Origin: Tribonema minus
Taxonomy: Eukaryota; Sar; Xanthophyceae; Tribonematales; Tribonemataceae
DNA: 64,000 nt
Direction of reading: 5' to 3'
NCBI GenBank assembly: GCA_017506865.1
Contig: JAFCMP010000075.1
Location: 186,001 to 250,000 of the forward strand
In this document: piece after piece, positions 1 through 64,000 of the stretch
How the letters are laid out: every line of letters begins with the position of its first letter
Position numbering within the stretch: position 1 is the stretch's first letter
Program-made: the position numbers and the translations under genes
The notes under the pieces: generated by a model
The model's input: only the letters and a program-made list of their open reading frames with translations
Databases searched by the model: none
Told to the model about the DNA's origin: nothing

Positions 1-166
1 TCTCCACTCAGTGGGGAATGAGTCACACAATAAAATAAGCGTAGCAAAAACCCTTGTTAAAAAAATGGACTTGGGATGCTAAAGGTGCTGCGAGACAGGA
101 ATCATCAGTGCGGCTTATCCATCGCAGCAAGATGACGCAGTGCACGCACTCTGAGCCATGGCTCAC

Positions 167-271
167 CAAATCTGGCTTGAATATATTGTGGACCAATGAA
201 GCGCCCGCCAGCATAGAGGCCATGGAAGCACCAAAGAGGACGGCATACTCGGCGAATGTTGTCGTACGCAT
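167..271 (-). CDS. Brawnin/UQCC6-like microprotein, first exon (partial)
   Basis: A 35-codon exon starts at ATG 271 and ends at a GT donor after base 167 (phase 0). The peptide has a short polar start, then a hydrophobic Ala/Met/Leu stretch, then LAGASLVHNIFKPDL. This layout of a small membrane helix with a [AG]-x-x-VH-x-[YF]-x-PDL end is what is known for Brawnin (UQCC6), a mitochondrial inner-membrane microprotein needed for respiratory complex III assembly. A possible acceptor (gtgcag) lies four bases before the ATG, suggesting a 5'UTR intron. I could not find the next exon: the first acceptor downstream leads to a stop after two codons, so the rest probably lies left of the window. The identity rests on a short motif and is moderate. 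Confidence 0.45.
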
Positions 272-543
272 GATTCTGCACGCACCACAAGAAACACATG
301 ATGAGAAATGACGCAGTGCCGCGCATGTCGACATTACGAGGATACCTGGAAGCGACAACACGCAGGTGCATGTCATTCTGCAACACCAAGAGGGCTCCTT
401 GATTGCTTCACTCTTGCTTCACAAGAGTGTTATCACTCCGTCTGAATGAACAACAGTTACAGGACATCGTCTGGATCCAAAACGAGTGTCGTGACAATCA
501 CCTGCACTGAATTCAGCTGTTGGCTTGCAAGCCGAAGCCAACC

Positions 544-592
<49 letters not shown>

Positions 593-677
593 TTTACACA
601 GTTCACCTTGATTTTGAAGTTGACGTTGAAGTAAAGAGTTGAGCTTCGGATTCGCTGCTAAACGTGCGCGTTCGTGC
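272..677. promoter_or_regulatory. Divergent upstream region, UQCC6-like / NUDT17-like
   Basis: This 406-bp gap separates two genes transcribed outward (minus from 271, plus from 678), so it probably holds both promoters. It contains the CT microsatellite at 547-589 and a TTGAAG-type hexamer cluster near 614-632. No TATA box or other named element is evident. Confidence 0.35.
547..589. repeat. (CT)n microsatellite
   Basis: An uninterrupted CT dinucleotide tract of about 21 units lies about 90 bp upstream of the Nudix gene start. Its GA-repeat complement creates long spurious Arg-Glu reading frames on the other strand, which should be ignored. Confidence 0.95.
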
Positions 678-2034
678 ATGGGAGTAATGGCCGCACTTGC
701 AATCACTCTGTCACGGGTCCTCGTCAAGCCTGCAGGGCTCGCAGCAGCCGAATCAGCGCTGTTCGGGGCTTGCCTGGTGAGGGCACTCACGAGGGAGCTG
801 GTGCCGCCTTCGGTGGTACATTGCATCGTGGACGAGCTCCCCGCTCCGGGTGGCGTGCAGCTCAGCTACGCGCCAGAGTTGGATAACGCGACGCACCACT
901 GCCCTTTGGGCCACGCTGCCGGCGCTGGAGGCCATCCGTGCCCCTCCGATGTTGCCGAGGGCGCGGTGTTTGTACATGCAACAATGAAGCTGGCGGTGTG
1001 CGCCATCCTGGAGGATGTGGCCGGTAACGTGCTCCTCACGCAGAGGCCCTCTCACATGAGGCTCTTTCCAGGCAAGCGGTTGATGATGCCAGCGCGATAC
1101 CTTCATGTTAAAGCTTATCACGGTAGTCCTTAACTACAAGCAGCCTTTCAGAATCTGGGCTCTCGAATTTGTTCTCGAATTGCCCTCAAGCTTACCTCGC
1201 CGCAGTTCAGAATAGCTCACTTCACAAGCGAGATTACGCGCGACATGTCTGTGGGATGCTACAACGAGCTGTGAGGACGCAGCTATGCCGCCAGCTTTGT
1301 GCGATTGTTGTGCAGCCCTCAGGCACAATCATCCTCACATAACTGGCGCACCATTGTCAACACTCTGATACGCATCTGCCGCAAAGCCTGCCTCGCCATC
1401 TTGTCAAACTGCTGCATTGACCGGCAGTGCAGGCGCCTGGGTGCTGCCTGGCGGCGGGGTGGACCACGGCGAGAGCTTGGCAACGGCGGCGGCGAGGGAG
1501 CTCTACGAAGAAGTCGGGCTCACTCTCACAGCCGATGAGATCTGCCACTCCCGCATCATAGCCCTGTGGGAAAGCTGCTACCCGGTGTCCACCGTCGAGG
1601 GTCCGCTGCGAGGCCACCACCTGGTGGTGTACATGCGGTTCAAGCTGGCACTGCCCTGCGCTCAGTACACGCTTTTGCTGCAGCCAGAGGAAGTGAGCCG
1701 CTGCGCCTGGCTCTCGCCGCAGGAGCTGGCGCAGGTCCTGGCGTCGTATGCCCATGACAAGCGCGATGCAGTGGCACAGGCAGACGCTGGCACAAGAGCT
1801 CCTTCAGAGCCAGTGCACAGCAGTACGAGCAGTTGTAGCGGTGAGGCTGGTGGTGCAGATGGCGGTGGCGACGACGGTGCAGGGCAAAACGGTGATTTAG
1901 GGGCTACGTTGGCAGATGCGCGCACTGCAGTGTTGCAGTCTATGAAGGGCATATATGGGAAGCAGGGGCGTAGACTGGGGATTGCAGAAGGTCATTTCTT
2001 TGCCTTATCACAGCTCACTGATCATCACAATTAA
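678..2034 (+). CDS. NUDT17-like Nudix hydrolase
   Basis: There are two exons, 678-1071 and 1433-2034, giving 331 residues. Nudix enzymes hydrolyse nucleoside diphosphates linked to another moiety; the substrate here is unknown. The Nudix box is complete at residues about 139-161: GGVDHGE, seven residues, then RELYEEVGL, fitting G-x5-E-x7-REUxEExGU. Just before it, LLTQRPSHMRLFPG-AWVLPGG resembles NUDT17, as does the Cys/His-containing N-terminal half (HHCPLGH, GGHPCPSD). The join is exact in phase 1: LFP-G is split as G|GC. The donor is GC (CAG|GCAAGC), not GT, and the acceptor is gtgcag, so this 361-nt intron is GC-AG. The first in-frame ATG is at 678, and a second follows three codons later. 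The C-terminal 60 residues are Gly/Ser-rich and probably disordered. No transit peptide is obvious. Confidence 0.85.
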
Positions 2035-2484
2035 GGTCACTCACTTCAATGACCTACTCGACCTCTGTTGCTTGTTTGTGCTGACGCACAATGAGAGAAA
2101 TGCTGGTCTTCGAATGATAGCATGTGTTTTTTAGCGCAAATCTTACACGTCTACTTCCATGCACGTCAGAGCCCATGTTTATTGCTCATGCATTTGCCTG
2201 CACAGCATCGCATGCGGCACATACTTGCTGCTGTGCGGCCACTGGGGTAAAGGTGGGTCCATCCGATTCTTGCAGAGGGCGTGTGTGTATACATGGTCGG
2301 GGCGAGAAAATACTTTGTATGATGTCGAGCACATTACACTCGGCTTTCTGACCAGCAAGGTCGTCTTTGACCTACTGTTAGGGCTCAGTAGCTCAGGTCA
2401 TGTTGCACTTTTGGTCAAACTTAAACGAGGTTTCATTTGACCGTAGTTCACGCACACAGCCCCAGCCGCGCTGGCTATAGCGCA
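2035..2484. other. Intergenic, Nudix to SGNH gene
   Basis: This is 450 bp between two plus-strand genes. It should contain the Nudix 3'UTR and the upstream region of the next gene. I see no coding signal, RNA gene or repeat. Confidence 0.5.
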
Positions 2485-10326
<7,842 letters not shown>

Positions 10327-12119
10327 TCGCGCTTTGCGCATTTAACCACTGTATGCCGCTGCATACACACGGTGGCAGCGTCATCATTGTACCAGCGCAC
10401 AGTGCACTAGCCTTAACCCGCTATGCGACAGCAGACAGAGCCAGTTGCCAAGTGTCACAGGCATGTGTGCGCGCGTGCTCGGCAATGGTCCAGCAGCTCT
10501 GCGCCAAATGGGGACAACCCGAACGCATCAGGGCGGACGGTCGCAACCACCGTGCATGCGGCGGACGATCGCGAGCGTGCTTGTCTGCACAGCAGCGCGC
10601 TACCGGCTGCGCACACAGAGTCGCGCATTGCGCAGAAGCTCCCAACACTGCAACACGCTCAATAGCGGTGTTGGTGTCGGAACCTCGGACCAGATGGTGA
10701 GCACGGTGTGCAACTTCAACTTCAAGGACTGGACTGGTCTTGTCGAGGTTTGTCTGGCATCTGTCTTGCACATGACACCACATCGGCGTAGCGGGCTCAC
10801 GTTAAGATTGTTACGTGTGTGTCTCCTCTTCCCCACCACATGGCTACGCGCTGTCATCGAGCAGATGCAAATGCCCTTTGAGAGTCCTATTGCAGTGGCT
10901 ACCTTGATGTGCTTGACAATAGAAACACGTTTTTGAATTCACTTGTGTGCTCGCTGTACACCCCCCGCGGTGCCTTTGTAAACGCCTGCTGTTGATTGCC
11001 ATTCAGCAAGGTTATTGGCGCACTGCTGGCTCTGTGACAAGTCATTACTGTTCGGAGATCTATGTACAGGTTCCATGTTGCACATCGCTCTGCAGCACGT
11101 AATGGGTACCCCAAGCATTCCACAGGGCGCGCCAATGTTGATCTCTGTAGAAAATGCCATGACAGAGTCCGCCACTGACACAACAGACATGGCGTGTGCC
11201 GCACACAGGGCGCGCCAATGTTGACCTCTGTAGGAAATGCGATGAGAGTCCGCCACTGACACGACAGTAATGGCATGTGCCGCACTTTGCAGCATCATGA
11301 GATTGATTGGGCAGCTGTGAATGCTTCGTTGCCCACGCTTTAAACCCAGGGCAGAGAGCGCTCATGCCTGGTATACCAGTTGAGGGCAGATTTCCCACCG
11401 AAAGTACAGCTTCACCTTGTAATCCAACCTGCTCCTGTGTACCTTGTTTTCAGAGTTTTTGTCTTGCATGCTTTTCCTGATTATGAAGTTCTGCTCTCGA
11501 GACTCAAGATGCGGAGGGCTTTTGAAAGCTGTTCCTGTGGCACTGCGGCATTTCATGTGCTTCTGAGTAGACCAGCTGTGCTCGATCAGATCACGACTGC
11601 TGCCCCCTCGGAGCGCGCGACTCACTCTGACTATGAGATAACACGCAACTGGCCGTCTCAATTGCGCCTGCCCCTACAATGCGCGTCACTCACAACACTA
11701 TCGACAAGCTTACACCGCAAGCACTGCGGCGCTGACTCAAGTCCACGCCTCATATACTTCTTGCTGCTGGGAGTGCCCAAGCACATTACCTGCAGCCTGG
11801 ACGCTGTGCTCGCCATAATAAGCGCGACGCTCTCGCGAGGAAAAGAGCTGCGAGGATGCTTTGCTGGCAGTTACTGAGGGTAACGGCTTTCTCCAAGAAG
11901 AAGTTCAAGAGTGCAATGACAATGACGTGAGTTGCGCGAGCTGATTGTGCCGCAAGGCCAAGGGTTGCAGCCCTTGCCCTCTAGAGGACACGAGACCAGC
12001 AGCTACAATGGTTGGTTTCATAAGTGAGCGCAGGCCACAGCAGTGCATCATCACACATTCTCTTCACTCACTCCCCCTTCAGTCCAAGGCTTCTGTGCAG
12101 TTCCTGTTCCGGCACCACC
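10327..12119. other. Intergenic, SGNH gene to Cys-rich gene
   Basis: This 1.8-kb stretch has several open frames, the longest 165 codons at 11380-11877, but none shows a recognisable family, exon-like GC content or splice support. It holds one 83-bp tandem duplication (11121-11286) and a CTTCAA-type hexamer near 10711. Confidence 0.45.
11121..11286. repeat. Tandem duplication, two units of about 83 bp
   Basis: The segment starting cacagggcgcgccaatgttg at 11121 recurs at 11204 with a few substitutions and a small indel, and runs to about 11286. Each copy includes a palindromic GGCGCGCC. It has no link to a coding exon. Confidence 0.85.
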
Positions 12120-15100
12120 ATGGTTCACGCAGGGGCACACATCCTCCTAGCAGGTGAGTCCAATACAGCGCAGCCTTTTTGACTGCTGCAAATGACAAGT
12201 CGCGTGTTCCTGGATCTTGATCTTTGTTCGTCGCGCTCGATTCAGCGAGCCGGTTGACACGAAGCCGCATGCTCCGCAGACACTCGCAGAACATTAGAGG
12301 CAATTACGGCACGCATCGTCGTCTCGCGTCAACTTTCCCTTCGTCAAGCTCTCGCGAGTGCGCACTCTTCGCTCGCTTCTCTTGCAGTGCATTGCCTGTG
12401 ACCTCATCGCACTTGAGCATGTTTCCAAGCATTTGTCGCCGTCCTGCTGTTTCGGCAACGGTCGCCTGCCTAATGTACGTCAACGACACTGCACTCCCAT
12501 TAGTTGTAGTCACTACTCACTCAGAGCCCAACATTCTCGCTAGGTCGCGATGCTGTGGGACACGACGACTTAATTGGCAATCTCACTCACCCACCAATGT
12601 CCCATGGTGCCTCCTTCTCTCTGTGCAGGGCTGATACTGTCGAGTGCCTCCGCCGGGGGCTACCTGAAGGGGGGCGGCTCCTACCCAGCCCCCGCCCCCA
12701 CCGGCGGCTCCTACCCAGCCCCCACCCCCACTGCCCCCCCTACTGCCAAGGGAACCGTCTACGTCCAGCCTTCTGGCGGGTCATATGTGGGCGATTGCAA
12801 GCTAGGCTGCCCAACTGCATCTGACATTGACAAGTTCAAGAAGGACTGCATCAAGGTGTCCTGCTCCGCGTACGCTGGCCGCGGAACGGTGTCGGTTTCA
12901 AACACCGGAGCGTGCACCGGCTACGCCAGCAGCTACAGCTTCATTGCGCTCACCTACACCGACTCGTACGGAAAGGACCAGGCGATGAAGATCGAGTGAG
13001 TGTCGCTGTTTGCTGCAATGTGTTGATTTTCGCTCTCATGTGCGGCACTCGTGGTCAAAAGCTGCGCATACATGTCCATGTCGGCATGACCAATATTATG
13101 CATACTTATCCAGCATCACTGCCTTCTTCTTGAGCACCGGTTACCGCCATCATGAGCAGCCACACTGCAGATGGACTCATTTGAGCACTGTTTACCAATT
13201 CTTTGTTGGTGCAATGTCTTGACTCGTCAGCAACGCTCGGCGGTAAAGACACGGCGCAGCCACATCCTCCATACACCACAATCTTTTCACTCCTTGCCGT
13301 TGCCGTCGCTACTCACAGGGCTGGCAAGTACAACGCCGACATCCCCGGGGGGCTCAAGTGCGGGTCCAACGTACACGTCTACTCCCACGATGGCGCCAAG
13401 TGCAGCCTCTACTCCAATCTGCTGAGCCTTAACCTAGGCACCTGCACGTCCCTCTTCAACGATTACCAGAAGCTCAGGTAAGCTTCAGTGAGATGCCTTT
13501 GTTCTGTAGCACAGTGGCCGCAGTCGTCAGGCATGTTTGCTTTGGTGTTGCAGGTGATCGGGTGCACTGAGTTTTGTCCAACACAAAGGGGGGTGTATTG
13601 GAGCTAGACAAGTCGTCACCCAAGGTGTACATGTGCTAGTGTTCTACAATCATGAGCTCACCGGTGCAACCTTGCACAGGGTGCACATGACGTCAAACAC
13701 TCTTCGCCTTGAACACGGGTTGAGGTGCATGTATCATGCAAGGGCTTGGTAGATGTGCTGCTCAGATGGTGCTGCCATGGGCAGGTAATGCTGTCCACCA
13801 CTGAGCAGTGCCACAGTACTCCGCAGCACTTCTCCATTCAGCTGTGACGCTGCTGCTGCTGAGCGCTCCTGCCATTGAGCGCTGCTGTAGCTCACTTCGC
13901 CCCTTTCTTTTCTAACCATTGCATCACAGGGGCTGCGACTGGGGCAACATTGCCGTCGACTGCGCGGCCGCCGACCAGATGGCCTCGCAGTACGTCAAGT
14001 GCCCCGGCATGTCTGGCGCGTGCGTGCAGACCGGCGGCGGCTACAAGAACTGCGCGTGCCAGCCTCCGGTCTACTACGGCCCGTCCAAGGTCTGTCTGGC
14101 TGCTACGGCTGAGCCGTGCTCTGCTGACACATACTGCCCAGGGTCGTCTGCAACGTGCGGCGGGCCGTCGTTCAAGCCCAAGGACACGCTCTGCAACGCC
14201 AAGAGCACGTATGCAGGCAACGAGTGCGATGCGGTGAGTCACGAGTGAAGTGTCGTGTCAACTTCAAGAATCGTGCAGGGCTCTGCGCATCTGCATTCCG
14301 GCTGTACACGAGTCTGTGTTGCTGAATGGCATGCAGCAGAGTTCATGAACAGATGTCCAACATGCACGGGGCCATAAACAGAGATGCGCTGGAGTTGCAG
14401 CAATAGTACACAGGCTTGGCACCAGCCCTACTTCAAGCCTGGTGCTATTGTGTAAATACTGCATTAAGCTGAGCTGAATATGTACGTACAATCACAGTAT
14501 GCACCGCAGCATGCTCGGTACATGCACTTCCATGCTGGGAATGCTCAACGATGGAGTCAACCACACCCTGCGTGTGCTGAAACCTTCTTTGTCTGCCGTG
14601 GCTGACCTGTTTGTAACCGCTTTCGTAACTGCCACGCCAGGACGACTACTGCGATGGCTCCTCTGCCAGCTGCAATGACCAGGTGGCTGCCGCCAACACC
14701 GTCTGCAAGTCCAAGGGTGCTGAGCTCTGTGACGCGGTGAGTGCGTGTATTTCCGTGAATGTAACCATAATACCTACTCTTAGCTCATGGTGACTGTGTG
14801 AAGCTGTTATGTGTGGCAGCTGATGCTCTCATCTCATTCTTGCTCCAGCTACTGTGCTCAAGGCACTTGAGCATCTGAGTTGTATGTTGAGCGGTGTTGA
14901 CAGCAAGCGACAACTTGGCTGTTGTGCCCTGCATGTGCTTGCTCTTCCCCTGCTCGTGAGCCGGGAAGCCCGGCTTGTTCAAATGGGCCAGTAGTCCAAT
15001 CTGCACACACATCTCTGCAGCTACCCACTATCCTTTCAGATGTCGAAGCTACTCCTAGACTACACTGTGTCATGCAACACTCGCCATTTGTTGTGCTTAT

Positions 15101-16757
15101 TTCATTGATTGCGCTCAGTACGGTCAACGCTCGTCACCAAGTAACCTGTGGATCCTCAGGTGATGCTCACATCATTTGCGCAGACCTGGTGGGCGGCACG
15201 CAGCCAGCTGCTAGGGTTAGGGTTAGGGCTAGGCCTTAGGCCGACTGTCTAGAACCACCGGCCCTCAACCTTGCCTCAGCTAATTTGTGTTGCCTTGAAG
15301 CAGCATCTGTCCTGCATTCCCTATGTTCTCGCTGGCATGGACATAACGCAGGATGACATGTGTGACGGCTCTAGCAAGATATGCAAGGATGTGGTGCAGC
15401 CCAACACGTACAAGTGCAGGGCCTCTGACCCCTACAAGCAGTGCGACCAGGACGACTACTGCAGCGGTATGTGCTATACAATCGCATTACTCGCACAATG
15501 GTGCTTAAATGGGGCGTGTGTAGGGCACCTGAAGGGTGCTTGTTGAAGCAACTGCTGTCAATGCACATTCAGACACTCTGTCACATGTCTGGCAGCAAGC
15601 TGGGCATCATCTTTCATGTTTGCCCCGCCAGCAGGGATTTGGCGAAAATAACATGCTTGCACAGACATGGGCACATTGTCATGTGTGCACAGATCCGATT
15701 TTCCTTTGCGCATACAATCAGCTCTAGGCACGCACAAGCCATAGTTGAAGGAAAAGCTCTGATGTGCCTAAATTGAAGCTTCTGTCATTGTGTGGTACCA
15801 GCATCGTGTTGCACGAGCGGTTCCTTCACAGCGTTACACATGTGAGTGGTGTGGAGCGCATTGACTGACTACAGTACTGCCACAGAAGGAGTACAGCGCA
15901 ACATGATATGGGACCGACGTGCCGACAGGCATGTATGCTGACTGTCGTATACACCAGAGCCTGTTTAAGTGTGCGCATGAAGAGGTGTCGTCGAATGAGA
16001 GGCGACCTGAGCATTAAGACTGAGCATCAATGTGCATACATATACACAAGTGCTCACATGCTCACATGCTCACAGGCACTGACCACATCCTGCTCGGCCA
16101 CTCTCACTGCTCTTTCAGGCAACGATGGCGACAAGACCTGCGCGAATGCCGTCTTGCCCGCTAACACGCCCTGCCGCCCTCCCAACGGCCCGTGCGACAA
16201 GGACGATGTCTGCGACGGCACCACAGGTCCGCTTCAACTTCAACTTGAAGTTGCCATGCTCGTGCACACCACGTGCAACACCACTTGCAGCGTCGGTGCC
16301 CTGTGCCTAACCAACATGACCGCAGTGACACTGTCCGGTCTGTCAGTGTGTATACATATGCATGTTGAAGTAGAATTGTCCGCATCTGCTATCCGCACCA
16401 GCCTCAACCTGCGGTAGTACCCCCTTCACCCCTCACGCACACCCAACAACATCATTATCATTGCACACCTAATGTGCCATATGTCAGAATGGCGCCATTA
16501 CTCCCAACTTACCCCATGACTGTGCCGCCGCCAACTCCGCAGACACCTGCGTGGACAAGGTGCACGGCCCCAAGTACGTGTGCGCGTGCCCCACCTGTGA
16601 CTACGGCACACCCTCCACGTGCAACGGCGGCAAGGACTGCCCCCCCAACAACAGCTGCGACGCCCCCCCCCCCGCCTGCTACACGGGCCTCATGCCCAAC
16701 GCCGCTGCGGAGGAGGATGACGTCATCATGCAGCCTCAGGCTGTTGCCACCTATTAG
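12120..16757 (+). CDS. Secreted cysteine-rich repeat protein with Pro-rich N-terminus
   Basis: Eight exons give 465 residues: 12120-12153, 12629-12995, 13319-13477, 13930-14233, 14641-14736, 15352-15466, 16119-16226 and 16543-16757. A signal peptide ending near SSASAGG spans the first intron. Next come two GGSYPAP-type Pro-rich repeats, a domain with paired Cys, and then five tandem Cys modules. Four of these begin DDxC[DS]G, then have a Cys 4-7 residues on, then another about 10 residues later (DDYCDGSSASC, DDMCDGSSKIC, DDYCSGNDGDKTC, DDVCDGTTDTC). The exon joins fall just before the DD, or after CSG or CDGTT, so exons and modules largely coincide. The pattern recalls disintegrin-like Cys-rich repeats, but no protease domain is present. 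A surface, wall or matrix role is inferred. The last acceptor is set at 16543 because only that site keeps the frame and the Cys spacing. Confidence 0.72.
15212..15233. repeat. Interstitial telomere-like TTAGGG repeats
   Basis: Tandem TAGGGT/TTAGGG units with one variant (TAGGGC) lie inside intron 5 of the Cys-rich gene. The orientation is opposite to the cluster at 6208-6253. Confidence 0.75.
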
Positions 16758-18255
16758 ACTCACAGCGCCCGCCGCATGTTAGATGGACCACATGCCTTGC
16801 ACGATGGGAGACCGGGGAAGTTCAACTTGAAGATGTGGTTTGATGTTGCAAGATCATTTCGTGCGTTGTCGTGGAGTGTACTCGTTGGATGAAAGTTCTG
16901 TGCCGTACATGACGCAACACAATCTGTGGAACAAAAATGCCAAGTAGCGCTGACGAGGTGGCTTCCCCCTCTTGTTTGTTTGCACAAAAGAATAGCGCTG
17001 TAGCAAGCCGTGATGCCTGTTGTTTAGAAGAGTGAAGTGGGCTATACGCTTCACAGCCCCACAATGCGTTCCTGCAAGGCCAGCTGTGGCCGCTGCCACG
17101 CAGTGGCACCGCTGCCACGATGCCCAGGGCGCTCCCCCCTTGAATTCATAAATGGATGCACTTCTGTCCCTGCCAATTGTCCGGCTCGCTGTGATTATTG
17201 TTGTTGTGGCTTGTACGCAAATGACTGCATGCTGTCTGCACACACATTCCTTGCTGCAGGCTCCAGAGTCAGTGCGTGAGCACTGCCACTTTCTGTGCAT
17301 TGAGCACTGCTGCAGGTTCAACAATGCTCTGCTGGCCTGACAGTAGTAGAGCGCGGCTTGCACTGCTCCACTGACACTTGTCTGGTTGAACACGCCCCTT
17401 TTGACAGGTTTTGATGACATGCCATGCCATGCACGGCAGGGGGATACTGCTGCTTCTCTACAATCCCATCTCAAAGACAAGACGGCAGGGGTGTTCAAGC
17501 ATTCTAAGCATGAAAAGCCTGAAGACAGTGCAAGCTCTTGTGCAATACCGCCAACGTGCAAGGTGTGACTGGAGGACACTCTCAACAAATGGGAAAAGGG
17601 TGCATGTTCTGCCTGGAACAACCGCTTGATATTCAACTGCAATGTGATGCCAGGCCCTATGCACCACCTTAAAGATGCTTGCAGCCATGACAGCGATGCA
17701 TGTCTAGAGCAACTTGATTGATGTACGACTATAGATCTGTCAATGCCAAAAGACAGATCTGCTAGCTTTCTGTTCACTCCCAACGACGCAGATGCACCTT
17801 CCTCTTGGCAATAAGTCAGAGCTTTTGGCGCAAGAGCCCAAACACCGGTAGTGCCCTCTGTGAATTAATTCGTTGTTTAATCTCAGTGCAGGGCTGCGCG
17901 CCAGAACTCATCATGCTCATTGCAATGTGTAGACATGGACACGAACGTGAGGTGACATCAGGCGCACAAAAGGCAATATGAGCGGCGGCTTGGCGCGGTC
18001 TGAAAACTGCCCTGTATTCTCGCAGAGGGTATCGGCGGTTGCATGCAGCGCATGACAAACACGGTGGCACCAGCAAACACTGTGGAGACGTGCCAAACTC
18101 GCTCGTACTTAAGATAGGTAGGTATGTATGCACACGGTGCCACGCGTCACTGGCGTGGGTCCTGAGTGAGGCCCACTTCAATAATCTCAACGATCTTCAA
18201 GTTCACACACGCCGCCCCAAGAGGCACACAGCTATGTGTATGTCGGTTCCATAAC
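16758..18255. other. Convergent intergenic region
   Basis: This 1.5-kb region separates the 3' ends of the Cys-rich gene (plus) and the ferredoxin gene (minus). Many short frames exist on both strands, including a 309-codon minus-strand frame (16854-17783), but the composition is non-coding and no family is recognisable. A CTTGAAG hexamer occurs near 16818. Confidence 0.45.
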
Positions 18256-20466
18256 CTACTTCTTGATCTTGACCACTCTTCGCGTGAAGGGGTCCAACTT
18301 GGTGACGCATGCTTTTTGCATCCTTCCTGCACACACCAACCGGCAAAGAGTTCAACACTAATGAGATTCAAGCGTTCGCCGTCACACCAATGGCAATGTT
18401 TCTGACATGATGGCAACACGGGTTGAACGATGATGTGGTGCTGGTTTGACAATATATAGTGTATCCATGTAAAGTGTGTCCGTTCATCCCCGCAGCAGCC
18501 ATAGGACCTTCAGCCATTTCAGGAGTCTGGCTGGAAAAAGATGTCAAGGCTGACAGCAGCTCAATGGCTGGTGGTGGCAGTGCTGCTTATACATACATGT
18601 AGCGGCCTACAGGCGCTAACAACAATAGCGAAAAAGTGCCGGCGGCCAATACATTAGTTGAGCCCACTCCGCTGACGGGTGACGTACACCTCTCTCAGCC
18701 CTTTTGCTGACCACTGCGCGCATGTACCATCTCATCCGATATAATGGACACTGTCCAGCATTTGCGGCACGGCAGTGAAAGGGGGGGGTAACCGCGCATT
18801 TGGAACAGCCAGTTGCAGTGGTGACCGACAATTACAGAACCCCCTCACAAGTGGTCTCAGGGCGTAGACGTTTGTTGTAGAATTGTGCTCCAAGCGCAGC
18901 CTGCCGCCTGCTTGCCATGACAGGTTTGAACCACAACTTTTGCTTGAACTTGTTTTCTGCGGTGCCGAAAACGCGAAACAGTGGCTTAGCTGACTGCCAG
19001 AAGTATCTTGGGTAAAGAATCGTGCAGACAGAGCCTTCTCGGTTTTGACACAGCGTTTGAGACAAAGCTGCTCCCAAAGATGATGCTCGCCGTGTCAGGA
19101 TGGCCACCGAGCGTGGTGGCTCTACACTGACCCCCCCTGACCAACACAACGAATTTGCCAGTTGCAGGGGTGACCCGCAATTTCGGTCACGCAGTTAGAG
19201 CGTTGCAACTGTTGGAGAGTATCCAGCATACCGGATCAGACGGTATGCACGAAGGTATGGTATGTGAGTTTGTGTGTTGTTCGCATGTGCCACATGCCTG
19301 CTGACCACACACACACCACCCTTAGAGTAGCTACATCCTGCTGCTGTCGAGCATATGAGCATCTCGCTGTACCTGATGCTTGCATGTTTATGTGGGGGCG
19401 ACTCGCCGCAATTGCACTGGCCTGCTGCTGGACAGCGGCAAAAGAAGCTGATTGTGCGCAGTACTTAATTCATGTGTACTCTGATTCTCATATGTACCAA
19501 TATACATATATGCAGTGAACTATGTCATGACATCTTTCTTTTTCATGCACACAGGTGACTGCTTGTTGGAACAGTCATTGATATAACTAGGGGTAGCTGC
19601 GCGTCTCTACAAAGAACAAGTAAAACTTAGTTCATGGTTACAACAGCACCTGGGTATGGTGGGAGCCTGTGCCTATCAGATGATTACGACTCTAGTCTAG
19701 AGTGCTAGTGCTACCTGAAGCCCTATTCCAACACTTGCCACATGTGACAACAATTGTTGGCTGTCCATTCAAAAATCATCTGCTGCACCGTACACACACG
19801 ACGTTCGTACACTCGGGGTAAAACACAACCACTATGCCTCTGACTCACCATCTACATTGAGGACACACGTCGCGCACGTGCCAGCCTTGCAGTTGTATCT
19901 GACTTTCACTCCAGCCTTGGCCGCCACCTGGCTCAGCAGCGTCCCGCCCTCCGCCGTTATCTTCTTGTCGCTTACCGTGAAGTGCACCTCGATGGGCTGG
20001 CGGGGCGCAGTAGCAGAAAACGTTACGTCAAAAGTGGTCCCGCATGTTATAGAGTACAAGACATGGGGGTATACGAAGGCCAAGCTTGCTATGCAGCAGA
20101 ACCAAACACGCATCAGCAGCCGTCATCTCAGCTCCAGCTGCGATGGTAGGACTTGACTGTTCATCGAATGAGTGACGCTCGCGTCATGCAGCACAGTAGG
20201 CTTGTGGGCGTACGCGTTGGCTCATTGCACGCAAGAGTGATGGCACACACCAGCAGCGTGACCCAGCCGCAAATTCACTCCTCGCCTTTGCCTGCATCAT
20301 GGACATCAAAGCAATGCCCACTCACCCCCATTCGCAGGGCGCTGGCTTGTTGTGCACTCGAGCTGCGGGCTCCCGCCACCGCCGCTGCGCCACCTCCCAG
20401 GAACGCTTGCGCGCTCTGCAGGCATGCCACGCACAGCACGAGCAGCCCTACTACTCTTGCCATCAT
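18256..20466 (-). CDS. Plastid-targeted short [2Fe-2S] ferredoxin-like protein
   Basis: Three exons read on the minus strand, 20326-20466, 19849-19996 and 18256-18326, give 119 residues. Exon 1 encodes a hydrophobic signal peptide ending SAQA, then FLGG and a Ser/Ala/Arg-rich stretch ending ALRMG. An Ala-Phe cleavage context is the known targeting signal of complex red-lineage plastids. The domain IEVHFTVSDKKITAEGG...VRYNCKAGTCATCVLNVDG, joined to RMQKACVTKLDPFTRR, supplies four Cys as C-x4-C-x2-C-x11-C. That is the compact Fer2 spacing seen in SDHB-type domains, not the wide spacing of photosynthetic ferredoxin. It should be an electron carrier or cluster protein in the plastid; the partner is unknown. 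The 71-nt last exon lies beyond a 1.5-kb intron and was found by its Cys and the matching phase 1 split. It diverges from the PDZ-like gene 176 bp away. Confidence 0.8.
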
Positions 20467-20642
20467 CTTGTGGTCTGGTAGTGCGTGTGTTTCACTGCAG
20501 ATTTTTTACACATCGATCACACAGTGATGATGCTCAGCTTCGTCGTCAGATCTGCAAACCTCAGCAACTGTTGCGGCTTTGTGTCGTCGCCCCTCGGCCC
20601 TGTACTTCTCACACGCGCTCACTTGACGCAGCGGCAGCAGCC
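20467..20642. promoter_or_regulatory. Bidirectional promoter region, ferredoxin / PDZ-like
   Basis: Only 176 bp separate the start codons of two outward-transcribed genes that both carry plastid targeting signals. A shared promoter is inferred. I see no TATA box. Confidence 0.4.
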
Positions 20643-23600
20643 ATGAAGTTCCTGGTCCTGTGCCTCGCGGTGGTAGTGGCTAGCGCAGCAGCCTTCGTTG
20701 CGTGCCCGACTTCTTCAAGATTGGTGAGTGTTTCATGATGGTTCGAAGGCGCTGTTGCACAGCTGTGAGCATATGCTGATCTGTGCGAATACATGTGTTT
20801 TTGCAGGTTGCAAGCAACACCTGCTCCAGGAGCGCGAGCAGTCTGCGCATGTCCGACGACGACGAGGACGCTTTGACGGCAGCAGCGCGGGCAGCTCGCA
20901 AGGCGGGACCTAACGACCGCGTTGTCGAAATCAGGAAGCCATTGGGACTGGTGCTGGAGGAGAACGAGAAGGTAGCAACACCAATGAGCTTGCAATGCTC
21001 AGGCTTTGTTGTGTATCGAATGGCGAACTGTGCGAATTGATCGGGCGTTCTGTGTGTGCTGTCCTGCTCCAAAGGTACTGTGCATGCACTGTCAGATAGA
21101 AGCAGCCCTGTAAAATGTATGACTGAAGCTCCATACGACTTGCCTCTGCATCGCTCCTTCTTCTCCAGGGCGATGTATTCATCACAAAGGTCAAGGATAA
21201 CAGCAACGCTTCGAGGAATCCCAAGGTTTTCCCAGGGGACAAGGTCAGTGTTTGCCTCTTTGCATCAGCAATAATGTGCTTGACTTTCATTGCTGTGTTA
21301 TGAAAATCTCGCCAAAACTCATCCAGACGACTTAATCGCTGGAATGGTGGTTGTAAATGCAGTGCATTAATTGCACAGCCTTCCCTGCCAGCATGCCTGC
21401 TTCAACAGGTGATGATTTTGTTAGTGCCAATACGCTGTGTTCATGGCCGCTGCAAATCGTTCAAGTTTGCTGTCCTGACGTTGGTGAACCATTCGACCTC
21501 CAGCATACTCAACTCACCCCAGCGCTGTTTGTGCGTCATACGCAGTAAAGTTGTGCCGGGGCCATATTTCTAGATGTTTGTGTCGTCGCTCATCCACTGC
21601 ACATGTCTCACTGCAACACGCTTACTCACCGTGTTCCACGACGCCTACGTCGGCATCAGTGCTGCACTTTGCTACGCTCGGTGGTCCGCATTGCTTGTCC
21701 TCCAAATTCCAAACCAGAAGCCCACGAAACAGAGTTCTCTCACCAACTTATCAAACACACACCAACTTGATGGTGCCAAAACTCCCCACGGTATGCACAT
21801 GTCGGTTGCAGCATGCCTAGGAGTGTGAGCTGAGTTGGCAGGATACTGTGCTCCACCACGATCTCAAGTGCACCATCCGCTGCACCTCCATACATATTAC
21901 CAGCCGCATTACGCACACCTGCCCACCAGCATGCATATACATGTACACTCACCGCGCCCGCTACCCATCGCCCCGCCAGATCTCGTTCATCTCTGCCACA
22001 TTTGGCGATGACCTGTGGAGCGTGCGCGGCGCGGGGCTGGCGCGTGTGCAGAATGCTGTGAGGGTGAGGCAGGGAGACTCGGTGAGGCTGGTGCTGGAGT
22101 CCACCAATGAGAGCAAGAGCAAGATTGCGGCTGCGGTGAGTTCAAGTGCTGAAGTTGAAGTATGAGGGTCTGAGCGCGACCGTGACGTCATTATTGTTGC
22201 GTTTGATGCATCAGGGGTGCCCTGCTTGCGACCTTCCTGTTGTGCGCTGACGTGAAGTCTAGAGTTGTCAAGTGCCAGTGGATGCTGTGTTGAAAAGAGT
22301 ACTTTGGACACAGATTGCACCAAGGGCGAGCACTGCAATGACATCGTCTCTAACGAGAATATTATGTCAGCTTCGAGCAGTACATGGCACAGCGCTGCCA
22401 CAAGGCAGGTGCCTCGCAACGCGAGCTCGAGCAGTCGCTCGAGCCGCTGAAGCAGCAGGCAAACAAAAGAGTGCTGAACCATAGCAGCAGGTGTATGACG
22501 GCCGCCGCTTTTGTGTGCTGCAATGCCAGCAGTGCACAAAAAAGTAGCAACTGTGCAACAGTCTTTTACGACACTGTTAACTGGCGGAAGAGGCGGCTAT
22601 GCACGCGTCCGCCTCTAACATGGTCATGCTTGCGCTGAGTTGACCCACGACAGCACTTCAAGTTGTCGCATTACAGCACATCAAGTTGTGGTGTTGATAT
22701 GCACCCGGCCAGGCTTGCGCAGCACGTAGGCGGGCCCGCCTCTGCGATGGAGACCTGAACAGCGCCTTGCTCGGCCGCTGTTAGTTGTCAGTGTTGTTGG
22801 GCCATCTGCATCACTCTTCGCTGAAGGTGTGATGTGACATGAGACCTACAGTTACAGCAGCAGTGCGCAGGTAGCTCAATGTGTGCCTAGACTACCTGCG
22901 GCCTTGTGCTGCCTATACTGCTTTGAAACGCTTCTCCAAACCAGCACAGTATAGCCCTTGTTGTGAATCAGCGGCTAAATCAACAGTGGTTGGGTCTATT
23001 GCTGTACGCAATGCCCCGCTTACTCAGTCAATCGGGCACATGTACTAAATGAGCGAAAATTAAAAAAAGTACTAAATGCACTTCTCCATTGTGTACTGAG
23101 TTCAGTACACCAGCGACAATGGCCCTTCATCTCCTGCGGCTACATTAATTGAGGTCCTCTGTGTTGCATTATTGTTGCGTTGTCGCACCAAAACCAAGCG
23201 CTCACTCATTCTGCGCAATTGTGCGTGTAGCTGTTCTTTGATGTGGCTCTCTAACTTGCAGCCTCCGCAGTTGGATGAGCATTCATTACGATCTTTTAAT
23301 TCGTTTTTCATTAGTGTTGGCTGGTCATCGGCACTACAACCTGTTTGACTTGCACTATTCCTGTGACAGCAACCCAGATGTCATTTCTCCATATATCTGT
23401 TGAATGGTTTTGCAAGAATGTGCTTCAGAACATGTTAAAACGAGTTTAGGGGCAGTATTGGCTCCTGTATAGCCGCATGGAGAGGCTGTTACATGCCATA
23501 ACATGCACTAATGAGCAAAGTGCTTGTGCTGCAAAATTTCAACTTCAAGCAGACCATCAGTTCGGCACTCTTTGGTGGGTGGCGTCACCGCCGCCTTGCC

Positions 23601-24134
23601 TTGTGGCCTTCTTTCACTGAAAGCCATGCGCTGCTGACTCAATCAGGGATGTGTGATAATTACTGGGTTCGCATAAGGCGCTAAAGCATCTAGCAAAAGA
23701 TGATCCAGGTGTTACAGTATGCCCACACTGTTCACATGTGATGTTGTGGCAGCCAGGACAACGCACGAAACACTGCCAACGGCAAGTGTACCACCGCAAA
23801 TTATCATTGCTTCCTCAACACTTGCTGCAGTGTGATCTTTCAATACTCACAGTAGCAACTGCACTGCATCATTGGACTTGAGCGTCTCATCTCACGGAAC
23901 ATGCTTTTGAGGTATCCGTTGCCTGGCGTGTATTTTCACACTACACAACTGTTTTGTCACATCAGAGAGCGCCTTCTCACGTGTTCAGCTGTTGCCTCTT
24001 GGCGTACGCAGGCTGCGGAGGCAAAAGAACGCAAAAAGTATGAGGAGGATGCTCAGGTGAAGCGCGACAGGCTGCTCAAGGCGCTCGACGAGGACACCAA
24101 GAAGAAGTCCAAGAAGTTCTTCGGACTGTTCTAA
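20643..24134 (+). CDS. Plastid-targeted PDZ-like protein
   Basis: Five phase-0 exons, 20643-20723, 20807-20971, 21169-21243, 21980-22135 and 24012-24134, give 199 residues. Exon 1 starts MKFLVLCLAVVVASAAAFVA, a signal peptide with an Ala-Phe cleavage context, followed by a Ser-rich stretch ending SLRM. An acidic spacer (SDDDED) precedes KPLGLVLEENEKGDVFITKV, which has the PDZ-type GLxL carboxylate-binding loop. A core with PGDKISFISATFGDDLW and QGDSVRLVLES follows. The C-terminus is a charged helix rich in Lys/Glu ending KKKSKKFFGLF. PDZ domains bind protein C-termini; the partner here is unknown. The last intron is the longest, at about 1.9 kb (22136-24011), and holds no recognisable gene. 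An ochrophyte/haptophyte-type plastid destination is inferred from the N-terminus. Confidence 0.8.
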
Positions 24135-24682
24135 GAACGGCTCTAGGAACAGTCGTATGAACTGTCTTGTAGGAGCGCCACAGCTCTCTGGGACTGCCCC
24201 CAGAGGTGCACACTCGTCAGTATGAAGTCTACACTCCCACCCAGTGCTGAAAGGTTGTCGTAAGCAGTTGCTGCGGGGCATGCCATGCCACGCTGCATTG
24301 AACGCCAACCCACAATGCGTATAGACTCGATAATGATTAAAATGCCACACCACATTGTTACTGATTGAGGCCAGCCAACTTCTTGGGTGTTTGTCTTTTG
24401 CATCTGCATGCTTCATTTGATGCTTGCCACCTTGTGATGCCTTGCCACTTCAGCTGTCCCTGACCGGTTTTTCAGCATTGCTTTGTGGCAACCATGGGGT
24501 CTTAGGTTGTTCAATGACCCTTGCGATTTCTGGGCCGCCTCTGTTAGGAGATTTGTCGTTGCTGTATGACCATAAAAAATGAACCGAGCACGACGAAGTT
24601 GAAGTTGAAGAGACTCGCAAAAAGAAACGAGTGAGTAATCCAAAGCTCAACAGTTGCAAAAGAGATCCATAATTGAGCTGCC
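24135..24682. other. Intergenic, PDZ-like to VOA1-like gene
   Basis: This is 548 bp between two plus-strand genes. It includes a GAAGTTGAAGTTGAAGAG hexamer cluster near 24595, about 90 bp before the next ATG. Nothing else is recognisable. Confidence 0.5.
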
Positions 24683-25555
24683 ATGGGGCTGCGGAAAGCT
24701 GCATGGGCAGCACTGCTGGGGACGTTAGGAAGCGTTTCAGCTGCACGTGGTCACACCAGCAGCCGCCCTCCGGCTGTTTCACTCCAGCAGCGATGCCACA
24801 AGCCAGCACCTGCTCTCTTTTGGGGCAGCGCTCTGGTTCCCTCCCTGCGCAGCACAGATTCATCAAAGAGGAGTCAGTCCCATGATGCCCACGACATCGC
24901 TTCCTTTGCAGTGTCCGCAGAGCTGAACACGGAGGCTGTGGTGGTGCTGTTGTCGGCCGACGAGGCGTATAGCACAGCCTCGCTGGCTGCATCGGCAGCA
25001 TCTCTGCGGAGGCAGCAGAAGCAATGCCACATGGCCTCAGCAGACGCAGTGCTGCCCTATGTCTATCCCGCCAGCAGGAGCCTGTCGGAGCTGCTCCCGG
25101 AGGCCGCAGCCGCAGCAGACGTAACAGTCATCCGAACCACATCCACGCTGCTGTCGTCAGTGCTGCAGGACAGCGCCATCTTCAGCAACGGCAAAACGGA
25201 TCTGATTCTGGTCACCATTGACCCCAGCGAGGACCTGGACGGCGTAGTGGGGAGCACGAAGGGGCTGCTGGAGGAGCGCGACACTCATGCCTACGTGCTG
25301 CTGGTGGCCAGCGACGCCGGCGGCGAGGGCTGCGGGCGCCGGAGACTGGTGGCGGAGTCCATTTCGGTGAGGCGCGCGCAGGAGATCGTTACGGTACGCA
25401 CCATCAAGATGACGCCCTGCATACTGGCGGGCCTCCTCTTCTTCTTCTTCTTCCTGTTTCTGTTGTGGGTTGGGCTCGGCTGCCTCGGGGCCATCTCGTA
25501 CCCCAAGGAGTTCATCCACCCAGAGCAGCAGCCCGCGCTCGGACGCGAGTACTAG
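24683..25555 (+). CDS. V-ATPase accessory protein, VOA1/Ac45 (ATP6AP1)-like
   Basis: A single uninterrupted frame of 290 residues. It has a cleavable signal peptide (about residues 1-20, ending SVSAARG), a lumenal domain of about 220 residues, one membrane helix (about 246-271, ILAGLLFFFFFLFLLWVGLG) and a short tail ending PALGREY. Known VOA1/Ac45-type subunits of the V-ATPase V0 sector end the same way: TP-x-IL-[AS]-GLL, a long hydrophobic run, a small-residue patch, then PxxF and a Gly-Arg-Glu-Tyr-like tail. They help assemble or steer the proton pump in secretory membranes. The lumenal part is diverged. It is the only multi-domain gene here without introns. The C-terminal block gives most of the confidence. 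Confidence 0.7.
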   Translation: MGLRKAAWAALLGTLGSVSAARGHTSSRPPAVSLQQRCHKPAPALFWGSALVPSLRSTDSSKRSQSHDAHDIASFAVSAELNTEAVVVLLSADEAYSTASLAASAASLRRQQKQCHMASADAVLPYVYPASRSLSELLPEAAAAADVTVIRTTSTLLSSVLQDSAIFSNGKTDLILVTIDPSEDLDGVVGSTKGLLEERDTHAYVLLVASDAGGEGCGRRRLVAESISVRRAQEIVTVRTIKMTPCILAGLLFFFFFLFLLWVGLGCLGAISYPKEFIHPEQQPALGREY

Positions 25556-26709
25556 ACTCAGACTCAGGACTCAGGGCTGGGGGGTGAGTACATACCTGGC
25601 GAGGCGCAAGGTGCCGTTGACAAATTCAGTAGGGTAGCCAGCGATTCGACCGCGATCAATGTTGCAGTGTTTTTCCCACTCAGTATCCTCAGTGTTTTCC
25701 CTGCTTTGTATCCCCATCGCTCCCTGCTGCCGCCGCTGTGTTGCTCTGTGATGATACGTGCTGCAACTGTTGAATCGTAGCGATCATGGTGCTGAAATTG
25801 GTCAGCTGCAGGTTGTAGACTATGTTCAGCCACGTGGCACCTTTTTGCGCTCATGTAAGGTTGCACTAGGCCCTGTAGTGCATTCGTGTACTTTGTTGCG
25901 TGCGTGGCGTTTTGTTGTGTTACTTTGATGTGTGATGTACGTTTCTTGTTCAAGGATAAAGGTTGATCAGTGCAGGTAAGCAACTGCCACGACTTCGGAG
26001 ATCGCTGAGAGTTGCAGAGATTGCAGTTGGCATGTGTGTCACACAGCCACAACGTTGCTCTATGCAACCACGATTGATCGCTTTTCTGCTTGTCGGAACC
26101 GAGATGTGAACTTTGCTGTGCCGTGGGTGTGATGCTGCACAATCAAGCGAGTGCCCACATCATTGGTGCGACCTCTTTGCTGTTGAACCTGAATCTAGTG
26201 GGATGCACTGGTATTCGTGGATGGTAGATAGCCAGCCTGCTGCAATTGAACATGCACCATGCCTGAGGCATCTGTCCAGGCCGCAATTACCGCAATGATT
26301 TCAATGGACAGAATGTTGCTGGTATAGTTTTATGTACGAGACCTGGCTACCTGTGGACAGATGTGTCCTTTGTCAGGTTTCTTCAATGCGGCTGTGTGTG
26401 GTTGCTGTGTTCAAGCCTAAATTGGCTGCTGACAAGCTGTAAAACAGCCTGTAATGCAAGCAGGCATGTCCACCATAACGGTTGACCACATCAGGCCAGG
26501 CATTGAACTTTGGTGAGCACAGCATGGAGTGCACAAGCTGAAGTTGGTGAAAGGTGCACACCTGTCAAATGACAACATTCACGAACACGCCATCAATGTT
26601 GCGCCGTTCGTGCCCGTGTCGTCAATTTCTCCATTCTTAAACTTCAAGTTCAACTTCCTTAGTTGAAGTTTTATTGATCGAAACAAAAAAGGCAGAGCAC
26701 GCAGGAACC
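25556..26709. other. Intergenic, VOA1-like to DHHC gene
   Basis: This is 1.15 kb between two plus-strand genes. A minus-strand frame of 192 codons (25564-26142) looks non-coding. Just upstream of the DHHC start (26640-26674) are paired CTTCAAGTTCAACTT and TTGAAGTT hexamers in inverted arrangement. Confidence 0.45.
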
Positions 26710-28251
26710 ATGGCCCAGTTCCAGGCGCTTCATCCGGAAGATGGTGTTATCATAGAGGAGGTCGAATACAGCAGCACGGATCATGATGGCATTCACCTGC
26801 TGCCGCCACCCCGTAGATCCGGGGACCCGTGCAGATGCCTCTGTTCCTGGCTGCGAGCCCCAAAGATTGGCCACAACTACGTGCTGGCACGCACACCAGG
26901 ATCTCTCAGGAGCTCTAAACTGCTGTTAACAATGGGCCCGCACTGGACAGGAGTATTATTTGCGTCAGCTGTAACCTTAGGGGCGACTGTAGCGCTGATC
27001 ATTCAGGACGGTCCGCAGGGAACGAACTGGTTCAAGTGGTTCTGCGTCTCCGGTGCGGGCCTGACTTTATTAACTCTATGGCTAACGGGCTGCTCTGATC
27101 CTGGCATTGTTCGGCAACCGGCGAACGCGGACATGGACGCGCGCATGTGTCCGGAGTGTGCGATGATGGTGCCAGGGACGGCGGAGCACTGCTATGACTG
27201 CTGCGTGTGCATAGAGGGGCTTGACCACCACTGTATCTGGATGGTGAGTGTCTAACCTTAGGAATAGGGTCAGATTCAGGATAAGGCCGCCGCGTCCTTG
27301 AAGCCAGTGTAAAGTCCTCTGACCTGCATGTGTAATTTGGTGATGAACACAATGATGCAGCCATCGATTACCATGGACTGTAGGCAGATCTCAACATGAA
27401 CTACTTCGCAGTGCATGGTTTTTTTGGAAGAGCTGATACTGTGCGATGCATCATCTTATGCTTGAGTTGCACTCTTTTAAATCAACCAAGCAGCTTACAT
27501 TCGTATCATCCCTGCATTGTTTTCTTGGCACCAGGTTATTGGCCCAGCTACTTGTCGTGAGTCATGTAAAATTGTATTGAGCTGTCTGCGGTTGCTGCAC
27601 TTGGCATGTTCTAGTGCCCTGGAAAATACACTCAAGCCAATATCTCTGCGCATTAGCATGGATGCTCGGATGATGGTCATCTACAGGGGATGGGAGATGA
27701 GCATGCCTCGAAACGACCCGCTACTCACGTGACAATAATTTGCGGGTACACAGATCAGCGTTGCCCAAGCATTGCTTACCTACCATCAGGGCTTCCACTG
27801 ACGCATCTTGCATGCCAGCACATCTTCATGGCCTCTCAGTAGCACATCCTCCCAGCTATGCCTCATTGCCACCGACATTGCTTGGGTTATGCTTATGCTC
27901 GACTAAGGTTTTGTGCAAAGACTCTGCTGTTGTGAGCCGCACGCAGTGGGGCCTGGCCATGTTGAAGACTAGAGTCAGTTACAGCGCATCACGCAACGAA
28001 ATATTCAGCTCTTCCATCATTTTTGTTTCACAAACCTAGCCCATTGCAGCTGACATGCACTTGGCAGTACCTCTCTGACTCCGCATCATTCGTTGCTGCT
28101 GCCTGTGCCTGTCATGTGGCTGCCGCGCCTTGTGCAGGGAAAATGCATCGGAAAGCAAAACATGACAATATTCAAGGTGTTCAACGTCACCTGGGTGGCA
28201 TACCTGGTAGTATCTCTTATTTACATCACTGTCGGCGGCAAGCGGAGATAG
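26710..28251 (+). CDS. DHHC-type protein S-acyltransferase (palmitoyltransferase)
   Basis: Two exons, 26710-27243 and 28138-28251, give 215 residues. The enzyme attaches palmitate to cytosolic Cys of membrane proteins. Two membrane helices (HWTGVLFASAVTLGATVALII and WFKWFCVSGAGLTLLTLWLTG) precede the zinc-binding Cys-rich domain: CPECAMMVPGTAEHC, CVCIEGLDHHC (DHHC at about 172-175, catalytic Cys 175), then IWM joined across the intron to GKCIGKQN. A third helix (FNVTWVAYLVVSLIYIT) follows, and the protein then stops. The junction is phase 0 and falls inside the conserved DHHC-x-W-x-x-x-CIG signature, so the splice is secure. Most family members have a fourth helix and a cytosolic tail, which are absent here unless an alternative 3' exon exists. 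The start is the first ATG, with MAQFQALHPEDG following. Confidence 0.85.
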
Positions 28252-28791
28252 CATAGGGTCAACGCCGATTGCCATGGCGCCTGGTGTAAATGGTGAAGTT
28301 TGTTGCATCAGTGCTATGCTGAGCATCCTCACTGTTGTCTCGTGCCTGTTGTGACCATGTGAGCGTGCTCGATGTGACCATGGTCTGGCAGGTCAAACGG
28401 TGCTGGCTCCACGGTCTGATCATGCAGCAGGAGAGCTTCCATCTATATTGTATCATCTATTGGTGCTTTTCCCGCCCATCCCCATCCCCGATTGTCTCAA
28501 GATATCAAAAGCCTGGCTGTTTTCAGCTTTCAGGCATTTGCAGTGCGCACGCGACTCCTGTCGACTATCTCGTGCTTCTTGTGACAGTGAGACTCAGATG
28601 TATGTGCTCCTCGTTGCCCATGGTTTTTGGCTCCACTTTGCGCTAAAGCTGTCGAAAACCTGTCGAAACGAAACCGACTTTCATAAGCTCGCTTGTGCCA
28701 CGTTCACAAACTGACACACAGCGGTTTTCCTCCTGCAAACTGGCAGGCTGTGTCTGCAGCAAGACGCATCTTGTCAAGGTGCAGCAGGCTC
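28252..28791. other. Intergenic, DHHC to D27-like gene
   Basis: This 540-bp gap lies between two plus-strand genes. An acceptor-like site (ctggcag) just upstream of the D27-like frame, near 28745, leaves open a further 5' exon. No repeat or RNA gene is seen. Confidence 0.4.
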
Positions 28792-29919
28792 ATGCTTGGA
28801 ACAGGGCCACAGAAGCTGTGCGCTCTGGCGCTAGCGTGTGACCTGTGCTGCACACTCTGCTTCTGCCCCTGCGGCCAACCTATATATCCTAGCGCTGTCC
28901 TTGGACAGCATAGTAGCAGCAGCTACACACGCCAGCATCGCAGCAGCCGATCAGTGTGGGGTGCGGCCTTGCGTCAAAAGCAACATCCTGCCGGACGGAG
29001 AGAAGGTGAAGATCGACGGAACAGGCGAGGCAGTGTTTTGCTTTCGCTGGAAGACGACGAATCCGCGGGTACACTAACGTTCGAAAGCTGGGAAGGAGGA
29101 TTCCATGACGCTGGAGTATCTCCGTCATGTTGCAGTTCCTCCCCTCGAACCGCGCAACCGCGTTCGACTGCAGCAGCTGAACCAGTTACGGGATCAAAAG
29201 AAGGGGAAAGGGTGGACCCTTGGGCCGCCCCCCCCGTGCAGTACAGCGACAACTTCATGGACAAGATGCTGATCAGCTTCCTGTGCTTCAAGCTGGCAGA
29301 GGTCCTCGGCGCGGAGCTCCCCTCCAGTCCTGACTACGACACCTTCATCGTCCTCGCCCGAGGCATCCAGCTCAAGTTCCCCGACCCCGCAGACCAGCGC
29401 GCCGTCATCGCGGGCATGCTGCGCGACGCGCTGCCCGCGTGGATGCTCCACGCGTACCGCTTCGTATCGCCGCCGTCCAAGTTCTCCGCGGAGCTCAACG
29501 CCGTCATGTGCGCGATCCTCTCGGACTGGCTCGTGGGACCCAGCACCGTCACCACCGCAGAGGTGCCGGTGGCAGGCGGCGGGACGGAGGTCTGGCGCGC
29601 TGCCGTCAAGGTCGAGCGCTGCCGCTACCTGGAGGCCAGCCGCTGCAAGGGCGCGTGCATGAACCTCTGCAAGGTCCCCACGGAGACGTTCTTCAGGGAG
29701 GAGCTGGGCATGCCCCTGACTCTCGTCCCCGATTTCGACGACCTGTCGTGCACATTCACGTTTGGAGTGGAGCCGGCGCCGCTGGCGGAGGACCCCCTCG
29801 TTGTTGAGCCGTGCTACTATCAGTGTCCCGCCAGTAGTGCGGCGTATGCGCGCAGCGGGCGCGCGTGTCACACCATGCCGGAGCTGCCGCCTTCAGCGGG
29901 AGACGCGGCAGACGCGTAG
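28792..29919 (+). CDS. Beta-carotene isomerase D27-like protein
   Basis: An uninterrupted frame of 375 residues from ATG 28792; the same frame stays open back to 28693, so the start is uncertain. The domain begins near residue 151 (YSDNFMDKMLISFLCFKLAE) and shows the D27 (DUF4033) signature: WLVGPSTV, VERCRYLEASRCKGACMNLC, LVPDFDDLSCTFTFG and EDPLVVEPCYYQCP. In plants D27 is a plastid iron protein that isomerises beta-carotene at C9 as the first step toward strigolactones; algal D27 paralogues are known with other carotenoid roles. The N-terminal 150 residues are Cys-rich and hydrophobic, then Ser/Arg-rich, compatible with plastid import but without a clean Ala-Phe site. The family call is strong; the exact substrate is not. 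Confidence 0.82.
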   Translation: MLGTGPQKLCALALACDLCCTLCFCPCGQPIYPSAVLGQHSSSSYTRQHRSSRSVWGAALRQKQHPAGRREGEDRRNRRGSVLLSLEDDESAGTLTFESWEGGFHDAGVSPSCCSSSPRTAQPRSTAAAEPVTGSKEGERVDPWAAPPVQYSDNFMDKMLISFLCFKLAEVLGAELPSSPDYDTFIVLARGIQLKFPDPADQRAVIAGMLRDALPAWMLHAYRFVSPPSKFSAELNAVMCAILSDWLVGPSTVTTAEVPVAGGGTEVWRAAVKVERCRYLEASRCKGACMNLCKVPTETFFREELGMPLTLVPDFDDLSCTFTFGVEPAPLAEDPLVVEPCYYQCPASSAAYARSGRACHTMPELPPSAGDAADA

Positions 29920-31259
29920 AGTTCTGTGCGTACTCCGTCCACCGTGTGTAAGTACGAGCTGAGTGTGCGGGCACATTGCGTTTGTGCGTGTGCCTCTTCA
30001 CGTGTAATACGGAGCGTCTTTTCTCCTGTGCCTGTTTGTTGAAGCTGCCGGCTCGGTCCTGGCACTTGAACTTGAGCTGCTGGCAGTGATGTGCAGAGAG
30101 TCATCGCAGTAGGCACATACAATGGTGGGATCGTTCTTTTTGATAGTTTGCTGGTTGTGCGGACTTGTGTCACATTGCTCTTAAGACTTGTCAACCCTTG
30201 TTAGTGTATGTATGCATGTTGAGTGTATGCTACTGTTGGCGGCCGCAGTCTATGCCAGGCAGACACAAGGCACGCCGGCTGCCCTTGACTGAAAGTCAGG
30301 AACTGTTATTGTGATACTCTACTGCCATACCCTCAAGCGCCTGTGGCACTTGCCATGTTTTTGTTTGTAGCAGGTGCTCTGTACATCTACTCTGTGCATT
30401 GGAATGCGCCAAGCCGCAGCCAGCTCACAGGCTCCCCTCCCGCGTGCAACAGGCTATATTTCGCTTTTGTGTAGCAGCCAAGCGGTGGGAACCTTGGTGC
30501 GGAACGCTCACAAGAGCTATAACTTCTAGGGTATGCGGGTGTAGTATGCTGTTGCCAAGGATCTGCTGGTTGTGTACTATGCTGTTGAGCGCCCATGGAC
30601 ATCATTATTTGCGCACTCAAACACAACGGCAGCAGTAGACTACATGTCCAGAAAACTTGTGAGATCTCATTAGCTTGGGAATGAACAGAAGTATTTGGTG
30701 TCAGCGGCGATGGCCTGCAGTTCTACGGTTCAACTGCAACTTCTCATCTCAAGTCGTGTTGGAATTGGCATTAGGTAGGAACCCCAAGCACTAGAGATTG
30801 TCCACAGCAGCAGGCAGGCAGGCACATCAAGGTCTCTCTCACGCTATGAGGTGTCACCAAGAAGTCAAGGTCGTGCATCAATGCCACACACGGGCAGAAG
30901 CGTGTCAATGTCACAGGTGAACAGGATTTACATTGAGATCTGCATGACAGACACACACACACATACACGTGGGCCGCGGCAGCGGCCATCAACAGACAGC
31001 GCACAGATCCCGAACCCAAACAGAGCAGCCCCCTCTCGCTGACCGCGCTCACCGCAGCTGCGAGCGTCATGTGTTGCTGAGCCCTGACGCACTCTCACGA
31101 GCGCCGCTGCGCAGTGTGCAGCACCGTCAACGCTACCGCCAAATGCGCTGCTCTGAATGGGTTGAGCGCTGTAGCACATGACTGAGCACTGCTACATCTG
31201 GCTGCGCTGAGCCGTGATGACGCCCCCGCCGCTGCGCCCGTTGAGCGATGGGGCAGATG
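29920..31259. other. Convergent intergenic region, D27-like / CFAP52
   Basis: This 1.34-kb region separates the stop codons of the D27-like gene (plus) and CFAP52 (minus), so it holds both 3' ends. A short CA-rich stretch occurs near 30950-30968. No coding or RNA signal is recognised. Confidence 0.45.
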
Positions 31260-34200
31260 TCACACTGCCGCTTCCGGCATTCGCCATATGAATATGCCAC
31301 CCTCCTCGCCCACGGACACGATGGACGAGCCGTCGGGCGAGACGCGCACGCTGTTGACCTTGCCGCTGTGGCCGTGCCCCACCGCCATTGCGATGCCGTC
31401 GTCGTAATGCCACACCTGCAGAACGCACCAGAGAACAAGGTGTCGCGGTTGAGGTGGTGGTGGCGGTGAGGACGCATGTTTGTGTTGTATCTGCATCAAA
31501 TCAGCATGGCGGTCACCACCGGGTACGTTGAGCATCGCCACTGGAACAATGGGCTGCTGAGGCAGCACCTGGACCACACCATTGCCACTGCTGACAAAGC
31601 AGAAGTTGCTGTTCCCATCAATGCTCTGTGTGTTGATGCTCTATCAGCTGCCGTCGTTTGTCGCGTGCTGCCTCCCTCCGCCGCCTCAAACTACAACACA
31701 AGCTCCAAAGCTCAAGTTGAACTTCAAGCGAGCATGCCATGAACTGCTGCATGCTGTGCAACTCACCGTCACCCAAGCTCCAACGTGAACATCAGAACTA
31801 TAACTCAAATCAAGCGGGCATGAATCCTCGTCCTGACCTTGATGAGGCTGTCGTCGCCGCCGCTGACGAAGCAGCAGCCATTCCTGTCGACGTCCAGCGC
31901 ATTCATGCCCTCCTCGCCGCCATCAATCTCTCGAATGGCGCTGCCGTCATAGGCATCCCAGTAGGTGATCTTGTGGTTGCTGCCGCACGTCAGGTACTGG
32001 CTCTCGTCGGGGTGATACGCGACGGACTTGAAGACGGTGGGCTCGAACATGGCCTGCGAGCGCACGCCGCGCTCCAGGTCCCACACGATGCACGACCCGT
32101 CCTCGCTGCTCGTCACGCAGTGCCTGTTGTCGCCGCTGACCTGGGGGAGGGGGGGGGGGGGGGTATATGTATGCGTGAGAGAGAGAGCTGGTGTGAGGCA
32201 GAGAGAAAGTGAGTCCTAGAGCGAGTCAGAGTCGGAGTTGTGGCGCTGCTCGCGTGGCGAGTAACCCTAACACAACGACACAGCTGAGACCGAGCCTCAT
32301 TGGCACTGGCCATCTGCTCAGAGCTCACGAGCGCTGCCCAGAGGTCATCACGCCAGCCCTCAGCCCTCATAGGGCTAGTCTTTGTAGGGTTAGAGCCCAG
32401 CGTTCATCACCACCAGCGGCGCGCGGGCGGCGGTGGCGGCGCGGAGGCAGCAGCAGCGCTCAAGCACTCAAAACAGCCTGAACATGCGCGCACGCTGGCT
32501 GCTCCCCCGCGCGCACCTTGATGCACGTGACGGGCCCGCGGTGCTCCTTCCAGCTGATGGCCATGGCCTGGTGAGAGGGGGTGACGCTCCACACGCGCAC
32601 GCGTCCGTCCGCGCCGCCGCTGATGACGCGCCACGGCGGCCGCGCGTCGTCGTCGTGCGCGAGGGCGAGCGCCGTCACGCCCTCCGCGTGCGCGTCCGTG
32701 ATGACAAACTTGAGCTTGCCGGACTCCGGGTAGAAGGCGCGCAGCTTGCCGTCGGACCAGCCGCTCACGATGGTGGACCCCGTGTGCGTGATGCCCACGC
32801 AGGAGCACTCCAGGTTGGGGACCTGCGACAGGGGAGGGGGCGCGGAGAGTTCAAGTTGAGGTTGCATTTGGGGGGGCAGGTGCTGAGTGGCGTCGCTGTG
32901 ATGGGGTGTGTGGTGCGAGGCGCAGCGTTCAGATGTGCACACGGCATGCACATCAAGCGTGCGACTTGCCATCGTGTACCGACGCTCCGGAATAGACGCC
33001 CTGCCCCCAACGCACCTAGGTGCTGTCGGATCAGACTGCTGTAAGCATGTCAAGCCTAGCGCAGGCACAAGCGCATAAACTGGAGTAGTAGGCATTGTGG
33101 TGATGCTCAGGTAGGTAGGTATGTAGGTATCGGTAAGGGCTCCTCAAGTGGTCACCTGTATGCGCAGCAGCTCCTGGCGCTGCTTGGCATTGTGGTGATG
33201 CTCAGGCACGTGGGTATGTAGGTAGCGATAAGGGCAACACCTGTATGCGCAGCAGCTCCTGGTGCTGCTTTGTGTTCCACACGCGAATGTCCTGGATGGA
33301 GCCGCAATGATGCTCAGGCACGTGGGTATGTGGGTAGCGACAAGGTCCTCACCTGTATGCGCAGCAGCTCCTGGCGCTGCTTTGCGTTCCACACGCGGAT
33401 GTCCTGAACGGAGCACGTGACAAACAGGCTGGGGCAGCCCTTGGGGAAGACGACGTCATTGACACGGCCATGGTGGCACGTGCCGCGCAGCTCCACCTCC
33501 ATGTTCATGCTCACCCAGTACCTGCATAGGCGCACGAAGAGGGAGTTTGAAACCAGAATAAATGTGTACCATTAAGTACACAAGCCGTGCAGCTCCACCT
33601 CCATGTTCATGCTCACCCAGTACCTGCAGGAGGGGTATGCATTGATGATCAGAATACATACATGCATACCATGAAGTACATAAGCCGTGGTGGCAGCTGC
33701 AGCACTGCTCCATGTCCGTGTTCATGCGCATTTATTGCATGTAGGTGAGCGCAGAAGGGGGGTTGGGCCGAGCTGCCCAGTGCTCCAAAACTATGCATAG
33801 TCTAAAGTGCATTGAAGCGCCAGTGAACCCATCTCGGCATGGCCTGCCCTGAGCACACGCCAGCACCCATCTGTACCAAATATACTCATAGGCATGCAGG
33901 CATGGCTCGCGGACAGTGCAAGCACGCCACGAAAGCGCTGTAACAGTCACCACCGAGGTATGTATGTACTTCACAAGCAGCAGCAGCTCTCCCTTACGCA
34001 TGCACAAGCCCGCACCCGCACCTGTTGCTGAGCTCCGTCCCCGCAAAGAACCCCTTGCCGTCAGGGCACAGCGCGACGCTCGTGCACCCCCCCAGCAGCT
34101 CGCACGCGCGCTCGCGCACGCGGTTCAGCGCGGGGTTCACAAACGCCACCGTCCCGTCGCCCGCTGCGACGAGGCAGTTGGTGGCGCCCGTGGCGGCGTT

Positions 34201-36587
34201 GAGGACGCACGCGAGCGCGCGCACGCCGCGCCCGAACTTCTCGCGCGAGCACTCGCTGAGCGTCGGGCGCACCGTGTCGGGCTCGTTGCAGGACTGTATG
34301 CCGTCGCGGTCAATGGTGAAGCGCAGGAGGTCGCCCGTGCGCGTGCCGCAGACGGCGTGGGAGTCGTCCGCGGCGATGGCCACGCACGAGATGATGCGCC
34401 GCACCGTGCCCATCTTGGCGTCCACCGCGTGGATCTGCGGCCGATGTGTGCGCGTGCGTGCATGTGCGAGTGTGTGCGCCAGAAATGTGCGTGAGACGAC
34501 GCAAAGCATGTGTGCTTGGAGTGCACCAGAGAAGTGCTAGAAGGAAGCATTGAAGTTCCAACTTGAAGTTGATTAGGCTGGCTGAGAGAAGTGAAGTAAT
34601 GTAGCACGACCATTATCGAGCTGCAGAAGGCGTAGTCGTCTCGAGACCAGATAAATTGTGAGACAGCTGGCGGGCGTATGCAAGCCACAGAAGATGATAT
34701 CGATGTTGAAGCATCACTGGCCGTCTGTCATTGCGAAACTCACAATTGGGCTTGCTACAATGTGTGGCTCTGCCCAACAGCAGGTGAGTGCTTGGAAGGG
34801 CAACTTGTGGGCGTTTCACATTGGTGTCACTGCTTATTACCGACATATTTGGTCACCTATGACTGCTGCCTGAGCAGTGCCAGCATCAACTTGATATTCC
34901 ACAAGCCATGCTATCATTGTTGGCAGCGACGCCGCAGAGCAAGCATGTTGAACAGAATCATGGACCACGTTGAGTACCTCAGTTTGGCTGGGGGGATTGA
35001 CCTGACAGAGTGTCAGTGTTCATGGTCACGTGCTTTGGGTCTTTTCAAATAAGCATAACATGGAAGGATGAAGCCACGACAGCTCCATTGACTGCTGTGT
35101 GCTTTTGGAGCAGCTGTGCAAGCAGCATGCAATGCCTGGAGTTGATGCATTAACAAGAATGAATGAAAACACTTCAGCAAGAATCCTGGTGGACGTCGAC
35201 TCAGCGCAGATCCAATGCCCGGCTTACAAGGTCGGTGGCAATGTAAGTAGACAGTTGTGGCCGCTGCGTCCACTGTCATGCACCACTGTCTCCATTTGGT
35301 AAGCCCCAGCATGTGTGCATACCTCAGCTGTTGAGCGGTGTGACGGTGCGAGAATCTGTCCCGTAATGACAAATGTCACGTCCACCCTGCAGCTTGCAAG
35401 TCATGACAGCATTGCTGTCGCCGAGCTGCAGGCTTGCAACCAATGTGCAGCTGGCCATACAGCATCCGTCTCTGCCGCCGCTGCCTTGAATATTGACGCT
35501 GTGCATGACGCGCCTGCACGATGCGCCAGTAACTCTCCCAACGCACCTCAAGCTCAAGTATGTAGCACAAACGCCAGCGGTTTTTTTTTGCGCAGTTGGT
35601 GCTCACTCACCTTGGGTATGCGCACGTCCACCTGCCACACGCGCAGATTGTAGTTCCCCGCCGTCACAAGTCTGTCGTTGCGCCTGTTGAGCCACTTGAT
35701 GGCCAGCGCGCTGTCCTGAGCAGCTGGCGCGCCACAGATTGCCCGCCCCGTGTCTATGTCCCACACCACCAGCGTATTGTCATCCTGTCCTCCGAGGGTC
35801 GCCAGGTAGCGCCCGTCGCAGCTGCGCGGGGCAAGGCGGAGAGGGTGGAGCTTGACGGCATGATGTGCGTGCAGTCAAGGTCTTTAGTAGAGCTTGCTTG
35901 TGAACGAGTTGAGACGTCTATGTGCATAGGTATCTTCCGGGCAAGCTCAACAGTGTCCTTGCTCGAGAAGGTCAGCACCATGTGCAGCCAAAGCACATCA
36001 AGTTCGGAACCGGCTGTAGTGCAAACCCGCTGCAACCTCAACGATCACACCTGGTATTCGTTCTTTACCTGAAATCCAGGCACTGCACTTTGCCCAAGTG
36101 TTGCCTGAACCGGGACAGCAGAACCCCTGCGCCGTGAGGGTCGTGGCTATCGCAATTCCGCACTGCTCTGGACATGTCCCATATGCACACATCTGCCTTC
36201 ACTCCTGGATGGTTGACCTGCCCTGTAGCAAGCCTCTTGCCATCTGGGCTCATGGCCACACAGCAGATGTCGTTGGTATGTCCCTCCAGAAATGCTGTTT
36301 TGCCCCCGGTCAGGCTGCGAACTATCATCATCTTGCCCAGAGGGTAGACGGTGTAGTTGCCGCATGGTGTTACCTTTAGCCCGCCCAGCACATGTCCTGC
36401 GCATGACCAAGCAATCAAACACGTGTAGGCATGCGCATCAGGTGGCAGTTGGCGCAGCAATTTTCCTGCCAGTACCAAAAGCGCACAACTGATGATGCTA
36501 TGGCTGGTGTCAGAAGGAGAGGTGTTCACCTGAAAAACCGATGCAAGCCTCCAAGTTGAGCTCCGGAGCATCCTCTGCCAGAGCCAT
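31260..36587 (-). CDS. CFAP52: CFAP52 (WDR16), WD40 protein of flagellar doublet microtubules
   Basis: Eight exons on the minus strand give 647 residues: 36530-36587, 36069-36396, 35611-35821, 34022-34434, 33353-33521, 32517-32822, 31838-32140 and 31260-31415. Every junction agrees in phase. CFAP52 is a WD40 twin-propeller protein inside the axonemal doublet. Family blocks run in order: the start LNLEACIGFSGHVLGGLKV, LEGHTNDICCVAMSPDGKR, ATGQVNHPGVKADVCIWD, ATLGGQDDNTLVVWD, CGAPAAQ, FVTCSVQDIRVWN, VSGWSDGKLRAFYPESGKL, ISGGADGRVRVW, TSSEDGSCIVWDL, TCGSNHKITYWDAYDGSAIRE and FVSGGDDSLIKVW. Length is close to the animal protein (about 620). Introns on both sides of exon 5 hold tandem copies of that exon's ends. 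It diverges from the CFAP97-like gene. Confidence 0.93.
33148..33302 (-). repeat. Tandem copies of the 3' end of CFAP52 exon 5 with donor
   Basis: The exon 5 end and its donor (real donor at 33353/33352) recur downstream in the intron at about 33241-33302 and 33156-33190, separated by related spacers carrying GATGCTCAGGCACGTGGGTA. Both copies keep ATACAG|GTG. The longer copy encodes DIRVWNTKQHQELLRIQ, nearly the same as the exon's own end, and is preceded by an AG. Confidence 0.9.
33584..33732 (-). repeat. Tandem copies of the 5' start of CFAP52 exon 5 with acceptor
   Basis: The acceptor and first part of exon 5 (real exon start 33521) recur about 102 bp upstream in the transcript, with the copied exon start at 33623. 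This copy keeps tgcag|GTACTGGGTGAG. A third, degenerate copy follows at about 33682-33732. The spacers, containing GTACAT/GTACAC motifs, are repeated as well. Confidence 0.85.
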
Positions 36588-36682
36588 GGTGCTTCACCGC
36601 CACCCCTCACCCCTGCTTACAACCTTGCTACTAGTGCACTCAACCGTTTTCATGAAACTGCCGCAGACTTCAACTTTTGCAC
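36588..36682. promoter_or_regulatory. Bidirectional promoter region of two flagellar genes
   Basis: Only 95 bp lie between the start codons of CFAP52 (minus) and the CFAP97-like gene (plus). The gap contains a quasi-palindrome GTTTTCATGAAAC at 36646-36658 and a CTTCAA hexamer at 36668. A shared flagellar promoter is inferred. The palindrome resembles, but does not match, an RFX X-box. Confidence 0.45.
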
Positions 36683-38963
36683 ATGCCAATCAATCACGCT
36701 TGCTGCACTATTGAGGACGCCATGAATGTAAACGCGATGTACAAGGGCGAGCGCGTGATAGCCGCGCAGCAGGAGGTCGACGACATGACGGTACACCTCA
36801 AGCGCCTCTTGTGCGTCAGCAAAACAGTGGACACAAGCAGGCCATATGCATGGGACCTGCCACACCTTCGCACTCGGCCAAAGAAGAAGCAGGTGACACA
36901 GAGGGACTTTTATTGCTGAATTCCATGCTGCGTACGTCGTTTCCAGTGCCCTCAGATGTCGGTAGCACAAACAATGTAGGACTCATTTTTGGCAGTCGCT
37001 TGCCAGATGGTCATTCAACATGTGATGGTAGTCATAGCTGGAGCATGTCTTGGTTGCAGCATTAGCGACCCTGGCATAGTGCGCAAGATATTCATACCTA
37101 GTATGCATGCTGCTCATTTGAGAGACTGGCGGGGTCAGTGCAGCTCCGTGAAACTCTAGTGCCACCATCTGTAGCTCGCTGACACCTGTCGATCTCTCTC
37201 TCGAGTCACGGCGCTCATGCTGATCAGGGGGTACTCTTGTTGTAAAATCATCAAAGTACATGAATCGCACGTCAGAGCCACCACCGTCTGTCACTCGCAA
37301 CACAGGCGATGTCACGTCTATATACGAGCTGCATGCCCAGATTCTGAACGGTGCCACCCTAGCATCAGCACAATCTCATCAGCAACCTCATGACAGCGCG
37401 CAGCACTTGCCGCTCACACACTCAAAACAGCATCTCACCGACCCCCGTGCTCGCAGCTGGAGTCGGACCGGCAGCGCGAAATCGGCATCGAGAACACGCA
37501 GCTCATGCGGCGCCTGGCGCGCGCCATGAAGCAGGACGCCTACGACCCCGCCAAGGCCTCCAAGTACCGCGACATGGCGCAGGCGTCGTGCGAGGCGAGC
37601 CGCCGCAAGGCGCGCCACGCGCTGTCGGCGCAGAACGCCAAGCTCGCGCGCGCTCTGGTGAGCCAGAAGCCTTTTTACAGCACGGACGCGATGCGGGAGG
37701 AGGAGAGCGCGCGGCAGGCGGTGCTGACGTCCATGTCGCGCGCGCAGCGGCGGAGGAAGAACGTGCGCGCCATCGACGGCCTGTGTCGCTCGCAGGTGAG
37801 TGCGCGGAGCACTGTGTTGGCGGGGTGTTGAGCGGAGCTGTGTGTAGCGCGGCGCTGCTGAGAATCGCTTGCAAAGGCGGTCTTGAGAAAGAACGTGCGT
37901 GCCATCGACGGGCTGTACCGCTCGCAGGTGCGTGCGCGGAGCGCTGTGTTGGGGGGGGAGGGGGGGGGTTGAGCGGTGCTGTTTGTGGTGCGATGCTCTT
38001 GAGAGTCATTTTCAGTGGTGGTTAGAGGTTGGTCGAGAGGCATGTCGTGGGTGCGACAGCCGACAGCGTATGAAGTTGCTGTTCGAAGAACGGTGTTAAT
38101 GTTGCCTGTGAGAGCCGTTGATGTACGCATAGCAACATGCAGCAGCACTGTAGCTTGCGTACTGTCAAATGACACTTATCGCGATGACATTGAGGTACTT
38201 GCCAACGTGACCTTTGCACCACCACCAGCTCCTCATGTTACACAATCAACGCAGCCTTGGCCAGCCACACAACGGCACATGTCAATGTCATTACTGCACT
38301 CACTCAAATCCCGGCATGAGCGATCACTTACACACACATGTTGTTGACAAGCCGTGAGAGCCTTGCATTCTCCAGCTATTCTCTTGTACGTTCAGCCGCA
38401 TATCCAAATGCATCCATGCGCAACGCTGCTAAGCGCAGGTGCAGCTGCTGGGGCTTGAACCAGGCAAGGCATCCTCCGCCGTGGAGCGTCACCCGCAGCA
38501 GTTGCCGCTGGACTACGGTGAAAGCCTCACGCGCGAGCTTGAAGGTGGCATCCTGTTCAGCGGCGGCGGCGGCGTGCAGGCGGACTTCAAGCTGCGCACC
38601 GCGCGCCAGATGCGCGAGGAAGTGGCCAAGGCGCAGAGCCGCAGCCAGTCGGGGGGTGCTAGTGGGGGTTCGCAGCAGGGCAGCAGCGCTGTGCGGCGGC
38701 ACAGTACAGGGGGAGGTACAGGGGGGAGTACAGGGGGGAGTACACGTAACAGCAGGCGGGCGGGGATGCCGGGCCCGTGCGTGATGCACATATCGCACGT
38801 GGCGGGCGAAAGCGCGCGCGGCAATCTGGTGTTGTGCCACACACTCAGGGATCCATGCAGGGGTATCGATGGGGGGGTGGAGGGGGGTGGGGGCAGTAGT
38901 AGTGCAGTATCGCAGGTTGCTGGGGGGGCTTCGGTCGCAGCGCGGTCGACTGCTACTGCGTGA
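36683..38963 (+). CDS. CFAP97-domain (KIAA1430/Hemingway-like) protein
   Basis: Three exons, 36683-36892, 37457-37795 and 38439-38963, give 357 residues. The N-terminal half has the charged helical layout of the CFAP97 family: PYAWDLPHLRTRPKKKQ, then an ESDRQREIGIENTQLMRRL coiled segment matching the family's basic/acidic 'I-E-x-EN-x-x-L-x-x-[KR][IL]' pattern, then NAKLARAL. The family is linked to axonemes and motile cilia. The rest (from about residue 240) is Gly/Ser-rich and low complexity with no domain. The third exon could start at 38439 (GTG CAG CTG) or 38445, a tandem acceptor differing by two residues. Its head-to-head position with CFAP52 independently supports a flagellar role. The family call is moderate because the domain is short. 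Confidence 0.65.
37880..37953 (+). repeat. Copy of the 3' end of CFAP97-like exon 2 with donor
   Basis: AAGAACGTGCGTGCCATCGA and what follows, through CGCTCGCAG|GTGCGTGCGCGGAG, repeats the real exon end and donor (37795/37796) 131 bp further on, inside the intron. Use of the copied donor would run through a TGA in the duplicated spacer. Confidence 0.85.
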
Positions 38964-40062
38964 CGAGGTGCGGTTGAAGATGTTGCATCCATAGGGTATG
39001 TATGCACCCAGCCAGTACGTATACACATGTACTTTACAAAGTATTTATGAATACTTACTGCAGTGAAAATAATGTACAAACGATAGCTGTTGCTTTGCGT
39101 GCTGCAACAGAGTTCACTGCTAGCTTGATCTTGTCGCTGAGTGGTGGAAGCATGCGCCTGTGAAATGTGAAGGCCTTGGAGGGCGGTGTGTTGATGCACT
39201 GTGCATGTGTGGCAACAAGATTATGACGACAGCTGGCACGCGACATTTGCAGCAGTGTGCGCATGACATTTGAGGCGAAAGCCCACGACTATGCACGCCT
39301 ATGGCCGCGGGTTTGGGATTGGAATGTGAAACTAGGGGCAGCTTTCTGTCAGATCAACAGCACAGGTCTATGACTCGTGCCTGCAGCCTGTACAGCCAAG
39401 TGCGCCACGAGGCATGATTGCCGGAAGCCGTTGGGCTCATTCATTCAGCAAATGCAGAATATACCCCAGAATATACCATGATGAATGATGACTCGTTGAA
39501 CAAAGAGTCACAAGCATGACTCTCAATCAATGACACACCAACAACATTGCAAGCACAAGTAGGATAATCTGAGATCTCTGTCTCCATCCGTAGAACCCTG
39601 TCCCTTTGCTGGAGGCCGGTCACAAAGGTACACAAGAGAGGGGCTGATAACTTCACCCCAAAGCGCAAGATGCCGAGCGCCACTCTGACTCCAAACACGG
39701 CCCAAATAAACCCACCACTACTAAACGGAACAGGACGAACAAATACCTGCCATACCACCCCCTGGCATCAATGTAGTGCCGAGTACGACTGCCGGTGCAC
39801 TCACTGAGTGTAGCTTGGACCTGATGTGTGGCAATGCAGGTCAACAAGCGTTCCGGCAGCTCTGCTCGGGGTTTTCGGGAGGGGCGTCGGCGCAGCGCAC
39901 TGCCTTTGAGGATCCTAGTGCAGCGCGGTGATGCAGCAGCTTTGGCTGAAAGTGCGGCGTGCTGAGGGGTGCTGCCGTCGCTCTAATACGATACATAGGG
40001 CGAGCCTGCTTATCTAACGATATAGCCCTTCGGGTTGAACTTGAAGTTCCTCCGCCAATTCT
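38964..40062. other. Convergent intergenic region
   Basis: This 1.1-kb region separates the ends of the CFAP97-like gene (plus) and the protease gene (minus). A 105-codon minus frame at 39441-39758 is hydrophobic in part but resembles no family I know. A GAACTTGAAGTTC hexamer palindrome lies at about 40037. Confidence 0.45.
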
Positions 40063-43000
40063 TCAGGGGTCCTTGATGACGGATGTAACGGCAAAGTTCG
40101 CCAGCCCGCAGTGGTTCTGCCCCTTGACGACCCTGTAGTACCCCCCTTCCCCCCACCAGCTCCCCCAGCTATTCTTCACCACCCAGTACTCCACCCCGTC
40201 TTGCTCCCCAAACCCTACCACGAGGACAGCGTGGTCTAATGTGGTTGGTTCGCATGGAAGCGTGGTGTCGATGGCTCCTGCCTTGCAGTACTCCGTTCCT
40301 GAGACGTACTCTGGACAGCCGGTGATGCCGTGCCTGGTGCAAGTAGAGCAGGAGCATGCGTAGGCGGGTTAGCGTGCAGCGGATAATGATAATGATGCTC
40401 AAATGTGGTGGCACGCGATGACGTGCTCAGAGCACAATTGTCAAGTAGGTGAGCATGGAGTACACAGGACGAATGCTCTGTGTGGTGGCGCGGCGGAGGA
40501 TGCTGGCTGCGGTGGCATATGGCGATGATGCTCAAATGTGGTGGCACACAATTATGGTGTTCATTGTGTTGGTACACACGACCTTGGCGCTCAATGCAGT
40601 AGCACATGGTGATGGTGATGCTTCAATGTGGTGGCACGTATGATGATGCTGGTTGTGGGCACACAGTGATGCTCAACGCGGCACGTGGCGATGTTACTCA
40701 ACGTGACACACAGCAATGATGCTCAGCGCGACACACGGTGATCATGCTAAACGGTAATCAGTTTGTGATACTTGGGTGTCATAAGGCGCATAATACATAG
40801 GAGCTGGCCATGGATGTGTATGAACCACAGCAGACACGTGCAACATGAGTAATCGAGGTGAACCTGAGGGCAAGAAATCACTTGAAGTAACTGACTCAAA
40901 GCAGCTGACTCGCACCAAGCATCACAGCAGCTATGCTGCTGTGCAGTGCAATATGTCACTTGTTCGATGAGGGTAACTGGCACAGCCCGTGAATCACTAC
41001 CAGGCATTTCATTCAGCTCACTTGTAGTACTCCATGCCGACTGCGTTGAGCACGATTGAGATGGGCCCATTCTTGACCATGGCCGTGGCCAGTAGGTCCT
41101 CGTACTGTGCGCCCAAGGCTACCATCTGCCATCCCCCAATGTGCGCAACGGCGCTGTCTTTGAGGCTCTCATTGACCTGAGAGCGGGTATGGTTACAGGT
41201 GGCAGGCACACGCACAGAGGTGGCAGCAGTTGCTGAGCATATATTTATGAAACAGCCTGCAGCAGCTGAAGAGGGCAGGATGATCATCAACAGCATCAGC
41301 AGCGGGTACATGTAAAAGTATGCACGGGGACAGGCTATACACAAGTCCACATACAGAGAGGACGCGCCAGGCATCATGCATGTATGCGCCACCCCCCGCA
41401 CCTGATCCGTGTCGCAGGTGGGCGTCCCCTTCGGAGCGCTGCCGCACGTCCCCCATGCGCATACATTTTTGTACGGATAGTCCTCCTCATACACAAGGCC
41501 CCCAGTGCTGGCGACGTACTGCATGGCTGCATAAGGCAGGCCGCCGTTGCAGCCCTCTGCGGCGTTTCGCTTCTGATCGCACGCCACGAGCTGCTGCTTG
41601 GACAGCTCCACGACTTGGCCGGTGGCCAGAAACCACTTGCCCTCAATGTCGCCCGCCGTGCTGAACGACCAGCAGCTGCCGCAGTACCCCTGGCTGTTGA
41701 GCGAATGCGCGAGCGGTGAGGTGTGACCTTGAATTGAAGCGGGCGTTTGATTAGGAGCGTCACGTGTTGAAGTGACCTGTTACAGTAACCTGCCCGTTCT
41801 GAAGTGACCTGCCCATCTTGCATGTTTACTGCAGTGACCAACCAGCATACCCCTGGCTGCGGAGCGCGTATCCAAAGCAATGTGAGTTTTGAAAATGACA
41901 CAAGCGGAAGTGAACCGCTTGACCGCAATGCCGCCCGCCGTGCTGAACAACCAGCACCAGCCGCAATACCTCCAGCTGTGTCATCATTAATGAACTTTGA
42001 CCAAAACTCATGTTCAACAAAACCCTTGTGCGGAGCACTGACCTGCTGACGGGCGTCTCGTACTTGGCGCGCCAGTCAAACTCCGTCGGCATGTTGGCGA
42101 GCGTGTAGTTGCCCAGCTCCGGGTACATGCCGCACGCCGCGCAGTCCTCCTCCGTGATCCACCCGAACTGGCTCTTGCTGATGTTCGGCCCCTTGACCTT
42201 GCTGCTGATCCCCTTGCCCCCCCCCTTTAACCCCCCCTTGAGCGCTGCCTCCTGGCCCCCCACCGCAGGCCGGGGCTCCCCCTCCACCACCCCCGCGGGC
42301 AGAGACCCCAGCAGCGTCTGGTAATTCGCAAAGGCAGCGCTCATGCGGCGCCCCGCGCGCTCCTCCGCCGTCATGTCGGCGTACTCATTGACCTCGAAGA
42401 GCGCGAGCGGGTTGGCGTCGTTGAGCGCGTCGATGAGCGCCAAGTTCAACTTGAAGGCGGCAAAGCGACGCTCCGCCTCGCCGTCGGACGCGTACGCGCG
42501 CGCGTGCTGCGTCCTGTAGCTGTCGAAGGCCATGCGCTTGGCATCCTCGCTCAGGTCCGCAAGCCGCCGCGCCTTGCCCGCGCGCGCCGCCTGGTAGAGC
42601 GCGGTGGGCAGCGGCGGCAGCGCTCGGACGGAGGGAGGAGAGTCACCACTGGCGGCGGCGATGCCGTTGGCGGCCAGCAGAGAGGAGACGCCCTGGCGCA
42701 GCGCCAGCACGCCTACCACGGCGCTGATGATGACGCTCAGCGTGGCGGCCTGCTGCCAGGTAGGGCGGCGGCGGAGCCTGCGCCCAAAGTTCTCGCCGGA
42801 TATCTGCGGAAGCGAGGATGGGGGGGGGGGGGGGCGTTGAGGGGGCTCAATGTGCCTGGGTGCAAGGCAAGACTTGCGCACCAGGAGGTAGTCTTGATGG
42901 TGCTTGCGCGGCCCCTTGATCAATGCTCAACATGCATAAACACCTTGCTGAGAGTGCTACATAGCAGAAGTGCACATTGATGAGTGCAATATCTCTCCAC

Positions 43001-43398
43001 TCAACATCATGTGCGGTGTCCTTCTGTAGTAGCCACATGCTGTACTATGCAAAGCTTGCCTTGGCGCGCGTCATCAAGGATGCGAAATCTCGTTGCCGTT
43101 GGCTAGTGTGATCTCAACTAGCTTGTGACGTTCCTGGACCAAACAAGCAGCTCAATGTAGTGGTGATGTCATTGAACATCATCCATATCTTACATTTCGT
43201 GCAGTAGTGGATCGCCTAGCGAAGCGAGATATCCGTTGCAGATCATTCAGTGTGGGCTCCGCATTAGATCAACAGACTTATACGGACAGCGAGCTCTCTC
43301 ACCTCTACGTACTCGTGGTCCTCCGAGACATCGGGCAGGCGATCATAGCGGAGCCGAGACGTGCTGTTGTTGGGCAGCAAAGACCCGTAGCCTGACAT
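40063..43398 (-). CDS. Membrane-anchored papain-family (C1A) cysteine protease
   Basis: Five exons on the minus strand give 524 residues: 43303-43398, 42043-42803, 41402-41693, 41022-41176 and 40063-40333. An N-terminal cytosolic tail is followed by one membrane helix (about residues 51-68, [17 protein letters not shown]), so it is probably a type II membrane or vacuole-delivered protein. An I29-type propeptide follows ([28 protein letters not shown]), then mature papain motifs: [18 protein letters not shown] (catalytic Cys), [19 protein letters not shown] (catalytic His) and [18 protein letters not shown] (catalytic Asn). All three catalytic residues and the oxyanion Gln are present, so it should be active. 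A Gly/Lys-rich linker separates propeptide and catalytic domain. Intron 2 carries copies of the start of exon 3, and intron 4 carries a degenerate minisatellite. Confidence 0.92.
40380..40745. repeat. Degenerate minisatellite in protease intron 4
   Basis: A loosely repeated unit of roughly 25-45 bp with the core GTGGCACACxxTGATGATGCTCAA recurs about ten times. Later copies differ from early ones, suggesting an old tandem array. Confidence 0.7.
41840..41977 (-). repeat. Copies of the 5' start of protease exon 3 with acceptor
   Basis: The exon 3 start (real acceptor 41694, exon start 41693) is repeated twice upstream in the transcript. Near 41841-41870 the copy keeps ccgcag|CCAGGGGTA. At about 41935-41977 the copy covers the catalytic-site region with several substitutions and has lost the acceptor. 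Confidence 0.85.
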
Positions 43399-43856
43399 GA
43401 CCTGCTGCACCCGTTCGCTGTGGGTTGCTGTCAATACTTGTCTCGCCCGAGCAAGAGTCACAGGCGCAGCTAGGTAGTATCACAGTGATTGATTATCGAG
43501 CAGCACTGAATGCCTACGTTCGCTTCCTTCGCTTGCCGTCTTCTCCCATGCGTTTCAAACTTCAACTGTGAAGTACCTCAGTTCGGTGACTACCCCGACC
43601 AGGACTACTGCCGGTGCGAGGGTAGATATAGTAGTGTCTGGGCTGCTCGCAGAGCTGTGCTGGTACCTGCATCTGACTGTGCTTGTGAGGAAGTGGACGA
43701 GGCTATGCTTCAGCCCACGTGCTGAGCCCCTGGACGCACTACTGTGCGCTTGTTAGGCTGCTCTCGCAGCAGCTCACGTGCCACGGATTTCAAGGAAGGG
43801 AGTCGTGGCTAATCTTCGCTTGCGGCTCCGAGAGCAAGTCTGGTCACGACATCACC
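43399..43856. promoter_or_regulatory. Divergent upstream region, protease / GBF1-like
   Basis: This 458-bp gap lies between the starts of the protease (minus, from 43398) and the ARF-GEF (plus, from 43857). It should contain both promoters. A frame remains open upstream of the GEF start, so a slightly longer GEF N-terminus cannot be excluded. Confidence 0.35.
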
Positions 43857-45603
43857 ATGCAAGGCCTGGGTCACACCATCGGGGCAGTCGGCGTGATCAA
43901 GGGCGAGATACACAACGTGCTCGCGGCGCTGCGCATCAATGCACGATGGGCTACGCGCGCTCGCTTCACCAAGGAGATCCCTTTGCAGGCGGAGTCCCCT
44001 CTCATTCGATCGCTCAGATCGCTGCACACGTACCTGGAAGCAGTGGACGATCTAGGCGATGTGGACGCTGTCCGTTACCTCGAGCCTTTCTTGGCGGTGG
44101 TGGAGTCCCATCACACAACAGGGCCAATGACTGGCGCAGCGCTGTCATCCTTGCACAAGTTCTTGCTGTACGGGTTCATGACTCCAGAGAGCCCTCGGGC
44201 GAGGGAGGGCATCGACCGCATTGCGCGCAGCATCAGCAACTTCCACTTTGAGGAGACAGATCCTGAGAGTGATGAGGTGGTGCTGATGAAGGTGAGCTGC
44301 ACCAAAGGGAGCACAGCGATGATGTGGGTGCCAGCAATCAAGTGGGTTTCAGGCAATCATGTAATGTCTGTCGCCATTGCTGCAGTACACAACCATGCTG
44401 ATGCTGCTACAAATCTTGCGTCAACGCTTGCGCTGCGACACGCGCGCAGACTTGCCATCGCAATGGCTCTCTGTATTGCCCCACCACCTGCATGCCATCA
44501 CTGTGCTTACGCACACTAAGCTCTGCACACCCTGTCCCCTAACCTTACCCCCTCGTGCCCCCCCCCCTTTCCCCTGTCCGCAGCTGCTGGAGCTGAGCGC
44601 GCTGTGCCTGCGCTGCGAGGTGGGGCGTTTGCTGAGCGACGAGCGCTGCTGGGACATCTTCCAGTCCTGCTACGGCATCTCCTCACAGGAGCGCGTGACC
44701 TCGCTCCTCGGCAACACCGCCGGCAACACGATAGCGCACATTGTCCTCATCGTCTTCAGCCGCCCGCGGCCGCCGCCGCAGCTGTCGCCGCGGTCCAAGG
44801 CAAAGGCCGGGAAGCAGAGGGCGGTGAAGGCGGCGGGCAGTCCTGCGGGAGCGGGGCATGGTGAAGGGGCGGGGGTGGAGCATGAGGTCAGTCTGCAGCG
44901 CGGTGATTGCAGCGCGGTGATTGCGGTGCTGGTGTTGCTGTCATCAGCTGGGCAAAGCCGGAAGCGGGTGGTGTTGTAGCTGGACCGCCCATGTTCATGC
45001 CATTGCACACTAAGGTTCGAATCAATTGGGGAACATGTCTGGACGTTTGCAAGCACGCCGCGTTGCTGCTGTTGCCGATGTTATTGCAGCGGCGCGGCCG
45101 TGACTCCAGGCGCTGGTCACTGCTGCGCCTGATGCGCACAGCAAGCAGCAAGTGGTGCGGACGCAGCTACCACCTCATTGCCACTACTTTCCCACTGCTG
45201 CTCTCATGCAGGGGGAGCCAGGCCAGGGGGGGGCGGACTCTGGCGACGAAGGGGACCAGGAAGGAGAGTCACAGGTGCATCACCGGCGGCGGCGGCGGCG
45301 GCGCACACGGGATCAGAGCCCCGCTGGCGAAGGCGGGGAGCAGCAGCTCAATGTTTTGGTGGAGATCATGCGGTTTCTGAGCAGGCTCAGCAACCCGCGC
45401 GAGAACTCGGAGGACACGTGCATCCTGTGCCTGAGCCTCATCAACATTGCGCTGGAGGCAGGCGGGAGCCAGCTGGGGCAGCAGCAGGCGCTGGTGGAGG
45501 TGAGGTTTGCTGTTGCTGGTGCTGCTGTTGCTGCTGCTGCTGCTGGTGCTGGCGCAGGTGATGCTGGTGCTGGTGGTGGTGCTGCTGCTGCTGCTGCTGG
45601 TGG

Positions 45604-45668
<65 letters not shown>

Positions 45669-48600
45669 GTGGTGCTGACGTTAGGGGCACTGATGGTAGG
45701 GGCGGGGCTGCTGCTGTGAGTGCATGCTTGCAGAAGCTGAGCCCAGCACACCATACCGCTGCTGTGCCACTGCGCCTGGTTTTACGCAGTTTCTGCTACA
45801 TAGCGGTCAGCTACCTGATCGGTCTTGATTGCTCGCTGCTGCAGGCAGCACCAAATGCAGCAGCTGGCGCGCTTTGGCGATGCCATTACGCTGCTGAGCC
45901 CTTACAGCGTCGTAACCCTGACTGTCATGCCTACCCCAACAGGTCATGCAGGGCGACCTCTGCAAGCACCTGCTGCACTGCAGCCAGACGGAGGAGCTCA
46001 ACATCCTGAGCCTCACGCTGCGCGTCGTCTTCAACCTCTTCAACTCCATCAAGGACCACCTCAAAGTTCAACTCGAGGTCTTCATCACCTCCATACACCT
46101 GCGCATACTGGAGGGGGGGGGCGGGGGGGCGCACGCGGGGGGCGGCGGCGGGGGGGGGGGGCAGCCCGGCACCCCCTTTGCGCACCCCCCCGAGCAGCGC
46201 GAGCTCGTCCTGGAGAGCCTTCTGGAGTTCTGCCGCGAGCCCACGCTCATGCTGGACCTGTACATCAACTACGACTGCGACGTGCAGTGCACCAACCTCT
46301 TTGAGACGGTGTGCAACGCGCTGAGCCGCGCCGCGCTGCCGGCGTCCCGCGCCGACGAGCTCAACGCGCTCCACCGCCTCGCGCTCGAGTGCGTGCTGAG
46401 CGTTGTGGAGTCCATGGCCAAGCGCTGCGTGCCCCCCCCCGCCGCGGGCAGAGGGGGGGGGGGCGGGGGGGGCACCACAACCCCCTTCGCGGGGCAGTCC
46501 CCGCCCCCCACGAGTATGTCCCCCCTGCCGGCCCTCTACAAGGGGTTCAACTCGGGGTCCACGCTGTCGTTTGATGAGGGGGGGGAGGGGGCCACGGCTT
46601 CGGAGCTGGAGTCGGACTCGGAGGCTGATGGGGGGCAACAGGTGAGGGTGTGTGTGTGTGGGTGGGCGGTGGGGGGTCGGTCGGTTGCTGCTGGTGTTGC
46701 GGCATCAGCGTCATACGTTCATGCGATGATGGCAACGATGGCATGACGCAATTTACTGATGTACACGTGCAAGTGCTATGGCTGAAAAGCCGTGGCAGGT
46801 GGGAAGGGGGGATGGGGGGCAATGACGAGTTAGTAAGGAAACTGTAACTTCAAGTCCCAGTTGCATCAGCTGGCTGGCAGCACATTAGCAGTCTTCGCCT
46901 GCGGCGGTGACAGTTTGCCCGGTTGTGTCGAGCGATGCAGCACCAACCAACAATAAAGTTTGCAGCTTGTTGTGTTAGCCAAACACCAAGGCCACAGCGA
47001 CGCCTCACGCTTAAGGACGTCGCTGCACAGGCTCGCCCCAGCCTGCTTGCCAGCAAACCGGCTGCGCCGTCACGCAGGCAGCGCACCTGCCGATTCTATC
47101 TCTAAACCCCATCGTGAACGTGTGCGCACCCGCTGCTGCTAACTATTTCCAGCTCCATTCCTACATAGCACACTGGCTAGAGCAGCTGCACACGCATCGC
47201 ATCTGAATCAAGCCCTGCGCTGCCTACCATCAAACCACCTGCGCTGTTGCGCCACGCCCTGACCCCAACTCCGACTGCACGCGCACGCGGCGTACTGGCT
47301 GGAGCAAGCGTGCGCACAACATTTCTCTCATAAACCTCACCCCTGCCTACCAACAAACAACGCGCGCTGCCGCGCCACGCCCTGACCCTAACCCCAACCC
47401 CAACACCGCGCGCAGGCGGCGTACTGGCTGGAGCAGGCGCGTGCGCACTTCATGTGAACACACTTCACCCCTGCGTGCCACCAAATAGCCTACGTTGCGC
47501 CACGCCCTGACCTCAACCCCGATCCCGACCGCGCGCGCAGGCGGCGTACTGGCTGGAGCAGGCGCGCGCACAACATTTTGCCAATAAACCTCACCCCTGC
47601 TGCGCTTCGCAGCCCGCCCTGACCCCAACTACAAACGCGCGCGCAGGCGGCGTACTGGCTGGAGCAGGCGCGCGCGCACTCCGCCGCGGCGGAGGTCCTG
47701 CTGCAGCGCAAGCGCATGAAGCGGCGCCTCGCCCTCGCCGCGCAGCGCTTCAACACAGACGCCAAGGGCTGGATGGGCTACGCGCAGGAGCTGGGGCTGC
47801 TGCTCACGCCCGCGTCCGCCGCGTCCGTAGCGCGCTTTCTCAAGACGACGCTGGGCCTGGACAAGGCCATGCTCGGGGAGTATCTGAGCAAGGGGCCGCC
47901 GGATCGGTACCCGTTCAACGGGGAGGTGCTGCGGGAGTACGCGCGGCTGTTTGACTTCAGGGATACGGTGAGCGCCGCTGCCGCTGTGGAGCGCTGCTGC
48001 TGCTGCTGCTGCTGCTGGTAGCGTGGCGGTGCTGGCGCTGCGTTACATGTTTTTGCGCTGTTGCACTACGTTATGTTTTGTATGCGTATTTGACACTGAG
48101 TGGTGTTGTGGTCTTACAGCTGCGGAGTAGGCGTGCTCTTAGTGAACTGCAGTACTGCAACCACATTCAACAGCCGGACACTCACTTAGCCTTGACCCTA
48201 CTTAAGACTATGTGCCCTTCTGGGAGTTTAGGCACAATGGTAGGCTTGAACCGACTACTGCGCTGATGCATGACGGTTACGTTCAACACCACTGACATTT
48301 CACCCTTGCTGTTCTCTGCGTCGTCTCGCCTCCGCTGCGTGCGGTTTCACACGTGTAACAGCTGTTTGAAGACGCGCTGCGGCGCTTTCTCAAGGAGTTC
48401 CGGCTGCCTGGCGAAGCTCAGTGCATAGACAGGCTCATGGAGGCCTTTGCGTGCGAGTACTTCCGTCAGTGCAAGGGCCAACACCCGTTCGCGGATGCCG
48501 ACGCCGCCTTTATTCTGGCCTTCAGCATCATCATGCTCAACACGGACCGGCACAACCCTCAAGTGAGCGCAAGTTGTGGTTACGGAGTGCTCTGTGTGGC

Positions 48601-51600
48601 CGGCATCGAAAACAAAAACTCGACCATATGTGATGCGTTCACATCAAAAACGGATACGTTGAAGTACATACGCTTATTGCTGTTGTAGCGAGCCTTGAGC
48701 ATTGCATACTTACAACCAGGGTTGGGGTTAGTTTAAGCGTCAATGTGGACGACCCTGATTGCAGCAATTAAGTTGACGTTACTGTTGGCACTTGTGGAGC
48801 CGTTATTTATGGCAAGTGGACCTACCTGTCTCAGCTGCCAGACTAGACGCAAGCAAAGCTGCAGATCAAGAGTTCCTGCTGCAGTTACTTCTTCAAAGTG
48901 TGCGCACTTGTAGGTAGGTAGGTATGCATCTACTTCATTGTACCGCATAGGTAGACTGATTGTATCGTAGTTGCACGTGTGAGCTGTGAGGTTAAGTATT
49001 GGGCATTGTGGCTGCTTTGCGTCTTATGTGCATGCATACCATACGTACACACCCCGTGTGTCGTATATATATAGGTACCTTAAAGTACATAGTCGTGTAG
49101 TTCGAGGGTGCTGAGAGCATGCGTTAAGCGTTGAGCGCTGTGGCTTGTTGTTGAAGTTGATGTTGCTCCGTCGCTGTCGTCACGGCGCTGGTCGACAGTC
49201 AGCACTGGTATGCTCACGCCAAGAGCATGCTGGTGCATCTCTAGCATGCTGGTTGTGTGTTTGTACTGTCTGAGTTGAAGTTACATTTTAAGTTTTGTCA
49301 GACCTGACGAACATCAACGATGAGGCTTTGGTCACTGCCCGCACGAATTGGGTCAGGCTTTGAGAAGCGCAAAACTTGGTGTAACACTGTGCTGCATGAG
49401 CTTGGCTTGCACACAAAACTGATTCATTATCCATCCTGCTGCTTCCGTCTTGTGCTGTAAGCCGATGCACAACACTGCTCAGCAGTGGCCGTCCTACTAT
49501 TACCACTGCGTGATGGCGCTGCTGTTTCAAGTCTCATGCGGCCGGTGCAACCGATTGCTAACTGTAACCAAAAATAGTTGTAATTGATTTTTGCAACCGA
49601 TGTTCTGACTGTGACCGTCTTCTGCTGGCAACAAAACAACAACGCTCCGCTGCAGATCCGCGACGACAAGCGCATGAGCAAAGATGACTTTGTGCGCAAC
49701 AACAGGCAGATCAATGCGGGGCAGGACCTGCCCTTGGCGTTTCTGGAAGCCATCTACGACTCCATCGCCGACTCCGAGATTGCAGTGCAGAGAGACCACT
49801 TTGCGCTGTCGGTGCAGGAGGGCGCTGGCCCCATTGATTACGCGCTGCATTGGGATGGTATACTCAACAGGAGCAGGTACGTATGCGTGATGACGTGCAG
49901 TTTGGGGGATGCCAGAAGTTCAACTGGTTTCATGGGAGACAAAGGCTATGCCAATAATTGGATAGGTAGCACTCCTCCTGGCCCATGCATTGGCAGTCTT
50001 GGCGAATCGTTCCTGCACCACTGCTGATGAGTGCCATGCAGGAGCGTCATACTTTAAACTTGCATGTGTCTACTGGCAAGTGCCGCGGTCATGGTGTTGT
50101 TGGCCTTGGTTTGTTGCCTGTATTGACGCCTCCACAGCAACAGTAGATTGGCAGCCGAGAGGTTCGTTTAGGGGCAGGGTTAACATTCTCTGTCCACAGT
50201 CATTCATCCTCCTCCTCTGCACTGCGGCGATGCCGTAGTGGCACGCTAGAGTATATCTCGCGCACGATCGGTGGCGCGCAAGATGTCGCGTCGCGCTTTC
50301 CAGTGCTGCTCATGCTTAGGGTCAGAGTTTGGTCACCACGCTGAGCGCTGCCCTCTACCGCCGCAGCGCGCAGTTCAGCGCCGTTCATGTTCAGTATGAG
50401 GCATAGGAGTGAAGTTTCACATCGCTGAGCGCTGCCCTCCACCGCTGCAGGAGCGTCACCCTGGCGGCCTTCACGCCCGCGGCGGCGCGCAAGGCGCAGT
50501 TCAGCGCGGGCGTGCACGAGCGCGACATGTTCACCTCCATCGCAGAGCGCGCGCTGCAGGCCATCGTGACCGTGTTTGAGCGCAGCCGCGACGACGCGCT
50601 GGTGCTCAAGGCGCTGCACGGGCTGCACTGCTACGGCAAGGTGTGCACGTACTTTGGCATGGTGGATCCCTTCAACGCGCTGCTGGTGTCGCTCTTCAGG
50701 TGCGCGCGCGCGCGTGTGTGGCTTGCTTGCGGTACCGACGTGGCTGTTCCATGTTGGTTTTGGGTAGAGGGAATATGTGTTCATGTCAGGAAAGCCAGCT
50801 GTGTGTGTGAGTTGGTTCAATTTCCAAGGAGCTGCTGCCACGGTGGGAGCGCCACGCGTAATTGACTGTCGATGAGGGCAGATTGGTGCTGCTTGTTGCG
50901 TAGCATGGCAGTGCCATATTGTTGGACTATGCTGGCCGCAGCATACTAGCTGAACAGTGGTTGCTGCAGCACCAAGACAGCACAAGTGAAGGTGTGTGGC
51001 TGCTAGCAGCCAGCGTACATTTCTGGTACATACATGCGTATGGCGACACACACAAGAAACAGTCACAATCACTTTCGTCGAAAAAGAAATTGGATATCAC
51101 TATGAAAAAGCATGGTGGTTACTGCTCAACTTGTGCATCAATGCCTCTTACGTTCGCCCCCCCCCCCCCCCCCCCCCCCCCTGGGCGTGCTCTACGCTCT
51201 CAAATACGGCAGCACGTACGTGGCAGCAAAATCAAACCACTATGCTCATGCACAGTCCCCTCTTTCCCGAACCTCTTTCCATCCAGGTACGGCAACACGT
51301 ACATGGCGGAGGCGGCGGCGGGCCAGCACCGCGCGCCCCACCCCGCGCTCCTCGCCACGGCGGGCCTCCCCGACACGAGCGACATCGAGGCGCTCGCGCC
51401 CCTCGCGCAGCACGCGCACGCGCACCGCGGCCTCCTCGCCCTCAAGTCCGCGCTAGAGCTGCTGCGCGCGCAGGGCGCCGCCGCGCAGGGCTCCGCATGG
51501 TCCGCCCTCTGCGAGGCGCTGCTGGGGCTGTGCGACCTGCGCGCGCTGCCGGCGTCGCTGAGCGATGTGGATGATTTCTCGGACGCCGCGGGCGCGCCGC

Positions 51601-53920
51601 TGCCGCCGAGCCAGTTTGCGACGCGCTGCAGGAACCGCGCCGCTGGCGGCGGCGGCGGAGGAGGACGACATGCGGGCGCGCACGGCGGCGCCGGTGAGCA
51701 ACTGTGGCAGTCTGATGATGACGCTCCACTCTATTGTACTGCTTTGGAGCATTGGCTTGCGTGAGATGCCCACGCAGCTGCTGGTTTCTTGCCATGCGAC
51801 CGCTATGCCTCATGAGTGCGATGGTTATGCTGAAGCTGGTGCGCCTCCACTGGCACTTGCTTCCCTCGCAAGCTCTTGGTGAAGCGCTGCTGTGAGCATT
51901 TGCAGCGGCCGTCGTGCTATCAATTACAGGGTCGCGGCAGAGTTGAGATGCTGCTCTTCGAAGCGCATCCGACGCCCACACGGGGAACCCAACTCAAGGC
52001 CTTACATGTGCGCACTCCCACGCGCTGACAGTTACGCTGAAACTGTCGCAAAAATGCGCAGGCTCCGGCGGCCGCCGCGGCCTGTTCGGCGGCCTGTCGA
52101 GCTTCCTCTGGAGCAGCGGCGGCACAGCGGAGGGGCACGCGGTGGACCCCGTGGCGGTGGCGCGCGCAGACGCGGTCGCGGCGCTGTCGCAGGTGGTGGC
52201 GACGTGCCACGTGGAGCAGCTGTTTCCAGCGTCCAAGGACCTGCCCGTAGACGCTGCCAAGGCCATGCTGCGCGCGCTGCTGGGCGCGCGTGACCCCTCG
52301 GCGGTGGGCGGCGGCAGCGCGGACAGCGGCGGCAGCGCGGCGGCGGCGGCGGCGAACTTCGAGGGGCACGCCGTGCTGGCGCTGGAGCTGGGGTCGCGTG
52401 TGGTGCTGGCGAACCGCCACCGCGTGGAGGCGCTGTGGCCGCTCATGCACGCGTACGTCGAGCGCGTGTTCGGCTCGCAGGCGGCGGTCTCGCGCCTCCC
52501 GTTCCTCGTGGAACGCCTCGTCGTCACGGTGCTGCGCAGCTGCATCCACCTGCTCGACCAGTCGCGCGCCGCCGCGCCGCCGCTGCTGGCCTCGCTCGCG
52601 CTGCTGCAGCACCTGCCGCAGGCCATCCTGGAGCCGCTGGGCGACCGCGTTGCGACGGGCCTGCTGGCGCTCGTGCAGGCCAACGCCGCGCAGCTCGACG
52701 AGCCGCGCCGCTGGGAGATCGTGACGGCGCTGCTCGCGCGCGTGGCGGCGGCGCCGCAGGGGCGCGACGCCGCGTGGGAGGCGACCGCGTACCTCGCGGA
52801 GCGCGGCCCGCTCACGCCCAGCAACGTGCGGCCCATCTTCCAGCTGCTGGTGCGGTTCTTGGAGGGGAGCTTCGGCGCGGACGCCGCCATCCCCAGCGTC
52901 GTCGCCGCGCAGCCCCCTGCTGCGGCGGCGGCGGCGGCGGCGGCGCAGCAGCAGGCGCGTGACTTTGGCTGGACGGCGCCCGCGCTCAAGGCGCTTGCCA
53001 CGTTCGTGCTGACGCTGACGGGCGCGCCGGGCAGCAGCGGCGGCGGCGGCGGCGGCAGCCCGCAGTCCGCGCGCTTCCCACTGTCGCCGCCGCCGCCGGG
53101 CAGCGCGCCGCCGCTGCCGCACGCGCCCGTCCTCAACCAGATGCAGATGGACTCGCTGTGGGAGACGTCGGTGAAGCTGTCGGCGCCGCTGCTGAAGCAC
53201 CGCGACAGCGGCGTCTCCAAGGCGGCGGCGGCGTGCGTGCACCGCCTGCTGCACCAGTCTGCGGTGACGAGCCCCGTCGCGTGGCACGCCGTCTTCATGC
53301 ACGTGCTGCTGCGGCTGCCGCTCGGCCCGAGCATGGTGCGCGAGGGGGACGCCAAGGGGGACGGCGGCGGCGGCGCGCTCGTCTTCGTGCCCGTGGCGGC
53401 GGCGGCGGCGGGGGGCGCGGAGGGGTCCGAGGAGCTGTACCTGCGCTGCTGCACGCTGGTCAGCAGAGCGCTGCTGCAGAACCTGCCGCTGCTGGCGGCG
53501 CTGCCGGGCTTCAACAGGATCTGGCTCACGCTGCTGGCGCTGCTCGGGACGAACATCTCGGCGACGGCGCCCGGCGCGGTGATCCACGAGACGTGCCAGC
53601 AGATCATCACCAACATGATCATGGTTGTCGCGCACGCGGGGGTGTTTGATGCTTGGACCCCCGCAGCGGGGAAGCCGCGCGACCTGTTGCTGGACACGTG
53701 GACGCTTGTAGACCCCGTGTGCCCGTCGATACGGCCGTTGTTCGGGCCGGTAGTTGGCATGACTTCGGAGGCGCAGCCTGTGACTGTTGTGCAGGGCGTC
53801 TTGTCGACAGCAGAAGGGGGAGCGGCGGTTGACGGTAGTAATGGGGCAGTAGCAGAAGGGGGTGGGGGGGCTGTTGCAGATACTGTAGAAGTTGCGGGTG
53901 ATAGCAGTCCTGCTCCATAG
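43857..53920 (+). CDS. Large Sec7-domain ARF guanine-nucleotide exchange factor, GBF1/GNOM type
   Basis: Ten exons give 1660 residues: 43857-44291, 44584-44886, 45212-45499, 45943-46641, 47647-47967, 48362-48562, 49656-49876, 50451-50699, 51287-51693 and 52062-53920. It activates ARF GTPases on Golgi or endosomal membranes. The N-terminal DCB region is typical: [64 protein letters not shown]. The HUS region contains [16 protein letters not shown]. The Sec7 domain spans about residues 595-800, with FRLPGEAQ (catalytic Glu about 700) and [15 protein letters not shown]. The HDS regions follow. Phases agree at all nine junctions. Sizes of relatives are about 1450 (GNOM) and 1860 (GBF1). The last exon is 1859 nt, GC-rich and intronless, with Gly/Ala loops, unlike the short upstream exons. 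Intron 4 holds an array of acceptor copies. Confidence 0.93.
45509..45677. repeat. CTG/TGG-rich array in GBF1-like intron 3
   Basis: Imperfect CTG, TTG and GTG triplets end in a pure CTG run of about 20 units. The array begins about 10 nt after the exon 3 donor. Poly-Ala, poly-Leu and poly-Ser frames here are artefacts. Confidence 0.92.
47162..47646 (+). repeat. Five-copy array of an exon 5 acceptor in the GBF1-like gene
   Basis: The start of exon 5, encoding [10 protein letters not shown], recurs with cores at 47168, 47290, 47419, 47544 and 47650 (the last is the real exon), spaced 106-129 bp. The copies at 47419 and 47544 keep gcgcag before the exon sequence, and that at 47290 has lost the AG. 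The spacers are also repeated (CTCACCCCTGC, GCCACGCCCTGACC). Confidence 0.92.
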
Positions 53921-54394
53921 GGAAGCGGCCACATCACATGTTACAGTTGGTGCACATCACTACAGGTAATGTTAGGGTAATAGTAGGCATCACAGTGTAT
54001 GTCTGCACAAATGTACAGTTGCACCAGGTGCCATGCCAGCGTATCTGTCCTGCAGGCTGTGCATTTCTGTTGCAATGACTACAACAGCACAGCATGCTTG
54101 TATTTGGCTGCCCTCTATGGAACAATTGCATGTCCTCCAACTTCCAGGAACTTCAATAGGTACACTGAAGGTATGCCGTACAGCGGCTTTAGGCAGCGCC
54201 AAAACCTCTGTGTCCCCGGTGCCAGTGCCTCGCCGCCGCAGCCTCCGTCCTCAACGGAGACCAGTTTTTATTTGCACCGCCGTTTGTGTGTGATTGTGAG
54301 ACGCGCCGGGGGGCAGGGCAAGACTGCTGGAAGATCCGAACAGGATCCAGATCTTGAAGATCAAATTTGGTTGAGAGCATAGCACAGGCGCAAC
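53921..54394. other. Intergenic, GBF1-like to NAE1-like gene
   Basis: This 474-bp gap lies between two plus-strand genes. It carries no repeat, RNA gene or clear exon. Confidence 0.5.
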
Positions 54395-56663
54395 ATGGCG
54401 GATGGCATGGACAGCAACAAGTATGACAGGCAGCTGCGGCTGTGGGGCGCTAATGGCCAGAGGGCCCTCATGACCAGCCACATCCTTCTTATCACGGCTG
54501 GGCCCACAGGCACCGAGACCCTCAAAAACCTGGTCCTGCCGGGCGTGGGGCGCTTCACCATCATGGATGCGGCCAAGGTGCAGGAGCGGGACCTCGGCAA
54601 CAACTTCTTTGTCACGGAGGAGCACCTCGGCCGCCCGCGAGCAGAGGTCACATGCGAGCTGCTACTGGAGTTGAACCCCGATGTCAACGGCGACTTCCGA
54701 GTGGCCGACGTCGCATCCGTGATCGAAGAGGAGCCCCAGTACTTCTCCACCTTCAATCTTGTGATAGCCACACAACTGGCAGCTGGCCCGCTGGCCAAGT
54801 TGGCGGAGATTTGCTGGGACAGCCACACTCCGCTGCTGGTGTGCCGGAGCTACGGCCTCATCTGCTACGTGCGCACGCAGCTGAGAGACCACTGCATCGT
54901 GGAGTCCAAGCCGGAGTCAGACCAGTCGGAACTGCGGATAGCTGCGCCGTGGCCGGAGCTGGAGGCTCACTGCTCCGCGGTGGATCTTGCGAAGCTGGAC
55001 AGCAAGGAGCACAGCCACACCCCCTACGTGGTGCTCATGTTTCAGGCCATAGCGGCGTGGAAGGCGCAGCATGGGGGCCAGCTGCCCGCCAGCTTTGAGG
55101 AGAAGAGGAAATTTCAGCAGACAATCAAGGACATGGCAAGGGACTTTGACGTAAGTGACCACACCTAATCGTGGAGCATTAGAACAAGGTGCAGGCTCCT
55201 AGCTGCTACTTTTTTCCCATCCTGTGGACGTGGGCAAAGCCTGTGTAAATGGTTCATTCAGGTCTGATGTTCATGTCAGCAAGCTGGTGTATCGATCTTG
55301 CAACAACGGCATTGATGTTCGATGCAACAGCGCTGTCGTGATTCCATCAGTGCCAGCTATCACCCCGCCTGCATGTAGTGCCCAGTCTGTCGTGCTGAAC
55401 GATGTGGAGCTTTTGCAAGCACATCGCTGCAGCTGAAAAGATGTGCCACTCGTGATTCGCTCGATCGAAGACTTGCGCTGCGCATTGGCACTGATCTCGC
55501 ACTGTCGTGGTTGTCTGCTCAAATGTGTTTGTGGCCAGCTGTTCCTGTGAGTTTGCACCACTTTACTGCGGCTGAGCCTTCCTTGAACGGCCGCTCTGAC
55601 AAGGCTCAGGTTTGTTGTGTGGCCTACCCTTTCACCTGGTACTACTTCTGTGAACATTGCGCATCGCCACGACTTTCATATTCGCGCAGCAGTTCACATG
55701 GTCGCAGCGGCTACATGATGCAGAGCAGTGCCATATGTTGCCTCCGCAACCGCACCGCGCACTCGTTACCACCAGCATCTGCTCACCCCCAGCCCCCCCG
55801 CACCCCTGCTGCAGAACGAGATCAACTTCCAGGAGGCTTCCGAGCACTACTACAAGGCGTACACGCTGCCCTGCGTCCCCGAGGAAATACAGGCGCTGCT
55901 GGCCGAGGCGCAGGCGCACGACCTCACGCCTCAGAGCTCCAGCTTCCGCGTGCTGCTGCGCGCGCTGGCGGACTTTGTGGCGCAGGAGGGCGGCGGCCTG
56001 CTGCCGCTGCCCGGCGACATCCCCGACATGACCAGCGACACGGACAGCTTCGTCGCGCTGCAGGCGCTGTACAAGGCCAAGGCGGCGCGCGACGCGGCGG
56101 CGCTCGCCACGCACGCGGCGCGCCACCTGGCGGCCCTCGGGCGCCCTGCGAGCACCATCGCGCCCGACGACGTCGCGCTGTTCGCCAAGAACGCGCACTG
56201 CCTGCTGAGTGTCACCACCTCCGCGCTCAAGCAGGAGCTCGCGGCGGACGCCAGCAGCTCGGCGGCGGAGGGCGTCGCGGAGGCGATGGAGGACCCTGCG
56301 GAGCTCCCCGCGCAGACGCCCATCTGCTGGTACCTGGCGCTGCGCGCGGCGGATCGGTTCCAGGCGAAGCGCGGGAGGTGGCCGGGGGAGACGGCGGCGA
56401 CGATCGCGCTGGACAATCAGGCCGTGTGGGCGGAGCTGCAGGCGCTGGTGAAGGAGCTGGGGGTGGGGAAGGGGCCCCTGGGGCTGGCGCACGCGCGCGA
56501 GGTCGTGCGCGCGGGGGCCTCCGAGGTGCACTGCGTCGCGTCCGTGGTCGGCGGCATCGCGAGTCAGGAGGCAGTCAAGGTGGTGACGCGCCAGTACGCG
56601 CCGCTCGACAACACGGCCGTGTACAACGGCGTCGCGGGCGTGCTGGGGGTGTACAAGCTGTGA
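54395..56663 (+). CDS. NAE1: NEDD8-activating enzyme E1 regulatory subunit (NAE1/ULA1/AXR1)
   Basis: Two exons, 54395-55150 and 55815-56663, give 534 residues, the same length as animal NAE1. It pairs with UBA3 to adenylate NEDD8 and load it for cullin neddylation, in nucleus and cytosol. The start SNKYDRQLRLWGANGQRAL is the E1 signature. The Rossmann-like stretch shows HILLITAGPTGTETLKNLVL and FTIMDAAKVQERDLGNNFFV. LVCRSYGLICYVR follows, and the C-terminus shows AREVVRAGASEVHCVASVVG, SQEAVKVVTRQY and NTAVYNGVAG, as in the family. As expected for the regulatory half, there is no catalytic-Cys domain. The intron (55151-55814) is phase 0 with gtaagt and a gctgcag acceptor. Only one intron interrupts the gene, fewer than most of its neighbours have. 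Confidence 0.94.
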
Positions 56664-59600
56664 CAGCGCTCAGGGATGTCGGTGTAGGTACAGCGCGGTG
56701 CAATGTGGAGAAGGGGGGGGGGGGCGCGGGGGGGGCGCGCGGTTTACGTTGCGTCTGTACATGTCTTGCTGTGGTGATGTATCCTGTCCATCAGATGTGC
56801 CATTACACACCACGCCATTCAGTGAAGTCCATGTCAATTCACGGTCACTCATCTCCGTTGTGTCTGCGTGTTCTGCACACATTGCCTGCATTGGTCTGCA
56901 AATATGCATTCTCATGACCCTCCTATGGACAGTAGTCTTTGTCAGAGGTGCATTTGCTCCCGCAACCATGTTCCAATCTCTCGCCATGTGGCCATGGTGA
57001 CGTCTCTCTCGAGGGGGTAACCCCCCCCCCCCCCCCCCCCCTTCACTGTCAGAGTCACCCACCCACCCAGAGGTTGTTCACACTCAGATCCTGCAGGCAC
57101 GACGGGATGTTTGCAGCTTCCCGCAGTAGTTTTCTTCGTGTCGACTGTGCGGCTGTATCCCTAGTTCTGCGACGCTCTGGCGTGTTGTCGAAGGCACACC
57201 AGCGCTTGCGAGGTGTTGGCGCTTGCCGTGAGTCCTGTGTAACCACAGCTGACTTGTGGCAGCGGTGTCCAATGTGCTTCCCTGTGATAATCGTATGATG
57301 GCAACACAGCAGGCTGTTATGAGAATTACTCAAGCAAATGCCTTCATGCACGCTGATACATGATTCATGAACGCCGTCACGTCATGAAGGCCACCTTAAA
57401 AGATGTGTAGCTATCGCCCCGGGCTTAGGTATCCCGACAAGAGGCCACCCTCTCTCTCATGCGCTCTTGAACGAATGGGTATCTTGCGACGAGGGACCTG
57501 ACAAATCTTGTTTGTTCTCGAACTTTCAACGCTACATGTCACGAATGCGACTCGAGCAGCTCCAGCAGCCTCGCCGAAGTAGGTAAGCCTAAATTTCGTA
57601 GTTTAGAGAGCACAGAGAGCACAATCACATGAAGGCAGCAGACGGACGTGACCAGACAGAACTGGTCGTGCTCCGCGACCCGCTGCGAGCTAGATGGGTC
57701 TGTCTGTACATGAGAGCACCAACGAAAGAAAGGTTACTGCACAGAGCGGTCTTCAAGTACCCCAGAAGTTGATGGGAAGGCCGCAGAGCGGCAAAGCATT
57801 TACAGAAGCCGCAAAGAGCGGACAAAGTGCGCGCACAGGTCCTGCAAGTATGGGACTCCTGAGTCACTCCTCGCAAGAAGAGAGGAGAGACGAAGAGCGT
57901 TATTAACAGACAGGGGCGATTACGGGGAGGAAGGCTGGTGCGCCCTCCCTTTTCGGGCAGCTCTGCTGCTCCGCGTCGCCCTCTGCTGTCCGGATGTTGT
58001 GCGTGCTCTCTGTGCTCTTGACTAACATAAGTTTAGTTTAGTGGCGGGAGTAGAGCCCAGAAGTACCATTGTGCCCCAGAATGGTTGACCAGACCCAGCA
58101 TGGAATCGTACTCGTGTAGGCAGTGTAGCACTCATTAAGGGGGCACCCTGGCCTGGGCTTGTAGCAGCAGACAAAGTAGTTCCAACCGGCTTCGAGGCTT
58201 CACCGGACGTAGGTCCAACCGGCATGATAACGCCCGGTTCCGATCCCTGCAGCAGGACCCACGTTGCGCACGGGTCGCTGCACTCGCAGAGGGGTCGTGT
58301 TTCAAGAAGATGTGCAACGCCCCTGCTTCTCGGTTGCGTGCAGTCACTGGCAGCGGTTGAGCGATGAAGGCAGTGCATCATCGCGCGAGGGGGCTTCATT
58401 GTGGCCCCCTTCTCTGGGGGTTTTTGGGGGCGCTCCCGCCCGCCCCCGACCTTCCCGGACCGCTCCTACGTCTGGTGAAAGCCATTGGGTCGACCCTAGC
58501 TGACATCGTTAGCGAGTGCATGTGTAGTGGTAGCTCCCCCGCTATGGTCTCGACCTTGCCGCGGTGCGGGGGCTTGGCAGCGGGCCTTGGGCAAGCCCGT
58601 TGCTGTACTGACAGAGACCCAGGTAGGTGCAACTTGAAGCCCCCGTCAATCATCAGGAGCAGCCTGCTGATGTTTGGCGGTCATGTAGTTTGTATCTGCC
58701 TGCCTATGCCTGTTCACCGTTTCTGTCTACAGTAACTGTTATTTCAACGCCAGCAATGTGTCACAACTTGACTCACAAGGCATGTGAATGTTTGGCAGCA
58801 TTGCAAGCACGCAGCATGGCAACGGTTCTGGTAAATGCCTGGTAACTGATGATGTGGCAACTATGAGGACACGTACTTCACCTGCTCATTGATGCCTGTA
58901 TCACTGTATCCTTGAGCTTGTGACTGGCGGCTGGGGCAAAACACACCTCAGGTTCGAGGGACATCATTACAATACGAAGGGCATGTGGCGGCATCGTTTG
59001 CAGCGTCATCAACACAAGCGCATCTTCATCAGCAGCGGGTGCTTGGCCATTCACACGTCAATTTGCTGCGTGCTGCGCCCATGCGCGTCTACCAGCAGTC
59101 TACAAGCGGCACATAGGTGACTGCATCTGCAATTTCCTGATGCATGCATACCCTATTGTGTACATGTGCAGCTCGCCACCTGCTGATGAGCTCTCCCTGA
59201 AGCATTGCTGCCATAAATAACAATGACTGCTTGTTCAATTTTTTTGTGCTTGCTGAGTCTGTCTCCTCATGCTGCTGCCCCTGTGCATAGTAGCTCATGC
59301 TGAGTTTGTGTTGCCGGAGGCGTACTTTTATGATGATATTCATGTTGCGCATTTGAACTGCGCAGCCACTTGTGTTGCGAGCAGGGCTGCACTGCGCCGT
59401 GAACCTGATGCATTAATGCATGCAAGTGATTGCTGTGTTTAGCTATGATGTTTGTTTGCCTTGAAGTTTACCTTCATCAACTGCTGGCAGAAGCCTCGCC
59501 ACAGAGTGTGAGCAACTCTTTGACTTGAAACAGCCAGCCAAGCTGCAATTCTTGATTCGCAAATCGATGATTTTGCCATATGATGTCATCAGTATTATTG

Positions 59601-59852
59601 GCTTGAGCAGCTCCTCTGCGTGATCACTCCCTCACTGCACCCTAAATAACGCACCCTTAACAAAGGGCTTCTCGCGGTTCCAACGGATCCTGTTCCCGGA
59701 CCGTGCTTTGCTTGAAGGGAGAAGCAAAAGGCACTAGCCATGCCCGTCAGCAGCAAATACAGAGGGAAGGAGAGGACGCAATAACTAGTACTGTGGAGCC
59801 GTTTGCAGGGGTAGCACAACGAGCTCAGCTGCGTACTGCCGTGTACCCCACT
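56664..59852. other. Gene-poor intergenic region
   Basis: This 3.2-kb region is the longest without a supported gene. It has a poly-C run (about 57019-57041) and a stretch at about 57380-58640 whose composition differs from the flanks. No open frame shows a family or a believable splice. A mobile-element remnant is possible, but no LTR pair, target duplication or reverse transcriptase was seen. Confidence 0.4.
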
Positions 59853-60994
59853 ATGTTCAACAGCCTGAGGCAGCTGATCTTGGATGGGGATTGGCGATCG
59901 CTGGTGGATCAGGAAGCAACGCAAAGAGCCAGTCAGACGCGAGAAAGCCTGCTGGTCTTTCTTAAAGACGCTATACAGGTACATAGTAGAACGGATCTAT
60001 GGTGTTGAAGTTGATGCATTGCTGCAATAAAACATTGAATCAAGGGTTGAAACGCATCTTGCAGCACTCAGAAACCTGTGTGCAGCAATTGGTCATGCAC
60101 TCAATGTCAAAAAATTGGCAGCGCCCTCGTCGAGGAGGCCAACATTTCAATCGAGCCCTGTGAAACCTTTTTTTGATCTTGTGCTAGTGCCACGTACAAA
60201 GTCCATGAGTGCGTGCACTGAGCTGATGCAATGGTCACCCCCCATCTTGCTGACAGGCGCTGGTGATCGAGCATGCGGAGCTGAGCATCCAGGAGGGGGG
60301 GGTCGCGGAGGGCGGCAAGGGGGCCGTCCTCACGTCCTCCTTGCCCTCCGTGCAGAAGCTGCTGCTGGCTCTGGAGCAGGCCTTATTTCACGGCGTCAGG
60401 ACCTTCGACATGTACACAGGGCAGCCGCAGCTCTGGTCGCTGCTGGAGTCGACGTTTGACGCCATGCCGGACCACAGCACCCACGGCCCCGCCACCACGG
60501 CCGTGGCCGCGGTGCTGGCGGCGGGCAAGTGGACGACCGCCGTCGCGCGCGCGCGCGCCTGGATTCGCCAGGCACTCACCTCCGGCACCCTCGCCGCGGA
60601 GCTGGAGGTGCTGGAGAGCAACGCGGCGGGGCTCGCGGCGCACTACGAGGCGTCCGCGCTGATGGCGTGCCGCGAGTCCAGCGGAGCGCTGCTGTCGCTG
60701 TGCCGGTCCCTGGCCAACTTCAAGTTTGAACTCGACGCCGCCGACCCCGCGCTCGCCGCCGACCCGCCGTGGATCGCGCAGCTGGACGGCGGCGGCGCCT
60801 CCGTCATCAGCGCCCCCCCGCGCCTCGGCCGCCGCTACACGGAGGCCAGCGAGGCGAACGAGCCGGAGCCGATACTCGCCGTGGAGACGGCCGACGCCGC
60901 CGACGCCATGGCCAAGGAGCGCAACGACGCCCTGGAGGACACGCTGGCGGCGTTCTTTGCGCTGGACAGCCCGGGGTCGGCGAGCACGGACGGC

Positions 60995-61025
<31 letters not shown>

Positions 61026-62071
61026 CGACGCCGTGGCTGGAGGCGCACGGCGGCGGGCAGGCGCGCGCGGCGCCGCACGAGTCGCCGCCGCCCGTGAGCG
61101 TGTCGCGCGAGACGCTGCTGGCGGCGCGGCACGAGGGGCGCAGCCGCGACACGGTGTTCGGCGTCGACCTGGAGGAGCTCTTCTGCAGCCCGCGGCGCAG
61201 CGCCGGCGCGATGCTCGACGCCGCCGCGGAGCTCCCCGACGCGCTCGCGAGCCTGCTGGCAGCGCTCAGCCACCCGCTCGTGCTGTCGGAGCCGGGGCTG
61301 TTCCAGGTGGCGGCGGCGCCGGGCGAGGTGCTGACGGTGACCAAGGCGCTGAATGCGGGGAACGCGGTGCCGGTGGACGCGGGCGGGAGCTCGCTCGTGA
61401 GCGCGCACGCGCTGGCGGCGGCGCTGCTGCTGTTCCTGCACAGGATGCCGCAGCCGCTGCTGACGTACCAGTCGCGGCGCGCGTTCCTGGTGTGCGCGTG
61501 CGGCATCGGCGACCGCGGCGCGCGCAACCGCAACCTGCGCCACCTGGTCGAAGAGGTGATTCATGAAGAAGTGTGCGCTGCGGCGCGACGCGACGTGTGG
61601 CATGTGCAGTCGTGTGTCGGGATGGTGATGCCTTTGACTTCAACATGGGATATGGGAGTTCATCGACATAGACATGGACAGGTTAGGGATGCCTGTGAGT
61701 TTGCCTGTGCGGCGCACTGCTGCGGCTGGTCGTTGCTCTGTGCGCCGGCTGCGTGGCACTGAACATCCACCAAGGCAGCGTAACGCGCCACGTACTGTGC
61801 TAGTTTGATACCACTTGAAAACAGCAGTCTGGTGGACTCTGACCTCCCCCCCTACTTCTCCCCGCTGCTTCCTGTTGCCCTCGCTTCCCTTTGACATCAG
61901 CTGCCGTGGCCGCACCGACCACTGCTGCTGCACATGGTCAACCTCTTCACGGCCTACCTGGACCCGCACTACTCCTCCGTCAACGGCCTAACGCTGGAGA
62001 AAGCAGCCAGGATTCTGGCGCCAGAGCTGCTGAGGCTGCCACCAAAGAACCCTGGGTCGCCTCGCGCTGCA

Positions 62072-62105
<34 letters not shown>

Positions 62106-64000
62106 GTGCGAGTGGCGATGGGGAGAACGCGGAGCGGCAGGAGGTGGAGAAAGCGCAGGCGGAGGCAGTCGTTGCGGCGCTGCTGCAGGACCATGATGTG
62201 AGTACCGCCGTTGGGTATGTGCGAAAAAGTGATGCGTAGTGTGTCGAAGGACTTGATACAATTGTGCATACCTATACTATAGGTAGGTATAAGTGGTATA
62301 CTTGCGGTGTACTTGTGCATACCATATGCTTGGAACTTTAAGTTGGAAGTATAGGAAGTATACGTTTTATGTATGTAAGTATGCCCACAGCCGTACTCAT
62401 ATCTAAAATCGGAAGACATGCTGTACAAGATGTGCATTCATGATTCACAACATTGCAAATGGCTGTGCTACGCCGCTCCCTTTGCCTCAACGGATGCGTG
62501 TTGGTAACTTAACCCACAGCTGGCAAGACACCATGGACGCCGCCATATACAACCATCCCATGTCATTGCCACGCGTGTACCGCCAGGGTGCAACCCTAAC
62601 GCAGGCCAACAATCGGCGTTCGAATCAGGATTGCGGTTATGTCTAGCAAACACTAGCCGTAGGTCCCATCTCCTCTGCCGCCGCCGCCACCGCCGCCGCC
62701 GCCGCGCAGGAGCTGCTAGCGGGAGTGAGGGCGGAGGTGGACCTGCGGCGCTCGCGCGTCGCCGCCAAGATCACGCGCGTGCAGCAGCTGCAGCGCATGC
62801 TCAGCGCCAAGGTGTACCTGCGGCGCGAGGGCACGGCAGCGCTCATCACCTCCATCTGGGTGCGCCTCGAGCCCACCGAGGCCGCCGTCGAGGCAGTGCT
62901 GCGCTGCGCCAGCGCCGCCGGCAGCACCGCCTCGTCGCCTTCGCCGCGGGACCCCGGCGGAGGCGGCGGCGGCGGCAGCGGCGGCGGAGCCAATCGCTAC
63001 TCTTTCAGCGGCGGCGGCGGGTGTTCTAGCGGCGAGGGGGGGGCGGAGGGGGGGGGGCGCGCGTCGGCGCGGCTGTCGCGGCAGGCGAGCGGCGTGGCGG
63101 CGCTGCCGTGCGTGGCGTCGCCACGCTGGGCGGCGTGCGGCGCGTGCCGCGGCGCCGCTGCGGACGAGCTGCGCGCCGCCGGCAGCGCGCTCGCGCTCGA
63201 CTGCGTCAACTACGCGCTCGCGGCGTACCCGCTCACCATGGCGCGCGCGCTGGCGGCGGCGGCGCTGGCGGCAGCGGCGGCGCCGGCGGCAGCAGTAGAG
63301 GTGCCGCTGCTGCTGCGGGTGGGTCGCGTGACGGACGCTGTCGCGGAGCTGCTGGAGCTGGCGCCGCGGGGGGAGGAGGCGGCGGATGCGCGCAAGGCGG
63401 CGCTGCGGCTGGCCGGCACGCGCGTGTGGCGGCTGCTCAAGTCGAAGTGGGCGTTCCAGGAGATTGTGTGCGCGGGGCTCATGGTGGCGGACGCCGTGCT
63501 GGCGCAGGTAAGCAGGGGAAACAGGGGGTAGGTAGGGATGCCTGCAGGTGAACAGAGTGCGGGGGTTTCCTGCCTGTTTTGATGCGTAGTTTTAGGGTTT
63601 GAAGGGTTTGCATGTGGGCTTTGAAGAACAGGAGGAGTCGCGCTGCGGACCGTGCCTGAACGAAGGCGGAAATGCATCAACAATACACATCATTGCTCAT
63701 CCATCAGTCCGCGAGAGGCATCCAGCATCAGCACCCCACTTGTCATCATGTCCCATAAACACACAGCATCAGCTTCACACAACTCCCCCTGCATCACCCC
63801 CCTCACCCCCCATGCGCATCAGGAGCGCGCCGCCAACCCCTCCCCCTACTGGGACGCACGCGCCGCCTGGGAGGGGGCAGCGCTCCCCCGCGCGCGCGCC
63901 GCGCTCGATCGCGCCCTCACCTTGCGCCCCACGTCGCTGCGCAAGCTGTGGGCCGCGGCGGAGCACGCGGCGGGCGTCGCGCTGCCAATCGACGCGCGCG
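59853..64000 (+). CDS. RUN plus RhoGAP-like domain protein (3' end beyond window)
   Basis: Five exons are visible, all phase 0: 59853-59978, 60257-61555, 61901-62197, 62710-63507 and 63823 to the edge. This gives about 899 residues so far. Residues about 30-220 look like a RUN domain: SVQKLLLALEQALFHGVR, LWSLLES, then helices ending CRSLANFKFEL. RUN domains bind small GTPases or motors. After a Gly-rich linker, residues about 385-530 look RhoGAP-like: LSEPGLFQVAAAPGEV, HALAAALLLFLHRMPQPLLT, NRNLRHLVEE, LPWPHRPLLLHMVN, LTLEKAARILAPELL. The position of the arginine finger (normally Gly-x-Phe-Arg) holds Gln, so GAP catalysis is doubtful. The C-terminal part is Ala/Gly-rich and unrecognised. Exon 3 contains a run of nine Ala. 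The start is the only in-frame ATG before the first donor. Confidence 0.72.

Follow-up and report, generated by a model that had tools for sequence, protein, structure and literature searches.

How do the ends of exons, together with their splice sites, come to be repeated inside the introns that they border, and does the process responsible act on splice junctions as such? The question is raised by a stretch of 64,000 nucleotides from the alga Tribonema minus (termed the window), in which an earlier note had reported boundary-spanning repeats in four genes, on both strands and at donors as well as acceptors.

Exon ends recur in the adjacent introns of four genes

A self-BLASTN search of the whole window returned 11 short-range direct-repeat pairs, which represent eight independent places. 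Five of the eight cover an exon-intron junction, in four genes: a donor and an acceptor of CFAP52 (minus strand), a donor of a CFAP97-like gene (plus strand), an acceptor of a papain-type protease gene (minus strand) and an acceptor of a GBF1-like gene (plus strand). The exon parts that recur in the adjacent intron measure 62 and 40 nt in CFAP52 (donor and acceptor), 43 nt in the CFAP97-like gene, 63 nt in the protease gene and 34 nt in the GBF1-like gene. The genuine exon ends and their copies are as follows, with a slash marking the junction.

33353..33414, minus strand: CFAP52, genuine exon 3' end, 62 nt, adjoining the donor (GT at 33352-33351); PDB homology and alignment
33241..33302, minus strand: CFAP52, intronic copy 1 of the exon end with donor (CAG/GTGTTG); 92% identity across the exon part
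33156..33191, minus strand: CFAP52, intronic copy 2, 36 nt of exon with donor (CAG/GTGACC); self-BLASTN and alignment
33482..33521, minus strand: CFAP52, genuine exon start of 40 nt, preceded by the acceptor (AG at 33523-33522); self-BLASTN, PDB homology and alignment
33584..33623, minus strand: CFAP52, intronic copy of the exon start with acceptor (CTGCAG/GTA); 97% identity over 40 nt, intron part 82%
33688..33745, minus strand: CFAP52, possible further degenerate copy of the exon start, acceptor lost; a weak match, read by eye from the strand
37753..37795, plus strand: CFAP97-like gene, genuine exon 3' end, 43 nt, adjoining the donor (GT at 37796-37797); self-BLASTN and alignment
37885..37927, plus strand: CFAP97-like gene, intronic copy of the exon end with donor (CAG/GTGCGT); the sole other match listed by the genome search
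41631..41693, minus strand: papain-type protease gene, genuine exon start, 63 nt, after the acceptor; domains and alignments
41913..41979, minus strand: papain-type protease gene, intronic copy of the exon start, 282 bp off, acceptor not kept, almost without intron part; alignments
47647..47680, plus strand: GBF1-like gene, genuine exon start, 34 nt, after the acceptor (GCGCAG/GCG); domains and alignment
47541..47574, plus strand: GBF1-like gene, intronic copy 1, acceptor intact; genome search and alignment
47416..47449, plus strand: GBF1-like gene, intronic copy 2, acceptor intact; genome search and alignment
47287..47320, plus strand: GBF1-like gene, intronic copy 3, acceptor AG lost (AC); genome search and alignment
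47169..47200, plus strand: GBF1-like gene, fourth copy, degenerate; self-BLASTN and alignment, exact limits by eye

The repeats reported earlier are therefore present at five junctions, with the exception that the protease acceptor is lost in its copy. The note had also described each copy as 25-65 nt of exon, the splice site and a spacer, with a period of 85-130 bp. This description fits four of the five cases, which include the splice site and flanking intron, with exon parts of 34-62 nt and spacings of 95-132 bp, but not the protease copy, which lies 282 bp away and in which just 4 nt past the junction align by self-BLASTN, while the alignment from a second program begins 5 nt within the exon. 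Tandem Repeats Finder lists one of these arrays (33196-33414), and the degenerate copies are the oldest in the CFAP52 and GBF1-like arrays.

Residues encoded by the CFAP52 exon at 33353-33520 match PDB CFAP52 chains over their full length (E 3.7e-17), although, with a query trimmed to the predicted junctions, the match is no proof of the exon ends by itself. The CFAP52 sequence is not nearer to PDB chain 6u42, from Chlamydomonas, than to the other chains compared. The protease contains Peptidase_C1 and I29 domains and the GBF1-like gene HUS and Sec7 domains, while the CFAP97 match is weak (E 1.5e-4) and lies under the Pfam cut-off. The gene model used here called 21-nt exons inside the GBF1-like array; because gene finders call such copies as exons, genomes of this kind may be misannotated there. 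As a separate observation, a psaA fragment of 53 residues is found in a nuclear contig, and its closest PDB chains are 9ygv, from a giant-kelp photosystem according to an excerpt of PMC13219633, and 9m4f, ahead of cryptophyte- and diatom-linked chains.

Copied junctions occur beyond the window

The search was extended to a sample of 282,550 bp of the genome containing 226 junctions, of which 68 lie in the window and its flanks, 100 in stretches picked by place and 58 in kinesin genes; the kinesin stretches were chosen by Pfam match, not by repeats, and one of them (L025) yielded no intron for this count. Exons were predicted with a home-made model whose training data were this same sequence, with homology support for a minority only, and some predicted junctions are wrong (two "acceptors", in L007 and L022, lack AG). 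Pairs more than 1-1.5 kb apart, low-complexity pairs, introns below 60 nt and exons with a score under 12 or a length under 60 nt were dropped.

Copies are carried by 32 of the 226 junctions, 16 donors and 16 acceptors, and at these 32 the duplicated unit comprises exon, splice site and intron. The spread is uneven, with 19/58 kinesin junctions against 9/100 place-picked ones and 4/68 in the window and flanks; among the place-picked stretches that yielded introns, 5 of 15 contain a copied junction. The spacing of copies ranges from 93 to 533 bp (median 169.5), and 12% of the sampled intron bases belong to stretches whose duplicate can still be recognised. Copy-bearing introns exceed the others in length (median 1005 versus 528.5 nt), which either growth or the mere chance of finding a copy in a longer intron could explain.

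The earlier note had proposed aligning introns against their flanking exons with controls. Carried out in the sampled stretches, this alignment found the exon end repeated within its cognate intron at 26 of 208 junctions (score of at least 44), as against 0/208 for non-cognate introns, 0/208 for reverse-complemented introns and 0/85 for exon-middle segments, which excludes chance. The protease case is included in this 208-junction test but falls outside the spanning class of the 226-junction count. Boundary-spanning copies of exon ends in introns are thus confirmed as real and as not confined to the window, and the suspicion that they occur genome-wide is borne out by the place-picked and kinesin junctions.

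Mis-joined reads or haplotypes might in principle produce such doublings, and one 375-bp duplicate (L009) is 97.6% identical. The same pattern is seen on several contigs, however, and the 29 best pairs diverge by 11% in the exon part and 19% in the intron part, with indels, so that they are not simple assembly doublings; we consider an assembly artefact very improbable.

Copies are local and lie beside their source

Whole-genome DNA searches with three window units found copies only inside their own array among the best candidates scored. The copies are in the same orientation as their source and near it and, for these three units, none was found elsewhere among the best candidates, as is characteristic of local tandem duplication. 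Introner elements, dispersed repeated intronic sequences with splice sites (see PMC9860276), resemble the present case in that splice-site repeats are found in many introns, but differ in that the units tested here are local. A mobile element of this type carrying splice sites is hardly credible as the source and we reject it: sequence shared across unrelated introns was not found either with the three units, which occur only at their own junction among the best candidates, or on comparing exon ends with the 208 non-cognate introns.

A second known process is intron gain by tandem duplication of AGGT-bearing exon sequence (Hellsten et al. 2011, as summarised in part of the review PMC3443670), which likewise involves a local tandem duplication with splice-site sequence. 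Under this scheme (the Rogers model) introns are themselves duplicates of exons, and protosplice-like junctions such as CAG/GTG and CAG/GTA, as well as the presence of tandem copies, are in keeping with it. On this model the 3' end of the intron should duplicate the end of the upstream exon, and its 5' end the start of the downstream exon. The reverse is observed among best copies scoring at least 44: 12/12 upstream-exon copies fall within the donor half of the intron and 11/14 downstream-exon copies within the acceptor half. Moreover, most units contain intron sequence, and they extend an existing intron. Intron birth is therefore rejected as the rule on the positions of the copies, and appears very unlikely as the origin of these arrays. 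The earlier note had contrasted AGGT gain with the duplication seen here, which sits on existing boundaries. The protease copy is set aside from the rejection, since it belongs to the three downstream-exon copies found in the donor half (intron lengths 349, 356 and 597 nt) and, with almost no intron part and a position in the donor half of the 349-nt intron, is compatible with intron birth.

The extra copies decay almost neutrally

Across the 29 pairs, divergence at codon positions 1, 2 and 3 is 0.090, 0.083 and 0.149, and that of the intron part 0.191. If only one lineage is free to change, about half of 0.191 is expected at positions 1 and 2, and the observed values therefore fit near-neutral decay of the extra copy, while the surplus at position 3 fits synonymous change in the genuine exon. 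Mismatches in the splice motif (30/216, 0.139) fall between the one-lineage and two-lineage expectations.

These figures bear on the idea that the copies serve, under selection, as alternative exon ends or as helper splice sites. The splice dinucleotide is kept in 21 of 25 copies and some exon parts are very well preserved; gap events are few in the exon part (16/1400 against 116/3433 in the intron part), rarer than half the intron rate predicts. In one kinesin copy the exon part is identical at 66/66 positions when the intron part is at 76%, and this copy and the scarcity of exon-part gaps indicate that conversion or constraint may act on single copies. Constraint of the kind expected of selected splice-site arrays was nevertheless not seen at the codon positions, where positions 1 and 2 diverge at the one-lineage neutral rate, or in the splice motif, whose mismatch is not below that of positions 1 and 2. 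On these two grounds selected alternative exons are rejected, and functional arrays in general seem improbable. The "competing splice sites" of the earlier note are thus retained as dinucleotides, but decay about neutrally, and the sequence gives no sign of use or selection.

A related case is known from the RdRp gene of potato, in which, according to passages of Ma, Lan and Niu (2016; PMC4974935), a tandem duplication across an intron-exon boundary took in the 3' part of the intron and the 5' part of the next exon, including the acceptor with its associated signals; from the duplicate arose an additional exon and intron, for which RNA-seq and relatives provide support. The same passages mention an 83-bp tandem duplication within an intron. 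The duplicated unit spans exon, splice site and intron in both systems. The potato gene is one case, whereas here many genes are involved, donors are affected too, and the copies appear, on the predicted exons, to be dead intron sequence. Their neutral decay argues against splicing as new exons, in the potato manner, as a rule here.

Is duplication directed to splice junctions?

The earlier note had gone further and suggested a process that acts on splice junctions. Junction-spanning clusters number 32 of 42, against 12.0-14.2 expected under uniform placement and 27% (P 3e-11) in a simulation of neutral decay with a frozen exon and the same detector, which modelled single events without large deletions or multi-copy arrays. 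With kinesin exons defined by Pfam only, a count that omits gene gaps with non-contiguous Pfam positions, 15/24 span a junction against 5.7 expected. The raw gene models, which included pseudo-exons inside copies, give 39/68 against about 30, significant by permutation for the kinesins only.

This raw-model result is weaker, as are those of other tests. At exon-score cut-offs of 10, 12, 15 and 20 the spanning totals are 31, 30, 23 and 13, with shift-test P of 0.01, 0/500, 0.002 and 0.15; this test, which lets the distal copy hit a junction and which we judged too lenient a null, is significant overall at three of the four cut-offs by virtue of the kinesin group, and at none for the window or place-picked groups. 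When pairs are detected by intron letters alone 14/27 are spanning (P 4e-4 against a share of 21%, 0.014 against 30% and 0.14 against 40%), and the window and place-picked groups are each non-significant alone. Place-picked clusters (9/13 spanning) reach P 0.052 under a share of 0.43, a value guessed for a generous null. The excess of junction-spanning duplications thus rests largely on the kinesin genes and is sensitive to annotation and null, and the proposed action on junctions is suggestive only.

The length of the exon part is a second indication. Its median is 43 nt against 67 nt simulated (KS P 1.7e-4, with simulated units placed at donors only), it falls between 28 and 72 nt in 26 of the 32 spanning cases, and it does not correlate with spacing (Spearman 0.18, P 0.33). 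A proneness of whole GC-rich exons to duplication seems less likely, given that the exon part remains short whatever the spacing. A process linked to transcription or splicing that preferentially duplicates sequence surrounding splice sites and breaks the exon at 20-70 nt from them would account for the narrow exon part, for the surplus in the full and Pfam-defined sets and for the equal numbers of donors and acceptors; stalled polymerase, R-loops or spliceosome-bound pre-mRNA serving as a repair template are speculative agents. Selection against long exon copies, as potential pseudo-exons, would likewise cap the exon part, however, and as the surplus shrinks under other annotations and nulls, and in the shift and intron-letter tests is non-significant for the window and place-picked groups alone, we regard such directed duplication as rather unlikely.

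Tolerated tandem duplication as the probable origin

The copies are probably the product of ordinary short local tandem duplications, those that straddle a junction being tolerated and their extra copy decaying in the intron, which grows, perhaps together with some residual junction bias. Such duplications, mostly with a spacing of about 90-280 bp, would keep arising in the genome of this alga. One lying wholly within an exon would disrupt the protein and mostly be purged. A straddling one would be tolerated, since the copy nearest the exon continues to provide both exon end and splice site; judging from the gene models, the extra copy (exon piece, splice site and intron piece) would become part of the intron and be spliced out. 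In the pairs examined, the genuine copy is held by coding selection and the extra copy drifts with little or no constraint; the net outcome would be growth of the intron. The predominance of junctions may then stem in part from the purging of exonic duplications and from slower decay of pairs anchored in an exon. The residual excess, and exon parts confined to about 20-70 nt, are suggestive of an extra junction bias, either mutational or selective.

Internal duplications are reportedly frequent in genes, and the study in question may already contain boundary-spanning cases. The lengthening of introns and the origin of spare splice sites have mostly been argued from single cases. The 32 of 226 junctions at which the exon end and splice site have a datable duplicate provide many natural replicates within one genome, in which one can measure how fast duplicated splice sites arise and decay and how they affect splicing, and test for junction bias. 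Should splice junctions be duplication hot spots, at which splicing- or transcription-coupled copying of some 100-250 bp around the site, with 20-70 nt of exon, lets introns grow outward from exon ends and gain spare splice sites, a proposal to which we give limited credence, those spare sites would be a source for new introns and mini-exons.

Junction copies in the window

Self-comparison of the whole window with blastn returned 11 short-range direct-repeat pairs, which collapse to 8 places, and 5 of these lie on exon-intron junctions when the repeats are overlaid on gene models:

CFAP52, minus strand: donor and acceptor copied
CFAP97-like gene, plus strand: donor copied
papain-type protease gene, minus strand: acceptor copied
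GBF1-like Sec7 gene, plus strand: acceptor copied

This bears out the claim of the earlier note that exon ends are copied into introns of four genes, on both strands and at donors as well as acceptors. All 56 residues compared from the duplicated CFAP52 exon align with CFAP52 chains of known structure; Pfam backs the protease and GBF1-like assignments, and that of CFAP97 weakly. Alignment of the copies revealed two further ones at the CFAP52 donor and four, progressively more decayed, at the GBF1-like acceptor. Copies carrying splice site and intron at a short period, as the note had also described, are present in the other arrays but not in the protease, whose copy is 282 bp distant, almost devoid of the intron part and without its acceptor. 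The window also contains an intron-only 83-bp tandem duplication (11121-11285, 89%) outside any predicted junction, and long TGC trinucleotide arrays inside a predicted exon (5938-6048) and overlapping an exon predicted in the GBF1-like gene (45508-45677).

Occurrence across the genome

From the 158 Mb assembly (554 contigs) we sampled the window, its 2 flanks, 13 and 4 more stretches picked by position, and 6 stretches with Pfam kinesin matches in several separate exons, amounting to 282,550 bp including the window and taken as 24 sequences. Exons are predictions of a gene finder trained on these same sequences; over all sampled stretches G+C steps from 84% at third codon positions of predicted exons to 55% in predicted introns, and nearly all predicted acceptors end in CAG. 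In a set of 104 introns between well-scoring exons (22 sequences; 80-nt exon ends aligned, score ≥44), the cognate intron contains an exon-end copy at 26/208 junctions, versus 0/208 for non-cognate introns, 0/208 for reverse-complemented introns and 0/85 for exon-middle segments, which excludes chance.

Copies reach well beyond the window, as the note had supposed, being found at 32/226 sampled junctions and in 25/113 introns. They occupy 4/68 junctions in the window and flanks, 9/100 in the position-picked group (in 5/15 stretches) and 19/58 in the kinesin genes (4/5 stretches), and the pattern is therefore widespread but uneven. The kinesin genes (L022-L027) thus have a several-fold higher density of such copies than the position-picked stretches. 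Elsewhere in the sample, a 375-bp tandem duplication (L009:2515-3265, 97.6% identical) comprises a whole predicted 243-nt exon with flanking intron, and is either a recent duplication of the entire exon or a doubling introduced in assembly. Inverted repeats occur at L008:8787-9385 (213-bp pair, 81%) and as a family at L014:3965-6641 (arms of ~130 bp, ~70%). Eleven fragments on 10 contigs match plastid psaA/psaB (e.g. G000:C168:558775-558942, in L028); 5 of the 11 have stops, and the PDB chains closest to one include a brown-alga photosystem. These are probably pieces of plastid DNA in the nuclear genome, which would point to a plastid in the organism, now or in its past.

A likely excess at junctions

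Of 42 tandem-duplication clusters classed either as spanning or as confined to an intron, 32 cross a junction (16 donors, 16 acceptors; one more cluster is unclassed): 4/5 in the window and flanks, 9/13 in the position-picked group and 19/24 in the kinesin group. Uniform placement of units of matched size expects 12.0-14.2 of 42. Simulated uniform tandem duplications with neutral decay and constrained exons, passed through the identical detector, gave a spanning share of 27% against the observed 76% (P 3e-11); the window and position-picked clusters together (13/18) also exceed it (P 7e-5). With kinesin exons defined conservatively by trimmed Pfam matches only, 15/24 clusters span versus 5.7 expected (P 4e-5), or P 0.043 against a guessed share of 0.43. 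Other tests are weaker. Raw gene models give 39/68 spanning versus ~30 expected; a shift test was not significant for the window and position-picked groups at any exon-score cut-off, nor for the total at the strictest; intron letters alone give 14/27, not significantly above 40%; and a guessed threefold lifetime bias leaves P 0.052 for position-picked clusters and 1e-5 for all data. We therefore regard a moderate excess of junction-spanning duplications, largely carried by kinesin genes, as likely.

The exon part of the unit is short (median 43 nt; 20-72 nt in 28/32), with 73 nt or more in 3/32 versus 14.7 simulated (KS P 1.7e-4), and its length does not correlate with copy spacing in the 32 spanning clusters. 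The excess may stem from mutational bias or from selection purging exonic duplications and long exon copies.

Origin and decay of the copies

Where the exon upstream was copied, all 12 best copies fall in the half of the intron next to the donor; for the downstream exon, 11 of 14 fall in the acceptor half, the three others being in introns of 349, 356 and 597 nt, with the protease among them. The prevailing positions fit local duplication of the junction and are opposite to those predicted by intron birth through tandem duplication of AGGT-bearing exon segments, which we reject as the rule for these arrays, although the protease copy may be a case of it. Whole-genome searches with three window units, in which only the best candidates are scored, reported matches only in the local array.

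Across the 29 best pairs, divergence is 0.107 in the exon part versus 0.191 in the intron part, and 0.090/0.083/0.149 at codon positions 1/2/3 of the genuine exon (on 28 pairs, 0.089/0.081/0.145, intron part 0.195). If the copy drifts freely while the exon is fixed at codon positions 1 and 2, divergence at these positions is expected to be about half that of the intron part, as is observed. Splice motifs of the copies mismatch at 30/216 sites, and 21/25 retain the splice dinucleotide. Judged by codon-position divergence and splice-motif decay, the copies look like unselected leftovers. The fit is imperfect: gap events in the exon part (16 in 1400) fall below half the intron rate (116 in 3433), and one kinesin copy matches all 66 nt of its exon part, with 76% identity in its intron part.

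In potato, one report describes a single boundary-crossing duplication that gave rise to an intron (PMC4974935), whereas here boundary-crossing duplications recur in many genes; tandem duplication as a route of intron gain is reviewed in PMC3443670. By titles and abstract openings, no genome-wide pattern of this kind was found among the listed open-licence literature. Gao and Lynch 2009 may contain such cases.

Stretches for which a second copy can still be recognised make up about 12% of intron bases in the sample. Introns that contain copies are longer than the rest (median 1005 versus 528.5), although longer introns also give more room for copies. After a short tandem duplication that crosses a junction, a complete, functional exon end would still adjoin its exon; coding frames suggest that only this exon-proximal copy is used. 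Such a duplication would be nearly neutral because the second copy would be spliced away with the intron, and its outcome would be a longer intron with a spare splice site that decays.
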